From assembly GCF_008000935.1 (NCBI RefSeq), contig NZ_CP042831.1, forward strand, positions 2,728,001 to 2,792,000: a stretch of 64,000 nt of DNA, given 5' to 3'. The notes under the pieces were generated by a model, which had not been told where the DNA came from, made no database searches, and saw nothing but the letters and a program-made list of their open reading frames with translations. Positions 1-64,000 of the stretch are shown piece after piece. The DNA is from Flavobacterium alkalisoli. GTDB taxonomy: Bacteria > Bacteroidota > Bacteroidia > Flavobacteriales > Flavobacteriaceae. The position numbers and the translations under genes were made by a program. Positions within the stretch are counted from its first letter, which is position 1; the number at the start of each line of letters is the position of its first letter.

Positions 1-72
1 ACCTTTCCGTTAGATTTTACAAAATTTCTCGCTGAAAACGATATTGGATTTTCTATAGATTTATGGGAGTAG
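1..72 (+). CDS. C-terminal end of an unidentified protein (partial)
   Basis: Frame 1 is open from the first base and ends at TAG (70-72). It gives 23 residues ending in FSIDLWE, with a composition typical of a real protein terminus. The window cuts off the rest, so the family cannot be recognised. It would converge on clpC. A chance open frame of this length is possible, so this is tentative. Confidence 0.4.
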   Translation, partial: TFPLDFTKFLAENDIGFSIDLWE

Positions 73-164
73 GTATCTTAAATGAAAAAGTATTACTGGG
101 ACAAAGTAATTTGTTTTTTCGTTACTTAACATAAGGATTTTTATAATTGTAAAAACACATAAAA

Positions 165-202
165 GAGATTTCTCATTCCGTTTCACTGCATATCGAAATG
201 AC
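165..202. repeat. Dispersed intergenic repeat, copy 1
   Basis: A 38 bp element starts GAGATTTCTC and ends TCGAAATGAC. A second copy with the same ends and length lies at 21710-21747, and an inverted copy at 39266-39302. All three are intergenic, close to gene 3' ends. Elements of this type (TCATTTCGA...GAGAAATC) recur in many Bacteroidota genomes as I recall them. Confidence 0.65.
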
Positions 203-214
203 AAAGACTAAAAA

Positions 215-247
215 CAAAAAATCCCCGGCAATGTGTCGGGGATTTTC
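215..247 (-). terminator. Rho-independent terminator of clpC
   Basis: The stem ATCCCCG/CGGGGAT has a 9-nt loop and A/T flanks. It lies about 20 bp beyond the clpC stop codon. On the minus strand the stem is followed by a T run. Confidence 0.8.
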
Positions 248-267
248 TAAATATATATTCTAAACCA

Positions 268-2820
268 TTAACTAGCCGGATTCTCCGCTTTTTTAATAGT
301 TACTTCAAGTTCCTGTTCATTACTGTCAAGATCCATAAAGATTTCGTCTCCGGCACCTATTTTAGAAGTGATAATCTCTTCTGCAAGGGTATCTTCAACA
401 TATTTCTGGATAGCCCTTTTAAGTGGCCTGGCACCATACTGCTTATCAAATCCTTTATCAGCGATAAAGTTTTTAGCTTTTTCACTCAGCGTGATGTTAT
501 ATCCAAGATCTTTAATCCTTGCGTAAAGTTTAGCAAGCTCGATTTCTATGATCTTATCGATGTCCTCTTTTTCAAGTGGGTTAAACACGATAATATCATC
601 TATCCTGTTGATAAACTCAGGAGCAAACGTCTTTTTAAGGGCACTTTCAATAACACCTTTTGTATGCTCGTCTGCCTGTGCTTTTTTAGCAGCAGTACCA
701 AAACCAACACCCTGGCCGAAGTCTTTAATTTGTCTTGCACCAACGTTAGATGTCATTATTATAATAGTGTTCCTAAAGTCTATTTTCCTGCCAAGGCTGT
801 CTGTAAGGTAACCATCATCCAGTACCTGTAAAAGCATATTGAATACATCCGGGTGAGCTTTTTCAATCTCATCAAGAAGTACTACACAGTAAGGTTTTCT
901 GCGTACTTTTTCAGTAAGCTGTCCGCCTTCTTCATAACCCACATATCCCGGAGGCGCACCTACAAGTCTTGATATGGCAAATTTTTCCATGTACTCACTC
1001 ATGTCGATACGTACAAGCGCATCTTCAGAGTCAAACAGTTCTTTAGCCAGTACCTTAGCCAGCTGTGTTTTACCAACACCTGTTTGCCCAAGGAATATAA
1101 ACGAACCTATCGGTTTGTTAGGGTCTTTAAGTCCGGCACGGTTACGTTGTATCGATTTTGCAATCTTGGCAACAGCATCATCCTGACCTATAACTTTGCT
1201 TCTGATCAGTTCAGGCAGGTGAGCCAGTTTGTTGCTCTCGGTTTGCGCAATACGGTTTACGGGAATACCTGTCATCATAGATACAACATCTGCCACATTG
1301 TCTTCTGTAACGGTAACGCGATTGTTTTTAGCGTCTTCTTCCCACTGCTCCTGAGCGATGGCAAGGTCTTTTTCAATGCGTTTTTCATCGTCACGAAGCT
1401 TAGCGGCCTCTTCATATTTCTGTTTCTTAACTACCGAGTTTTTAAGCTCACGTACTTCTTCCAGCTGTCTTTCAAGATCCAGTATCTGTTTAGGTACATC
1501 TATATTGGTAATGTGTACCCTTGAACCGGCCTCGTCAAGCGCATCAATAGCCTTGTCCGGAAGGAAACGCTCGCTCATATAGCGGTTAGTTAGCTTAACA
1601 CAAGCCTCAATAGCCTCTGGTGTATAGTTAACATTGTGGTGCTCTTCATACTTACCTTTAATGTTGTTAAGTATGGTAATTGTTTCTTCTACCGATGTAG
1701 GCTCTACCATTACTTTCTGGAAACGTCTTTCTAGCGCTCCGTCTTTTTCAATGTATTGCCTGTACTCATCAAGGGTAGTAGCACCGATGCATTGTATTTC
1801 GCCTCTTGCAAGGGCAGGCTTAAACATGTTGCTGGCATCCAGCGAACCTGTAGCGCCACCTGCACCTACAATGGTGTGTATCTCGTCGATAAACAGAATG
1901 ATGTCGTCATTCTTTTCCAGTTCGTTCATCACGGCTTTCATACGCTCTTCAAACTGGCCGCGGTATTTAGTACCTGCCACTAAGCTGGCAAGATCTAATG
2001 TTACCACACGTTTGTTGAAAAGTATGCGTGATACTTTTTTCTGTATGATGCGCAGGGCCAAACCTTCTGCAATGGCCGATTTACCCACACCGGGTTCACC
2101 AATTAGCAGTGGATTGTTTTTCTTTCTGCGGCTAAGTATTTGCGACACACGTTCAATCTCTTTTTCACGTCCAACAACAGGGTCAAGTTTGCCTTCTTCG
2201 GCAAGCTCGGTAAGGTCACGGCCAAAGTTGTCTAATACCGGGGTTTTAGATTTTTTGTTGGCTTTGCCACCCTGTGGGTTAGGGTTATTAAAGGTGCTTT
2301 CGCGCATACTGTCATCCTGTCCTGCATCATCGTTGTAAGACTCAGCCCTTGGCTGGTTTTCCATATAATCTTCTTCGCTTGATGTCATGTTGATAAATTG
2401 TTCTTTAACTGTTTCGTAATCGATTTTTAGCTTATTAAGCAACTTTGTAGTAGGGTCGTTTTCGTTGCGTAAAATACACAACAGTAAGTGTGCCGTACTT
2501 ATAGAGGTACTTTGGAAAACCTTGGCTTCCAGAAATGTTGTTCTAAGGGCACGTTCTGCCTGGCGCGTTAAGTGCAGGTTTTTCTTGTCGTTCCCGCGCT
2601 CTGCGTTTGGGTTGGCAGGGCTTAATATTTCTACTTTTCTTCTTAAATGATCTAAATCAACAGATATATTATTAAGTATAGAAATTGCTTTGCCGTTTCC
2701 GTCCCTCAAAATCCCCAACATCAAATGTTCTGTACCAATAAAGTCGTGGCCCAGGCGTAAAGCTTCCTCTTTACTGTAAGTAATTACGTCTTTGACCCTT
2801 GGTGAAAAATTATCATCCAT
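268..2820 (-). CDS. clpC: ATP-dependent Clp protease ATP-binding subunit ClpC
   Basis: This is a class I Hsp100 AAA+ unfoldase that feeds substrates to ClpP in the cytoplasm. Its 850 residues carry two N-terminal Clp repeats (about 1-145), an acidic low-complexity linker (about 150-190), AAA domain 1 with Walker A GEPGVGKS (241-248) and Walker B LFIDEIH, and a middle region with a UVR-like helix pair (KYEEAAKLRDDEK). AAA domain 2 has GQTGVGKT (about 577-584) and VVLLDEIEKAH, followed by the D2-small domain. The short M-domain and UVR motif favour ClpC over ClpB or ClpA. The ATG at 2820 lies just downstream of a -33/-7 promoter (2840-2873). It is divergent from gyrA. A TGTCA dyad lies upstream at 2892-2908. 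Confidence 0.96.
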   Translation of the reverse strand: MDDNFSPRVKDVITYSKEEALRLGHDFIGTEHLMLGILRDGNGKAISILNNISVDLDHLRRKVEILSPANPNAERGNDKKNLHLTRQAERALRTTFLEAKVFQSTSISTAHLLLCILRNENDPTTKLLNKLKIDYETVKEQFINMTSSEEDYMENQPRAESYNDDAGQDDSMRESTFNNPNPQGGKANKKSKTPVLDNFGRDLTELAEEGKLDPVVGREKEIERVSQILSRRKKNNPLLIGEPGVGKSAIAEGLALRIIQKKVSRILFNKRVVTLDLASLVAGTKYRGQFEERMKAVMNELEKNDDIILFIDEIHTIVGAGGATGSLDASNMFKPALARGEIQCIGATTLDEYRQYIEKDGALERRFQKVMVEPTSVEETITILNNIKGKYEEHHNVNYTPEAIEACVKLTNRYMSERFLPDKAIDALDEAGSRVHITNIDVPKQILDLERQLEEVRELKNSVVKKQKYEEAAKLRDDEKRIEKDLAIAQEQWEEDAKNNRVTVTEDNVADVVSMMTGIPVNRIAQTESNKLAHLPELIRSKVIGQDDAVAKIAKSIQRNRAGLKDPNKPIGSFIFLGQTGVGKTQLAKVLAKELFDSEDALVRIDMSEYMEKFAISRLVGAPPGYVGYEEGGQLTEKVRRKPYCVVLLDEIEKAHPDVFNMLLQVLDDGYLTDSLGRKIDFRNTIIIMTSNVGARQIKDFGQGVGFGTAAKKAQADEHTKGVIESALKKTFAPEFINRIDDIIVFNPLEKEDIDKIIEIELAKLYARIKDLGYNITLSEKAKNFIADKGFDKQYGARPLKRAIQKYVEDTLAEEIITSKIGAGDEIFMDLDSNEQELEVTIKKAENPAS

Positions 2821-2839
2821 AATAATGTAATTGATACTG

Positions 2840-2873
2840 TAAATTTAACTATTTAAATAAGATTTTACAAAAA
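2840..2873 (-). promoter_or_regulatory. Bacteroidota-type promoter of clpC
   Basis: On the minus strand TTTG is followed by 20 nt and then TAAATTTA, which matches the TAnnTTTG -7 consensus at five of six fixed bases. The predicted transcript start leaves a short leader of about 15-20 nt before the clpC ATG. Confidence 0.55.
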
Positions 2874-2891
2874 CCGTACCTAGTAACGGTC

Positions 2892-2908
2892 TGTCATGCT
2901 AATTGACA
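2892..2908. promoter_or_regulatory. TGTCA-N7-TGACA inverted repeat between clpC and gyrA
   Basis: A perfect 5-bp inverted repeat with a 7-bp spacer sits about 20 bp upstream of the clpC -33 element. The same pentamer occurs three times before dnaK (19553-19578). It could bind a shared regulator of chaperone genes; that role is inferred. Confidence 0.4.
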
Positions 2909-3076
2909 AAAAAAATGGCAGAAAAGGAAATAATATAACATTAGTTTATTAACCGTTTACCGAGTTAATAATGTTAATAAATGGTGGAAATTAATTGATT
3001 TTTAACTGGAGAGTCCCGTCAAAAATGCGTATATTGGCACGTTTTGAAATAAAAATAATTTTTAATTTAACTATTT

Positions 3077-5602
3077 ATGTCTGAAGGAGAAAAGTTAATT
3101 CCTATTAACATCGAAGACCAAATGAAATCGGCATACATTGACTATTCAATGTCGGTAATTGTATCGAGGGCGCTTCCGGATGTTAGAGATGGCTTGAAAC
3201 CCGTACATCGAAGAGTACTTTACGGAATGTATGAACTTGGGGTACTTTCAAATAGAGCTTATAAAAAATCGGCAAGGATTGTAGGTGAGGTTCTTGGTAA
3301 ATACCACCCTCACGGAGATACATCTGTTTACGACGCCATGGTGCGTATGGCCCAGGACTGGAGTTTAAGATATCTTTTAGTAGACGGGCAGGGTAACTTC
3401 GGGTCAATAGACGGTGACAGTCCGGCAGCGATGCGTTATACCGAGGCAAGGATGAGAAAAATATCGGAAGATATTATGGCTGACCTTGACAAAGAGACAG
3501 TAGACTTTCAGTTAAACTTTGACGATACATTACAGGAACCAACCGTAATGCCTACACGTGTACCTAACTTACTTGTTAACGGTGCATCGGGTATTGCAGT
3601 AGGTATGGCTACAAATATGCCTCCGCACAACCTTACAGAGGTGATAGATGGTACCCTGGCGTATATAGACAATAATGATATTGAGATAGACGAACTTATG
3701 AACTATGTAAAAGCACCTGATTTCCCTACGGGAGGTGTTATTTACGGTTATGAGGGCGTGCGTGAAGCTTTTAAAACAGGCCGTGGAAGGGTTGTAATGA
3801 GAGCTAAGGCAAACTTTGAAGAAATAGACGGTAAGGAGTGTATTGTTGTTACAGAGATTCCTTATCAGGTTAATAAGGCAGAGATGATTAAAAAGACTGC
3901 CGATCTTGTTAACGAAAAGAAAATTGAGGGTATTTCCAACATCCGTGACGAGTCGGACAGGAAAGGTATGCGTATTGTATATATCCTTAAAAGAGAGGCT
4001 GTGCCAAATGTGGTGCTAAACACTCTATATAAGTATACACAATTACAGTCTTCTTTCAGTGTAAACAACATTGCGCTTGTTAACGGAAGACCTCATACAT
4101 TAAACCTTAAGGAGCTTATTCATTACTTTGTGGAGCACCGCCACGATGTGGTAGTAAGGAGAACTCAATATGAACTTCGCAAAGCTGAAGAGCGTGCACA
4201 CATATTAGAAGGTCTTATTATTGCTTCTGATAATATTGATGAGGTAATCGCACTTATCCGTGGATCTAAAGACGGAGAAGAGGCTCGTGCTAAATTAATG
4301 GAAAGGTTTAATCTTAGCGAAATTCAGGCTAAGGCGATTGTAGAGATGCGTTTAAGGCAGCTTACAGGACTGGAGCAGGATAAACTGAGAGCAGAATATG
4401 AGGATATCATGAAGTTAATTGCTGAATTGAAAGCCTTATTAGAAAGCAAAGAGCTAAGAATGCAGCTTATTAAAGAGGAGCTGGTTGAAATTAGAGATAA
4501 ATATGGCGATGAGCGCCGTTCTCAAATAGAATACTCTGGTGGCGATGTAAGTATAGAAGACCTTATTGCCGATGAGAATGTGGTTATTACCATTTCTCAT
4601 GCAGGTTACATTAAACGTACACCACTATCAGAATACAAAACCCAAAACAGGGGAGGAGTAGGGCAAAAAGGTTCGGCAACACGTGATCAGGACTTCCTGG
4701 AGCACCTGTTTGTTGCTACTAACCACCAGTACATGCTGTTCTTTACCCAAAAAGGAAAATGTTTCTGGATGAGGGTTTATGAAATTCCTGAAGGTAATAA
4801 AACAAGTAAAGGGCGTGCTATACAAAACCTTATCAATATTGAGAACGATGACAAGGTTAAAGCATTTATCTGCACACTTGACCTTAAGAACGAAGAGTAC
4901 ATCAATAACCACTATGTAATTATGGCTACTAAAAAAGGTGTGGTTAAAAAGACATTACTGGAGCAGTACTCACGTCCGAGATTAAACGGTATTAATGCAA
5001 TTACCATTCGTGAAGACGACGAACTATTAGAAGCAAAATTAACTACAGGCGAAAGCCAGGTGCTCCTTGCAGTTAAATCTGGTAAACTTGTTCGTTTTGA
5101 AGAAGGTAAAACACGTCCGATGGGTCGTAGTGCATCAGGAGTTCGTGGTATAACGCTTCAGGATGACAACGATGAGGTAATCGGCATGATTTCTGTAAAT
5201 GATATGAACAGTGAGATTCTTGTTGTGTCTGAAAAAGGATACGGTAAGCGTTCAAGCCTTGAAGATTACAGGATAACAAACCGTGGTGGTAAAGGTGTTA
5301 AAACCCTTAATATTACAGATAAGACCGGTAAGCTTGTTGCGATTAATAACGTAACCGATGCTGATGACCTTATGATTATCAACAAGTCGGGCTTAACGAT
5401 AAGAATGCAGGTTTCAGACCTAAGGGTTATGGGGCGTGCTACACAAGGTGTACGACTTATTAATATTAAAGGAAATGACTCTATCGCTGCCGTTGCAAAA
5501 GTTATGCGTGAGGAGGAAGGCGAAGATGTTATTGATGCAGAAGATGTATCGGCAGAAACAACCGATGACACAACTGCAAACGAAAATCAAAACCAGGAAT
5601 AA
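3077..5602 (+). CDS. gyrA: DNA gyrase subunit A
   Basis: This is the breakage-reunion subunit of gyrase, which works with GyrB to introduce negative supercoils. Its 841 residues include the N-terminal winged-helix/tower domain with catalytic Tyr121 (AAMRYTEAR) and the six-bladed C-terminal DNA-wrapping domain. A GyrA-box-like QNRGGVG lies near residues 523-529, which supports gyrase over ParC. The acidic tail (about 810-841) is rich in Glu, Asp and Thr. The quinolone-determining segment reads [10 protein letters not shown], so the position of E. coli Ser83 is Thr82 and that of Asp87 is Asp86. The TPR gene starts 20 bp after the stop and is probably co-transcribed. Confidence 0.97.
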
Positions 5603-5621
5603 ACTTTAAAAACCGAATACA

Positions 5622-6902
5622 ATGAAAGCTAAATATGCAATTGCTGCATCTTTATTAATTTCTATAGGCGCTTATGCTCAAAAGGATGAGCTTAAGCAAA
5701 TGAAAAAAATTGTAAATAAGGAGCAGCCTACTGCAGAAGACCTGCAGAAATTAAAGCAGCTTATTGATCAGGCAGAACCTCTAATGGCTAATGCTGATGA
5801 TAAGCAAAAAGCAGACTTTTACTATTACAAAGGTAATTATGACTTAGTAATGGCTATCGCAAAAATGGACCAGAACGGAATTAAAGCTGCGATTGCTGAT
5901 TTTAACAAAGTGCTTGAGCTTGAGAAAACCACTAAGCGTGAATATACAAAAGAGATTACTGAGGAAATCTATCCGGAAGTAAGTAAAGGTATGTTAGCTA
6001 TTGCTAAAGAGCTAGGTGCTAACCAAAACTACAAAGCAGCTGTACCTTTATATGAAATGGCTTATGAGCTTAATAAAAAGGATACTATTAATCTTTACAA
6101 CGCTGCAGCTTATGCAATTAATGCTAAAGACTATGATGCATCTCTTAAATATTTTGAAGAGCTTGACCGTTTAGGTTTCACTAATAAAAGATTAAGCTAT
6201 ACTGCTACAAGCCCTGAAGGTGAAGTGCAATACTTTAATGATAAAAAAACAAGAGATCTTTACATTCAAACGGCTAGTTATACAAACCCGGGTGTTCATA
6301 AAGATCCTTCTGTAAGAGGTGATATCATTAAAAACATAGCGCTTCTTTATATCCAGAAAGGGGATAAGGATAAAGCTATGCAGGCTATTGCAAAAGCTAA
6401 AAAGCAAAACCCGAATGATATAGGCCTTCTTTCTGCAGAGTCTCAAATCTATTTTGAATCTGGTGATATGGAGAACTACCAAAGAGTAATAAAGGATATC
6501 TTAAACTTAGGTTCTAAAGATCCTAACCTTTACTTTAATCTTGGTGTGACTTCTGCTCAGGCAGGCCAGAAAGAAGAGGCTAAACAGTACTACCAAAAAG
6601 CTATTGAAATAGATCCTAAATATGCAGCTGCTTATTATAACATAGGTGTATTGCTTCTTGATGGTGAAGATGCTATTGTTAGTGAGATGAACGGCCTTGG
6701 TACTTCTAAAAAAGATATGGCTCGTTACGACCTGCTTAAAGAAAAAAGGGATGCTATCTATAAGGAGTCTTTGTCTTATGTAAAGAAAGCTTATGATATG
6801 GAAACTAATCCTGAGAACAAAGAACAGTTTAAAGCGCTTTTAGCCAGCCTTTATACAGGTCTTGATATGATGGATGAGGCAAATGCCCTTAAAAAGAAAT
6901 AA
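5622..6902 (+). CDS. Exported tetratricopeptide-repeat protein
   Basis: The 426-residue product starts with a signal peptide (cleavage likely after AYAQ, about residue 20). Helical repeats follow, and clear TPR signatures occur near 305-345 (LYFNLGVTSAQAG; YYQKAIEIDPKYAAAYYNIG). Such proteins act as scaffolds in the periplasm or outer membrane; no partner can be read from the sequence. It follows gyrA by 20 bp and ends at a strong terminator, so the two probably form one transcript. There is no catalytic motif. Confidence 0.85.
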   Translation: MKAKYAIAASLLISIGAYAQKDELKQMKKIVNKEQPTAEDLQKLKQLIDQAEPLMANADDKQKADFYYYKGNYDLVMAIAKMDQNGIKAAIADFNKVLELEKTTKREYTKEITEEIYPEVSKGMLAIAKELGANQNYKAAVPLYEMAYELNKKDTINLYNAAAYAINAKDYDASLKYFEELDRLGFTNKRLSYTATSPEGEVQYFNDKKTRDLYIQTASYTNPGVHKDPSVRGDIIKNIALLYIQKGDKDKAMQAIAKAKKQNPNDIGLLSAESQIYFESGDMENYQRVIKDILNLGSKDPNLYFNLGVTSAQAGQKEEAKQYYQKAIEIDPKYAAAYYNIGVLLLDGEDAIVSEMNGLGTSKKDMARYDLLKEKRDAIYKESLSYVKKAYDMETNPENKEQFKALLASLYTGLDMMDEANALKKK

Positions 6903-6926
6903 ATAGCTTAAAAGAGCTTTGAAATA

Positions 6927-6962
6927 AAAATCCCCTCGTGTTTTACGAGGGGATTTTTTTTA
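6927..6962 (+). terminator. Terminator of the gyrA-TPR unit
   Basis: A 9-bp GC-rich stem, TCCCCTCGT/ACGAGGGGA, has a 5-nt loop (6940-6944). It is followed by a run of seven T. Confidence 0.9.
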
Positions 6963-6977
6963 TACCATAAGCTAATA

Positions 6978-7004
6978 ATAAAGCCTCCGAAAAGGAGGCT
7001 TTAT
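6978..7004 (-). terminator. Terminator of pheT
   Basis: An 11-bp stem, ATAAAGCCTCC/GGAGGCTTTAT, encloses a GAAAA loop about 20 bp beyond the pheT stop. The T tract is weak outside the stem. It lies back to back with the TPR terminator. Confidence 0.75.
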
Positions 7005-7022
7005 ATTTATTGCTTAAGACTG

Positions 7023-9449
7023 TTATCGTAACTGGGCACCTGTTTGTGTTTCCAGGTTCTGTCTTATTTTTGTCATTAACTTATCGATCTGGTCGTCTTT
7101 AAGGGTCTTGGTGCTGTCCTGAATAGTAAAGCTTACAGCATACGACTTTTTACCTTCCGGAAGGTTTTTGCCTTCATATACGTCAAACAGGTTAATGTCT
7201 TTTAGTAAAGATTTTTCTGTTTGTCTTGCTATGGCATAAATGTCCTTAAAGGTTACATCGCTGTCAACAAGCAGGGCAAGGTCTCTTCTAACTTCCGGGA
7301 ACTTGGATATTTCTGTAAACTTGATTTTAGCAGATACTACCTTGATAATTGCAGCCCAGTTAAAGTCGGCAAAGAATACTTCTTGTTTTATATCAAAATG
7401 CTTTAAAACCAGTTTTTTAACGCTTCCCATCTCTACTAAAACTTCATTTCCTAAAGTATAAGCTAAGCCTTCTGAGAACACGTCATTTGTAACAGGTTGT
7501 GTCTGAGCTTTGTTTATCCCAAGTCTCGATAAAACCATGTCTACATAACCTTTAAACATAAAGAAGTCTGAAGGTTTTTGTTGCTGTGTCCAGCTTTCTG
7601 CAGTACGGTCTCCGGTAACGGTTAAGGTTAGGTGTTTGTTCTCATCATACCCTGAAGGAAGCTTATGGTACGATTTACCAAACTCAAATAATTTAAGATC
7701 GCTTCTCTTTCTGTTTATGTTGAATGATACTGCTTCAAGTGCGCTGAAAAGTAATGACTGCCTCATTGCAGAAAGGTCACTGCTTAGCGGATTAAGCATA
7801 AGCACATTGAACTCTTCCTTAAGGTTTTCGCTAAGCTTAACATATTCAGGTGTTGTAAGCGAGTTAGCCATCATTTCGTTAAAGCCTACAGCTACCAGTT
7901 GGTTTGCTGTAATGTTTTGCAGCTTATAATCTTCTGTACGTGCCGAGTTAGACATAGAAGCGTTAAGCTTTTGAGAGAAGTTTACATTGTTGTATCCGTA
8001 AACCCTTAAAATCTCTTCTATAACATCTATTTCTCTTTCAACGTCTACTCTGTATGAAGGTATTACAAGACCAACACCAACATCAGACATGCTGTTGATT
8101 TTTATATCAAGTGAAACCAGTATTTTTTTGATGGTTTCTTTGCTTATTTCCTGACCAATTACCCTTTCAACATTTTTAAAGTTTACGAAAACCTGGTGGT
8201 CTTCAATCTTTTTAGGGTAAATGTCTATAACATCAGATGTTATTTCGCCACCACCTGTTTCCTGTATAAGCAGGGCAGCCCTTTTAAGAGCATATTCTGT
8301 TATGGTAGGATCTATGCCTCTTTCAAAACGGAAAGAAGCATCGGTGCTTATACCGTGGCGTTTAGCTGTTTTTCTTATTGATACAGGGTTAAAGTAAGCA
8401 CTCTCTAAGAATATAGAAGAGGTATTTTCACTAACTCCTGATTTTTTACCTCCCAGTACACCTGCAATACACATAGGTCCGTTTTCGTCACAAATCATTA
8501 GGTCGTCCTCATGTAATGTGCGCTCAACATCATCCAGTGTAATAAATTTAGTTCCTGCTTCGGCAGTTTTTACAACAATTTTGTTACCTCTTATTTTAGT
8601 GGCATCAAAAGCGTGTAACGGCTGCCCTAGCTCATGCAAAACGTAATTAGTAACGTCTACCACATTGTTTTTAGGTGTAATACCTATTGCCATAAGCCTG
8701 TTTTGTAACCATGCAGGAGAAGGTTGTACCGTAATTCCGGATATGGTTACACCACAGTAGCGTGGTGCCAGTTTATTGTCATCAACTTTTACGTCGATTT
8801 TAAGTGTACGCTTATCAATCCTGAAATTGCTTACAGAAGGTGTAATAAGCTCTGTGTTTACATTGCGCTGAGTCATGCCTGCACGAAGGTCGCGGGCAAC
8901 GCCCCAGTGACTCATGGCGTCGGCACGGTTTGGCGTAAGCCCTATTTCAAAAACCTCATCGGTTTCAATATTAAAAATTTTAGAAGCCGGAGTGCCCGGT
9001 TTTAGATCTTCGCCTAATATCAGGATACCTTCGTGGCCCTGGCCAAGACCAAGTTCATCTTCGGCACAAATCATACCGTGGCTTTCTTCTCCGCGTATTT
9101 TTCCTTTCTTGATCTGGAAACCGTTTCCTTCGGCATCATACAGGGTAGTACCTATGGTTGCCACAGGAACTTTTTGTCCGGCTGCTACGTTAGGTGCTCC
9201 GCAAACAATCTGTACGGGAGGATTACCGTCACCAAGGTCTACCGTTGTAACTTTAAGCTTATCGGCATTAGGGTGTTGTATGCATGAAAGCACATGGCCT
9301 ACCACTACACCTTCAAGTCCGCCTTTAAGCGACTCAAACTTATCAACTCCTTCTACTTCAAGGCCAAGGTCTGTAAGCAGGTCGGCTGTTTCTTCTGAGT
9401 TCCAGTCTAATTTAATGAATTGTTTTAACCAATTGTAGGATATACGCAT
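7023..9449 (-). CDS. pheT: Phenylalanine--tRNA ligase beta subunit
   Basis: This is the large subunit of the heterotetrameric PheRS, which charges tRNA-Phe in the cytoplasm. The 808 residues show the long bacterial layout: an N-terminal EMAP/tRNA-binding domain (about 40-150, with PNADKLKVTTVD), the B3/B4 editing domain, the B5 domain, the catalytic-like core, and a C-terminal anticodon-binding FDX-ACB domain (SKFPEVRRDLALLVD onward). The ATG at 9449 lies about 19 nt after the predicted transcript start. pheS is not in this window, so the subunit genes are not adjacent here. Confidence 0.96.
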   Translation of the reverse strand: MRISYNWLKQFIKLDWNSEETADLLTDLGLEVEGVDKFESLKGGLEGVVVGHVLSCIQHPNADKLKVTTVDLGDGNPPVQIVCGAPNVAAGQKVPVATIGTTLYDAEGNGFQIKKGKIRGEESHGMICAEDELGLGQGHEGILILGEDLKPGTPASKIFNIETDEVFEIGLTPNRADAMSHWGVARDLRAGMTQRNVNTELITPSVSNFRIDKRTLKIDVKVDDNKLAPRYCGVTISGITVQPSPAWLQNRLMAIGITPKNNVVDVTNYVLHELGQPLHAFDATKIRGNKIVVKTAEAGTKFITLDDVERTLHEDDLMICDENGPMCIAGVLGGKKSGVSENTSSIFLESAYFNPVSIRKTAKRHGISTDASFRFERGIDPTITEYALKRAALLIQETGGGEITSDVIDIYPKKIEDHQVFVNFKNVERVIGQEISKETIKKILVSLDIKINSMSDVGVGLVIPSYRVDVEREIDVIEEILRVYGYNNVNFSQKLNASMSNSARTEDYKLQNITANQLVAVGFNEMMANSLTTPEYVKLSENLKEEFNVLMLNPLSSDLSAMRQSLLFSALEAVSFNINRKRSDLKLFEFGKSYHKLPSGYDENKHLTLTVTGDRTAESWTQQQKPSDFFMFKGYVDMVLSRLGINKAQTQPVTNDVFSEGLAYTLGNEVLVEMGSVKKLVLKHFDIKQEVFFADFNWAAIIKVVSAKIKFTEISKFPEVRRDLALLVDSDVTFKDIYAIARQTEKSLLKDINLFDVYEGKNLPEGKKSYAVSFTIQDSTKTLKDDQIDKLMTKIRQNLETQTGAQLR

Positions 9450-9472
9450 TGCATTTTTTGTTTTAAAGCATG

Positions 9473-9480
9473 CAAAGATA
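9473..9480 (-). promoter_or_regulatory. -7 element of the pheT promoter
   Basis: The minus strand reads TATCTTTG, an exact TAnnTTTG match, 24 nt before the pheT ATG. No clear TTG was found at the -33 position. Confidence 0.45.
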
Positions 9481-9580
9481 ATAATTGTGATTGAAAACAG
9501 TGGAATATAAACCCTTGTTTAGCATTAAAAAAGTGAAAATAATCACACTAAAATTTTCTTAAAATTTATATTTCTTAAAA

Positions 9581-9614
9581 AATCAAAGCCTGCTTATTTT
9601 AGCAGGCTTTGATT
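9581..9614 (-). terminator. Terminator after the small lipoprotein gene
   Basis: A 14-bp perfect stem, AATCAAAGCCTGCT with its complement, has a 6-nt loop. On the minus strand it is followed by TTTTAAG. It lies about 40 bp after the stop of the 9656-9847 gene. Confidence 0.8.
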
Positions 9615-9655
9615 GTATGAAAAATTTATTGGGTCGATTGCATGAAAATACACCG

Positions 9656-9847
9656 CTATACTTTAGGTTTAGCCGGCATTAGCTCATTGTTCATATCAGG
9701 TGCTTCAGACAGTTTTTTTTCCTGTTTGAAATTCTCCTGATTACCATCATCAGTTTTGTTGTGGGTAATATTACTGCAGGCAGTAACTACCATCAACAAT
9801 AGCATTGCTGAAATAGGGGCAGCAAATTGCTGTAAGGTGCGTTTCAT
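9656..9847 (-). CDS. Small lipoprotein of unknown function
   Basis: The 63-residue product has a lipoprotein signal peptide with lipobox VTAC (Cys24). The mature part of about 40 residues is polar, rich in Lys, Asn and Glu, and ends in PAKPKV. It has its own terminator (9581-9614). No family is recognised. The lipobox and the well-placed terminator argue that this is a real gene despite its size. Confidence 0.65.
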   Translation of the reverse strand: MKRTLQQFAAPISAMLLLMVVTACSNITHNKTDDGNQENFKQEKKLSEAPDMNNELMPAKPKV

Positions 9848-10008
9848 AATGTTGCGTTTACTGTTGTTTTAATTCTTTTTAGCCAGAAAATTAACAGTGT
9901 CGGCATTTGGGGTTAAGCAAATGTATGTTTATTTTTTAAATGTTATATGCTTAGTATCAAATTTTTAACAATAATTATCTTGATAATTAAAAAGTAATTA
10001 TAAAGTAG

Positions 10009-11622
10009 TTACTCTATGATTATTTTTTTGGCAGTACTACCATCTTTACTTTTTACAGAGACTATATAAGTTCCCGGACTGGTAATGTTTATAGTTGTAT
10101 TTATAGTTGTAATTTCCTGCTCAAGTATCTTTTGTCCTAATGTGTTATAAACTTTTGCTGTGCACGGATAACTTTCAGTCTGAATATTAAAGCTCCCTTT
10201 AGAAGGATTAGGGTATACTATTAGAGTGTTTTTATTTTTGTTAAACTCAGGATTATCTAAACTGTATGATAAAGCCTGGAAAGCATTAATTCTGCCATGT
10301 CCGTAATAAATATCAAACCCGGGTATGTCTTCCAATGTGCTTCCTACCTGATCTTCGGCGGTATTTTCTATTATAGACTTAATTTGGGCTGGTGTTCTGC
10401 CTGGGTCCTGAGCCAAAAGCAATGCAGCTAACCCGGATACATATGGTGTTGCCTGAGATGTGCCTCCCCAATATATCCCGTATTCTGTATTTGAAGTATG
10501 CGAAAGGCCATAAATAAAATTACCCGGAGCAACTACAGATATATGATCCCCATAATTACTGCCGCTATTTGAATCCCAAAAGAAAGGTTGTGTTCTGCTG
10601 TCATTAGGATTTGTTGATCCAACAGCAATAACCCCTTCAAAATTGGCAGGATAAAAAGGTATTGAGGTGTTAAAATTCATCATGCAGGCTACAACCACCA
10701 CATTATTATTAAGTGCATATTGAACAGCTTCTTCAAGTACCTGTGAATACTGATTACCGCCAACAGAAAGATTAATAACCCTTGCTCCGTTATCTGCAGC
10801 ATAAATAATAGCATCATACCACCATGAATAATTTCCGTTGTTATTAGCATTAAGCCCTTTCAGCGTCATTATCTTACAGTTAAGGTCTACCCCGGAATAT
10901 CCTGATAAATTATTACCGTTTGCAGCTATAATGCCTGTTACATTTGTGCCGTGGCCATGATCGTCAAAAGGAAAAGGTACATTCGAAACAAAATCCCAAC
11001 CAAAAAAATCGTTTATATAGCCATTATTGTCATTATCAATATTATCCTCAAAATTGACTGTCTCAGCTTCGTTAGACCAAAGTCGTCCCTCAAATTCAGG
11101 ATGTTCTAAATTTAGCCCACTGTCCATTACCGCAACAATTATTTCGCTGCTTCCCTGTTCAATATCCCAGGCTGCCTCCATATCTATATCAGCTCCTGAT
11201 ATCGAAGGCGACAGGTTAAAGCTACCATCGTTATGTAAGCCCCATTGCCTAAAATAGAATTGGTCGTTAGGTGTCATGTTAAACTTTTTACCACCACCTT
11301 GGCCTATATAGTCAGGCTCTGCATATTCAACTGTTTGAAGCTGACCGTAAGCCTTTACCAAATTTTCAATATTAGTGTCGTTGGGGAATGAAATTACAAA
11401 GAGTTGGGATTTAGATTTTTTACCCGATCTTAATTTTGTAATCCCGGTCGCATTATAATTTTTTGCTATGCTGTCTATTTGTACAATACCTGTAGAATTA
11501 TTGTTTAAGTTAATATTTTCTACACTGCTTTTAAGCTTAATGGTAATACGATTAGTTTTTGGGGTCTGCGCATTAATTGTAAAATATAATAAGAAAGCGC
11601 ATGAAAGTAATAGTTTTTTCAT
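10009..11622 (-). CDS. Secreted subtilisin-family (S8) serine protease with T9SS sorting domain
   Basis: The 537 residues comprise a signal peptide (1-18), an inhibitor-like propeptide (about 20-110), a peptidase S8 domain and a C-terminal type A Por-secretion domain (about 465-537: YPNPSKGSFNIQ ... KIIIE). The catalytic triad is Asp167 (AVMDSG), His224 (HGHGT) and Ser389 (GGTSQATP), with Asn316 as likely oxyanion residue, so the enzyme looks active. It should cross the outer membrane by type IX secretion and degrade extracellular protein. The substrate is unknown. It is monocistronic or loosely linked to the small genes upstream. Confidence 0.93.
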   Translation of the reverse strand: MKKLLLSCAFLLYFTINAQTPKTNRITIKLKSSVENINLNNNSTGIVQIDSIAKNYNATGITKLRSGKKSKSQLFVISFPNDTNIENLVKAYGQLQTVEYAEPDYIGQGGGKKFNMTPNDQFYFRQWGLHNDGSFNLSPSISGADIDMEAAWDIEQGSSEIIVAVMDSGLNLEHPEFEGRLWSNEAETVNFEDNIDNDNNGYINDFFGWDFVSNVPFPFDDHGHGTNVTGIIAANGNNLSGYSGVDLNCKIMTLKGLNANNNGNYSWWYDAIIYAADNGARVINLSVGGNQYSQVLEEAVQYALNNNVVVVACMMNFNTSIPFYPANFEGVIAVGSTNPNDSRTQPFFWDSNSGSNYGDHISVVAPGNFIYGLSHTSNTEYGIYWGGTSQATPYVSGLAALLLAQDPGRTPAQIKSIIENTAEDQVGSTLEDIPGFDIYYGHGRINAFQALSYSLDNPEFNKNKNTLIVYPNPSKGSFNIQTESYPCTAKVYNTLGQKILEQEITTINTTINITSPGTYIVSVKSKDGSTAKKIIIE

Positions 11623-11668
11623 AGGTGTGTTTAATTATTTTCGTAAAAATATTAAATTAATTTTAGTG

Positions 11669-12049
11669 TTATTTCTCAAAAGCATTTATGTTTTCCAAAT
11701 TTCCAAGTTCGTCAAGATAAGCGATAAATACTGCACCTTTCGGAGGATAGTGCATATTGATTCTCGTAAGTTGTCCGTTTTCCTTAACCAGGCTTAACTC
11801 AAGCCTGTTAGGTTTGGTTTGCCATTCTTTTCTGTTTACTGCAATAACATGTATACCGTTTATCTTTTGATTGTACTCCCTGCAAATTTCTGTTTTCTGA
11901 ATATAAAGAGTATCACGCCCTTTTGCTTCCGGATGTAAAAAATGCTGAACCTCCTTATGCTTAATAATATCGGTTATCAGGTTACACTGATTACTTTTTG
12001 GCAGACAACAAAACAGGCTAATGAAAATATAAACGGCGATTGTTTTCAT
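11669..12049 (-). CDS. Exported protein of unknown function
   Basis: The 126-residue product has an N-terminal hydrophobic signal (about 1-22, with a CC pair and a third Cys). The mature part is a small domain ending NLENINAFEK. No family motif is recognised. It lies 46 bp upstream of the subtilase on the same strand and downstream of another small exported protein. Probably periplasmic or surface-exposed. Confidence 0.6.
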   Translation of the reverse strand: MKTIAVYIFISLFCCLPKSNQCNLITDIIKHKEVQHFLHPEAKGRDTLYIQKTEICREYNQKINGIHVIAVNRKEWQTKPNRLELSLVKENGQLTRINMHYPPKGAVFIAYLDELGNLENINAFEK

Positions 12050-12068
12050 AGTGAATGGTGTTTATTTA

Positions 12069-12099
12069 ATAAAAAAAGCCCTCCGATTCAGGAAGGCTT
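12069..12099 (-). terminator. Terminator after the 12107-12523 gene
   Basis: A 9-bp stem with one mismatch (AAGCCCTCC/GGAAGGCTT) and a 6-nt loop is followed on the minus strand by seven T. Confidence 0.75.
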
Positions 12100-12106
12100 A
12101 TTCATA

Positions 12107-12523
12107 TTATGGTTTTGCTATTAACAATTCTTCTTTAGTGCGTTTCTTTGCCGGGCCATACTCTACATATACGTGATATAGTTTATCATCTTCTGTAACT
12201 CTGGTAACTTTAAGATTGTATTTGTCTTTAAAAATAAAGGAATTACAATCTGTAGGTGCTCCGTCAGCACAAACCGTAATGATAAGGTTTTGAGAAGCCT
12301 CATCGGTTTCCGGCATATTTGCACTTCCTGATTCGTTATAATTAATAATGGTAGATAGTGACCCCAATTTAACGGGATAACTGGTGTAACTGTCTATTGA
12401 GCCTAACAGGTTACTAAACTCTTTGTTTTCTAATTTTTGAGTTAATGTTGTTTGAGAGTGGGCAAACTGTGCAATAGCACAAACTGTAAGTAGTAATACA
12501 GTTTTACGGAAGGTGTTTTTCAT
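12107..12523 (-). CDS. Exported protein of unknown function
   Basis: The 138-residue product has a signal peptide (1-23, AHSQ cleavage region). The mature part contains two cysteines in CADGAPTDC that could form a disulphide. It has no recognisable catalytic motif. It ends at its own terminator and is divergent from the M14 peptidase gene. Confidence 0.65.
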   Translation of the reverse strand: MKNTFRKTVLLLTVCAIAQFAHSQTTLTQKLENKEFSNLLGSIDSYTSYPVKLGSLSTIINYNESGSANMPETDEASQNLIITVCADGAPTDCNSFIFKDKYNLKVTRVTEDDKLYHVYVEYGPAKKRTKEELLIAKP

Positions 12524-12676
12524 GTTGGTAATAGTTTGGTTGTTGTTTCTGTATATGCAATTTAATACTTTTTGATAAATAACTTGAGTAGCCTGTATAA
12601 TATTAGCTAAGGTTGTTTAATTTAGAATCTCTTTTGAAATTAAATTACATAAATTTGAAGTTTGAACCCCTTTTAT

Positions 12677-15181
12677 ATGAAAAAACTATTTTTTAGCCTG
12701 TTGTTCCTTTTTACACTAACCTTACAGGCACAGCTGAAAAGCCCGGGAGAATTTATACCAAGTTACGGGAGCCAGGTAAGCTATTACCATCAGTTGGAAA
12801 ATTACTTTACTCATTTAACCCAAAATTCAGATTACATACTTAAAAAGCCTTACGGTTATACCTATCAGGAGCGAAGCCTTAATGTATATTACATTTCAAC
12901 TCCGCAAAACCTGAAAGATCTTGAAAACATAAGGCAAAACCATCTGTATCAAATTGGACTTTTAGATAAAAAGCCAACCACAACCGTTACTGATAAAGCT
13001 ATAGTATGGCTTAGTTTTAATGTACACGGTAATGAGCCCGGTGCTGCCGAAAGCTCTATGAATGTGGCCTTTGAACTTATTAACCCAAATAATAAGAACA
13101 CCAAAGAGTGGCTGGAAAATACCATCGTGATATTAGACCCATGCTTAAACCCTGACGGGTACTCTCGTTACGGGAACTGGCTTAGGGATGTTACCGGGCA
13201 ACAGCTTCATCCGGGGCTTACCGATAGGGAACACATGGAACCGTGGCCGGGTGGCAGGCAAAACCATTATGCGTACGATCTTAACCGTGACTGGGCATGG
13301 CAAACGCAGGCTGAATCGCAACAGCGTATAAGGCTTTTTAACGAGTGGATGCCAATGGTACATGTAGATGTGCATGAAATGGGGTATAACGAACCTTATT
13401 TTTTTCCTCCCGCAGCAGAGCCAATGCACGAGTACATCACTCAGGCACAAAAAGATTTTCACGTTGCAATAGGCGAAATGACTTCAAAACGATTTGACCT
13501 TAAAGGATGGAACTACTATACAAGAGAGCGTTTCGATTTATTTTACCCGAGCTATGGGGATACCTATCCAAGCTTTAATGGTGCCGTGGGTATGACCTAT
13601 GAGCAGGGTGGTATAGGTGCCGGCAGGGCAGTGGTAATGAGCAACGGTAATATACTAACGCTACAGGACAGGATAGACCACCATACCGAAGCCGTGCTTA
13701 CAGCAGTTGAAACGGCTTCCTGGCAAAAGGATAAGCTGGTTAAAAATTTCCGCCAGTATTACAAAGACGGTAAGGAAGGCAATAAAGGGAAATATAAAAC
13801 CTACATTATAAAAAACAACGGTAAGACCCAACAGCTTGCCGAGTTGCTGGAACGAAACAAGATTCAGTTTGCTTATGCCAAAGAGTCTAAAAAGCTAAAC
13901 GGTTACAGCTATATGGAAAACGGCGATAAAGATTTTACCGTAGAGCCTAACGATTTAATAATTAGTGCCAAGCAGCCTAAAAGCATACTTACACAGGTAT
14001 TGTTTGAACCTGCACCTAAACTTACCGACAGCCTTTCGTATGATATAACTGCATGGGCATTGCCTTATGCTTATGGAGTGGAGAGTTATGCGCTTAAAAA
14101 CAGTCCTAAAATAGATACTAAGAAAGAGATTAACTATAAGGGCAAACTTGATTTTGAAAGGGCTTATGCTTATTACATTCCGTGGAATGGAAGAGCGTCG
14201 GCAAGAACGCTGTCCTGTCTGCTTAAAAGCGGGATAAAGGTGCGTTCTGCCAGAAAAGCTTCTTTCTTTAGAGGGGTAAGAATTAAACCTGGTGATTTAA
14301 TTGTACTTAAAGGAGATAACCAAAGCCTTTACGATTTTAAAAACACTATGGATATGCTGCTTGAAAACAAACCGGATTATGAGGTTTTGGAAAGTGGTTT
14401 CTCTTTAGAAGGCGGCGACTTAGGGGGGGAATACTATCCGTTACTTAGCGCTCCGAGAGTTTTACTGCTTTCGGGAGAGAGTGTAAGTGCTACCGATTTT
14501 GGGCAGGCATGGTTTTACTTCGATCAGATGATAGAATATCCTGTAAGTATAGTGGATGTTAAAAATATTAGCAGGGTAAACTTTAGTGATTTTACAACCA
14601 TAGTACTGGTTGATGGCTGGTATGATTTTACCGAAGATCAAAAAAGTGATTTGGATAATTTTATTAAGGACGGGGGCAAGGTAATTGCAATAGGCAACGC
14701 ACTGGGTATTTTTGAAGACAGGGCAGGGTATAACCTTACCCGTTTTGCTTCGGAACAGGATAAACAGGACGAAATTGACCGTAAGGAGGAAGAGGCTTTA
14801 AGAGCCCGTTTTATGGATTATAAAAATGCCGAAAGACGTTCAATATCTGAGTCGGTGCCGGGAGCAGTGGTAGAAAATGTAATAGATAAGTCACACCCAC
14901 TTTCTTACGGACTTGGAGATAAGTATTTCAGTCTTAAAACCAGTGATACCCATTACCAGTTACTTAAGGATGCCTGGAATGTGGCCTATGTGCCAAAGGA
15001 TTATATAAGCTTTGGTTTTATTGGGCAAAACCTTAGAAAAAAACTGGAAAACACTGTTACCTTTGCTGTAGAACAAAAAGGCAGCGGGCAGGTAATTTAT
15101 ATGATAGATAACCCATTGTTCAGAGGATTTTGGGAAAACGGTAATCTGCTTTTCAGCAATGCTGTATTTTTAGTTGATTAA
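12677..15181 (+). CDS. M14-family zinc carboxypeptidase-like protein, exported
   Basis: This is a metallocarboxypeptidase-type hydrolase. A TTG at 12662 would also open the frame, but the ATG at 12677 gives a clean signal peptide (MKKLFFSLLF..., cleavage after LQAQ), so it is preferred; the product is then 834 residues. The zinc motif is His117-x-x-Glu120 (VHGNEPG), with the third ligand at His233 (DVHEMG) or His229. The likely catalytic Glu lies in TYEQGG. The C-terminal half (about 480-834) has a glutamine-amidotransferase-like fold region, as in related large Bacteroidota M14 proteins. It heads a three-gene unit with 10- and 31-bp gaps. Confidence 0.88.
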   Translation: MKKLFFSLLFLFTLTLQAQLKSPGEFIPSYGSQVSYYHQLENYFTHLTQNSDYILKKPYGYTYQERSLNVYYISTPQNLKDLENIRQNHLYQIGLLDKKPTTTVTDKAIVWLSFNVHGNEPGAAESSMNVAFELINPNNKNTKEWLENTIVILDPCLNPDGYSRYGNWLRDVTGQQLHPGLTDREHMEPWPGGRQNHYAYDLNRDWAWQTQAESQQRIRLFNEWMPMVHVDVHEMGYNEPYFFPPAAEPMHEYITQAQKDFHVAIGEMTSKRFDLKGWNYYTRERFDLFYPSYGDTYPSFNGAVGMTYEQGGIGAGRAVVMSNGNILTLQDRIDHHTEAVLTAVETASWQKDKLVKNFRQYYKDGKEGNKGKYKTYIIKNNGKTQQLAELLERNKIQFAYAKESKKLNGYSYMENGDKDFTVEPNDLIISAKQPKSILTQVLFEPAPKLTDSLSYDITAWALPYAYGVESYALKNSPKIDTKKEINYKGKLDFERAYAYYIPWNGRASARTLSCLLKSGIKVRSARKASFFRGVRIKPGDLIVLKGDNQSLYDFKNTMDMLLENKPDYEVLESGFSLEGGDLGGEYYPLLSAPRVLLLSGESVSATDFGQAWFYFDQMIEYPVSIVDVKNISRVNFSDFTTIVLVDGWYDFTEDQKSDLDNFIKDGGKVIAIGNALGIFEDRAGYNLTRFASEQDKQDEIDRKEEEALRARFMDYKNAERRSISESVPGAVVENVIDKSHPLSYGLGDKYFSLKTSDTHYQLLKDAWNVAYVPKDYISFGFIGQNLRKKLENTVTFAVEQKGSGQVIYMIDNPLFRGFWENGNLLFSNAVFLVD

Positions 15182-15191
15182 ATAAATTTTT

Positions 15192-15650
15192 ATGAAAAAA
15201 AGACTTTTTGAGAGATCCTTTTATGTACTGGGATTACTTTCTATGATTACATTAACGTCTCCTTTTTTTAGTTACAGGCCTACAGCCGTAACAACAAACG
15301 ACTGGTTTATATGGGGAAACTTTAATTTGCTGGATATTGTTGTGGAAGGGCTTCCGCGATTTTCTAAGGTAGCAATGAGTGATACCATGAAATTAGTTAT
15401 CGTAATAAGTACTATTATACTTGCACTTGGCGTTTTCCAGTTTGTAGGTTCTCTTTTTAAACAGCGCAAACAGGTATTGTTTTCGGCGATAACCCTTTTT
15501 GTATTGCTTGCAGGCGGAATTATCTATATTAAATCCGGAGGATATGATATTACCGTTAAGGCAGGATATTATATTTTTATGGCGCTTGAAGCTGCTGTTA
15601 TAGTAATGGGAATTCTATTAGGAAGAAACAAAGAAAAAAACGTAGCATAA
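15192..15650 (+). CDS. Four-helix inner-membrane protein of unknown function
   Basis: The 152-residue product shows about four hydrophobic segments (near 10-28, 68-87, 95-112 and 124-143) and a basic C-terminus. No conserved motif is recognised. It starts 10 bp after the M14 gene and is probably translated from the same mRNA. Confidence 0.65.
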   Translation: MKKRLFERSFYVLGLLSMITLTSPFFSYRPTAVTTNDWFIWGNFNLLDIVVEGLPRFSKVAMSDTMKLVIVISTIILALGVFQFVGSLFKQRKQVLFSAITLFVLLAGGIIYIKSGGYDITVKAGYYIFMALEAAVIVMGILLGRNKEKNVA

Positions 15651-15681
15651 TAATTTAACCCACCCCCGCCATTAATCAACA

Positions 15682-16683
15682 ATGAAAAGATTACTACTGC
15701 CATTGGCAGCATTACTTATCGTGTCATGTCATACAGATATTGACGACAACGGGACCGCAAACAATAACAACGGTGAGAATCCCGGGGAAACAGTTATAGA
15801 TTACAGGCAGGAAATGCGCCAGCTTGTAATTAGCATTAGTCAAAAGGCTAAAGGAATAAGTCCGGGCTTTGCGATTATTCCCCAAAACGGTATTGAACTG
15901 CTTACTAACGACGGAGATCCGTTTGGCTCGCTAAACTTACCTTATCTAAATGCTATAGACGGGCACGGACAGGAAGACCTGCTATATGGTTATGATAACG
16001 ATGATGAAGCTACACCTGCCGATGTAACCGAATACCTGAAGAATTTCTTAGACAGGTCTAAGGAGTTTGGTAAAAAGATATTGGTTACCGATTATTGTAC
16101 CTCAGCGTCTCATGTAGAAGATTCCTATCTTCAAAACGAGGATAGCGACTATATTTCTTTTGCAGCCCCTATCAGGGAACTGAATGTTATACCGGGTCAA
16201 TCTCCTTATAACTATAATAATGCAAACATAACTCAGCTATCGCAGGCCAAAAACTTTTTATACCTTATAAATCCTGAGAATTATAATACTAAACAGGAGT
16301 TTATTACTGCCGTGGCACAAACCGATTATGATGTAATTATCATGGATTTGTTTTTAAACGGACAGGCTTTTACAGCAGCCGAAGTAGCTCAGTTAAAGAA
16401 TAAAGCCAATGGTGGTAGCCGCATGGTAATATGTTATATGTCTATAGGTGAGGCAGAAGATTATCGTTATTACTGGCAGCAGGAGTGGAGTACAAATCCG
16501 CCGGAATGGGTAGCAGCCGAAAATCCTGACTGGGGAGGTAATTATAAGGTGCAGTACTGGAATGATGAATGGAAATCTATCATCTATTCAGGACAGGGAT
16601 CATATCTTGATACCATACTACAGGCAGGCTTTAATGGGGTATACCTTGATATTATAGATGCCTTTGAGTATTTTGAAGAATAA
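15682..16683 (+). CDS. Lipoprotein with GH114/TM1410-like TIM-barrel domain
   Basis: The 333-residue product has a lipobox IVSC (Cys16) and a short Asn/Gly-rich linker, then an endo-alpha-1,4-polygalactosaminidase-like (GH114/TM1410) barrel. Family hallmarks are VICYMSIGEAEDYR and GFNGVYLDIIDAFEYF near the C-terminus, where the acidic residues would be catalytic. It is probably anchored at the cell surface or periplasmic face and acts on an amino-sugar polymer. The exact substrate is unknown. It is third in the M14 unit and is followed by a terminator. Confidence 0.8.
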   Translation: MKRLLLPLAALLIVSCHTDIDDNGTANNNNGENPGETVIDYRQEMRQLVISISQKAKGISPGFAIIPQNGIELLTNDGDPFGSLNLPYLNAIDGHGQEDLLYGYDNDDEATPADVTEYLKNFLDRSKEFGKKILVTDYCTSASHVEDSYLQNEDSDYISFAAPIRELNVIPGQSPYNYNNANITQLSQAKNFLYLINPENYNTKQEFITAVAQTDYDVIIMDLFLNGQAFTAAEVAQLKNKANGGSRMVICYMSIGEAEDYRYYWQQEWSTNPPEWVAAENPDWGGNYKVQYWNDEWKSIIYSGQGSYLDTILQAGFNGVYLDIIDAFEYFEE

Positions 16684-16686
16684 TAT

Positions 16687-16715
16687 AAAACGCCCCTTTT
16701 GGGGCGTTTTTCTTT
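16687..16715. terminator. Bidirectional terminator
   Basis: The 10-bp stem AAAACGCCCC/GGGGCGTTTT has a TTTT loop. It lies between the convergent GH114 and response-regulator genes and can serve both. Confidence 0.85.
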
Positions 16716-16756
16716 ATTGGTTAAAGAATGCAGGATGTATATGTTTTGGCGAACAA

Positions 16757-17179
16757 TTAATCAAAGTAATTTTCCAGAATTTCGTCAAGCATCATTATGG
16801 TTAGCGGTTTGGTCTTAAAGGCAGACAGTACGCCAAGTGATTTTGCTTTATCCATATCATCCGGATTTTCTGATGTGGTAAGCATTACCACAATCATTCT
16901 GCAATGAAGGTTTTTATCCAGTTTACCGTATTCTTCTAAAAATTCCCATCCGTTCATGCCCGGCATATTGATATCAAGAAAAATAAGATCAGGGTGTTTA
17001 TCTCCGTTTTCTTCTTTTCTCTTTAGGTATTCAAGGGCTTCTTCGGCAGATTCCTTTACAACAACATGCTTTGCAGCATTGTTTTTCCTTATTACTCTTT
17101 CATGAAAAAAGTTGTCGACCTTATTGTCGTCAACCAGCATTATGCAATTTACCTGCCTTATCATCACATCTTTATCCAT
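16757..17179 (-). CDS. Single-domain response regulator (Rcp1/CheY-like)
   Basis: The 140-residue receiver domain has no output domain. The acidic pair is Asp17-Asp18, the phosphoacceptor is Asp69 ([11 protein letters not shown]) and the conserved Lys is 124 (FKTKPLT). The [10 protein letters not shown] motif is typical of Rcp1-like partners of PAS or phytochrome kinases. Its start overlaps the end of the histidine kinase gene by 8 bp, so translation is coupled and the two form a cognate pair. With no DNA-binding domain, it must signal by phosphotransfer or protein contact. Confidence 0.92.
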
Positions 17180-19148
17180 TTTGTATAAATTTTGAAATTG
17201 TAAACTTAAATGTACTTCCTGTTCCTAATTCTGATTCTACCCATATTTTACCCTTGTGAAGCCCCACAACTTTATAACAATGTGCCAGTCCTATACCATG
17301 TCCCTCATACTCATCTTCTTTATGCAGACTTTTAAAAATCTGGAAAATACGGTCAAAATATCTTGGGTTAATTCCTATTCCGTTATCGGTTACCCAAAAC
17401 TCATAATAATCCTTTTCTTCGTGGCAGTGTATCTTTACCTCACATGGTATATTCTTTTTCCTGAATTTAATGGCATTATTAATTAGGTTTTGAAAAACCA
17501 GTCTCAACTCTACTTTATAAGCATATATTTGAGGCATTACACCATATGTTATCTCAGCATCAGATTCCTTTATGAGTCTGTTTAAATCGGCAATAACATT
17601 TTTTAGTATGTCATTACAATCTACATATGTAAGCTCTCTGTCTTTGCCCAGTCTTGTAAAATCCAGTAGTGATTTCACCAAAAGAGACATTCTTCCGGTA
17701 GCATCATTTATTGTATTCAGATAGCTTTTTAGTTCATCGTTTAACTCCTGACCGTAATCTTCTTCAATAACCTGAATAAAATTGCTTACAGTTCTTATAG
17801 GCTCCTGCAAATCGTGTGAGGCTATGTAATTAAACTGTTCCAGTTCTTTATTCCTTATCTGAAGTTCCTGAAGCTGGTCTTTAATAATAGTTTCGTTTCG
17901 TTTACGTTCGGTAATATCTATTACAGAGGCAAGTATTACGTTACCGGTATTTGTGTATAACGGATTAAGGCCTATTTCTACAGGAAACTCGCTACCGTCC
18001 TTTTTTACTGCATGTAGATCTCTTCCCGCTCCAAAGTATCTTGCTCTTGGGGCTTCATGATAATCCCCCCTATTTACAGGGTGATGACTCCTTGATGCTT
18101 TAGGTACGAGGATATCTATAGACTTTCCTACAAGTTCTTCTTTTGTATAGCCAAAAAGCTTTTCAGCCTGCTCGTTAATCAGGGTAATGTCTCCTTCAGG
18201 GTTTGATATTATAAATGCATTTGGTGCCGACTCGATCACACTTCTAAAATGCTGTTCTGCCATTTTTTGTTTTCGCTCCGATGTATTTATGGCATTTGCA
18301 GCTTTGTAAATAAAACCAAAGCATATAAGAATAAAGCCGATTGAGGTAAGGGCAAGACTTGGTTTTAATCCCATAATTGACCCTGAATCCATACTAAAAT
18401 TGCTATGTTCAAAAAATTGCAGTCTCAGGTATGTTACTATTATTATTAGTGCAAACAGCTGTAAAAAAAGACGCTTTGCAATTATATTTCCTGTTTCTTT
18501 TACTGTAAATATTCTTGTAAACCCAATCTCAGGATAAAGCATACTGGCACTCATAGACAAAATACAAAAGCTTATAGCTGTATGTATGGCTATCGGTGTT
18601 AAAAAGCTGAATTTATATAGACTGGGTACGCTAAAAAAATAGCCTATTATACATATAGAGGAGATTACCGTTACAAAGTGAAAGGCATACTGGCAGTAAA
18701 TCCTTAGTTTTTGAAATAAGGCAGCACTAAACATAGAGGCTCCCATTACCAAAAACAATACAGATGTTATGGGAGACATACGTCCCGGGTAGGCTTCCTG
18801 TTTTTCTATTCCCACTAAATCAGGGAATAACATTTGGTCTATACCCAAATCTATAGACAGGATTCCCTGACACAAGGATGCAAGGGCATGTATTGCAACA
18901 AACATTTCCATTAACAGGATCGTCGCTGAAATTCTTTTGGTAGAAGCAGACGCTACCAGGCAAAACGACAGCGCTAAAAATGAAAGTGCTGTGTTAAATT
19001 TCATTGAAATATAACCGTCAAGTATGCTTTTTAATACTTCTATATTAAAAAACCAACCTATTAAAACTGCTATTGAAAGAATTAAAACAAGAAGACCTCC
19101 AATAGTAACAAACCGAATTTGATTTATCTTTTTGCTTAGCATAGTCAA
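17172..19148 (-). CDS. Membrane PAS-domain sensor histidine kinase
   Basis: The 658-residue kinase starts with about eight hydrophobic helices (residues 12-285), an integral-membrane sensing region. A PAS domain (about 305-420) with a C-terminal PAC motif ([10 protein letters not shown]) follows, then HisKA with H-box ASHDLQEP (His near 445) and a HATPase_c domain with N-, G1- and G2-box motifs ([23 protein letters not shown]). The arrangement and H-box resemble light- or redox-type kinases paired with Rcp1-like regulators. The ligand is unknown. It is divergent from dnaK across a 524-bp gap. Confidence 0.92.
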
Positions 19149-19329
19149 ACCAGAGTAACATTAATACATACGTGTATTGGATAGGATTTGGATGCTAAAA
19201 TATACAGAAATATTTATAATATAGATTTTTAGCTATGAAGTGAATAGTTGAGACTGTAAAATGCAGTTTTGTGTAGATAACTGGTTTTGTGGTGTTTAAA
19301 TTTTTGTGTAGATTTTAGAAAAAATATTT

Positions 19330-19344
19330 ACACATTTAATGTGT
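19330..19344. promoter_or_regulatory. Palindrome, possible operator
   Basis: ACACATT-T-AATGTGT is a perfect 7-bp dyad around one base, in the gap between the kinase gene and dnaK. It is too short and AT-rich to be a terminator. An operator role is inferred. Confidence 0.3.
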
Positions 19345-19552
19345 TGTTTTTTAATGTTTTACGTATTTAATTAATATTTGCTTAAAATTGATTTTAGGAC
19401 TGTGTAGTTTATGAAATTTATATATGAGTCTATTTTTGGTTTGTTTCAAATTTATCTGAAAAATCATGTCGTTAAAAACAAAATTGTATCCGACAGAAGT
19501 TCATAATTTCCGTCAATCCGTTAAAGGTTTCTAAAAGTTATAAAAAAGAAAA

Positions 19553-19578
19553 TGTCATCTTGTCATATGGTTCTGTCA
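19553..19578 (+). promoter_or_regulatory. Three TGTCA direct repeats upstream of dnaK
   Basis: TGTCA occurs at 19553, 19561 and 19574 (8- and 13-bp steps), just upstream of the -24/-12 element. The same pentamer forms a dyad before clpC. No CIRCE element (HrcA site) is seen. Confidence 0.45.
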
Positions 19579-19598
19579 TTTTTTAATGCTTTTGGCTA

Positions 19599-19613
19599 TT
19601 GGCACAAAGATTG
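19599..19613 (+). promoter_or_regulatory. Sigma-54-like -24/-12 promoter of dnaK
   Basis: TGGCAC, five bases, then TTGA has the exact spacing of the RpoN consensus (TGGCAC-N5-TTGC) with one mismatch in the -12 box. It would start transcription near 19625, leaving a leader of about 45-50 nt before the dnaK ATG. Confidence 0.5.
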
Positions 19614-19672
19614 ACTATTTGTAAGCATCAATAATATTTAGAAATCGAATTCAAAAAATAAACTATTTTAAA

Positions 19673-21577
19673 ATGAGTAAAATAATCGGAATTGACTTAG
19701 GAACAACCAACTCGTGTGTAGCCGTAATGGAAGGTAACGAGCCTGTAGTTATTCCTAATGCTGAAGGAAAAAGAACAACGCCATCGGTTATAGCATTTGT
19801 AGAAGGTGGCGAAATTAAGGTGGGTGACCCTGCAAAACGTCAGGCTGTTACTAACCCTACTAAGACAATATCATCCATAAAACGTTTTATGGGTAATAAA
19901 TTCTCTGAAAGTTCAAAAGAAGCAGGTAACGTTCCTTATAAAGTGATGAAAGGTGATAATGATACTCCTCGTGTAGATATCGACGGACGCCTTTACACAC
20001 CGCAGGAGCTTTCTGCAATGACACTTCAGAAAATGAAGAAAACTGCTGAGGATTACCTTGGACAAACAGTAACTGAAGCGGTTATTACAGTACCGGCTTA
20101 CTTTAACGATGCACAGCGTCAGGCTACTAAAGAGGCTGGTGAAATTGCAGGACTTAAAGTAAGAAGGATTATAAACGAGCCTACAGCGGCTGCTCTTGCT
20201 TACGGTCTTGACAAAAGTGGTAAAGACCAAAAGATTGCCGTATATGACCTTGGTGGTGGTACATTTGATATCTCTATCCTTGAGTTAGGTGACGGTGTAT
20301 TTGAAGTACTTTCTACTAACGGTGATACTCACCTTGGTGGTGATGATTTCGACCAGGTAATTATAGACTGGTTAGCAAACGAATTTAATAGTGAAGAAGG
20401 TGTAGACCTGCGTAAAGATGCTATGGCATTACAGCGTTTAAAAGAGGCTGCAGAGAAAGCTAAGATCGAGCTTTCTTCTTCTACACAAACTGAAATAAAC
20501 TTACCATATGTTACTGCTACTGCAAGCGGACCTAAGCACCTTGTAAAAACACTTACAAGAGCTAAGTTTGAGCAACTTGCTGACGATTTAGTACAGCGTT
20601 CTATGAAACCTGTTGCTAAAGCTTTACAGGATGCAGGTTTATCTAAATCAGATATTGATGAGGTAATCCTTGTGGGTGGTTCTACACGTATCCCAAGAAT
20701 ACAGGAAGAAGTAGAGAAATTCTTTGGTAAAAAACCTTCTAAAGGTGTTAACCCGGACGAGGTTGTGGCAATTGGTGCTGCTATCCAGGGTGGTGTATTA
20801 ACAGGTGACGTTAAAGACGTACTTCTGTTAGACGTTACTCCGCTTTCATTAGGTATCGAGACTATGGGTGGTGTTATGACTAAATTAATTGAGGCTAACA
20901 CAACTATCCCAACTAAAAAATCTCAGGTATTCTCTACAGCGGCAGATAATCAGCCATCTGTAGAAATCCACGTGTTACAGGGTGAAAGGCCAATGGCTCA
21001 GGATAATAAGACTATCGGTCGTTTCCACTTAGACGGTATTCCGCCTGCACAAAGAGGTGTACCTCAAATTGAAGTAACATTTGATATTGATGCTAACGGT
21101 ATCATTAAAGTATCTGCTACAGATAAAGGTACTGGTAAATCACACGATATCCGTATCGAGGCTTCTTCAGGATTAACTCAGGAAGAAATCGAAAGAATGC
21201 GTCAGGAAGCAGAAGCTAATGCTGATGCCGATAAAGCAGCGAAAGAAAAAGTAGACAAGCTAAACGAAGCTGATGCTATGATTTTCCAAACTGAAAAACA
21301 GCTTACAGAGTTTGGTGACAAACTATCTGACAGCAACAAGCAGCCAATTCAATCGGCTCTTGAAGAACTTAAAAAAGCTTACGAAACTAAAGATGTAGCT
21401 ACTATCCAACCGGCTCTTGATAAAATCAACGAGGCTTGGAAAAATGCATCTGAGGAAATGTACAAAGCTCAGGCAGAAGGCGGAGCTCAGGGTGGTGCAG
21501 ACCAAGGTCAGCCACAGGGTGATGCTCAGGCAGAAGGCGATAACGTACAGGACGTAGATTTTGAAGAAGTGAAATAA
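19673..21577 (+). CDS. dnaK: Molecular chaperone DnaK (Hsp70)
   Basis: This is the cytoplasmic Hsp70 ATPase that works with DnaJ and GrpE in folding and heat-shock response. The 634 residues show the phosphate-1 motif [10 protein letters not shown] at the N-terminus, phosphate-2 [12 protein letters not shown], the adenosine motif [11 protein letters not shown], the hydrophobic linker [15 protein letters not shown], the substrate-binding domain, and a Gly/Gln-rich tail ending FEEVK. Length and motifs are standard. grpE and dnaJ are not adjacent, so it is transcribed alone up to the terminator at 21614-21645. Upstream are TGTCA repeats and a -24/-12-like promoter. Confidence 0.98.
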
Positions 21578-21613
21578 TTACAGTACTAAGATTTCAGTAC
21601 AAAGTATTAAGAT

Positions 21614-21645
21614 AAAAAACGCCCCGCAACTGCGGGGCGTTTTTG
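21614..21645 (+). terminator. Terminator of dnaK
   Basis: A GC-rich stem, AAAAACGCCCCGC/GCGGGGCGTTTTT, has a 4-nt loop and T-rich flanks. It is strong and could also work on the minus strand. Confidence 0.9.
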
Positions 21646-21709
21646 TTATATTCTATTTTTGATTTAAACGAAAGCTGAATAAAGAATCTGAATTAGATTA
21701 ATAATTAAA

Positions 21710-21747
21710 GAGATTTCTCCATTCCATTTCATTCCGGTCGAAATGAC
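21710..21747. repeat. Dispersed intergenic repeat, copy 2
   Basis: The 38-bp element runs from GAGATTTCTC to TCGAAATGAC in the same orientation as the copy at 165-202, with a diverged centre. It lies between dnaK and the GH5 gene. Confidence 0.65.
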
Positions 21748-21847
21748 AAAACATTCTCATTCATAATTATCTTAACGCTACAGAGTCTAATGCCTGAGCT
21801 TCACTCATGCTTAAATTCAAAATTTAAAATTCATCATTTAGAATAAA

Positions 21848-23086
21848 TTACTCCACGGTAAGTCCAAGTCCTTCAATGTAGCCTTTGTTTTGGAAACAGT
21901 TTTTATACAGGCAGTTTTCAAGAAACTGGTTTAGTGCTTTTTGTGCAGTAGCTCTGTCCGGCATGTTTTCACGTATCTTTTCGTAAGAGCTGCGGTCGCT
22001 TTGCGAGTAGCGTACAATAACCGCATAGTCTTCGGGCATGGTAAAGTTCATTATACCTTTAGTATTGTCCATTTTTTTATATGGCCAAAAACACCAGTTG
22101 ATATTGTTTTGGTCTAACAGCAATCTGAAATCCATAACCCATTCATCGGTATTTTCTCCGGTTTCACCAATGTAAATCGGTACATTGTGCTTATCGCGGA
22201 AATCAACATATTTTTGAATGGCTGCCTGCTCTACATCAAACCAGTATTTGTGGAACTCATAAACAATGTTATCGTCAATAATAGATTCAAATACGTCAAA
22301 GTCACCTGCCCAAACCGATCCGTTTAAGAATATGGTGTGGTCTTTATCTACCGAACGGATGTCTTTTACCATTCGCTGGTATAATGTAAACAGCCTGTGG
22401 TTGTAATCGGGTATCTCCTTGACAAAGTAGTGTGCAAAAGGCTCATTTACCACGTCGTACCCAATAATTATAGGATCTCCTTTATACTTTTTGGCAATCT
22501 TCATCCACACTTCGCTCATTAAGTCCTGAGACGATTTACTGAAAAACAACCACGGATAGCCGTAACTGTCGTCTATATTATCTCCGGTTTGTCCCCCCGG
22601 CGCGCAGTGCATGTCTAAAAGTACATACAGGTTTTCCTGCCTGCACCATTCTATTACACGGTCAAAATATTTAAACCCGGCATTTTGTGTACCCATATAG
22701 GTTTCGTCGGTAAACATTTTGTAGTGAAATGGTAAGCGGATATGATTACAGCCTGTTCTCTTAAGGTATTTAATATCCTCCTGAGTAATGTAATTGTCAA
22801 GATACTTGTGCCAAAAAACGGTAAGGCTGTCCGGACCTATCATTTCATGCAGAAGCTGGTCTATTTGTCTGGGTGCGGCTACTTTACCGGTTTTAAACAT
22901 ATAGCCTTCGGGAACCAGCCAGTTGCCCAGGTTTGTACCTTTTAGTGTGATAGGATTTCCGTTTGGCTCTATAATTTGTGAGCCATTGGTTTTTGCAACT
23001 TTGTTTTTTTGTGCTGTGGCGGGTGAGGTAAATGCCATGCATAAGGCAAATGCCAACAGCACGTTAGAGGTTTTCTTTAAAGTCAT
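21848..23086 (-). CDS. Glycoside hydrolase family 5 (cellulase-type), exported
   Basis: The 412-residue product has a signal peptide (cleavage after PATAQ, about residue 26) and a single GH5 (beta/alpha)8 domain. The acid/base Glu is 215 (DVVNEPFAH) and the nucleophile is Glu308 (IYIGETGEN). The N-terminal GTNLGNWLVPEG motif recalls glucan-active exo/endo-glucanases. It is likely periplasmic or secreted and acts on beta-glucan. There is no carbohydrate-binding module or T9SS tail, and no SusC/D genes are nearby, so it is not in a classical polysaccharide locus. Confidence 0.88.
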   Translation of the reverse strand: MTLKKTSNVLLAFALCMAFTSPATAQKNKVAKTNGSQIIEPNGNPITLKGTNLGNWLVPEGYMFKTGKVAAPRQIDQLLHEMIGPDSLTVFWHKYLDNYITQEDIKYLKRTGCNHIRLPFHYKMFTDETYMGTQNAGFKYFDRVIEWCRQENLYVLLDMHCAPGGQTGDNIDDSYGYPWLFFSKSSQDLMSEVWMKIAKKYKGDPIIIGYDVVNEPFAHYFVKEIPDYNHRLFTLYQRMVKDIRSVDKDHTIFLNGSVWAGDFDVFESIIDDNIVYEFHKYWFDVEQAAIQKYVDFRDKHNVPIYIGETGENTDEWVMDFRLLLDQNNINWCFWPYKKMDNTKGIMNFTMPEDYAVIVRYSQSDRSSYEKIRENMPDRATAQKALNQFLENCLYKNCFQNKGYIEGLGLTVE

Positions 23087-23142
23087 TTAGATGCGTATTA
23101 TTAATAGGCCCTAAAGATAAAGAATATAACTTATGTAAGGGT

Positions 23143-23790
23143 TTACTCTTTTGGTTTGGTTTTTACTTCAACCATACCAACAGCTATTATAGGTCGTAAT
23201 TCTTCAAGAAGTACAGTAAGATCATTCTTGCCAGTAATAATTAGAATCTTCATTGCATGTCCCATACATGCTATATTTATTTCATCGTTAAGAGAAACAT
23301 CAATTTCATAAACACCATTTTTATTTTCAGATGTTTGTGTTTTTTTAGTTACGTTCGTTACAATGGCTTCTTGTAAAAAACCGGTACTGTCTTTTACAGT
23401 AATTTTAATGGTAGTACTTTGTTTAGAAGCTGTTGAATTTGTTTCTTTTACAGGTTTATTCTCAGTTTGAACTACCTTTTGTTTTTCCTGTGCTGTAGCT
23501 TTGTAAGAACCTAAAGTAACAAAGCTTAAAACTCCGGCTGCAACTGCTGTCCAAACTGTGCTTTTTTCTTTTGGGACTACCAAATCCCTATTCAACTGAG
23601 AAGAAGAGAAGCGCCCGCAGAGGTTTTTATTATTGCGTATAGCAATGGCAATTTCCCTGTCGGATGTTTTTGTAAAGTCAATTACATTTTTTTGACATGC
23701 AGTACAAAACTTACCTTTATCGGCAGGAGTCATTTCATCCCATTTTTCATGGCACGGCTGCGGGATTGTTATTTGGATTGGTTTCCTCAT
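23143..23790 (-). CDS. Cys-motif membrane protein with periplasmic domain, paralogue A
   Basis: The 215-residue product begins with a conserved domain of about 60 residues carrying Cys13-His14, Cys29-x2-Cys32 and Cys58 (PADKGKFCTAC; VIDFT; SDREIA). These could bind a metal. A single hydrophobic segment (about 80-98) ends in a signal-peptidase-like ATAQ, followed by a Lys/Thr-rich linker and a small beta domain. No function is known to me. The N-terminal half is nearly identical to the gene 6 bp upstream, which points to tandem duplication, while the C-terminal domains diverge. The hydrophobic segment's position suggests the Cys domain faces the cytoplasm. Confidence 0.75.
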   Translation of the reverse strand: MRKPIQITIPQPCHEKWDEMTPADKGKFCTACQKNVIDFTKTSDREIAIAIRNNKNLCGRFSSSQLNRDLVVPKEKSTVWTAVAAGVLSFVTLGSYKATAQEKQKVVQTENKPVKETNSTASKQSTTIKITVKDSTGFLQEAIVTNVTKKTQTSENKNGVYEIDVSLNDEINIACMGHAMKILIITGKNDLTVLLEELRPIIAVGMVEVKTKPKE

Positions 23791-23796
23791 ATTACA

Positions 23797-24429
23797 TTAA
23801 AGCCAGCGTCCCTTTGTAAAAAGGACTTTACTTTGTTTAGGTGTTTTTAGGATTATGTTTTCTTTCTCTGCACTGGTAACCTCAATCTTTAAAGTCTTTT
23901 TTCCTTTATATTTTAATTTTATTATATCTCCTTTTTTTACGGTAAGAGTGAAGTTCCCTTCAGAATCGGTTTTGGTTTTTATACCAGTATTCTCTATACT
24001 TACTTTGACATTCTTAAGAGGTGTATAAAAATAATCCTTAACATTCCAGCTTATGGTAAATGAACCGGAATCAGAAGTTTCTACTGCATCATTTTTGTTT
24101 TCAAGTTGCTCTATGGGAGTTAATTCCTGAGAGTAACTTTTTGTTGTTCCTATAGCAAAGAAACTTATTACTGCAGCACCGGTTGCACTCCAAAAATTGT
24201 TTTTCTTTGCAGGAACTATAAGGTTCCGGTTTAGTTGACTGTCTAAAAATAAGCCGCATTCATACTTTTTGGATTTGTAAGCCTCGGCAATTTCCCTGTC
24301 GGAAGCTTTTGTAAAGTCAATTACGTTTTTCTGGCAGGCAGCACAAAACCTGCCTTTATCGGCAGGAGTCATTTCATCCCATTTTTCATGGCATGGCTGT
24401 GGTATTGCTATTTGAATTGGTTTGTGCAT
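23797..24429 (-). CDS. Cys-motif membrane protein with carboxypeptidase-regulatory-like domain, paralogue B
   Basis: The 210-residue product has the same N-terminal domain as its neighbour (Cys13, Cys29, Cys32, Cys58 conserved) and the same transmembrane segment (about 78-96). The C-terminal half looks like a CarboxypepD_reg/CNA-B-type beta-sandwich (SDSGSFTI..., TKTDSEGNFTLTV, KKGDIIKLKYKGKK). Such domains often lie at the periplasmic face and contact partners. It is the first gene of a two-gene unit and is divergent from a small membrane protein gene. The function is unknown. Confidence 0.75.
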   Translation of the reverse strand: MHKPIQIAIPQPCHEKWDEMTPADKGRFCAACQKNVIDFTKASDREIAEAYKSKKYECGLFLDSQLNRNLIVPAKKNNFWSATGAAVISFFAIGTTKSYSQELTPIEQLENKNDAVETSDSGSFTISWNVKDYFYTPLKNVKVSIENTGIKTKTDSEGNFTLTVKKGDIIKLKYKGKKTLKIEVTSAEKENIILKTPKQSKVLFTKGRWL

Positions 24430-24542
24430 AAAGTAAATATAAATAAAAAAGCGTTTAATTACTTGGCTTATATCAAGGTAAAATAAGTGTTTATAATTAT
24501 TACTTGATTTACTTTATTTTTGCAGGCAATAAATAAAATTAT

Positions 24543-25052
24543 ATGACTACGGTTAGGAGTAAGTTTAGCGAAGGGACTTTTTCAGTAGGGTTTGTTATGT
24601 TATTAAATCTTGCTTTGACTGCAGCTATGTTCGTTAAATGTATACAAGCGTTTGTATTTTACCCTATAGTAAATAGTATTATAGGTCTTTTACTATTTAT
24701 GTTAATTGTAATATTTCTACTTATCATAAGGCAAATAAAATATATTATAGTAAAGACAGATCGTCTTATTTGTTTTTCTCTGCTTTGCCCTTTTGGCAAA
24801 AGGTTATACTTTAAAAATTTTAAAGGTATAGTGTTAGCAGATGGAGAAGCAAAATCTAGATCTTATGAGGTAATTCATTTCGTGAATAACAGAGGGAGAG
24901 TAACTTTTAAAATTGTAGGATTACGATACAGTAATTATGAAGAAATAAAGGAGGCTATACCGTTAGATATATTAGATAATGACCTCACGTTTATAGATGT
25001 GGTAAAGCTTTTTTTATCCTTTAGGATTAATGTAAATAAAAACAGGCTTTAA
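24543..25052 (+). CDS. Small membrane protein with PH-like C-terminal domain
   Basis: The 169-residue product has two hydrophobic helices (about 18-38 and 43-65) and a C-terminal beta-rich region (about 70-145) resembling bacterial PH-like domains. No family is named with confidence. Its stop codon lies inside the hairpin 25040-25061 that it shares with the convergent NlpC gene. Confidence 0.6.
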   Translation: MTTVRSKFSEGTFSVGFVMLLNLALTAAMFVKCIQAFVFYPIVNSIIGLLLFMLIVIFLLIIRQIKYIIVKTDRLICFSLLCPFGKRLYFKNFKGIVLADGEAKSRSYEVIHFVNNRGRVTFKIVGLRYSNYEEIKEAIPLDILDNDLTFIDVVKLFLSFRINVNKNRL

Positions 25053-25061
25053 AGCCTGTTT
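25040..25061. terminator. Shared bidirectional terminator overlapping two stop codons
   Basis: The perfect palindrome AAACAGGCTTT/AAAGCCTGTTT sits between convergent genes. The TAA of the plus gene (25050-25052) lies at its centre and the TAA of the minus gene (25060-25062) at its right edge. T-rich sequence follows on both strands. Confidence 0.75.
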
Positions 25062-25821
25062 AAATAATCTTTTTTATTACCCTAAGCTTGTGTGTATGCC
25101 TGCGGGTATCAATATTATAAATACCAAGGTGATCCAGCCTGTCTATACGTACTTTGCCGTGCCCGTGTATAATGTAGTTATCTTCCATAATGATACCTAC
25201 ATGTATAATATTACCTTCCTCATTATCAAAAAAGGCAAGGTCGCCCGGTTCACTTTCCTCAATAAAACTTAAGGCTTCTCCCTGAGTTGCCTGTTGTGAT
25301 GCATCACGTTGCAGGTGGTATCCGTTAAGTTTATAAACCATTTGTGTAAAGCCCGAACAGTCTATGCCAAAAGGTGTTTTACCTCCCCATAAGTAAGGAG
25401 CATTAAGATACATAAAGGCTGTTCGCAGCAGGTTTTCCTTTGGGTTAACGCCAGATGTCTTTAAACCTTCAAACGAGAAATTTTCGGTATTGATATCAGG
25501 AAAGTCTAAAAAGGATAAAGAAGTCCCTATAGGAATAGGAACCAGTAAATTGTTTGGTGTGGTAATGTATTCTATCAGGTCGGCATTTAAAACAGCAGGG
25601 CAGGAGGTAAGATTATCGTAATCTGCCTCGGTAATAGTTTTGTACTGTTTGTTGTCTATCCACCCTTTGTAGCCATCATAAGCCAGCTCTATGTGCGACC
25701 ATTTTTCCTTTTGCTGTAAAATTTTAAAATGTTCACCAAATAAAACCTGAGATGTCATTTCACTTCTGTCATTAGCTTCTAAACGAAGAGGGACAATAGC
25801 AAGATTACAAATACCAAACAT
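25060..25821 (-). CDS. NlpC/P60-family cysteine peptidase with SH3 domain (dipeptidyl-peptidase VI-like)
   Basis: The 253-residue product has an N-terminal bacterial SH3 domain (about 5-65) and a C-terminal NlpC/P60 domain (about 130-250). The triad is Cys155 (FGIDCSGF), His207 (NIIHVGI) and His219 (YIIHGHG). There is no signal peptide, as in YkfC/DPP-VI enzymes that cleave gamma-D-glutamyl-diamino acid bonds of recycled muropeptides in the cytoplasm. It lies downstream of the thiolase on the same strand, separated by a large-loop hairpin, so it is probably transcribed separately. Confidence 0.88.
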   Translation of the reverse strand: MFGICNLAIVPLRLEANDRSEMTSQVLFGEHFKILQQKEKWSHIELAYDGYKGWIDNKQYKTITEADYDNLTSCPAVLNADLIEYITTPNNLLVPIPIGTSLSFLDFPDINTENFSFEGLKTSGVNPKENLLRTAFMYLNAPYLWGGKTPFGIDCSGFTQMVYKLNGYHLQRDASQQATQGEALSFIEESEPGDLAFFDNEEGNIIHVGIIMEDNYIIHGHGKVRIDRLDHLGIYNIDTRRHTHKLRVIKKII

Positions 25822-25867
25822 TTATAACTTTTTATTTATGATTTATTATTGGTTGTGTTGCTTTTAC

Positions 25868-25929
25868 TAAAAAAGAAACGCTGCTCCAAGCATAACCACA
25901 AATATAGCGGTTAATTCTGAAGCAGCGTT
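25868..25929 (-). terminator. Terminator after the thiolase gene
   Basis: AACGCTGCT and AGCAGCGTT form a 9-bp stem enclosing 35 nt that contains a smaller inverted repeat. On the minus strand it is followed by TTTCTTTTTTAG. It lies about 55 bp beyond the thiolase stop. Confidence 0.6.
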
Positions 25930-25985
25930 ACATGGTGTAGCTGTTTTCGCAAAAGTTAATAACAGCTTATAAAAATAACCAATTA

Positions 25986-27164
25986 TTATGCACGTTCAAT
26001 AACAATTGCAGAAGCACCACCACCACCATTACAAATAGCGGCAGCTCCGGTTTTTGCATTGTTTTGCTCAAGTACGCTAAGCAGGGTAACAATAATTCTT
26101 GCTCCAGAACATCCCAGAGGGTGACCAAGAGATACTGCACCACCGTTTACGTTTACTTTAGAGGCATCAAGCCCTAATATTTTAGAGTTAGCGATTCCCA
26201 CTACAGAGAAAGCCTCATTAAATTCGAAGAAATCAACATCATCTTTAGTGATACCCGCTTTATCTAATGCTTTTGGTAAAGCTTTAGCCGGAGATGTAGT
26301 AAACCATTTTGGTTCCTGTTCTGCATCTGCATACGATTTGATGTAAGCAAGAGGCTTAAGGCCAAGTTCGTTTGCTTTCTCTTCGCTCATTAATATAAGT
26401 GCAGCAGCACCATCATTAATAGTAGAAGCATTTGCAGCAGTTACAGTTCCGTCTTTAGTAAATACAGCGTTAAGAGAAGGAATCTTGTCTAATTTTACAT
26501 TAGTGTACTCCTCATCTTTAGTAACCATTACAGGCTCACCTCTTCTTTGAGGTACAGCAACCGGAACAACTTCGTTATCAAATTTACCAGCATCCCATGC
26601 AGCTGCAGAGCGCGTGTAAGATTCAATAGCAAAAGCATCCTGTTCTTCTCTTGTAATTTTATATTCTGTAGCACAAAGGTCTGCACATACACCCATTGCA
26701 TTATTGTCATAAGCATCTGTTAGACCGTCTTTTTGTAAACCGTCTACCATAGTAGCAGGACCAAACTTATAACCGTTTCTCATGTGTACATAGTGAGGTA
26801 TAAGGCTCATGTTTTCCATACCACCCGCTACAACTACGTCTGCATCGCCACACATAATGCTTTGAGCACCCTGCATCACAGCTTTCATACCAGATGCACA
26901 TACTTTATTTACTGTAGTAGCAATAACGTTATCTGGTAAACCTGCAAATCTTGATGCCTGTCTTGCCGGAGCCTGACCAACACCTGCCTGTACTACGTTA
27001 CCCATTAATACCTCGTCTACATGCTTAGGGTCTAAGTTTATTTTATCTAAAGCACCTTTAATGGCAGCACCGCCAAGGTGTGCAGCCGATACGGTAGAAA
27101 GAGCCCCCATAAAACTTCCTATTGGAGTTCTTACTGCCGAAACGATTACTACTTTTTTGCTCAT
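25986..27164 (-). CDS. Acetyl-CoA C-acetyltransferase (thiolase)
   Basis: The enzyme condenses two acetyl-CoA to acetoacetyl-CoA or runs the reverse. The 392 residues match the biosynthetic thiolase length. Catalytic Cys89 (NKVCASGMKA), His348 (SLGHPLGCSG) and Cys378 (ICNGGGGAS) are all present. Both N- and C-terminal thiolase domains are complete. No other beta-oxidation gene is adjacent, so its pathway (acetoacetate, isoprenoid precursor or fatty-acid turnover) cannot be fixed from context. Confidence 0.95.
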   Translation of the reverse strand: MSKKVVIVSAVRTPIGSFMGALSTVSAAHLGGAAIKGALDKINLDPKHVDEVLMGNVVQAGVGQAPARQASRFAGLPDNVIATTVNKVCASGMKAVMQGAQSIMCGDADVVVAGGMENMSLIPHYVHMRNGYKFGPATMVDGLQKDGLTDAYDNNAMGVCADLCATEYKITREEQDAFAIESYTRSAAAWDAGKFDNEVVPVAVPQRRGEPVMVTKDEEYTNVKLDKIPSLNAVFTKDGTVTAANASTINDGAAALILMSEEKANELGLKPLAYIKSYADAEQEPKWFTTSPAKALPKALDKAGITKDDVDFFEFNEAFSVVGIANSKILGLDASKVNVNGGAVSLGHPLGCSGARIIVTLLSVLEQNNAKTGAAAICNGGGGASAIVIERA

Positions 27165-27581
27165 TGTATTGTCTTTTGTTTGTTGAAGTTGCGAATTTAA
27201 TGATTTTTTAGTCCAAAAAAAACAAAGTATTTAAAAATAACTAACAATTTACATGATTTGTTAGGAATGATTTTGCTATCTGTGAATTTGATACAATAAA
27301 TGCCTTGCTGTAGCTTTTTCGGATGTTTTTTAACCTGAATTGTGTTTCGTTTTTAATCAGTTTATGAATCATTATTTAAAGGATGATTTTAAAAAAGTAG
27401 GTTTTGTATTACAAAGTAGTCAATAATAAGTGTTTTTTACGTGTTTTATAATACTCGTTACGTATTTTCCACATGGTAAAATCAGTATTAATTGGTATTT
27501 CACACATGGCTTAAAGAAGGGATATTTGCATGTGTATTCTAACGAACAGGTAATACCTGCTCAATTTGAGTTTATGGTGGG

Positions 27582-27608
27582 AAAATCCCTCCTCCCCGGA
27601 GGGATTTT
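27582..27608 (+). terminator. Orphan terminator-like hairpin
   Basis: The 11-bp stem AAAATCCCTCC/GGAGGGATTTT has a TCCCC loop. The plus strand continues TTTATTTT, so it looks like a plus-strand terminator, yet no plus-strand gene ends here. Confidence 0.55.
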
Positions 27609-27677
27609 TATTTTAACTCTCAATTTTTGAATTTAGAAAGTAGTTTTTTATTAATAGATGCAGGATTAAAAATTGCT

Positions 27678-27706
27678 AAAATTCCCCTCCTTACCAGGGG
27701 AATTTT
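27678..27706 (-). terminator. Terminator of osmC
   Basis: The 11-bp stem AAAATTCCCCT/AGGGGAATTTT has a 7-nt loop. It lies about 25 bp after the osmC stop. T-rich tails exist on both strands. Confidence 0.75.
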
Positions 27707-27730
27707 TCGTTTTTAATCCTGTCTTTTTAT

Positions 27731-28147
27731 TTAGGCAAGTACTACATTTAAGCTTATATCTGCATTAATAGCTTTTGATATCGGACAAATCTGTTTTGCT
27801 TTTTGTGCAATTTCTGTAAACTGTTCATTAGTAATACCCGGTACGCTTCCTGTAAGATCTAATACGATTGTTGTAATGGTACCGTCTTCAAATGTTACTT
27901 TAGCTTCGGTATCAAGGTTGTCTGCCGTAAAGCCTGCCTCGTTTAAAAGGAAGCTTAACTGCATGGTAAAACATCCTGAGTGTGCTGCTGCCAGTAGTTC
28001 TTCGGGGTTAGTACCAACACCGTCTGCAAATCTTGTTTTAAAAGATAGTTGTGTGTCGTTTAATACTGTACTTTGAGTTGATACTTTACCTGTACCTTCC
28101 ATTCCTGTACCTTTCCAGTTTGCTGTTGCTTTTCTTGTAAATTTCAT
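27731..28147 (-). CDS. osmC: OsmC-family peroxiredoxin
   Basis: The 138-residue product reduces organic hydroperoxides in the cytoplasm. The two redox cysteines are Cys59 (HSGCFTMQL) and Cys121 (QICPISKAI), spaced as in OsmC/Ohr enzymes. The HSGC motif is closer to OsmC than Ohr. It is 38 bp downstream of an esterase gene and divergent from oxyR, which fits a peroxide-inducible unit. Confidence 0.9.
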   Translation of the reverse strand: MKFTRKATANWKGTGMEGTGKVSTQSTVLNDTQLSFKTRFADGVGTNPEELLAAAHSGCFTMQLSFLLNEAGFTADNLDTEAKVTFEDGTITTIVLDLTGSVPGITNEQFTEIAQKAKQICPISKAINADISLNVVLA

Positions 28148-28185
28148 GATCTTAATATTTAATTGTTATTATTTATTCTTTTTAA

Positions 28186-29211
28186 TTAGTTAAGTTTTTC
28201 TTTTAGAGCATCTATAGCCTGTTTTATGGCTGCTCTTGGTGCCGGTGTGTTAGTTATAGGGTTAAGCATCACAAAGTCGTGAATGGTTCCTATATATCTT
28301 GTAGAGGTTACTTTAACACCCGCTGCATTTAGTTTTTTTGCATAAGCCTCGCCTTCGTCCCTAAGAACATCATTTTCGGCAACGATTACCAAGGCTTCGG
28401 GTAATCCTTTTAGCTGTTCTATATCTGCCCTAAGCGGAGAGGCTGTAATCTGGTTCCTGTCTGCCTTGTTTGGGGCGTATACATTCCAGAACCAAACCAT
28501 TGCATTAAGAGTTAAGAAATGTCCTGTAGAAAACTGCTGGTAAGAAGCTGTATCAAACTCAGCATTTGTAACAGGGTAGAAGAGAAGCTGAAAATCTATT
28601 TGCGGTCCTTTACGTTCTTTAGCCATTAGGGTTACTGCAATTGCCATATTACCACCCACGCTGTCGCCACCTACAGCCAGTTTAGTTGTATTAAGCCCTA
28701 ATGATGCTCCGTTTTGTTTAATCCATTTGGTGGCTGCATAGGCTTCCTCATTGGCTACCGGAAATTGGGCTTCAGGTGCCGGAGTATAGTTTACAAATAC
28801 TACTGCTATATTGGCACCTACTGCGAGTTCTTTTATTAGCCTGTCGTGTGTAAAGGAGTTTCCTAAAATCCATCCGCCTCCGTGAAAATACATTAGTACA
28901 GGTAGTTTTTCTTTGCTTCCTTTAGGTTTTACAATTCGTATTGATACTGTTTTTCCGTCTTGTGTAATTGTTCTTTCTTCTACATCGGCATCAGGTCTTT
29001 TATAATCTCCTGTTTGTGCATTGATTAATACGTTACGTGCATCATTAATAGATAGCTCATAAATTTGAGGGCCGTTGCCACCGTGTACTGCTTTAAGAAA
29101 TTCTCTTGTTTCTTTTTCCACACTGTAATTTCCTGCAAGGGAAATATCTGTTTGACTGTTAGCGGCTGTCACTCCAAGTAACAAAACTGCTGTTGATAAT
29201 AATTTTTTCAT
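28186..29211 (-). CDS. Alpha/beta hydrolase (HSL-type esterase), exported
   Basis: The frame is open from a TTG at 29256, but that codon lies inside the promoter -7 element. The ATG at 29211 gives a good signal peptide (MKKLLSTAVL..., AANSQ), so I use it; the product is 341 residues. The oxyanion motif HGGGW, nucleophile GDSVGGN and a C-terminal HDF histidine mark the hormone-sensitive-lipase family. It acts as a periplasmic or secreted carboxylesterase on an unknown ester. It leads the esterase-osmC unit next to oxyR, an unusual partner for a peroxidase. Confidence 0.87.
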   Translation of the reverse strand: MKKLLSTAVLLLGVTAANSQTDISLAGNYSVEKETREFLKAVHGGNGPQIYELSINDARNVLINAQTGDYKRPDADVEERTITQDGKTVSIRIVKPKGSKEKLPVLMYFHGGGWILGNSFTHDRLIKELAVGANIAVVFVNYTPAPEAQFPVANEEAYAATKWIKQNGASLGLNTTKLAVGGDSVGGNMAIAVTLMAKERKGPQIDFQLLFYPVTNAEFDTASYQQFSTGHFLTLNAMVWFWNVYAPNKADRNQITASPLRADIEQLKGLPEALVIVAENDVLRDEGEAYAKKLNAAGVKVTSTRYIGTIHDFVMLNPITNTPAPRAAIKQAIDALKEKLN

Positions 29212-29253
29212 CGTATTGAGATTTAAGTTTATAATTCGTTCGATTTGATGAGT

Positions 29254-29285
29254 CAAAATTATTGCAACATTATTTATAAATCAAA
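29254..29285 (-). promoter_or_regulatory. Promoter of the esterase-osmC unit
   Basis: On the minus strand TTTG (29282-29285), 20 bp and TAATTTTG (29254-29261) exactly match the Bacteroidota -33/-7 consensus. Transcription would start near 29249, about 38 nt before the esterase ATG. The site lies in the intergenic region shared with oxyR, where OxyR could act. Confidence 0.65.
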
Positions 29286-29323
29286 TTAATAATTTTTTAC
29301 CTTTATAAAAATATTTTATAATC

Positions 29324-30295
29324 ATGACAATACAGCAGCTTAAATATATAACCGCACTGGACGAGCACCGAAACTTTGTAAAGGCAGCAGAAGAATGTAT
29401 GGTTACCCAGCCCGGACTTACCATTCAGCTTAAAAACCTGGAAGAAGAGATAGGGGTAAAGATATTTGACCGTACCAAAGTGCCCTTAAAGCCCACAAAA
29501 GCGGGAAAGGAAATAATAAGCCGTGCCAAAAAGATCTTAAGAGAGGTAGAGGGTATCCGTGAATTTGTTATTTATGAGAAGAATCAGTTAGAGGGTGAAT
29601 GTACTATAGGTGTTATTTCTACTCTTTCGCCTTATTTGGTACCGCAGTTTATAAAGAAGATGAAGGAGGTGGCTCCTAAAATGCACTTTACCATAAAAGA
29701 ACTGCCCACAGGATTATTGATTAACAATGCGCTTACTGGAGATATTGATATCGCCTTAATGGCAACCCCAACAGGTGCTAACGGACTAAAGGAGTATCCG
29801 GTGTTTTACGAACCCTTTGTGGCTTACCTGCATGAGGCACATAAAATGAGAGGTGCAGAGTATTATGAACTGCAGCCACAGGATAAGCCTCAGCTTTTGC
29901 TTTTGGAGCATGAATACTGCTACAATGCACAACTGTTGGATATATGCGGACTTACACAGGGTGCAGACAAACACGATGGGTTTACTTATGATATAAGCTC
30001 GATTGAGACGCTAAAGAACCTTGTTAAGGCCGATTTGGGTTTTGCCATATTGCCGTTGCTTAGTGTTATTAATGAAAAGGAGAACCCAATGTATAAGGAG
30101 TTTAAAGACCCTAAACCGGTTAGGGAAATAAGCCTTGTGGTGGCTGAAACCTTTTCACGTAAGCTGTTGCTGCAAAAAATTAGCGAAACCATTTATGCCT
30201 GCCTGCCAGAAAGCATGAAACAGGATTTTAAATACAAAAAGATTCAGTGGAATGACTCTCCCTATTTTATAGAGTCGGTTAAAGGATTTTTATAA
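29324..30295 (+). CDS. oxyR: Hydrogen-peroxide-responsive LysR-type regulator OxyR
   Basis: The 323-residue product has an N-terminal winged-helix LysR domain (about 1-60) and a periplasmic-binding-like effector domain. Cys199 and Cys208 are nine residues apart (EYCYNAQLLDIC), identical in number and spacing to the E. coli OxyR disulphide pair. The preceding LLLLEHE also fits. It should activate peroxide defence genes when oxidised. It is divergent from esterase-osmC. Its 3' end overlaps the convergent GNAT gene by 6 bp. Confidence 0.93.
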   Translation: MTIQQLKYITALDEHRNFVKAAEECMVTQPGLTIQLKNLEEEIGVKIFDRTKVPLKPTKAGKEIISRAKKILREVEGIREFVIYEKNQLEGECTIGVISTLSPYLVPQFIKKMKEVAPKMHFTIKELPTGLLINNALTGDIDIALMATPTGANGLKEYPVFYEPFVAYLHEAHKMRGAEYYELQPQDKPQLLLLEHEYCYNAQLLDICGLTQGADKHDGFTYDISSIETLKNLVKADLGFAILPLLSVINEKENPMYKEFKDPKPVREISLVVAETFSRKLLLQKISETIYACLPESMKQDFKYKKIQWNDSPYFIESVKGFL

Positions 30296-30763
30296 TTCAA
30301 GCTCCATTTGAATATTACAGCGTTCGTAGGGTGTTGAGGCTCTTTTTACGCGAACAAACCCCGATTTCTCATATAAAGTAATGGCAGGGGTAAGTATGGT
30401 ATTGCTTTCCAGATAAAGCCATTTTGCCCCTTTACTTTTTGCTTTTTCAATTACAGCCTGCATTAGTCTTTTGCCAATGCCTTTTCCCTGTATGTTTGGA
30501 GATACGGCCATCTTAGCCAGTTCAAAGTCATATTTGTTATCATCCATCTTAATAAGAGCACAGGTGCCTACAGGTTCATTATTATATAAAACCATAACGA
30601 TATAACCTCCTTTTTCGAGTATATAATTTTCAGGATTATCAAGCGATTTGTAATCGGCTTCTTCCATTACAAAGTATTTTGATATCCATTCTTCATTAAG
30701 GTCTTTAAAAGCTTGTTTGTATTGAGGGGTATAATCGGTAATTATAATATTTTCGGTAATCAT
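30290..30763 (-). CDS. GNAT-family N-acetyltransferase
   Basis: The 157-residue single GNAT domain has an acetyl-CoA-binding motif A, NIQGKGIGKRLM (Q/RxxGxG/A type). LYLESNTILTPAITLYEKSGF is motif B. The substrate is unknown. It is convergent with oxyR, with the last codons overlapping. Confidence 0.88.
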   Translation of the reverse strand: MITENIIITDYTPQYKQAFKDLNEEWISKYFVMEEADYKSLDNPENYILEKGGYIVMVLYNNEPVGTCALIKMDDNKYDFELAKMAVSPNIQGKGIGKRLMQAVIEKAKSKGAKWLYLESNTILTPAITLYEKSGFVRVKRASTPYERCNIQMELEL

Positions 30764-30816
30764 TTTTGTAGTGTACTATTCTTTTGCAAAGGTAGTGTAG
30801 ATAGTACAAACAAAAA

Positions 30817-30839
30817 AGAGAAGGAACTAAGCCTTCTCT
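30817..30839 (-). terminator. Terminator after the 30868-31191 gene
   Basis: The stem AGAGAAGG/CCTTCTCT has a 7-nt loop and is followed on the minus strand by TTTTTTG. Confidence 0.75.
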
Positions 30840-30867
30840 CTTTCTGCATCTGTTTGTTAAATATATA

Positions 30868-31191
30868 CTATGCGGTTTCTTCCTTAATAAATTCACCTGA
30901 GTTTTTAAAATAGGCAGTAATGTCTTTACCGTCTTTGGTAAGCACAAATTTGTAATCGCTGCCATCCTGAGCCACATAAGCATTTACTAAAGCATATCCC
31001 GCATATTTATCTACGGCGCTTTTAAGTACTGCCGGTGCAATGTCGCCCTGTTCAATTACTTTATATTCTTTTTCCTGATAGTTTACCGTTGTGTTTTCTG
31101 ATGTTCTTATTTGGTTAACGGTTACAGCATTGGCTGCAAAAGCTAATACTAATGCTGCAGATAAAAATAAATTTTTCATAGTCTTTTTCAT
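30868..31191 (-). CDS. Small exported protein of unknown function
   Basis: The 107-residue product has a signal peptide (cleavage near AANA). Starts at residue 1 and residue 5 (ATG at 31179) are both possible. The mature domain of about 80 residues (YQEKEYKVIEQGDIAPAVLKS..., DGKDITAYFKNSGEFI) resembles small periplasmic beta-lactamase-inhibitor-like or PepSY-like folds, but this is only an impression. It is a single gene with its own terminator. Confidence 0.65.
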   Translation of the reverse strand: MKKTMKNLFLSAALVLAFAANAVTVNQIRTSENTTVNYQEKEYKVIEQGDIAPAVLKSAVDKYAGYALVNAYVAQDGSDYKFVLTKDGKDITAYFKNSGEFIKEETA

Positions 31192-31399
31192 TTTTCAAGT
31201 TATATACTTTGTATAATGAAATAACTGTGCCGTTACGGTTTTGCTAGTAAAAACAGCTGTTTTTAAACACTTTTGTGGGGAAAGCGATTAGTTAGTGTGT
31301 AGAGGTTCTACATTTTTAAGATTTCCTTAAGATTATTAAGGAGGTTCAATTTTATTATTTCTGTGTCCGTTATGGAATTAAATATCGTAATGAACCGAA

Positions 31400-32173
31400 A
31401 TGATGATTAGAAGATTGATTTTGTTTTTAGTGTTGTGCCCGCTAATACTAAAAGCACAGAAAGCCCAAAATGAAGCCGATACTATTGTTAATTCCGTTTC
31501 CCCTAAAGCCTACAATTTTAAAGCACATTATCTTATAGTTCCTGTGGCATTAATAGGGTATGGGGTAATAGGACAGGATAACGGACAATTTAAAAAAATT
31601 AATAACAGCATAAGGACTGAGGTTGTAGAGGATATTGACCAAAAAATAACCATAGACGATTTTATGCAGTATGCGCCCGCTGCATCAGTATTTGCCTTAA
31701 ACCTTTCGGGTGTTAAAGGCGAGCACGATCTAAAGGACTGTACTATAATTATGGCTACTTCTTATTTGGTTATGAGCAGTACAGTACTGAGCCTTAAATC
31801 ACTTACTCATGTACAACGCCCCGATGGGAGTTCGTATAATTCGTTTCCGTCAGGGCATACGGCTACCGCTTTTGCCGGAGCTGAGTTTTTATGGCAGGAG
31901 TATAAGGATAAGTCGGTTTGGTACGGAATCTCAGGTTATATAGTAGCTACGGGTACGGGTATGTTCAGGATGTATAACAACAGGCACTGGTTAACCGATG
32001 TGGCTGCCGGGGCCGGTATAGGTATACTGAGTACTAAGTTTGCCTACTGGGTATATCCGTTCTTAAAGGAAAAAGTTTTTAAAGGTAACAAAGGAGAGAA
32101 AAAGGTAACCGCCATGGCAATGCCTTTTTTTAACGGAGAGCAGTTGGGTGCTGCCATGACGATAAGATTTTAG
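31400..32173 (+). CDS. PAP2-family phosphatase, copy 1
   Basis: The 257-residue product has an N-terminal signal or anchor segment (LKAQ) and a type 2 phosphatidic acid phosphatase domain. Conserved motifs are KSLTHVQRP, FPSGHTATAF and NNRHWLTDVAAG, the last with catalytic His and Asp. Substrates are probably lipid phosphates or undecaprenyl-PP at the periplasmic face of the membrane. A close paralogue starts 81 bp later in the same orientation; the two C-terminal halves are almost identical, which indicates tandem duplication. Confidence 0.88.
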   Translation: MMIRRLILFLVLCPLILKAQKAQNEADTIVNSVSPKAYNFKAHYLIVPVALIGYGVIGQDNGQFKKINNSIRTEVVEDIDQKITIDDFMQYAPAASVFALNLSGVKGEHDLKDCTIIMATSYLVMSSTVLSLKSLTHVQRPDGSSYNSFPSGHTATAFAGAEFLWQEYKDKSVWYGISGYIVATGTGMFRMYNNRHWLTDVAAGAGIGILSTKFAYWVYPFLKEKVFKGNKGEKKVTAMAMPFFNGEQLGAAMTIRF

Positions 32174-32254
32174 TTTTGTTAAGATTTGTTTAACAGGAAT
32201 TTACTTTTTTAATTTATTTTCGCAAACGTAATCCAGATATCCCTAAACCGTAAG

Positions 32255-33028
32255 ATGATAAAGAAGCTTATTTTGTTTTTGGCATTGTTTCCTTTTGTGC
32301 TTACTGCGCAGGATGCCACTACCGCTACAGATACTATTGTAAAGAATGATTTTTCGGCATCTAAATACCATTTTAAACTAAAGCAGGTTATTATTCCTTC
32401 TACGCTTATAGCGTATGGTGTAATAGGACTTAATAACGATGATATCAAAAGGCTGAATGCCGATGTGAGGGATGAGGTTTTAAGAAACGAACATAAGGAA
32501 CGTACCATAGACGATGTTACCCGTTTTGTACCCATGCTTTCGGTATATGCCCTAAACCTTGTTGGGGTAGAAGGAGAGCATAATTTTAAGGACAGGACCA
32601 TTATACTTACGACTTCTTTACTGATAACGTTTACCACTGTACGTAGCCTTAAAGCTATGACCGACGTACAGCGCCCGGATATTACGGCATACAATTCGTT
32701 CCCTTCGGGGCATACAGCTACCGCTTTTGCAGGTGCTGAGTTCTTATTACAGGAGTATAAGGATAAATCTATTTGGTATGGTATCTCGGGGTATGTGGTT
32801 GCTACAGGTACAGGTCTTATGCGAATTTATAACAACAGGCATTGGCTAACCGATGTGGCGGCAGGAGCCGGTATAGGTATACTAAGCACCAAAATTGCCT
32901 ACTGGGTATATCCGTTCTTAAAGAACAGGATATTTAAAGATAAAAAAGGTGAAAAGCAGATTACCGCTATGGTAATGCCCTTTTATAACGGAGAACAGTT
33001 TGGCGGCGGAATGGTTGTGAGGTTTTAA
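32255..33028 (+). CDS. PAP2-family phosphatase, copy 2
   Basis: The 257-residue product matches copy 1 in length. It has a signal peptide (LTAQ), a KAMTDVQRP motif, FPSGHTATAFAGAEFL and YNNRHWLTDVAAGAGIG. Both copies keep all catalytic positions, so both may be active. The N-terminal 80 residues differ most. It ends at a bidirectional terminator (33052-33081) facing the tRNA cluster. Confidence 0.88.
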   Translation: MIKKLILFLALFPFVLTAQDATTATDTIVKNDFSASKYHFKLKQVIIPSTLIAYGVIGLNNDDIKRLNADVRDEVLRNEHKERTIDDVTRFVPMLSVYALNLVGVEGEHNFKDRTIILTTSLLITFTTVRSLKAMTDVQRPDITAYNSFPSGHTATAFAGAEFLLQEYKDKSIWYGISGYVVATGTGLMRIYNNRHWLTDVAAGAGIGILSTKIAYWVYPFLKNRIFKDKKGEKQITAMVMPFYNGEQFGGGMVVRF

Positions 33029-33051
33029 AAAAACTAAAGCATATAAAAACA

Positions 33052-33081
33052 AAAAAGCCTTTGATTTCTCAAAGGCTTTTT
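33052..33081. terminator. Bidirectional terminator between PAP2 copy 2 and the tRNA genes
   Basis: The 13-bp stem AAAAAGCCTTTGA/TCAAAGGCTTTTT has a TTTC loop. T runs on both strands serve the phosphatase (plus) and the tRNA transcript (minus). Confidence 0.85.
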
Positions 33082-33082
33082 G

Positions 33083-33156
<74 letters not shown>

Positions 33157-33183
33157 TGAAAAAGTTTGTGTTAGTTCTTTTCG

Positions 33184-33258
33184 TCGGGGTGGCAGGATTC
33201 GAACCTGCGACCTCCTGGTCCCAAACCAGGCGCGATGACCGGGCTACGCTACACCCCG
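33184..33258 (-). tRNA. tRNA-Pro (anticodon TGG)
   Basis: The acceptor is CGGGGTG/CACCCCG, the anticodon stem CCTGG/CCAGG with loop TTTGGGA, and the T-loop TTCGAAT. Discriminator A; CCA is not encoded. It is 27 bp from tRNA-Arg and 8 bp from tRNA-Ser. Confidence 0.95.
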
Positions 33259-33266
33259 AAAAGAAG

Positions 33267-33350
33267 CGGAGAGACAGGGATTCGAACCCTGGCGACGGTT
33301 ACCCGCCGACAGATTAGCAATCTGCTCCGTTACCACTCCGGCACCTCTCC
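33267..33350 (-). tRNA. tRNA-Ser (anticodon GCT)
   Basis: The acceptor is GGAGAGG/TCTCTCC, the anticodon loop TTGCTAA, and a long variable arm (class II) precedes the T-arm. Discriminator G as expected for Ser; CCA is not encoded. It is first of the three tRNAs in transcription order. Confidence 0.95.
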
Positions 33351-33359
33351 TCTTTGCTC

Positions 33360-33378
33360 AAGGCTTTAAGCCTTTTTT
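33360..33378. terminator. Hairpin between the tRNA-Ser gene and the 33508-34077 gene
   Basis: AAGGCTT-T-AAGCCTT is followed by T4 on the plus strand only. It may end the minus-strand 33508 gene imperfectly, or block read-through on the plus strand. Weak call. Confidence 0.35.
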
Positions 33379-33507
33379 GCGGTTGCAAATGTAGATGATG
33401 ATTCTCTTTTCTGCAACTATTTTTAAAGGTTTTTTTAATTTTTTTGAAACATTTATTTAAAGTCTTTAACAGTCAGTATAATAGCAAAAGCAAAAAAATG
33501 TAGTTTT

Positions 33508-34077
33508 TTACTTAACACACTTCATATATTTGATAAAATAACTGTCGGGAGTATAATTTTCCCCCATTGTTTCCGATTTCAGGTTACTGCTTAAAGGGTA
33601 ATCTACCGTCTCTCCGGAGTACTTAACCCTCATAAAAGATATGGGAGATTCGTCTAAATCTTCAATAGATCCTTTTGTGAAAAGGAAATTTCCGCTTAAC
33701 ATTCGTATGTTTTTCTTTTCAACATTGTCATAAATCAATCCGGAACATTGGTCTTCACTAACGCATATAAGGGTAACAATCTTTCCGTTTAAAAGCTGCA
33801 GGTGTATGCGCGACTTATTATTAAGGCAGTATACTTTAGGGAATTCGTTGCTCTTTGCCAGTAGCTGAAAGTTTAATACGGGCATTCCGTCGTGGTTGCT
33901 AAGGGAAAAGAATATAAACGATGAGGTACCGCCAAAAACCTTTTCAAACATAAGGTATTCGGGTGTTGATTTTATTTCTCCCGTTTCGGTAGTTATGTAG
34001 GTATAATTACAGTCGTCCTCTTGTGCATTTGCGGTTAAACCCAGTAAAAGTACCAATAGCAGTAAGCTCTTTTTCAT
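33508..34077 (-). CDS. Exported protein of unknown function
   Basis: The 189-residue product has a signal peptide (TANAQ, about residue 18). Four cysteines lie in the mature part (CNYTY, VYCLNN, ICVSEDQC), with another at the C-terminus (KYMKCVK). No family is recognised. It is divergent from the sugar dehydrogenase gene and probably periplasmic. Confidence 0.65.
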   Translation of the reverse strand: MKKSLLLLVLLLGLTANAQEDDCNYTYITTETGEIKSTPEYLMFEKVFGGTSSFIFFSLSNHDGMPVLNFQLLAKSNEFPKVYCLNNKSRIHLQLLNGKIVTLICVSEDQCSGLIYDNVEKKNIRMLSGNFLFTKGSIEDLDESPISFMRVKYSGETVDYPLSSNLKSETMGENYTPDSYFIKYMKCVK

Positions 34078-34238
34078 ATATAAGGTGATGTTTTTATTAT
34101 TAACAGCGTGGTGCCAAATATAAACAAAAAGGCCAATGCCTGCCTGTAAAATTTAGGTTTAATTTAATACTTACAGCTGTGCTTATCGTTGTGTGATACA
34201 GCAGGTTTTTGTAATTTGACAACCGTAAAATCCGCATC

Positions 34239-35687
34239 ATGATCAATAAGAATTTTTTATTTCCCGCTATAGCCATAACCTCTTTTGTTATGTTTTCGTG
34301 TATTAAAAATGAGAAGAAGGAAAACTATACCGAAAGCACTCCTGTTACAGCCGAAAAAGGCTATCAGACCGATGCTGCACAAAATTATCATAATTACTGT
34401 GCAGGTTGCCACGGCGAAAAGATGGATATGTTTGTAGACCGCCAGTGGAAGCATGGCAGGGAACTTAAAGATTTGGTTTTCGGGATTAAAAACGGTTATA
34501 AGGATGATGGCATGCCTGCCTTTGCAGAAACCTTTAGTGACAAGGAGACCGAAGAACTGGCACAATATATATTAGACGGAATTAAGAATGTAGACCGCTA
34601 TAACTTTGACGATAAGCCCAAAACAAATCTGTTTGAAAGCGATAACTTTACAATAAAGCTGGATACTGTGGCTACAGGTATTGCCGTTCCCTGGGGTATT
34701 GCCTTTTTACCTGGCGGAGAACTGTTAGTAACCGACAGGGGCGGTAAAATGTACCGTGTTAAGGACAGGAAAAATACAGAAGTTAACGGAGTTCCCGATG
34801 TTGTGGCAGAAGGACAGGGCGGGCTTCTTGATGTGGTTACCGATGCTGATTATCAAAATAACGGCATTATATATTTCTCCTATTCCAAAGGGAAGAAAGT
34901 AAACGGAAAAACGCTGGCCACTACTACGGTAATGAGGGCAAAGCTTAACGGTAATAATCTTACCGACCAAAAGATAATTTTTGAGGCCAATCCGTATGCG
35001 CCTACTCGTCACCACTATGGTAGCAGGCTGGTATTAGATAAAGGGTATTTATACATATCGGTAGGGGAAAGGGGTAACGAGAACCAAAACCCGCAAAGCC
35101 TTGACGATAACCAGTTGGGTAAAATACACCGTATTTATCCTGACGGAAGGATTCCTGCCGATAATCCGTTTAAGGATGATAAAGGTAAACCTACCACTGT
35201 TTACTGCTATGGTAACCGTAATCCGCAGAGTTTGGCAATTAATCCGGCTACAGGCGATTTATGGGAAACAGAGCATGGTCCGCGAGGAGGTGATGAGATA
35301 AACATCATAAAATCGGGAGATAATTACGGTTGGCCAAAAGTAAGCTACGGAATAAACTATAACGGAGAAGTAATAACCGATAAAACCACAGGACCCGGAT
35401 TTACAGATCCTATCCATTACTGGATACCGTCTATAGCACCAAGCGGAATGGCATTTGTTACCAGCGATCATTACAACGGATGGAAAGGAAACCTGCTTGT
35501 AGGCTCGCTTAGGTTTCAGTATTTAAACCTGTGTTATCTTGAGGGTAACAAAGTGGTGAAGGAAGAAATGCTGCTTAAAAACATAGGCCGTTTACGTGAT
35601 GTAAGGCAAGGACCTGATGGCTTCATCTATGTAGCAGTAGAAGACCGTAAAGGAAGCATATTCAGGTTAAGGAAGTTTACTCCTTAA
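34239..35687 (+). CDS. Lipoprotein cytochrome c fused to PQQ-dependent sugar dehydrogenase
   Basis: The 482-residue product has a lipobox MFSC (Cys21). A short cytochrome c domain with heme site CAGCH (Cys54, Cys57, His58) is followed by a glucose/sorbosone dehydrogenase beta-propeller (about 140-480, related to soluble aldose dehydrogenase YliI/Asd). It should oxidise aldoses with PQQ in the periplasm and pass electrons to its own heme. Its stop codon abuts that of the convergent methyltransferase gene with no spacer. No PQQ biosynthesis gene is in the window. Confidence 0.88.
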   Translation: MINKNFLFPAIAITSFVMFSCIKNEKKENYTESTPVTAEKGYQTDAAQNYHNYCAGCHGEKMDMFVDRQWKHGRELKDLVFGIKNGYKDDGMPAFAETFSDKETEELAQYILDGIKNVDRYNFDDKPKTNLFESDNFTIKLDTVATGIAVPWGIAFLPGGELLVTDRGGKMYRVKDRKNTEVNGVPDVVAEGQGGLLDVVTDADYQNNGIIYFSYSKGKKVNGKTLATTTVMRAKLNGNNLTDQKIIFEANPYAPTRHHYGSRLVLDKGYLYISVGERGNENQNPQSLDDNQLGKIHRIYPDGRIPADNPFKDDKGKPTTVYCYGNRNPQSLAINPATGDLWETEHGPRGGDEINIIKSGDNYGWPKVSYGINYNGEVITDKTTGPGFTDPIHYWIPSIAPSGMAFVTSDHYNGWKGNLLVGSLRFQYLNLCYLEGNKVVKEEMLLKNIGRLRDVRQGPDGFIYVAVEDRKGSIFRLRKFTP

Positions 35688-36866
35688 TCAGGCTTTGCTG
35701 CAAATAAGCATTAGCTTGTTATTATCTTTATCGGTAGTAAAAAAGGCATAGGTGTCTCCGCCGTCCTTTATTTTCCATTTCTTGCGCAGTTCCTCTACAG
35801 ATATAGGGAAGTTACGCACAGTAATGTTCATTTTCTTTCCTTCAGCGTGTTTTTTCATCTCAGGCTTACTGTAGGGTACAATCTCCTGAATAATGAACCT
35901 GCGTCCCGGAAAATCGGTCAGGCTGTCGCTTGTGTAAAGCTGTGTATGTTTGTGTAGCTTGTACAAGCCAAACTGTTTGCCCACAGCATTAAATGCCCCA
36001 GACTTCATTACGGCACTGTTGGGTTCATAAAGGTAGTGCAGGGGTAAAGAATACACAGTATCTGGTTCATCCTCTATAGGAGTGGTAAATACTTCCGGTT
36101 CGTCGTCTTTGGTTAGGTTTACGGCATGTAATGTAGGTGAACCTTCAAAGCCTTTTTCAAGATTCCATAAAAGCTCTTTTACCTCATTATTGAGCGCTAC
36201 AATATATATATCCTTAACAGAATGCAATTCGCTTAATCCGGCAGAAATATCGAGCAGCGGAGCCGTTTTTATAAGGATGTTATTACTGTATTTAAAATAA
36301 GTATCTAAAAGTTTCGGTACGTTAGGCAGGCAGTCCTTTAGCATAAATACCTTACCCTTTATATCACTGCGTCGGGAAGGGTCTATGTAAATCCAGTCCC
36401 ATTGCTTGTCCAGTCTGGTAAGTGTATCAAGGCTGTCTCCCGTATGACATTCTATATTGGCAATACCCATAGTGCTAATATTATTAGCAACAATTTGGGA
36501 GAGCTGTTCGTTCATTTCGCAATGAGCCACTTTGCTAACGGTTTTAGCAAAGTAAAAGTCGTCTACACCAAAACCTCCCGTAAGATCTATAAGACTTTCG
36601 CCCGAAACCAAAGAGGCCTTGTATTTTGCTGTAATTTCTGATGAGGTTTGCTCTACCGATATTTTTGAAGGGTAGATTACATTTTGAGTTTTAAACCATG
36701 TAGGCAGTTTGTCTTTTGCTTTTTGGCGTGCAGCTATCTGGTTTAATATATCGGTCCATTCCACATCGGGAAACGGATTTTTCTGCAATGCCAGTTTGGT
36801 GACATCGGCATCGGTATTATCCCAAATAAACTGCTGTACCTGCGGGTTTAAAATTGTATGCGGCAA
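35688..36866 (-). CDS. Class I SAM-dependent methyltransferase with THUMP-like C-terminal domain
   Basis: The 392-residue product has a Rossmann-type SAM motif I (LIDLTGGFGVDDF, about residues 93-105), an acidic loop and a downstream DPSRR motif typical of nucleic-acid methyltransferases. The C-terminal 70 residues (RNFPISVEELRKKWKIKDGG...) match the THUMP-like domain of this family. The target is probably RNA and is not identified. It starts 1 bp after the AI-2E family permease gene, so the two are co-transcribed. Confidence 0.82.
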   Translation of the reverse strand: MPHTILNPQVQQFIWDNTDADVTKLALQKNPFPDVEWTDILNQIAARQKAKDKLPTWFKTQNVIYPSKISVEQTSSEITAKYKASLVSGESLIDLTGGFGVDDFYFAKTVSKVAHCEMNEQLSQIVANNISTMGIANIECHTGDSLDTLTRLDKQWDWIYIDPSRRSDIKGKVFMLKDCLPNVPKLLDTYFKYSNNILIKTAPLLDISAGLSELHSVKDIYIVALNNEVKELLWNLEKGFEGSPTLHAVNLTKDDEPEVFTTPIEDEPDTVYSLPLHYLYEPNSAVMKSGAFNAVGKQFGLYKLHKHTQLYTSDSLTDFPGRRFIIQEIVPYSKPEMKKHAEGKKMNITVRNFPISVEELRKKWKIKDGGDTYAFFTTDKDNNKLMLICSKA

Positions 36867-36867
36867 A

Positions 36868-37959
36868 CTATAGGTCTTTCGTTAGTATTTTTACAACCGG
36901 GTTTTGCGGGAAAAACTCTTTAGCAACAACTTTAATAGCTGTGTACACAGGAACGGCTATAATCATTCCAAGTATTCCGAAAACAAAACCACTGGCCAAA
37001 ATTACTATAAATATTTCCAACGGATGCGAGTTTACACTGTTTGAAAATATAAGCGGCGTACTCACATTGTTATCTATTGCCTGAGCGATACTGTAACCTA
37101 TTACCACATAGATGGTTGTAGACAGCATTTCTCCCTGATGCTCCGGGCCAATATGCCCCAGCATGGTAAGTACAATTACCAAAACGGTAGCAATAAGCGG
37201 ACCTACATAAGGAATGATATTTAAGAATGCCGTTATAAAGGCAATGATAAAGGCGTTTTCCACACCAAAAATAAGAAGTACTATAAGATACATAACAAAC
37301 AGTATGCTCATTTGTATTATAAGCCCGATAAAGTAGCGGCTTAACAGGTGGTTTACTTTTTTAATGGAATGAAGTATTTTTTCTTCGTGCTCATCCGGTA
37401 GTATTTTCCTGAAACTTTTGGTGAACAACTCAGTATCCTTAAGGAAGAAGAACGAAATAAACAGTACCGATGCCAGCCCTACACCAAATCCGCTAAGGAT
37501 GCCTACAAGTGAATTAATAAAATTAGGAATAAACTTAAAGTTGATGCTTGAAGTTATATCGGCTTCTTTCATTAGTTTATCCGTATCGATATTGTAATCG
37601 GAAAAGTAACTTTTAACATGCATTATAACACTGTTTAAATCTTCCTGCAGTTTGGCAGTATCCAGTAACGACAGGTTGTGGCTTTGTGTAATAATAAGTG
37701 GAACAAACAATAATATAAAACCTATAAGCAATAAGAGTAATAATGCAAGTGTGGTTATTACCGCAAGCGTGTGTTTAAACTTGAGCTTATTTTCCAGAAA
37801 ATGGATAATAGGCGAGGCAATAAGTGCTACTACCAGGGCGATAGCAAGATAAATAAACAGTACCTGGATTTTATATAAAAACAGTAGCAGTAAAAATATG
37901 GCAGCCAAAATAAGTACAGCCCTAACGATTCCGTTTGCTATGGTTTTTGATGTTATCAT
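36868..37959 (-). CDS. AI-2E-family transporter (PerM/TqsA-like permease)
   Basis: The 363-residue product has about eight membrane helices and a cytoplasmic or periplasmic loop region (about 105-160). The C-terminal signature NIIPYVGPLIATV...ASGFVFGILGMIIAVP is typical of the family. Substrates in this family vary (autoinducer-2, sodium/proton exchange), so the role is open. It starts at ATG 37959 and is tightly linked to the methyltransferase gene. Confidence 0.85.
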   Translation of the reverse strand: MITSKTIANGIVRAVLILAAIFLLLLFLYKIQVLFIYLAIALVVALIASPIIHFLENKLKFKHTLAVITTLALLLLLLIGFILLFVPLIITQSHNLSLLDTAKLQEDLNSVIMHVKSYFSDYNIDTDKLMKEADITSSINFKFIPNFINSLVGILSGFGVGLASVLFISFFFLKDTELFTKSFRKILPDEHEEKILHSIKKVNHLLSRYFIGLIIQMSILFVMYLIVLLIFGVENAFIIAFITAFLNIIPYVGPLIATVLVIVLTMLGHIGPEHQGEMLSTTIYVVIGYSIAQAIDNNVSTPLIFSNSVNSHPLEIFIVILASGFVFGILGMIIAVPVYTAIKVVAKEFFPQNPVVKILTKDL

Positions 37960-38018
37960 GTTTGATGATTGATTAGTTACCGTGAATGTATGAAAAAAAG
38001 CCCAATATTAAATGGATG

Positions 38019-38528
38019 TTAACCAATTTTTGAGGTTATGTCGTAAAGGGCAATACCTATAGCCTGAACCACATTCATGCTGCTGTTATCGCCAAACATT
38101 TCAATATGTACGGTTTGATTGGCAAGTTGTAAAAACTCAGGGCTTATGCCCGATACTTCGCTGCCGGCTATAAGTGCAATAGGCTTATCAGTAGTAAATT
38201 GAGCCGATTTTAGCGGAGTGCTCTTATCGGTAATTTCCAATGCTACAATATGATAATCGTTTTGGGTAAGCAGGGTAACGGCATCCTGTGTGCTTTCTAT
38301 CACGAGGTGCTTAACCATGTTGTGTGTACTGCGTGAGGTACGGTTTATTTTGCGTGGGGTAAGGGCAATACCTTCGCCTACAAAAATTATCTCGCTAACG
38401 CCAAATGCCTCTGCTATACGGAAAATAGAACCTATGTTAGGCTGAAACACGATATTATCGCAAACCAGCGTAACAGGAAAAGTCTTTTTATTAAAAATGG
38501 ATTCGTTGTGGGTAAGCTGCTGCGACAT
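38019..38528 (-). CDS. TrmH/SpoU-family RNA methyltransferase
   Basis: The 169-residue SPOUT enzyme has the knot motifs LVCDNIVFQPNIGSI (N-terminal), ALIAGSEVSGIS and the C-terminal NVVQAIGIALYD. It probably makes 2'-O-methylations in tRNA or rRNA; the target is unknown. Its ATG overlaps the stop of the DUF4159 gene by one base, so the two are translationally linked. Confidence 0.85.
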   Translation of the reverse strand: MSQQLTHNESIFNKKTFPVTLVCDNIVFQPNIGSIFRIAEAFGVSEIIFVGEGIALTPRKINRTSRSTHNMVKHLVIESTQDAVTLLTQNDYHIVALEITDKSTPLKSAQFTTDKPIALIAGSEVSGISPEFLQLANQTVHIEMFGDNSSMNVVQAIGIALYDITSKIG

Positions 38529-39166
38529 TAATTATTAAATGCGTAGTTAACAATATTGGCACCCATTTTAAGTGCTTTATCCCTTACTTCCTTAGGGTCG
38601 TTGTGTACTTCAGGGTCTTCCCATCCGTCGCCAAGGTCGGTTTCAACAGTGTACAGCAATACCAGCCTGCCTTCTATAAAGATACCGAAAGCCTGTGGCT
38701 GCTTGTTGTCGTGTTCGTGTATTTTAGGCAGTCCGTTAGGAAAATTGAACGGGCCTTTAAATATTTCGTGTGAAGATGGTACAGGTAACAGTTCCTTATC
38801 AGGAAAAATACGCTTTATTTCACGACGTATGTACTGATCCATACCGTAGTTGTCGTCTATATGTAAAAAACCTCCCGAAGTAAGGTAGTTGCGCAGGTTG
38901 GCAATATCATTATCGCTAAACACCACGTTACCATGCCCCGTCATGTGTATAAAAGGGTAGGAGAATAAATCAGGGCTTCCCGGTTCTACTGTTGCTATTT
39001 TGGTATTTATCCTGGTGCTTATGTTCTGGTTACAGAATTTGGCAAGATTAGGCACCGATGTAGGGTTACCGTACCAGTCGCCACCACCCGAATATTTTAA
39101 TACCGCAATATCCTGTGCCAGTAAAAGCGCAGGTGCCAGCAATAGTAGTGTAAGGAGTTTTTTCAT
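38528..39166 (-). CDS. DUF4159-domain exported protein
   Basis: The 212-residue product has a signal peptide (LLLAQ) and a DUF4159 domain of the glutamine-amidotransferase-like fold (FIHMTGHGNVVFSDNDIANLRNYL; GFLHIDDNYGMD). The fold suggests carbohydrate or peptide binding. No catalytic role is known. It is first in a two-gene unit with the TrmH-like gene. Confidence 0.82.
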   Translation of the reverse strand: MKKLLTLLLLAPALLLAQDIAVLKYSGGGDWYGNPTSVPNLAKFCNQNISTRINTKIATVEPGSPDLFSYPFIHMTGHGNVVFSDNDIANLRNYLTSGGFLHIDDNYGMDQYIRREIKRIFPDKELLPVPSSHEIFKGPFNFPNGLPKIHEHDNKQPQAFGIFIEGRLVLLYTVETDLGDGWEDPEVHNDPKEVRDKALKMGANIVNYAFNN

Positions 39167-39199
39167 GATGTAAATATAAGGAAAGTTGATTTAAGTCTT

Positions 39200-39235
39200 C
39201 TTTTGTCTTGACACAAAAGAACCAAAAAGTCAAGG
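39200..39235. repeat. Intergenic inverted-repeat element
   Basis: CTTTTGT-CTTGAC-ACAAAAG is an inverted repeat, followed by AACCAAAAAGTCAAGG. Very similar elements occur in many Bacteroidota intergenic regions as I recall them. It lies directly beside repeat copy 3. Confidence 0.55.
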
Positions 39236-39265
39236 CTATGACTCCTTAGGTAAATTGGGCTTATT

Positions 39266-39302
39266 GTCATTTCGAACGAAATAAAATATAGTGAGAAATA
39301 TC
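39266..39302. repeat. Dispersed intergenic repeat, copy 3 (inverted)
   Basis: The element starts GTCATTTCGA and ends GAGAAATATC. It is the inverse of copies 1 (165-202) and 2 (21710-21747), with one base changed in the end box and one fewer in length. Confidence 0.6.
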
Positions 39303-39325
39303 AATTCTGCTTAATAATAATTTTT

Positions 39326-39682
39326 TTACTCCCTTAAAATCTTTTCCATTGCTTTGCCTTTAGCCAGTTCGTCTACCAGTTTATCAAGGTAACGTATCTG
39401 CTGCATTAGCGGTACTTCAATATCCTCTACACGGTAACCGCAAATAACACCGGTAATTTTTGAGGCATTAGGGTTAATGGTAGCCTGTGTAAAAAAGTCT
39501 TCAAAATTGGTCTTGTTGTCAAGATGCTGCTGTAATGTTTTTGCACCATAACCTGTAAGCCAGTGGATAATATGGTCTACTTCTTCTTTGGTGCGGCCCT
39601 TTTTCTCTACTTTGGTAAGGTAGTGAGGGTATACACCTGCAAATGACATTTTTAATAGCCTTTGGTAGTTTTTATCTTCCAT
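39326..39682 (-). CDS. DUF2200-family protein
   Basis: The 118-residue cytoplasmic protein matches DUF2200: [32 protein letters not shown] and [15 protein letters not shown] are characteristic. The function is unknown. It lies downstream of rsmE on the same strand with a 57-bp gap. Confidence 0.85.
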
Positions 39683-39739
39683 TTTGATTGCTGATTTTGA
39701 TTAAGGCTAAGGTACAAAAAATGAATTGTTAGAAAATCG

Positions 39740-40447
39740 TTACTCGTTTACAAAAGCCACACTATGTGCTGCTACTACAGCAGCGGTTTCGGTACGCAGA
39801 CGGGTGTTACCCAGCGATACAGGTACAAAACCACGGCTAAGTGCCAGTTGTATTTCCTTAGGGGAGAAATCGCCTTCAGGGCCTATAAGTATGGTAATTT
39901 TCTCTTTTGGCGTAACCTCGTTTTTAAGCAGTTTCTTTTCGGTTTCCTCACAGTGAGCAATAAACAGTTTACTGTCCTTATCGGCAGTTTCTATAAAATC
40001 GTTAAGTGAAACCGCTTCGTTAAGCTTTGGCATATAAAACTGCACCGACTGCTTCATGGCACTATGCAGTATTTTTTCAAACCTGTCGGTCTTAACGTTT
40101 GTACGTTCGCTGTGTTCACAAATAATAGGGGTAATTTCATGTATGCCTATTTCGGTAGCTTTTTCTAAAAACCATTCATAACGGTCGTTCATTTTAGTAG
40201 GCGCCACTGCCAGGTGCAGGTAATAGGGCATAGGTTCAAAAAACTCCTTTTTGGTTATCTTAACCTCACATTTCTTATCGTTTGCAAAAGTAATTTCCGA
40301 AATAAACAAAAGCCCTTCTCCATTGGTAATGTTAATGGTGTCGCCTTCCTTTTTGCGTAATACTTTAACTATGTGGCGGCTCTCGTCCTTATCAAAAGTA
40401 AAGGTGCTTTCTTCCGCTTTAAGCTGTGGGTTATAAAATAACTGCAT
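39740..40447 (-). CDS. rsmE: 16S rRNA (uracil(1498)-N(3))-methyltransferase
   Basis: This SPOUT methyltransferase makes m3U1498 in 16S rRNA. The 235 residues contain an N-terminal PUA-like domain and the C-terminal knot with LIGPEGDFSPKEI and LGNTRLRTETAAV, both diagnostic of RsmE. Its ATG overlaps the tsaD stop by one base, so the two are coupled. Confidence 0.94.
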   Translation of the reverse strand: MQLFYNPQLKAEESTFTFDKDESRHIVKVLRKKEGDTINITNGEGLLFISEITFANDKKCEVKITKKEFFEPMPYYLHLAVAPTKMNDRYEWFLEKATEIGIHEITPIICEHSERTNVKTDRFEKILHSAMKQSVQFYMPKLNEAVSLNDFIETADKDSKLFIAHCEETEKKLLKNEVTPKEKITILIGPEGDFSPKEIQLALSRGFVPVSLGNTRLRTETAAVVAAHSVAFVNE

Positions 40448-41469
40448 TATAGTTCTATTCTTGCTTTAGATACCACAGAGGCATCGTTAAACTCGTGTTT
40501 TAAAAACTTATGGTAACCCACAATGCCTATCATAGCAGCATTGTCGGTAGTATATTCAAATTTAGGAATAAAGGTTTTCCATCCGTATTTCTTTTCGGCT
40601 TCCTTAAGTGTTTTACGAATACCGCTGTTTGCCGAAACCCCACCGCCAATAGCTACCTGTTTAATTCCGGTTTCCTTCACGGCAAGTTTTATCTTATCCA
40701 TAAGGATATTGATAATGGTATACTGGATGGAAGCACATATATCGTGTAGGTTTTCCGCAACAAAGTTGGGGTTTTCCTCAGTTTTCTTTTGTATAAAATA
40801 AAGTATCTGGGTTTTTAGTCCGCTAAAACTAAAATTTAATCCCGGTACTTTAGGTTTGGTAAAAGGAAAAGCCTTAGGGTTTCCTTCCTGTGCATATTTA
40901 TCAATTAGAGGCCCGCCGGGATAAGGCAGTCCTATTATCTTGGCACTTTTGTCAAAAGCCTCACCTACAGCATCATCGGTGGTTTCGCCTATAACCTCCA
41001 TGGTAAAATAGTCGGTTACCTTTACAATCTGGGTATGCCCGCCGCTAATGGTCATTGCCAGAAACGGAAACTCAGGCATATCAAAACCTTCTTCTTCAAT
41101 AAAATGTGCCAGTATGTGTGCCTGCATGTGGTTTACTGCAATAAGCGGAACATCTAGCGCCATAGCCATAGACTTAGCAAATGAACTGCCTACAAGTAAC
41201 GATCCCATTAACCCCGGGCCCTGTGTAAATGCAACGGCACAAAGCTCCTCGCGGTTAACTCCGGCTTTTTTAAGAGCCACGTCTATAACGGGTACAATGT
41301 TTTGCTGATGCGCCCTTGAGGCAAGCTCCGGTACAACACCTCCATACTCTTCATGAACGGCCTGCCTGGCCACAATATTAGACAATACTTTGTTGTTTTT
41401 TAATATAGCGGCAGCAGTGTCGTCACACGAACTTTCTATGGCAAGGATATATGTGGGTTTTTCCTGCAT
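40447..41469 (-). CDS. tsaD: tRNA N6-adenosine threonylcarbamoyltransferase TsaD
   Basis: This is the catalytic subunit of t6A37 tRNA modification, with TsaB and TsaE as partners. The 340 residues include the N-terminal ASKHA phosphate motif (IESSCDDTA), metal-binding His114 and His118 (VNHMQAHI), and a C-terminal TTDNAAMIG with the Asp ligand. Length is standard. It is followed by rsmE with a 1-bp overlap and is divergent from tamB across 82 bp. Confidence 0.97.
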   Translation of the reverse strand: MQEKPTYILAIESSCDDTAAAILKNNKVLSNIVARQAVHEEYGGVVPELASRAHQQNIVPVIDVALKKAGVNREELCAVAFTQGPGLMGSLLVGSSFAKSMAMALDVPLIAVNHMQAHILAHFIEEEGFDMPEFPFLAMTISGGHTQIVKVTDYFTMEVIGETTDDAVGEAFDKSAKIIGLPYPGGPLIDKYAQEGNPKAFPFTKPKVPGLNFSFSGLKTQILYFIQKKTEENPNFVAENLHDICASIQYTIINILMDKIKLAVKETGIKQVAIGGGVSANSGIRKTLKEAEKKYGWKTFIPKFEYTTDNAAMIGIVGYHKFLKHEFNDASVVSKARIEL

Positions 41470-41535
41470 AATTTAGGCACGGATTTTGAGTTACAAAATT
41501 GGGTTAAAGCAATTTTAACACTACACAAATTTTCC

Positions 41536-41543
41536 TACTTTTG
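41536..41543 (+). promoter_or_regulatory. -7 element of the tamB promoter
   Basis: TACTTTTG is an exact TAnnTTTG match. A transcript would begin about 41547-41550, only a few bases before the TTG start of tamB (41552). No -33 TTG is evident. Confidence 0.45.
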
Positions 41544-41551
41544 TGAGATAA

Positions 41552-44500
41552 TTGCTAATCCCTTCCAAACGCAAAATTAAAACAAATAGCAGTATCAAAA
41601 AATTTAAAAAAATACTTATTCGTACTCTGATAGGAATTATCCTGTTTTTGCTGCTGCTAGCCATTGCACTATCACTTCCTTTTGTGCAAACACAAATAGG
41701 TAAAATAGCAACAAATAAACTTAACGAAGAGTTTGGTACACATATAACTATAGATAAGGTTGCGGTTACTGTTTTTGGTAGTGTAAAGCTTAAAGGGGTA
41801 CTTATTTTAGACCATCATAACGACACACTGGCTTATGCCACAAGACTGCAAACCAACCTGCTTAGCTTTAGAAATATTGCCGACAGCCGACTTGAGTTTG
41901 GTAAAATAAAGGCAGATAACCTTAACGTACACATGAAAACCTACAAGGGGGAAGACAGTTCCAGCCTTGATGTTTTTGTAAAATCTTTTGACAACGGTAA
42001 GCCGGGTTCAGGTAAATTCAGGATGCTGGCAAGTAATATTACGGTTGTAGACGGAAGGTTCAGGCTTACAAACGAAAATACCACGACACCTAAAGCACTT
42101 GATTTTAAAAAACTAAACGGAAGCCTTAATGATTTTTTTATTAAGGGAAGCGATATTAGTGCCGATATAAAGAAACTTTCATTTTTAGACCACAGGGGGC
42201 TAACGGTTAAAAACCTAAAAGGTGAATTCTCTTATTCTAAAACCAATATTAAGTTAGAACAGATGGAACTGGTAACGGCAGAGTCGGCCCTAAAGGGAAG
42301 CGTTGTACTTACCTACACTAGGGAAAAGATGAGGGATTTCCTTAATCAGGTAGCATTTGATTTTAAAGTAGAGAGGGCGTATGTGTCTTCAAACGAACTA
42401 AATTATTTTTATGATGAGTTTGGTGAGAATCAAAAGTTCTATTTGTCTACAACCTTAAAAGGCCCGCTTAATAACTTTGTATTATACGACCTTAAGCTAC
42501 TTGATGCCCAACAATCAGAAATTATAGGTAATGTAAACTTCAGGAACCTTTTTGATAAAACAGGTCCGGGCTTTTACATGAATGGTGATTTTGACAGGAT
42601 TACTTCAAACTACCTTCACCTTAGGGATATAATGCCAAGAATACTGGGTAAGAGTTTACCTCCGGTACTGGAAAATTTGGGTATGGTAAACCTTAACGGT
42701 AATGTGGTACTTACCAGAACCGATCTTACTACTAACATTAGTATGATTTCGGAACTTGGTGCGGCACAAACCAATCTTGCTATTAAAGACTTTAATAAAC
42801 CTGATATTGCTTCGTATACCGGTGTTATAGACCTTGATAAACTTAATCTTGGTAAGCTATTTAACCAAAACGGACTGCAAAGTACAACCGCTCACCTTGA
42901 AGTAGAGGGTAGGGGCTTTAATAAGCAATCGCTTAATACCATTGTAAAAGGGGATATTGCCCAAATGGTATTTAACGGTTACAATTACAAAAAGATAGAT
43001 ATAGACGGCCGTATGAAGTGGCCTTACTTTAAGGGGATTGTAAACAGCAACGATCCTAACCTGCTTATGTCGTTTAACGGTTTGGTAGACATGAGTAAGA
43101 AGAAGAAGGAATATGACTTCCATGCTATTGTTGATTATGCCGACCTTGCAGTACTTAACATAATAAAGAATGATACCCTTTCTATATTTAAAGGAGACTT
43201 TACCTTTAAGGCAACAGGAAATGATTTAGATGACCTTGCAGGTAATCTAGATGTTACTCAGCTGTCTTACCAAAACAGCAGGGGAGATTACTATTTTGAA
43301 GATTTTAGGGTAGAATCCTTATTTGATGAACAGGGGGTAAGAACGGTAAGTATTAACTCTCCTGATATTATAGAAGGAAGAATAAGAGGTAAGTTCTATA
43401 CGAAAGAAATTCCGGATTTGGTAGAGAATGCTTTGGGTAGTTTATATGCGAACTATTCGCCAAATAAGATTAAACCGGGTCAGTTTGTAACCTTTAATTT
43501 TAATATTTATAACAAGGTTATAGGTATATTCCTTCCGGATGTTACCATAAGTAAGGACACTCACATACGCGGTAGGATAAATGGCGATGAAGGAATCTTT
43601 AAGCTCGATTTTGATTCACCTAATATCATAGCCTATAAAAACGAGTTTAATAACATCAGTCTTGAAGTAGATAATAAAAACCCTCTTTATAATGCCTATA
43701 TTCAGGTAGACAGTATGAGGGTTAAGAAATATAAGGTCTCTGACTTTAACCTTATCAACGTAACCCAAAACGATACACTTTATGTAAGAACAGAGTTTAA
43801 GGGAGGTAATAAGAAGCAGGACTTTTTTAACCTTAACTTATACCATACTATAGATGAACAAAATCGTTCGGTAGTCGGGTTAAAGAAATCAGAGGTTAAC
43901 TTTAAGGAATACCTTTGGTTCCTTAATGAAGACGATTCCCGAGACAATAAGATTGTATTTAATAAAAAGCTTACCGATTTTACTATAGATAAGATAGCAC
44001 TATCACATAAAGACCAGCGTGTTGAACTAAATGGAGTATTAAAAGACTCTACCTATAAGGATATAAACCTTAGCTTTAAAGATGTAGACCTGCATAAGGT
44101 TACACCAAGTCTCGACAGTCTTGATTTTGGCGGAAGGCTTAACGGAAAAGTAAGTCTTAAACAGCAAAGACAGGTGTATGAGCCTTCTGCCGATATATTT
44201 GTAGATAGCCTTTCCTTAAATAAACACAGGTTGGGAGACCTTAGCCTGGAAGTTTCGGGAGATGAAGATCTTAGAAACTTTAAGGTAAACACCTCTATTG
44301 TTAAAGATTACAAAGAGACTTTCTTTACCATTGGTACGTTGCAGGTAGTAGACAGGCAAACCTATATGGATCTAGATGCCGTATTCTCAGGCTTTGAACT
44401 CAGTCCGTTGGAAACATTCCTAAAATCGGTCTTTCCTGAAATACGAGGACAGGCATCAGGTAGGGCAACGGTTATAGGTCCAGCCAGAGCCCCTAAAATT

Positions 44501-45445
44501 GATGGTAGGCTATATGTGAGGGATGGAGGAGTAAAAGTAGGTTATCTAAATACCGATTATGATTTTGAACAGGATGCTACTATTGATATAACCGAAGAGA
44601 AGCTCATCTTTAGAGATATGGTACTTACTGATACTAAGTACAAAACAAACGGTATGCTTAGTGGTCATATAGATCATCATTATTTTAAAGACTGGAGGCT
44701 ATCTTTAGCTATAGAGTCTCAAAATATGTTGGTTCTTGATACCGAAGAGACCGATGAGTCACTGTTTTACGGTACAGCATTTATTGGCGGCAGGGCAGCC
44801 ATAAGTGGTCCTACTTCTGCCTTACTGATTACTGCTAATGCAACCTCTAAAAAAGGTACTGTAATTAAAATTCCTATAAGCAATGCGGCAACTGCCGAGG
44901 GCAACAATTCTTATATACATTATATAAGTCCGGAAGAGAAGGCAAATCTTGCGGCAACAGGAATTTTGCCTAAAACATTTAATGGTATTGAAATGGAGTT
45001 TGATTTTGATGTTACTCCAGATGCTACGATTGATATTATTATAGATAAAGATACCGGTCATAGTTTATCGGCACAGGGGTATGGTACATTATTGCTTAAT
45101 ATAAATACCCTTGGTAAGTTTAATATGAACGGGGATTTCTCATTAACAAAAGGGGTATATAACTTTAAGTACGGAGGTCTTTTAGATAAGAAGTTTACGG
45201 CTAAACCAGGTGGTACCATTGTATGGGACGGTGACCCTACAAGGGCACGTATTAACATAGAAGCTATTTATAAAACGTATGCAAACCCTTCTGTACTGTT
45301 AGAAAACCCTGCGTTTAACAGGAACATTCAGGTTGAGGTGGTAACATTGCTTACAGGTAATATAATGAGCTTTGAGCCGGAGTTTAATATTAACTTTCCC
45401 AACCGTAAGTTCGGTAATGAAGGCCGATTTAGATTACAGGCTTAG
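41552..45445 (+). CDS. tamB: TamB-family translocation and assembly module protein, N-terminal portion (frame breaks near 45404)
   Basis: This is a long AsmA/TamB-type protein of the inner membrane and periplasm involved in outer-membrane lipid or protein traffic. The start is TTG at 41552: an in-frame stop lies directly upstream and no ATG occurs before the membrane anchor (about residues 25-48). Repetitive beta-rich modules follow (about 60-1280). The reading frame runs to 45445, but after PEFNINFPN (aac, 45401-45403) it reads a non-conserved tail RKFGNEG.... The natural continuation (VSSVMKADLDYRLSDP) lies in the +1 frame from 45405, so the last 14 residues are spurious. Family identity is secure from length and the C-terminal DUF490 sequence. 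Confidence 0.88.
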   Translation: MLIPSKRKIKTNSSIKKFKKILIRTLIGIILFLLLLAIALSLPFVQTQIGKIATNKLNEEFGTHITIDKVAVTVFGSVKLKGVLILDHHNDTLAYATRLQTNLLSFRNIADSRLEFGKIKADNLNVHMKTYKGEDSSSLDVFVKSFDNGKPGSGKFRMLASNITVVDGRFRLTNENTTTPKALDFKKLNGSLNDFFIKGSDISADIKKLSFLDHRGLTVKNLKGEFSYSKTNIKLEQMELVTAESALKGSVVLTYTREKMRDFLNQVAFDFKVERAYVSSNELNYFYDEFGENQKFYLSTTLKGPLNNFVLYDLKLLDAQQSEIIGNVNFRNLFDKTGPGFYMNGDFDRITSNYLHLRDIMPRILGKSLPPVLENLGMVNLNGNVVLTRTDLTTNISMISELGAAQTNLAIKDFNKPDIASYTGVIDLDKLNLGKLFNQNGLQSTTAHLEVEGRGFNKQSLNTIVKGDIAQMVFNGYNYKKIDIDGRMKWPYFKGIVNSNDPNLLMSFNGLVDMSKKKKEYDFHAIVDYADLAVLNIIKNDTLSIFKGDFTFKATGNDLDDLAGNLDVTQLSYQNSRGDYYFEDFRVESLFDEQGVRTVSINSPDIIEGRIRGKFYTKEIPDLVENALGSLYANYSPNKIKPGQFVTFNFNIYNKVIGIFLPDVTISKDTHIRGRINGDEGIFKLDFDSPNIIAYKNEFNNISLEVDNKNPLYNAYIQVDSMRVKKYKVSDFNLINVTQNDTLYVRTEFKGGNKKQDFFNLNLYHTIDEQNRSVVGLKKSEVNFKEYLWFLNEDDSRDNKIVFNKKLTDFTIDKIALSHKDQRVELNGVLKDSTYKDINLSFKDVDLHKVTPSLDSLDFGGRLNGKVSLKQQRQVYEPSADIFVDSLSLNKHRLGDLSLEVSGDEDLRNFKVNTSIVKDYKETFFTIGTLQVVDRQTYMDLDAVFSGFELSPLETFLKSVFPEIRGQASGRATVIGPARAPKIDGRLYVRDGGVKVGYLNTDYDFEQDATIDITEEKLIFRDMVLTDTKYKTNGMLSGHIDHHYFKDWRLSLAIESQNMLVLDTEETDESLFYGTAFIGGRAAISGPTSALLITANATSKKGTVIKIPISNAATAEGNNSYIHYISPEEKANLAATGILPKTFNGIEMEFDFDVTPDATIDIIIDKDTGHSLSAQGYGTLLLNINTLGKFNMNGDFSLTKGVYNFKYGGLLDKKFTAKPGGTIVWDGDPTRARINIEAIYKTYANPSVLLENPAFNRNIQVEVVTLLTGNIMSFEPEFNINFPNRKFGNEGRFRLQA

Positions 45446-46100
45446 TGATCCTAACAACAGGAAGAATCAGGCATTGGGATTACTGGCAACAGGCAGCTTT
45501 ATAAGCCCTACGAGTGTAAACACTTATGGTGCATTTTTTGAAAGGGCGAGTAGTGTTGTTAATAGTTGGCTTTCTGATGATGATGGTAAGCTTAATATAG
45601 GTTTAAACTATGTTAATGGCGTAAGGGATCCTTATGCTGAAACTAACTCAAGTATAGGTTTAACACTTAATACCCAAATTAATGACAGGATTACTGTAAA
45701 CGGACAGCTTGGGGTACCTGTAGGCGGAGTTAATGAATCTGTTATTGCGGGTAATGTGGAAATGCAGCTTCGTTTAAATGATGATGGAAGCCTTAAGGCA
45801 CGTGTGTTTAATAGGGAAAACGACATTAACTTCCTTGGGGAGGGTATAGGTTATACACAGGGTGTAGGATTAACTTATTCGGTAGGATTCAATACTTTAA
45901 GGGAACTTTATACCAAGGTGTTTTCTGCTAAAGCAGAAAAAGATAAAAATAAGAACAGCACTAATGACATACCTGATTCAGACTTCTCTGAAGAATACAT
46001 AAAGTTTATGGAGGATAAGAATAAGAAAAAAACAAATAATGAGGATGAGGAGCCTGATAAGGTACCTGACCCCTATGATATGCAAGATTCTACACCATAA
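45405..46100 (+). pseudogene. tamB: C-terminal part of the frame-broken TamB
   Basis: The +1 frame from 45405 reads VSSVMKADLDYRLSDPNNRKNQALGLLATGSFIS, which continues the TamB/DUF490 C-terminal domain missing from the upstream frame. It ends at 46100 in an acidic Lys/Asn/Glu-rich tail (AKAEKDKNKN...PYDMQDSTP). Skipping one C at 45404 (or 45403) would join both parts into one protein of about 1,515 residues. Either a one-base insertion broke the gene or the sequence carries an error. Confidence 0.8.
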
Positions 46101-46114
46101 ATTTCATTATTCAT

Positions 46115-46157
46115 AAAAAGCGGATGATTTTTAAAGATTATCCGCTTTTTTATTTTT
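46115..46157 (+). terminator. Terminator of tamB
   Basis: The stem AAAAAGCGGAT/ATCCGCTTTTT has a 14-nt loop and is followed by TATTTTTC. Confidence 0.8.
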
Positions 46158-46284
46158 CGCAAATCAAAAACTAAGAAAAACTTATTAACGAAAACGTTTG
46201 AAATGTTGCGTAATTAATAATATAATGCATATTATAGTAAAATAATGATATAAAATTATTAGTTTTACAATTAAATACTAAAAA

Positions 46285-48320
<2,036 letters not shown>

Positions 48321-48333
48321 TTTTCAATAACTT

Positions 48334-48376
48334 ATCCCGTCTTTTCTAGATAAAAAGACGGGATTTTTTATTTTTG
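48334..48376 (+). terminator. Terminator of pfkA-gapA
   Basis: The 12-bp stem ATCCCGTCTTTT/AAAAGACGGGAT has a 7-nt loop and is followed by a T-rich run (TTTTTATTTTTG). The end of this run reads TATTTTTG (48369-48376), an exact -7 consensus that may also serve the next gene. Confidence 0.9.
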
Positions 48377-48467
48377 TAAACTAAAAACTTAACTCTTTTA
48401 TAACACAAAGTACTTCTAAGTACATATCACTAAACTCAAACTTAACTCAAAACGTACTTAATTTAAA

Positions 48468-49319
48468 ATGAAATTATTAGTAGACAGCGGTGCTACAAAA
48501 GCCGACTGGATTGCTCTTGATGATAATGGCAACCGGCTTTTTACCACACAAACTTTAGGGCTAAGCCCCGAAGTTATTAATAAGGAGGAAGCTATTGAAA
48601 GGCTTAACGACCGCTTTGATATTTACAATAACCGTAAAGATGTTTCCCATCTTTATTTTTATGGTGCAGGTTGCGGTACAGACAGGATGAAGAAATTCAT
48701 GAGAGATATATTTGTAGAGTTTTTTCCTAATGCCGAAGTAGTTTCTGTACAGGAAGATACTTATGCAGCTGCTTATGCTACAAACCCTACTAAAGATAAA
48801 TCTATTATCTGTATATTGGGTACAGGCTCAAACTGCAGTTATTTTGACGGTGAAGAGCTTCAGCAAAAAGTACAGTCTCTGGGCTATATAGCTATGGACG
48901 ATTGCAGTGGTAACCGTTTTGGTCGCGAACTGGTACGTGCTTATTATTTCAATAAAATGCCTCAGGATCTGGCTAAGCAATTTGAAAGTGAATACAATTT
49001 AGATCCGGATGTAATTAAACATAACCTTTACAAAGAGCCAAACCCAAATGCATATCTGGCTACGTTTGCTAAGTTTTTAATTCAACATAAAGATGATAGT
49101 TTCATAAAAGAAATTATTGTTGATGCAATGCAAACTTTTGTAGATTGCTATATTACGCAGTATGATAATGCTCACGAGGTGCCTGTGCATTTTGTAGGTT
49201 CTATTGCTTTTTACCTGAAATCAGAACTTGCAGAGGTTTTATCTAAAAACGGATTAAAACTTGGTAATGTATTAAGAAGGCCTATAGATGGCTTAATAGA
49301 ATACCACAAGTTAAACTAA
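48468..49319 (+). CDS. BadF/BadG/BcrA/BcrD-type ATPase (N-acetylglucosamine kinase-like)
   Basis: The 283-residue ASKHA-fold kinase has the N-terminal phosphate motif DSGATKADW and the second phosphate motif LGTGSNCSYF. Length and layout match the NAGK-like branch of the family, which phosphorylates amino sugars such as GlcNAc or MurNAc. The substrate is inferred only. It is 10 bp from mgsA and probably shares its mRNA. Confidence 0.82.
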   Translation: MKLLVDSGATKADWIALDDNGNRLFTTQTLGLSPEVINKEEAIERLNDRFDIYNNRKDVSHLYFYGAGCGTDRMKKFMRDIFVEFFPNAEVVSVQEDTYAAAYATNPTKDKSIICILGTGSNCSYFDGEELQQKVQSLGYIAMDDCSGNRFGRELVRAYYFNKMPQDLAKQFESEYNLDPDVIKHNLYKEPNPNAYLATFAKFLIQHKDDSFIKEIIVDAMQTFVDCYITQYDNAHEVPVHFVGSIAFYLKSELAEVLSKNGLKLGNVLRRPIDGLIEYHKLN

Positions 49320-49329
49320 TATACTTTAT

Positions 49330-49704
49330 ATGGAAATTGCTATTATTGCCCACGATGGCATGAAAGCCGAAATGGTACAGTTTTTAAATAAGAATAAGGA
49401 GCTTTTAGCTAAAGAGCACATACAGCTTATTGCAACTGGTACTACGGGCAGTAAGGCAGAAAAAGCCGGATTTAAAGTAAACAAAATGCTTTCGGGCCCA
49501 TTAGGCGGCGACGCTCAGATTGCCGCCAGGGTGGCCGAAGGGAAAACACAAATGGTTTTCTTTTTTAAAGATCCGCTGGCGAGCCATGCTCACGAGGCAG
49601 ACATAAATATGCTTATACGTGTGTGTGATGTGCACAATGTGCCGCTTGCTACAAACCCTGCCACGGCAGAGCTGCTTTTGCAGGCTATTTTACAGCAACC
49701 ATAG
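49330..49704 (+). CDS. mgsA: Methylglyoxal synthase
   Basis: The enzyme converts dihydroxyacetone phosphate to methylglyoxal and phosphate. The 124 residues show the N-terminal AHDGMKAEM, ATGTTG phosphate-binding turn, and LSGPLGGDAQIA with catalytic Asp61 (E. coli Asp71). Family length is 120-155. It sits close to pfkA and gapA, where a triose-phosphate overflow bypass makes sense. Its last 20 bp overlap the convergent ridA gene. Confidence 0.94.
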   Translation: MEIAIIAHDGMKAEMVQFLNKNKELLAKEHIQLIATGTTGSKAEKAGFKVNKMLSGPLGGDAQIAARVAEGKTQMVFFFKDPLASHAHEADINMLIRVCDVHNVPLATNPATAELLLQAILQQP

Positions 49705-50065
49705 AAATTTCTACGTTAACGTTTTTTGGCAGACATGCCACCTGAACCGTTTCTCTTGCAGGAGCGGTTTTTTCGTCAAAATAGGCAGCATATACTCCGT
49801 TTATTTTGGCAAAATCATTCATATCGCTGATAAAGATGGTAGACTTGATAACGTCGCCAAAAGTCATTTCAGCCGCTTCAAGAACAGCTTTCATGTTTTC
49901 CATTACCTGTTTGGTTTCCGTTTCAATATCGTCTAATACAAGCTCTCCTGTTGCAGGATTGATAGCTATTTGTCCTGAAGTATAAAGTGTGTTGCCGCTA
50001 AGTACTGCCTGGCTGTATGGCCCGATTGGGGCAGGTGCTTTTTCTGTAAATATTATTTTTTTCAT
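49685..50065 (-). CDS. ridA: RidA-family enamine/imine deaminase
   Basis: The 126-residue product hydrolyses reactive enamines/imines such as 2-aminoacrylate in the cytoplasm. It shows the YjgF signature GPYSQAV near the N-terminus, SGQIAINP, and the PAR motif with substrate-binding Arg104. Length is standard. It is the last gene of the lptD-side minus-strand unit, 10 bp after the broken membrane-protein gene. Its 3' end overlaps mgsA by 20 bp. Confidence 0.94.
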   Translation of the reverse strand: MKKIIFTEKAPAPIGPYSQAVLSGNTLYTSGQIAINPATGELVLDDIETETKQVMENMKAVLEAAEMTFGDVIKSTIFISDMNDFAKINGVYAAYFDEKTAPARETVQVACLPKNVNVEISMVAVK

Positions 50066-50075
50066 GATATAAGAA

Positions 50076-50996
50076 TTAACGTATTTTAATTTTCAGTTTT
50101 TTGATGTCTTTGGCAAATTTAAGCCATGTCTTCTCATTTATTGAAGCTGCATAATAACTTTTGACTTTGTAATCCGCTAAAATTATTTTTATATGGTTGG
50201 GTTTTCCTCCTCGAGATCCTAGATTTCCTCCACGTCTTAATACTACCTCTCTGATATCTTTTGTACTGTAAGCAGTTTTTTTCCAAAACAGAATATGATT
50301 TTTGATAATTATATAATCATCATTCAATTCAAAATAATAATTGAAATATATAAACATTGTCATAAAAAATGCTAAACATGAAAATGACAGAAAATAGGCT
50401 GAACTTAAAGATTTATTGAGAATAAGAATTGTAATCAGTATTACAATAATTAAATAGAGGATATTCCTAAGGCTAAAGAAAGGGTTTTCTTTGTAAGAGT
50501 TAAAAGCTAAGTCCTGATTGTTTATTTCTCCGCTTTTTTCCTCAACCGTATATATGATTTTGTTATTTAATTTGTAATCTAAAAAAACTTTTAAATCTGC
50601 TGCGTTAGAATAAAAATCATCATAAATGCAGACAGCTCTGTTGTTCTTAAAAACAATTTTAGCTCCTTCTAAATAATCTCTAAACAAAGGATGAAAGTGC
50701 TTATCGGCAAATTTTATACTTTTTATATAAGACAGTTTATAAGAAACTTTATTTATATAGATATCAGATTCGGTAATTTTTACAGTAGGGCAGGTTTTAT
50801 AAATATTTTATACACTAAAAGCAAACCTAAAGAAACAACAAGTATTGCTAAAAAAAGGAAAGTAATATTGTTTGCCTCTTTTCTTTTTTAAATATGTGTC
50901 TAATAGAAATGAAGCAAACAGCAATATCACAGCCACTACTATAAATAATACAAAATAAAATTTTAAAGGATGTCTGTTAGACCGCATTCTCTCCAT
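50076..50996 (-). pseudogene. Paralogue of the adjacent two-helix/PH-like membrane protein, broken by two compensating indels
   Basis: Two same-frame pieces (50808-50996, starting MERMRSN; and 50076-50687, starting after HPL) belong to one gene. Between them the frame carries a stop (50808-50810). In that gap another frame reads a membrane helix (FLFLAILVVSLGLLLVYKI) that aligns with the second helix of the gene just upstream (50998-51906). The frame shifts +1 in an A run (plus-strand T runs 50879-50889) and returns near 50785-50798. Restored length is about 306 residues versus 302 for the paralogue. Shared C-terminal motifs are YDD.YSN, KNHILF and the YAAS/FAAS region. The function is unknown. 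Confidence 0.7.
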
Positions 50997-50997
50997 T

Positions 50998-51906
50998 CTA
51001 ATTTTCTACATTGATGTTTAGCTCCTTTAAAGTCTCTTTAAGCGAAGCCCACGTGCTGTCATATAAACTTGCGGCAAAGTATTTTTTGCTTTTATAATCT
51101 TTAGTAACAATTCGTAAAGCATCCGGAAGTCCATAAGTATGTTCAAATGAAATTTTACTTATCTCATCTAAATAGTAGGTTCTTTTACGAGTAAATAAAA
51201 TATGATTTTTTACAATCAGTCTATTATCACTAATCTCAAAATAATAAAACAAGGGTATATGTAATGCCACTACGAGCACAGAAAACAGTATATAAGATAC
51301 AATATTAAAAATAGGGTTAGGCTGTATTAAACCTATTAAAAGCATTACTAATAAAAGGCTGAAGAAACCACCCCTAACGCTAAAAATAAAAAAGTTTTTA
51401 AAGCTAACACTACCGATGTTATAGTTAGTATTTATGATTTTCTTTTTTACCGGCTCTATGTTATTAGGATTAGTTACAGAAAGCAGGAATTTTTTAAGCT
51501 CAGCAGTATTGCTGTACATATCATCATAGATATACTTTACTGTATTATCTTTAAAATAAATAGCTGCGCCTTCCTTATTACCATATCCAAAAACTGGGTA
51601 ATCTTGTGTGCCTGTAAGTTTCAGCTTTTCTATATCTGTGATAAGGTATGTTTTTGAGTTAAAACTTATGGTTTGCCTTGTAATCTTTATTTTATAGGCA
51701 GTTTGCGCATATTTAAACGCGAGCCAAAGAGAGAAAAAAAGAAATAAGAAACCTAAAACAGGCATTATATGAATATTAAGCTGTTTGCTTTTATCTTCGA
51801 GATAGATAATTATAATGAAACTGAATATCGTTATCGAAAAAATAAGCAGGTAGCTTAAGTGCCCGTAATATTTTAAAAAGCTTTTTTTGGAAACAACCTT
51901 TTCCAT
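50998..51906 (-). CDS. Membrane protein of unknown function (four helices, PH-like domains)
   Basis: The 302-residue product has helices near 16-35, 44-64, 175-196 and 200-222. Beta-rich PH-like segments follow each helix pair (about 70-145: KITRQTISFNS, YFKDNTVKYIYDDMYSN; and 230-302: RLIVKNHILFTRK, SKKYFAAS). The two-part layout looks like an internal duplication of a helix-pair-plus-PH unit. No named family is assigned. It starts 5 bp after lptD and 1 bp before its broken paralogue, within the lptD-ridA unit. Confidence 0.72.
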   Translation of the reverse strand: MEKVVSKKSFLKYYGHLSYLLIFSITIFSFIIIIYLEDKSKQLNIHIMPVLGFLFLFFSLWLAFKYAQTAYKIKITRQTISFNSKTYLITDIEKLKLTGTQDYPVFGYGNKEGAAIYFKDNTVKYIYDDMYSNTAELKKFLLSVTNPNNIEPVKKKIINTNYNIGSVSFKNFFIFSVRGGFFSLLLVMLLIGLIQPNPIFNIVSYILFSVLVVALHIPLFYYFEISDNRLIVKNHILFTRKRTYYLDEISKISFEHTYGLPDALRIVTKDYKSKKYFAASLYDSTWASLKETLKELNINVEN

Positions 51907-51911
51907 TGTGA

Positions 51912-54602
51912 TTAGTTTCCTATTCTCCTGTCCGGAACCTGACGTTTATCCCACTTGATATCGCTTAGTATAGAAGATTTGATACCGATAAAGAAGCCCC
52001 AATACTTATTGTAGCCGTTAGGTACCCAGTTAAAGTCCATACGCCAGCTTAAAAGGTCGCGTTCAAAACGTAACTGTGTAAAAGTAACCCCTTTGTTTAC
52101 AAAATCGTAACCGGTAGAGATACCAACCTTCCAGCGAGGGGTAATATCAACGTTACCCGATACCATTAGGGAGTTATTGGTAATTTCGCTTTGCCTGTTA
52201 CTGTTGTTATAGGTTACAGACCATGCCAGCCTGAAATTCCAAGGGAATGTTGAGTTATAGAAAGTGCCGCCGCTTTTATCGCTCTTTTCCTCATCGTCGT
52301 CATTAAACATACTTTGGCGTTGGTCGCTCATATCTACACCTGTACCAAACAAATCGTCATCACGGCCACCGTTTCTGGCAGTTTGCTCATCTTTATTTTT
52401 ACCGGCTCCGGCCTGTCCGTCTGTACTGCTTATAGAGTAACCCATAGTTACGTTAGCACTTGTAAGCCTGAAAAGGCTACCGCCGTTATCTATATTGTAA
52501 ACATCAATCCTTCTGCCACCGTTATCAATTGCATAAGGGTCTAGCGTAGCACCAAAGTTAAGGTTAAGCTTCTGTTTGAAAAGTGTAGTACCCCCTGTTA
52601 CCCTTAACGGAGCCCATGCCAGTGAATCGGCAGCAATATTGTAGCTTGTGGTAAAGTTCAGGTTGTTAAGAAGCATTACTTTTTTAGGTTCGTCTGATGA
52701 TTCGTCATCATTACGCATCTTAGCTTCAAAAGTATTATTTAAACCAAGACCTACACTATTAGCAAAGTTTTGGCTTGGAGCGCCAAATAAACCACCCTGA
52801 AAACGGGTATAGTCTACATAATTCTCTCCACTGGCATCAAGTTGGTATTGATCATAATACTGGTCGAAAGCAGGGGTATAACTGTATGATACCGAAGGAC
52901 GCATTACATGGCGAAGTGCCTGGAATTTTTTATCCTCACCAAAGTTAAATGTACCGTAAATGGTAGTACCTATACTTGAAGAAAAGTTGTAGGTTCTAAA
53001 AGAGTCAAATCCTTTTAGATCGCGTGTGTCAACTTCTCCTGTAGTAGTGTTGTATTTCTTTTCGATAGTGTTAAACACCCATGTTTCCTGATAGTTTGTA
53101 CTGGCAGAGACACTGAAGTATTTAAACACCTTAAAGTTTGTACTAAGCGGTATTGAGTGTTGTAAACCTGTTTTTGCATCCCTAAACATTTCGGGCTTAA
53201 AGAAAAGCGAATCGGTTGTCTGGAAACTGTTTTCTCCTCTTACGCTATATTGAAGGTTTATGTTTTTTATAAAACCTTTTTTAGGCTCGTCCTCTTTAGC
53301 AAACGGGAAAATCCTGTCAACACTGGCCTGCAGGGTAGGTAGGCTCATTGTAATACTCTCGGTATTCGTATTTTGTGAGTGCCTTGCCGTTAGCGAGAAG
53401 TTTACCTGCGGTACGGTTTGAAATGTTTTTGAGTAACTGATAGACGAACTTAAGGTGTTGTTAAGGCTCGAACCTACGTTTATTGTATTTAACGACTGCC
53501 TGAAGTACTGGCTACTACCTAAGTTAACACTGGCAGAAAACCTTGAGTTAGGACTTGCTTTTGCATCCTGACTGTGCGACCACTGAATGTTATATTGTCT
53601 TGATTTGGTGTAATCGGGAAAACCACGTTCACTTTGAATAATATTTTCAAAACGTAAGTTTACATTACCCCTGTACTTGTATCGCTTGGCATATTGCGAT
53701 TCGGCCCTTAAACCGTAGCTACCATTGGTATAATAGTCTCCGGTAACGGCGAGGTCATAATAATCACTAAGGGCAAAGTAGTACCCTCCGTTTTGAAGAA
53801 AATATCCCTGATTTTGATTATCACCAAAAGTAGGCATTATAAAACCTGACGTTGCTTTTTCTGTCATAGGGAAAAAGGCAAACGGAAGTCCGATAGGTGT
53901 TGGTACATCAGATATTACCATATTGGTAGGCCCTACAACAACTTTCTTCCCCGGAACAAATTTTATCTTTCTGGTTTGGAAATAATATTCAGGATGTTCT
54001 GTATCTTTTGAAGTGGTAAATCTGGCGTTCTTTATAAATATTACCGAGTCATTCTCTTTTTTACTCACTTCGCCATAAACCCAAAATTCACCCTGATTAC
54101 TTCTGGAATTCCATACCCTTGCTTTTTGGGTTTTGGAATTAAAGTGAATAGAGTCGGCTTCTACGACCTGAGTTCCCTGTTTAAAGTAGGGGTATTGGGT
54201 GTAATTGCCTAAAGAGTCTTTAATTCTTCCTGCAAAAACTTCGTTTTTGGTCTCGTCAAATACAATAATTCCCGCTTTTAGCTCGATATCCTTATAATAA
54301 ACCTCTGCCTCATCATAAAGGGTAGCCTTATTGGTTCTTACATCATAGCTTTCATAGCCTTTGGCAGTTCTTTTTACGGGAGCATCAATACCGCTTCTTT
54401 TTTTATTGGTATCGTTTTTTAAAGCTTTAGGCTGTTCAGGAATAACAATTTTTGTAGTATCCGGAATTTCCGGTTCGCTAATTTCCTTATTTTCAGCCTT
54501 TCTGAATTCTCCGCTTTTTGGAGTTTCCTGAGCTGACATTTTACAAATTCCCGTTGTTAGGAAAATTGCTGATAAAACGATATGAAATAAGTTTGTGCGC
54601 AA
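51912..54602 (-). CDS. lptD: LPS assembly outer-membrane protein LptD
   Basis: This is the beta-barrel that, with LptE, inserts lipopolysaccharide into the outer leaflet. An OstA-like N-terminal domain (about 60-210: ADSIHFNSKTQKARV, EYYFQTRKIKFVPGKK) precedes the large LptD barrel (FPMTEKATSGFIMPTFG, TGDYYTNGSYGLRAE). The frame is open from a TTG at 54653, but that codon is part of a -7 element (54651-54658). TTG at 54602 gives a better signal peptide (RTNLFHIVLSAIFL...), so I use it; the product is about 896 residues. It leads the minus-strand unit ending in ridA. Confidence 0.88.
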   Translation of the reverse strand: MRTNLFHIVLSAIFLTTGICKMSAQETPKSGEFRKAENKEISEPEIPDTTKIVIPEQPKALKNDTNKKRSGIDAPVKRTAKGYESYDVRTNKATLYDEAEVYYKDIELKAGIIVFDETKNEVFAGRIKDSLGNYTQYPYFKQGTQVVEADSIHFNSKTQKARVWNSRSNQGEFWVYGEVSKKENDSVIFIKNARFTTSKDTEHPEYYFQTRKIKFVPGKKVVVGPTNMVISDVPTPIGLPFAFFPMTEKATSGFIMPTFGDNQNQGYFLQNGGYYFALSDYYDLAVTGDYYTNGSYGLRAESQYAKRYKYRGNVNLRFENIIQSERGFPDYTKSRQYNIQWSHSQDAKASPNSRFSASVNLGSSQYFRQSLNTINVGSSLNNTLSSSISYSKTFQTVPQVNFSLTARHSQNTNTESITMSLPTLQASVDRIFPFAKEDEPKKGFIKNINLQYSVRGENSFQTTDSLFFKPEMFRDAKTGLQHSIPLSTNFKVFKYFSVSASTNYQETWVFNTIEKKYNTTTGEVDTRDLKGFDSFRTYNFSSSIGTTIYGTFNFGEDKKFQALRHVMRPSVSYSYTPAFDQYYDQYQLDASGENYVDYTRFQGGLFGAPSQNFANSVGLGLNNTFEAKMRNDDESSDEPKKVMLLNNLNFTTSYNIAADSLAWAPLRVTGGTTLFKQKLNLNFGATLDPYAIDNGGRRIDVYNIDNGGSLFRLTSANVTMGYSISSTDGQAGAGKNKDEQTARNGGRDDDLFGTGVDMSDQRQSMFNDDDEEKSDKSGGTFYNSTFPWNFRLAWSVTYNNSNRQSEITNNSLMVSGNVDITPRWKVGISTGYDFVNKGVTFTQLRFERDLLSWRMDFNWVPNGYNKYWGFFIGIKSSILSDIKWDKRQVPDRRIGN

Positions 54603-54622
54603 CGGTTTTAATGCTATTTTTG
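54592..54622 (+). promoter_or_regulatory. Promoter of the amidase gene
   Basis: TTTG (54592-54595), 19 bp and TATTTTTG (54615-54622) exactly match the -33/-7 consensus. The transcript would start near 54627. The site overlaps the 5' end of lptD on the other strand. Confidence 0.7.
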
Positions 54623-54650
54623 TAAAAATATGGCTTATTTTTTGAAGTGT

Positions 54651-54658
54651 CAAACATA
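54651..54658 (-). promoter_or_regulatory. -7 element of the lptD promoter
   Basis: The minus strand reads TATGTTTG, an exact TAnnTTTG match. The start of transcription would be near 54645. No TTTG at the -33 spacing is seen. The promoter faces the amidase promoter, so the two 5' leaders overlap by about 20 nt. Confidence 0.5.
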
Positions 54659-54720
54659 CAATAATTTTGCCAAAAATAATTGCTAAATCTTATTATAAAC
54701 ATAAGCTGAACAATAACAAG

Positions 54721-55860
54721 ATGATAATGAAAGGGAATACGAAAAAAAAGCTGGGGTTATTACTGTTCTTAATGGTTTTTACGGTATCGTTTGGCCAGGA
54801 CAACGGGAAATTCAAAGTAGTTCTTGATGCCGGGCACGGCGGTAAGGATTACGGAGCTATGTATAATGGTTTTATAGAGAAGAACATAGCGCTGGATGTT
54901 ACCCTTAGAGTAGGTAAGATACTTGAAAAGGAGAGTGATATTCAGGTAATATATACAAGAAAGACAGACGTTTTTATTGAGCTTAAAGAAAGGCCTAAAA
55001 TTGCCAACAAGGCAGATGCCAATCTTTTTGTGTCTATACACTGTAATGCAGAAACCAAGAAAACTGCACACGGGGCTGAGACCTTTATAATGGGTTTAAC
55101 CAAAAATTCATCTAACCTTGAGGTTGCAAAAATGGAGAATGCCGTGTGGGAACTGGAAGACGATAAGACCAGTTATGCAGGTTTTGATCCTAACAAACCG
55201 GAAAGCTTACTAAAATTCCAGCTTATGCAGGAAGAATACAGAGGGGAGAGTTTTGCTGCGGCAGTAAAAGTTCAGCACGGACTTGCAAAAGATTTAAAAA
55301 GAAACGACAGAGGTGTTAAAGATGCGCCTTTTTGGGTACTACATGGTGTAGCCATGCCGGGTATACTTATAGAACTTGGTTTCCTTTCTTATAAGAATGA
55401 AGGGGAGTACCTAAACTCAGAAAAAGGTAAAAGCGAACTTGCCGAAGCAGTTGCCAAAGGTATTATAGAGTTTAAAAAAGAAAACTTTACACCACTTAGT
55501 TCTATAAGCGGCTATGTAAAACCTGCGGAAACTACCACTCCAAAAACTGAAACTCCTAAGGAAACTCAAAAAGAGGCTCCTGTTGCACAAACAGCTAAAA
55601 ACGGAGCTGTATTTAAAGTACAGATTGCTGCCGGAAGCAGTGATCTTGCCACAACCCCTTCTAATTTTAAAGGACTTAATAATATAAGTAAAGAAAAAGA
55701 CGGTAAGGTTGTTAAATATTACTACGGAGAAGTGTCTGATTATAACGAGGCACAAAACCTTTTATCGGAGGCGAAGGCCAAGGGATACAGGGATGCGTTT
55801 GTAGTAGCATTTAAAAATGGTAAGAAAATTTCTGTAAATGAAGCTTTAAAGGGTAAGTAA
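54721..55860 (+). CDS. N-acetylmuramoyl-L-alanine amidase with C-terminal SPOR domain
   Basis: This peptidoglycan amidase cleaves the stem peptide from MurNAc. The frame is open from TTG 54667, but the ATG at 54721 (or 54727) yields a clear signal peptide (FTVSFGQ). The product is 379 residues. The Amidase_3 domain (about 30-245) has LDAGHGGKD (Zn-His), IEKNIALD (Glu) and FVSIHCNAE (His). The SPOR domain (about 300-379: VFKVQIAAGS, YRDAFVVAF) targets denuded septal glycan, so a cell-division role is likely. mlaD follows after 70 bp. Confidence 0.9.
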   Translation: MIMKGNTKKKLGLLLFLMVFTVSFGQDNGKFKVVLDAGHGGKDYGAMYNGFIEKNIALDVTLRVGKILEKESDIQVIYTRKTDVFIELKERPKIANKADANLFVSIHCNAETKKTAHGAETFIMGLTKNSSNLEVAKMENAVWELEDDKTSYAGFDPNKPESLLKFQLMQEEYRGESFAAAVKVQHGLAKDLKRNDRGVKDAPFWVLHGVAMPGILIELGFLSYKNEGEYLNSEKGKSELAEAVAKGIIEFKKENFTPLSSISGYVKPAETTTPKTETPKETQKEAPVAQTAKNGAVFKVQIAAGSSDLATTPSNFKGLNNISKEKDGKVVKYYYGEVSDYNEAQNLLSEAKAKGYRDAFVVAFKNGKKISVNEALKGK

Positions 55861-55901
55861 ACCTTTAAAATAATATTCACAATAAAATTATTTATTTGTC
55901 C

Positions 55902-55909
55902 TACATTTG
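55902..55909 (+). promoter_or_regulatory. -7 element before the MlaD-family gene
   Basis: TACATTTG is an exact TAnnTTTG match, 21 nt upstream of the TTG start at 55931. A -33 TTG is not evident. Confidence 0.4.
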
Positions 55910-55930
55910 TTTTTATTAAAATAATCAATT

Positions 55931-56875
55931 TTGAAAGTAACAAGAGAAGTTAAAACAGCCATTTTGGTTATAGGTGCTATTTTAGTATTTATATGGGGCT
56001 ATATGTTTTTAAGAGGTAAGGATTTGTTTAATTCTTACAAAACATTTTACGTAGTTTATGATAATGTGGAAGGCCTTTCACATTCTGCTCCTGTAACTAT
56101 AAACGGTCTTGTAATAGGGCAGGTTACAGAGATAAGCTTTGTTGATATGCAGAGCGGAAAGCTACGTGTTGAAATGCAGGTTGATACCGATTTTCCTATT
56201 TCAAAAACAAGTTTGGCAACTTTATATTCTCCGGATTTACTTGGGGGTAAACAAATTGAAATTATACCGGATATGAAAAATCCTGTAGCTGCCGAAAACG
56301 GAGAAGTTCTTACTGCAGGCTCTAAACCGGGAACTGTAGATATGGTTGCACAACAACTGGCGCCATTAAAGAATAAAGTGGAATCAACTGTTGTAAGTGC
56401 AGACAGCCTTTTAAGAAGTATTAATAATGTTATGGATATGAAAACTCAGCAAAACCTGAGACAGGCCATAGCAGATATGAAAGAAACAATGAGTCAGTTT
56501 AACCAGGCTTCTCATTCGTTAAACGGTATACTTGCTTCAAACAAGTCTAAGATAGACGGTACACTTACCAATTTAGAAACCGCATCAGGAAATTTTGCAC
56601 AGATTTCAGATTCACTTAATAAGGTTAACCTTGCCGAGACAGTAAGAAAGCTTGAAAACTCACTTGCCAGCGTAGACCAGATACTGGGAGACGTACAACA
56701 GGGCAAAGGAACTCTTGGTAAACTAATGAAAGATGAAGCGATGTATAACAACCTTACAGATGCTTCTAACGAACTTAAAGAACTGCTTGCCGACTTTAAG
56801 AATAACCCGAAACGTTATGTACATTTCTCGGTTTTCGGTAAAAAAGGAACACCTTACGTAGAAGAAAAAAAGTAA
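55931..56875 (+). CDS. MlaD/MCE-family protein
   Basis: This periplasmic lipid-transport substrate-binding protein is anchored in the inner membrane. The start is TTG at 55931, because the sequence MKVTREVKTAILVIGAILVF begins right there and no ATG lies nearby. The 314 residues have one N-terminal helix (about 8-27), an MCE domain (about 38-115: YDNVEGLSHSAPVTING, SPDLLGGKQIEI) and a helical tail (about 130-300) that likely forms the needle seen in MCE hexamers. MlaE/MlaF genes are not adjacent. Confidence 0.88.
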   Translation: MKVTREVKTAILVIGAILVFIWGYMFLRGKDLFNSYKTFYVVYDNVEGLSHSAPVTINGLVIGQVTEISFVDMQSGKLRVEMQVDTDFPISKTSLATLYSPDLLGGKQIEIIPDMKNPVAAENGEVLTAGSKPGTVDMVAQQLAPLKNKVESTVVSADSLLRSINNVMDMKTQQNLRQAIADMKETMSQFNQASHSLNGILASNKSKIDGTLTNLETASGNFAQISDSLNKVNLAETVRKLENSLASVDQILGDVQQGKGTLGKLMKDEAMYNNLTDASNELKELLADFKNNPKRYVHFSVFGKKGTPYVEEKK

Positions 56876-56917
56876 CTAAGTAATAGTATTTAAAAGGAAC
56901 TAATCACCTCCTATAAC

Positions 56918-58246
56918 ATGAGCTACATAGACAATATACTTTTTGTAATTATACTTGCCGCAGGTTTTGGATATTTTGCGCTTAATATTAAAAAGCTGAT
57001 AAGGAATATTAAACTGGGCAGGGATATAGACCGCAATGATAATCCTAAAGAACGTTGGGCTAATATGACCAGGATAGCTTTAGGTCAGTCTAAAATGGTA
57101 AGAAGGCCTGTTGCTGGTATACTGCACATTATAGTATATGTAGGTTTTGTTGTTATCAACATAGAACTTTTAGAAATTATTATAGATGGTATTTTTGGTA
57201 CACACAGGCTTTTCTCTTTTATGGGAGGCTTCTATAACGTACTTATAGGTTCGTTTGAGGTTTTAGCGCTTGGTGTTATAGTTTCGGTTGCTATTTTCTA
57301 TATAAGAAGAAATATTATAAGGTTATGGCGTTTTGCTCATGGCGACCTTAAAGGATGGCCTAAGAGCGATGCTAATATTATCCTTTATTTTGAAACAGTA
57401 TTAATGTTACTGTTCCTTACTATGAATGCTGCCGACTACCATTTACAGATGGCAGGTGCAGAGCATTTTGTAAAAGCAGGATCTTTCCCTGTATCTCAGT
57501 TCATAGAACCATTGTTTAACGGTATGAACGAAGGCACGGTAATGATTATAGAGCGTGCTGCATGGTGGATGCATATTATAGGTATACTTATATTTATGAA
57601 TTACCTGTATTTCTCTAAACATTTACACATACTATTGGCATTTCCTAATACTTATTATGCGAACCTTAAGCCTAAAGGGCAGTTTGATAACCTTGAGTCG
57701 GTTACAAACGAGGTTAAGCTGATGATGGATCCAAATGCCGATCCGTTTGCTGCACCGGCTGCTGATGCTGCAGAAGTACCTGCTAAGTTTGGTGCCAGTG
57801 ATGTTCAGGATCTTAACTGGGTTCAGTTAATGAATGCTTATACCTGTACAGAATGTGGAAGATGTACATCGTCATGCCCTGCTAACCTTACAGGTAAAAA
57901 ACTTTCCCCTAGAAAGATTATGATGGATACCCGCGACAGACTTGAAGAAGTGGGTAAAAACATAGATGCAAATAAAGGTGTGTTTGTAGATGATGGTAAA
58001 TCATTACTTAACGACTACATCACTCCCGAAGAGCTATGGGCATGTACTAGCTGTAACGGCTGTGTGGAAGCCTGCCCTGTAAACATAGACCCTCTTTCTA
58101 TCATTATGGATATGAGAAGGTATCTTGTAATGGAGCAGAGTGCCGCACCTACTGAGCTTAACAATATGATGACTAATGTTGAGAACAACGGTGCTCCGTG
58201 GCAGTACAGTCAGATGGATAGGTTAAACTGGAAAGACGAAGCATAA
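56918..58246 (+). CDS. Membrane (Fe-S)-binding protein, HdrC/GlpC-like
   Basis: The 442-residue product has four or more N-terminal helices (about 5-25, 65-95, 105-130, 165-185, 205-225) resembling the NarI/DsrM cytochrome-b-like anchor. Two 4Fe-4S motifs of the CX2CX2CX3CP type follow: CTECGRCTSSCP and CTSCNGCVEACP (about residues 310-395). The layout fits the electron-carrying, membrane half of a heterodisulfide-reductase-like or GlpC-like module. Its last base overlaps the HAD gene start (TAATG). Confidence 0.86.
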   Translation: MSYIDNILFVIILAAGFGYFALNIKKLIRNIKLGRDIDRNDNPKERWANMTRIALGQSKMVRRPVAGILHIIVYVGFVVINIELLEIIIDGIFGTHRLFSFMGGFYNVLIGSFEVLALGVIVSVAIFYIRRNIIRLWRFAHGDLKGWPKSDANIILYFETVLMLLFLTMNAADYHLQMAGAEHFVKAGSFPVSQFIEPLFNGMNEGTVMIIERAAWWMHIIGILIFMNYLYFSKHLHILLAFPNTYYANLKPKGQFDNLESVTNEVKLMMDPNADPFAAPAADAAEVPAKFGASDVQDLNWVQLMNAYTCTECGRCTSSCPANLTGKKLSPRKIMMDTRDRLEEVGKNIDANKGVFVDDGKSLLNDYITPEELWACTSCNGCVEACPVNIDPLSIIMDMRRYLVMEQSAAPTELNNMMTNVENNGAPWQYSQMDRLNWKDEA

Positions 58247-58692
58247 TGAAAAAAGAGGATATAGATAAAAATTTATTACCACTTACTGTAAATGGTGAAC
58301 ATTTGAGTCCGGTACTTCCTCCGGGAATAAAAAACTACCTTATAGACATAGACGGTACTATTTGTGACGACATCCCTAACGAAGAACCAGAAAGGATGGC
58401 TACTGCAGAGGTATACCCTGATGCATTGGCTACGCTTAACAGATGGTTTGATGAAGGGCATGTTATCTTCTTCTTTACTTCACGTACAGAAGAGCACCGT
58501 GCCGTAACGGAAGAATGGCTTAAAAAGCATGGCTTTAAATACCATGGTATGCTTATGGGCAAACCAAGAGGGGGTAACTATCACTGGATAGACAACCACC
58601 TTGTTAAGGCTACACGTTACAGAGGAAAATTTACAGATTTAATAGATAAAGAAGTTACCATCCAGGTTTTTGACGATGGTAAACACGAATAA
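58246..58692 (+). CDS. HAD-superfamily hydrolase-like protein (often labelled phosphoheptose isomerase)
   Basis: The 148-residue product carries the HAD motif I DIDGT (DxDGT), motif II FTSR and a short cap, so it is a small phosphatase-like protein. It has no SIS fold, so the phosphoheptose-isomerase label that similar proteins often carry appears misplaced. The substrate is unknown. It is embedded between the two subunits of an Fe-S module (1-bp overlap upstream, 7-bp gap downstream), suggesting a shared mRNA. Confidence 0.78.
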   Translation: MKKEDIDKNLLPLTVNGEHLSPVLPPGIKNYLIDIDGTICDDIPNEEPERMATAEVYPDALATLNRWFDEGHVIFFFTSRTEEHRAVTEEWLKKHGFKYHGMLMGKPRGGNYHWIDNHLVKATRYRGKFTDLIDKEVTIQVFDDGKHE

Positions 58693-58699
58693 AGATATT

Positions 58700-59494
58700 A
58701 TGAGTCAGGAAAATTTAACAGTGCCTACAATGGCCGAAATGCTGGCACAGGGCAAACAGCCTGAAGTATTATTTTGGGTAGGATGTTCGGGCAGTTTTGA
58801 CGACAGAGCAAAGAAAATCACAAAAGCATTTGTAAAAATACTTAATCAGGCAAATGTTTCGTTTGCAGTATTAGGTACAGAAGAAAGCTGTACCGGAGAC
58901 CCCGCAAAAAGGGCCGGTAACGAGTTTTTATTCCAAATGCAGGCAATGATGAACATTGAGGTTCTTAACGGATATGAGGTTAAGAAAATTGTTACTGCAT
59001 GCCCGCACTGTTTTAATACCATAAAGAATGAATATCCTGGTTTAGGAGGTAAATATGAAGTGGTTCACCATACAGAGTTCCTTAAGTCATTATTAGATGA
59101 CGGAAGGTTAACAATTGAGGGAGGCCAGTTTAAGGGTAAGAAAATTACTTTTCATGACCCGTGCTACCTGGGCAGGGCTAATTATGTATATGAAGCTCCG
59201 CGTGATCTGATTGAAAAGCTGGATGCCGAGTTAGTGGAAATGAAACGTTCCCGCAGAAACGGACTTTGCTGTGGTGCCGGAGGCGCGCAGATGTTTAAAG
59301 AACCGGAAGCGGGAAATAAGGACGTAAACGTTGAAAGGACAGAAGATGCCCTTGAAACACAGCCGGAGATTATTGCGGCAGGTTGTCCGTTTTGTAATAC
59401 CATGCTAACAGACGGTGTTAAAGCTAAGAACAGGGAAGCGGACGTTAAAGTAATGGATGTGGCAGAACTTATTGCCAACGCTAAGGATTTATAA
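58700..59494 (+). CDS. (Fe-S)-binding CCG-domain protein (HdrB-like)
   Basis: The ATG at 58700 is preferred over the upstream one at 58670, which would overlap the previous gene. The 264-residue protein has two cysteine-rich CCG-type domains: a first with CPHC (about residues 105-108) and a second with CYLGR, CCGAGG and CPFC. These bind a non-cubane or 4Fe-4S cluster, as in HdrB, GlpC or LutA. It should pair with the membrane Fe-S protein encoded two genes upstream. Confidence 0.85.
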   Translation: MSQENLTVPTMAEMLAQGKQPEVLFWVGCSGSFDDRAKKITKAFVKILNQANVSFAVLGTEESCTGDPAKRAGNEFLFQMQAMMNIEVLNGYEVKKIVTACPHCFNTIKNEYPGLGGKYEVVHHTEFLKSLLDDGRLTIEGGQFKGKKITFHDPCYLGRANYVYEAPRDLIEKLDAELVEMKRSRRNGLCCGAGGAQMFKEPEAGNKDVNVERTEDALETQPEIIAAGCPFCNTMLTDGVKAKNREADVKVMDVAELIANAKDL

Positions 59495-59503
59495 AAATTA
59501 ATT

Positions 59504-59986
59504 ATGTACGTTCCCTTTGATACATTGCCTGAAGAATCCAGAGTATGGATTTATCAGTCAAACAGGAAATTCTCTGATGAAGAGATTTCCGAAATAGATG
59601 AAGCCCTTAAAGACTTTGTTGGAAACTGGGCAGCTCACGGCACAGGCCTTGAGGCTTCTTATCAGATTAAATACAACAGGTTTATTATACTGGCCGTTAA
59701 CCAGGATACCCAGTCGGCTACAGGCTGCTCTATAGATGCATCGGTGCATTTTATTCAGGAGCTGGAAAAGAAATATAATGTAGACCTGCTTGATAAAATG
59801 AATGTAACCTTTAAGAATGGTGAGCATATTGCACACAAAACGCTTATTGAGTTCAGGAAAATGGCAAAAGAAAAAGCCGTTTCTGCAAATACGGTAGTTT
59901 TTAATAATCTTGTTAATACAATAGGAGAATGGCAGGATTATTGGGAAGTACCTGCAGGTGAGAGCTGGCATAGCCGCTTCTTTTAA
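59504..59986 (+). CDS. Conserved flavobacterial protein of unknown function (mislabelled as ABC transporter ATPase in homologues)
   Basis: The 160-residue cytoplasmic protein has no Walker A, Walker B or ABC signature motif, so the ABC-ATPase label often seen for close homologues is not supported. It starts MYVPFDTLPEESRVWIYQSN and ends PAGESWHSRFF. It begins 9 bp after the HdrB-like gene and is probably in the same operon. Confidence 0.75.
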   Translation: MYVPFDTLPEESRVWIYQSNRKFSDEEISEIDEALKDFVGNWAAHGTGLEASYQIKYNRFIILAVNQDTQSATGCSIDASVHFIQELEKKYNVDLLDKMNVTFKNGEHIAHKTLIEFRKMAKEKAVSANTVVFNNLVNTIGEWQDYWEVPAGESWHSRFF

Positions 59987-60070
59987 AAAGAGGCTGAATA
60001 ATAATATGTAAGATCATCATTCTACGCCTGTATAGTGATGATTTTATTATTTAAAAAAACAAGAGATTTA

Positions 60071-62974
60071 ATGAGGTTATACGCGATATTCTTTCTTCTT
60101 TTAGTGCAGTGTGCCTTTGCACAACAGGCATCTTTTAATAATTATAAAACTCCGGACGAACGTAAATGGACCGATAGTATTTATAATTCATTAAGCTTTG
60201 AGGAAAGGGTAGGGCAACTGTTTATGGTAGCAGCATACTCTAATAAAGATGCTGCGCATGTACAGGAAGTAGATAAGCTTGTAAGGGATTATAAAGTAGG
60301 GGGGCTGATATTCTTTCAGGGAGGCCCTGTAAGACAGGCTAAGCTAACAAACCGTTATCAGGCAGTGGCAAAAACGCCTATGTTTATTGGTATAGATGGT
60401 GAGTGGGGGCTTAGCATGCGTTTAGACTCTACCTATCGTTACCCTTGGAACATGACGCTTGGAGCTATACAAGATTTACATCTTATAGAAACTATGGGCG
60501 AGCAGATGGCCATGCAGTCTAAAAGAATGGGCATACAATTTAATTTTGCCCCTGTTCTGGATGTAAATGTAAACCCTAAAAACCCTATTATCGGTAACCG
60601 CTCCTTTGGAGAAGATAAAGTAAACGTAACCGAAAGGGCACTTGCTTTAATGAAAGGGCTACAGAGTCAGGGTGTGTATGCTACAGGTAAACATTTTCCT
60701 GGACATGGTGACACAGCTACCGATTCGCATTACTCATTACCATACCTTCCGTTTACTACACAACGACTGGAAGATTTAGAGTTCTATCCGTATAAAAGAC
60801 TATTTAATGAAGGGCTTGCCAGTATAATGGTGGCACACCTTAACGTGCCCAGTATAGAACCTACCGAAAATTATCCTACATCACTTTCCTATAATGTTGT
60901 GACCAATATTGTTAAGGGAGAAATGGGGTATGACGGACTTATTTTTACTGATGCGCTAAACATGAAAGGTGCCAGTAACTATATGCAACCGGGAGAGATA
61001 GACCTTGAGGCATTTTTGGCAGGAAACGATGTTTTGCTTTTTGCAGAGAATGTTCCTGTGGCTATCGAAAAATTTAAAGAAGCTTACGCACAAAACGTAC
61101 TTACCGAAGAGCGTTTGGCTTACTCGGTAAAAAAGATACTGGCTTATAAATACAGGGCAGGGCTTAATAAATACAAATCTATTGATCTTACCCATCTGTA
61201 TTCAGATCTTAACGAATACATCTATGACGACCTTAATTACAAGCTGTATGAAAATGCGGTTACGGTTATAAAGAACGACAATACAGTATTGCCTATCCGT
61301 AGTCTGGTTAATGAGAAAATTGCCTACATAAAAATGGGTGATGCTGATAATACTGACTTTGTAGAGAAGCTACAGTCTTATGCCGATGTTACAGTATTGG
61401 AGGAACAAACACTTCCGTTATACAAAGAAAAGCTTAAGGATTTTACCAAGGTTATTATCGGTTTCCATAAGGCAGATGGTGCCTGGAAGAACCATAATTT
61501 TACAGATGCCGAACTGGAGTGGATATCAGCTATTGCTAAAGTAAAACCTGTTATACTAGCTGCTTTTGTTAAACCTTATGCGCTTATGCAGATTAAGGAC
61601 TTTACCAATATAAAAAGTGTTGTATTGGCCTACCAAAACAATGCAATTGCCTCGACAGTTGCGGCAGAGGTTATTTTTGGGGCAATAGGCTCTAAAGGAA
61701 AACTGCCTGTATCTATAAACAATTCGTTTACGGTAAATACAGGTATTGAAACCGAAACTACAGGAAGGCTGGCATTTACTACACCGGGCAATGCCGGTAT
61801 GGATGCTGCCAAGCTAACACAAATAGACCTTCTGGCACAAAAAGCCATAGATGGTAAAATGACACCGGGTATGCAGGTGCTTGTGGCAAGAAACGGTAAA
61901 GTAGTATACCAAAAGTCGTTTGGTTATCATACTTATGAGAAGGAAACGCCTGTAACTAATTCTGATATTTATGATGTTGCTTCGCTTACTAAAGTATTAT
62001 CCACATTACCACATGTTATGCAGATGTATGAGCATGGTAAGCTAAAAATGGATACGAAGTTAGGCAGCATGCTTAGCGAATTCAAAAATACCGATAAGAA
62101 AGATATTATACTTAAGGATATGCTATTGCATCAGGCGCGTTTCCAGCCGTGGATGCCGTTTTATGTAGCAACGCTTGACAGTACCCAGCACCCTTCTGAA
62201 AAATATTACAGAGACCATTATGAACCGGAGTTTCCGCTTCAGGTGGCAGAAATGCTTTATCTGAGAAAGGATTATCCTGATACGATTGTAAAACGAATTG
62301 CAGACAGCAAGCTGTTGCCTAAAAAACAGTACCGCTACAGCGACTTTACCTTTATCCTTCTTAAGGAATACCTTGAAAGGGTAAAAGGCAAACCACTTGA
62401 TGTTTTAAGTGACGAAGAGTTTTACAAACCGCTTGGTGCTGCACATACTACTTACAACCCGTTACGCAAATGGGATATGAGTATCATTCCGCCTACAGAG
62501 ATAGATAACTATTTCCGTTATCAGGTAATACAGGGATATGTGCATGATATGGCTGCGGCAATGGAAGATGGTGTAGCAGGTCATGCAGGGCTTTTCTCTA
62601 ACAGTATGGATGTGGCCAAAATTATGCAGATGTACCTTAACGGAGGAGAATATGGCGGACACAGGTTTTTTACTCAGCAAACTTTTGATACCTTTAATAC
62701 CTGCTACGGTTGTGAAGACGGAAACAGGAGAGGGCTTGGTTTAGACAAACCTCAGATTGAAAATCCGGGCCCAACTTGTGACTGTGTTTCCAAATCGAGT
62801 TTTGGACATACAGGCTTTACAGGCACCATGGCATGGGCAGACCCTGCAACGGGCGTAGTATATGTATTCCTGTCTAACAGGACATATCCTGAAGCTACCG
62901 AAAATAAACTCTCTAAAGAAAATATAAGGGAGGATATACAAAAGGTTATTCAGGAGTCCATTATTCAAAATTAG
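60071..62974 (+). CDS. GH3 beta-N-acetylhexosaminidase fused to a serine beta-lactamase/DD-peptidase-type domain, exported
   Basis: The frame is open from GTG 60035, but the ATG at 60071 gives a clean signal peptide (QCAFAQ), so I use it; the product is 967 residues. The N-terminal GH3 domain has the NagZ-type loop KHFPGHGD (207-214) and nucleophile Asp294 (IFTDALNMKG). The GH3 C-terminal alpha/beta domain follows. The C-terminal serine-hydrolase domain (from about 590) has S638LTK, a YSD motif and HTG. Both active sites look intact. The fusion could coordinate glycan and peptide processing in the periplasm. Confidence 0.9.
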   Translation: MRLYAIFFLLLVQCAFAQQASFNNYKTPDERKWTDSIYNSLSFEERVGQLFMVAAYSNKDAAHVQEVDKLVRDYKVGGLIFFQGGPVRQAKLTNRYQAVAKTPMFIGIDGEWGLSMRLDSTYRYPWNMTLGAIQDLHLIETMGEQMAMQSKRMGIQFNFAPVLDVNVNPKNPIIGNRSFGEDKVNVTERALALMKGLQSQGVYATGKHFPGHGDTATDSHYSLPYLPFTTQRLEDLEFYPYKRLFNEGLASIMVAHLNVPSIEPTENYPTSLSYNVVTNIVKGEMGYDGLIFTDALNMKGASNYMQPGEIDLEAFLAGNDVLLFAENVPVAIEKFKEAYAQNVLTEERLAYSVKKILAYKYRAGLNKYKSIDLTHLYSDLNEYIYDDLNYKLYENAVTVIKNDNTVLPIRSLVNEKIAYIKMGDADNTDFVEKLQSYADVTVLEEQTLPLYKEKLKDFTKVIIGFHKADGAWKNHNFTDAELEWISAIAKVKPVILAAFVKPYALMQIKDFTNIKSVVLAYQNNAIASTVAAEVIFGAIGSKGKLPVSINNSFTVNTGIETETTGRLAFTTPGNAGMDAAKLTQIDLLAQKAIDGKMTPGMQVLVARNGKVVYQKSFGYHTYEKETPVTNSDIYDVASLTKVLSTLPHVMQMYEHGKLKMDTKLGSMLSEFKNTDKKDIILKDMLLHQARFQPWMPFYVATLDSTQHPSEKYYRDHYEPEFPLQVAEMLYLRKDYPDTIVKRIADSKLLPKKQYRYSDFTFILLKEYLERVKGKPLDVLSDEEFYKPLGAAHTTYNPLRKWDMSIIPPTEIDNYFRYQVIQGYVHDMAAAMEDGVAGHAGLFSNSMDVAKIMQMYLNGGEYGGHRFFTQQTFDTFNTCYGCEDGNRRGLGLDKPQIENPGPTCDCVSKSSFGHTGFTGTMAWADPATGVVYVFLSNRTYPEATENKLSKENIREDIQKVIQESIIQN

Positions 62975-62997
62975 TAAACTACTAAATCAACATAATT

Positions 62998-63456
62998 ATG
63001 CAGTACCATGTAAATACTCCCGAAGACTATATGGAAGCCATACCGGAAGAGAGAAGGCCCTATATAGAAAAACTGCGTGATACTATTAACAGTAATCTGC
63101 CGAAAGGCTTTCAGGAAGGTATAGGATATGGTATGTTGGGTTGGTCAATACCACACAGCACTTATCCTGCGGGTTATCATTGTGATCCTAAAACTCCGTT
63201 GCCTTTTCTAAGTATTGCTTCTCAAAAGAATTTTGTTGCCCTGTATCATATGGGTGTTTATGCCGATAAGGAGCTTCATGACTGGTTTGTAGGCGAATAC
63301 CCTAAACACAGCAAAACAAAACTGGACATGGGAAAGAGCTGTGTGCGTTTTAAAAAGCCGGAAGCTATTCCGTATGAACTAATTGGTGAGTTGGTTTCGA
63401 AAATGACACCGCAACAATGGATTGATTTATATGAATCGAACCTAAAAGCCAAATAA
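62998..63456 (+). CDS. DUF1801-domain protein
   Basis: The 152-residue cytoplasmic protein is of the DUF1801/YdhG-like fold (IPEERRPYIEKLRDTINSNLP; PFLSIASQKNFVALYHMGVYAD). Its function is unknown; iron-related roles have been suggested for relatives. It lies 23 bp after the GH3 gene and could be its downstream partner. A terminator follows. Confidence 0.85.
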   Translation: MQYHVNTPEDYMEAIPEERRPYIEKLRDTINSNLPKGFQEGIGYGMLGWSIPHSTYPAGYHCDPKTPLPFLSIASQKNFVALYHMGVYADKELHDWFVGEYPKHSKTKLDMGKSCVRFKKPEAIPYELIGELVSKMTPQQWIDLYESNLKAK

Positions 63457-63493
63457 TTTTTTATAAGGTAATTATTACGTTAATTTCAGGATA

Positions 63494-63520
63494 AAAACGG
63501 GGCAGCCCGTTTTTTTTATT
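63494..63520 (+). terminator. Terminator after the DUF1801 gene
   Basis: The stem AAAAACGGG/CCCGTTTTT has a GCAG loop and a further T run. Confidence 0.85.
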
Positions 63521-63548
63521 TAATTTCGTTATACTTATTTAGTCTTTT

Positions 63549-64000
63549 ATGAAAATCGCAATAGTATGTTATCCAACCTTTGGTGGTAGTGGTGTTGTCG
63601 CTACCGAACTGGGGTTGGAACTGGCACGCCGCGGTCACGAAATACACTTTATTACGTATAGTCAACCCGTGCGTCTCGCCTTATTAAACCCAAATTTACA
63701 TTACCACGAAGTACACGTTCCGGAATATCCTTTATTTCATTACCAACCGTATGAGTTAGCCCTTTCCAGTAAACTGGTAGATATGGTTAAACTGCACGGT
63801 ATAGAACTGCTTCATGTACATTATGCCATTCCGCATGCCTACGCCGGTTATATGGCAAAAAAAATGCTTAAGGAGCAGGGAATTAAAATCCCAATGGTAA
63901 CCACGCTTCACGGTACAGATATTACCCTTGTGGGTAATCACCCTTTTTATAAACCGGCCGTAAGTTTCAGTATTAACCATAGTGATGTGGTAACATCGGT
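63549..64000 (+). CDS. bshA: N-acetyl-alpha-D-glucosaminyl L-malate synthase BshA (5' part)
   Basis: The frame opens at ATG 63549 and runs off the window (151 codons seen). The glycosyltransferase family 4 start MKIAIVCYPTFGGSGVVATE has the GGSG sugar-nucleotide loop. HVHYAIPHAYAGYMAKKM and TTLHGTDITLVG are BshA hallmarks. This enzyme makes the first step of bacillithiol synthesis, joining UDP-GlcNAc and L-malate. It is preceded by a terminator, so it has its own promoter. Confidence 0.92.
   Translation, partial: MKIAIVCYPTFGGSGVVATELGLELARRGHEIHFITYSQPVRLALLNPNLHYHEVHVPEYPLFHYQPYELALSSKLVDMVKLHGIELLHVHYAIPHAYAGYMAKKMLKEQGIKIPMVTTLHGTDITLVGNHPFYKPAVSFSINHSDVVTS

Follow-up and report, generated by a model that had tools for sequence, protein, structure and literature searches.

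A frame break near the end of tamB in Flavobacterium alkalisoli, probably an assembly error

The tamB locus

The window analysed here is a stretch of 64,000 nucleotides (positions 2728001-2792000) from the genome of Flavobacterium alkalisoli, which is assembled as one contig of 3.99 Mb and rated 99.8% complete. It contains tamB in two frames (Table 1). The upstream frame, ORF1, encodes 1297 aa and is called from a TTG codon; it closes with a 14-residue out-of-frame tail, NRKFGNEGRFRLQA, and a stop codon at 45443-45445. From 45405 the +1 frame reads VSSVMKADLDYRLSDP, and it is open as far as the stop codon at 46098-46100. Both frames pass the curated Pfam cut-off for TamB (PF04357, 381 positions; cut-off 22.4 bits). 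ORF1 matches profile positions 4-245 with 141.8 bits, and the second frame matches positions 240-381 with 50.6 bits. The profile is thus shared out between the two frames, which points to one TamB domain cut in two and not to a chance overlap. A single frame with both the body and the C-terminal domain is absent from the window but is found in Flavobacterium beibuense RSKm HC5, the closest relative identified (93.9% DNA identity over 12.7 kb), in which tamB is a single intact frame of 1483 aa. The break falls at residue 1250 in RSKm HC5 numbering and leaves about 233 residues (16%) out of frame. The initial annotation had named the gene tamB, noted a frame break near its end and assigned the TamB C-terminal domain to the +1 frame as far as 46100; the Pfam matches and the positions of the two stop codons confirm this.

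Alignment to RSKm HC5 places the one-base difference in a T/C run, where the window is the longer of the two. This is a few bases upstream of the C at 45403 or 45404 which had initially been suspected. Relatives have either FPT or FPN at the junction, so the joined peptide proposed in the annotation is possible but is not the sole candidate. A hairpin resembling an intrinsic terminator lies beyond the downstream part; both tamB parts may therefore share one transcription unit.

Table 1. Features of the tamB region (positions in the window)
Feature	Position	Strand	Evidence
tamB upstream part (ORF1), TamB body and 14-residue out-of-frame tail	41552..45445	+	RSKm HC5 residues 1-1251 of 1483, 98% identity
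T/C run, one base longer than in the 94%-identical relative (frame break)	45395..45400	+	L005 alignment; junctions of 80 relatives
tamB downstream part, +1 frame: end of the Pfam TamB domain, then charged tail	45405..46100	+	RSKm HC5 residues 1248-1483, 98% identity
Intrinsic-terminator-like hairpin, 3' of the downstream part	46115..46150	+	pattern match only

Comparison with relatives

Relatives of the downstream part were collected, and the best 80 of 186 confirmed were fetched. Nearly all are labelled as Flavobacterium, Myroides, Paenimyroides or other Flavobacteriaceae/Bacteroidia; one is a bin labelled Rhizobium. An alignment of homologues around the junction had been suggested in the initial annotation as a check. 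When it was run, the junction proved to be continuous in 80 of these 80 relatives. At least 1200 open codons precede the junction in 76 of them, and the other four run off a contig end.

In a survey of the genus, the C-terminal part was matched in 199 of 199 genomes, among them that of the window. Frame lengths were counted by hand in 150 of the 199 rows, comprising the window's genome and 149 others. An open tamB frame of at least 1400 aa is present in 139 of these 149. Seven of the ten shorter frames reach a contig end (G195, G048, G071, G100, G014, G130 and G023); the remaining three (G148, G050 and G095) were checked for a break at the window's site, and none has one there. G050 and G095 each have one frame across the junction in the alignment. 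In G148 the frame of tamB changes several times; of these changes, the one closest to the window's site lies about 55-60 residues upstream of it. This copy (L235, G148:C27) belongs to a fragmented genome, and its frame changes probably reflect poor assembly. G044, which is outside the 150 rows, gave a weak match (E 5.5e-4).

From these comparisons the frame break is, as far as these sequences were searched, private to the window's genome. A protein search (7989 candidates scored) found no same-species copy among the best 120 of 642 matches listed; the best among the matches listed is an F. beibuense protein of 1483 aa (98%). A complete-genome paper on a near relative was also sought and is absent among the matches listed.

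Selection on the downstream part

The downstream part of tamB differs from that of RSKm HC5 by 56 synonymous and four nonsynonymous changes over 229 codons (dN/dS 0.013). The upstream part differs by 252 synonymous and 29 nonsynonymous changes over 1265 codons (dN/dS 0.025). Against two more distant relatives, dN/dS is higher in the downstream part (0.15, versus 0.08 upstream); this is ascribed to the domain itself rather than to the break, because the downstream protein is almost identical in RSKm HC5, where the gene is intact. Relaxed constraint past the break, as in a pseudogene, is not seen against RSKm HC5, although a very recent break would leave no such sign. The lack of decay implies that the break is not really there, is bypassed, or arose very recently. 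Had the downstream part drifted neutrally since the break, a rough Poisson bound would limit the break to at most about 3-5% of the lineage's branch after its divergence from RSKm HC5. An old pseudogene is rejected on these grounds.

Other frame breaks in the assembly

Two regions of the window's genome (340 kb and 400 kb) were compared with RSKm HC5 contigs C7 and C1 on the basis of ORFs called mechanically with a minimum length of 100 aa. There are 222 and 274 matched RSKm HC5 ORFs (496 in all), of which 217 and 270 are full length in the window's genome. Four of the 496 are broken there by small indels: tamB and, by their Pfam names, glutamate dehydrogenase, an outer-membrane efflux protein and a short-chain dehydrogenase. 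In the reverse direction (222 + 276 = 498 ORFs), one split and three partial matches were flagged, with no one-base gene break among those inspected; the lone split is a short ORF with ends that differ in both genomes. The 4-to-0 asymmetry is weak taken alone, since a one-sided sign test gives only 0.06. One of the four, the short-chain dehydrogenase, appeared in the survey as a partial match and was included after inspection of its alignment, because this has a one-base difference; leaving it out gives 3 to 0. The excess of small frame-breaking indels fits residual assembly indels, but is suggestive only.

The three other genes are located outside the window. Glutamate dehydrogenase (G000:C1:2668606-2668633, at the start of L138) has its frame broken by two small indels, an additional G and, about 30 bases away, the loss of 2 bases. 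On either side of this break the matched parts show 100% identity with RSKm HC5; for a protein that is otherwise invariant, two indels so close together look like a consensus error. The outer-membrane efflux protein gene (G000:C1 about 1940825) and the short-chain dehydrogenase gene (G000:C1 about 1790305, near the gene end) each have a single additional base compared with RSKm HC5.

The end of kB_79, a gene encoding 582 aa in RSKm HC5 which we take to be arylsulfatase-like, is deleted in the window's genome (about 1.4 kb; G000:C1 about 2595100-2596200, outside the window). The deletion is large, so this gene was not counted as a small-indel break. It looks like a real loss, and the genome thus seems to carry true gene losses.

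Several other candidates were set aside. Among possible small-indel breaks, kB_18 is a 346-aa ORF split only upstream of its probable true start; kB2_264/kG2_237 is a short membrane-protein gene with ends that differ both ways; and kB2_307/kG2_278, presumably histidine-tRNA ligase, is a partial match in both directions. Among possible one-base breaks, kB_25 matches three nearby copies and is repeat-like, kG_231 has a gap-free alignment with its ORF end beyond the matched stretch, and kG_320 has a larger local difference.

TamB and TamB2

An important gene of the bacterial envelope, tamB has been studied in F. johnsoniae. According to that study (PMC12045153), no deletion of tamB (Fjoh_4592) could be obtained; tamB2 could be deleted. 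Residues 1321-1420 of F. johnsoniae TamB are described there as a pseudosubstrate domain, and AlphaFold Multimer predicts that this domain docks on the last TamL strand (PMC12045153). Like Fjoh_4592, the gene in the window encodes a variable tail after the Pfam TamB C-terminus. The sizes also agree: the window-type tamB has about 1500 codons in the majority of the genus genomes listed, and residues up to 1494 are named for Fjoh_4592 (PMC12045153). As with TamB2/TamL2 of F. johnsoniae (PMC12045153), a further TamB, longer than the first, is encoded near an Omp85-family gene in the window's genome. At this locus (G000:C1:2841395-2848664, minus strand, outside the window), the paralogue (TamB2) is an open frame of 1703 aa, and the nearby Omp85-family gene is open over 811 aa. 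By length, domain and the presence of a separate TamB2, the window's tamB is a probable orthologue of Fjoh_4592. Unlike in F. johnsoniae TamB, the frame in the window is broken ahead of the C-terminal domain. By position and length, and by analogy with the domain limits given in PMC12045153, the out-of-frame part should include the pseudosubstrate domain predicted to dock on TamL.

Origin of the frame break

The frame break is probably a sequencing or assembly error. The tamB gene itself would then be ordinary and probably intact in the living bacterium, and its frame would be split on paper by a single surplus base that the deposited assembly has in a short T/C run. Long homopolymers are the most usual place of sequencing errors; the T/C run in tamB is short and holds no long homopolymer, which counts against an error. 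So do the seemingly real arylsulfatase-like loss in this genome and the fact that essentiality was shown in another species, F. johnsoniae (PMC12045153). An error is nevertheless favoured because all 80 fetched relatives are in frame, the downstream part is constrained, similar breaks occur in the assembly and the F. johnsoniae gene could not be deleted (PMC12045153). Gene-fragmenting errors do occur in long-read assemblies (Kastor paper, PMC12007338); the case here is like those errors in that conserved genes are interrupted by isolated small indels which close relatives lack. By analogy with F. johnsoniae (PMC12045153), the intact protein would be an inner-membrane-anchored TamB which spans the periplasm, with its C-terminal pseudosubstrate domain docked on TamL. 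The initial annotation had offered truncation, a sequencing indel and a programmed shift as options; the comparative evidence puts an indel error first and a very recent mutation second, and leaves a programmed shift unsupported. A caution follows for users of such assemblies: a one-contig genome rated 99.8% complete can still present conserved genes, such as tamB and glutamate dehydrogenase, as broken.

A real and very recent one-base insertion, truncating TamB ahead of the pseudosubstrate domain and creating a fresh pseudogene, perhaps in culture, is rather doubtful. The break is present in the sequence as given, TamB2, with an open Omp85-family gene nearby, might give partial cover, and the arylsulfatase-like loss in the same genome looks real. 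However, the downstream part is without decay, which under neutrality confines such a mutation to the small fraction of the branch roughly bounded above; tamB could not be removed from F. johnsoniae, a species with TamB2 as well (PMC12045153); and the same sort of break is found in glutamate dehydrogenase. A real extra base is unlikely, whether the strain then manages with a TamB devoid of the C-terminal docking domain or obtains complete TamB through spontaneous +1 slippage, despite the essentiality reported for F. johnsoniae. A genuine break would offer a natural test of the need for this domain in a setting where tamB is thought to be essential. Slippage deserves separate mention: ribosomes might slip +1 at the T/C run and yield full-length TamB from a real extra base, either as an incidental rescue or as a programmed +1 shift. 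ORF1 and the +1 frame overlap from 45372 at the latest, a CCC codon is present within the run (45398-45400), and RNA beyond the site folds slightly better than shuffled sequences (z -1.95; 10 of 200 shuffles were equally good). That fold score is unremarkable, however, and neither a stop codon nor a known slippery motif is seen at the site by eye, in agreement with the initial annotation, which had seen no clear slippery signal. The shift is shared by none of the 80 fetched relatives (best 80 of 186); there is therefore no conserved frameshift programme among them, a conserved programmed shift is rejected, and slippage of any kind is very improbable. TamB is unnamed among the matches listed in a literature search for TamB with frameshifting. 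Hardly credible at all is a split gene, in which the downstream part would be translated on its own and would function as a second polypeptide. Translation could restart at an in-frame ATG at 45417, 26 bases upstream of the ORF1 stop codon, but the fragment would begin within the Pfam TamB domain and has no signal peptide by eye, whereas the periplasm is the presumed site of action of the TamB C-terminus; none of the 80 fetched relatives is split at this site.

A weak terminator-like pattern (5 pairs) lies directly 3' of the frame break, at window positions 45411-45427; it is most likely due to chance.
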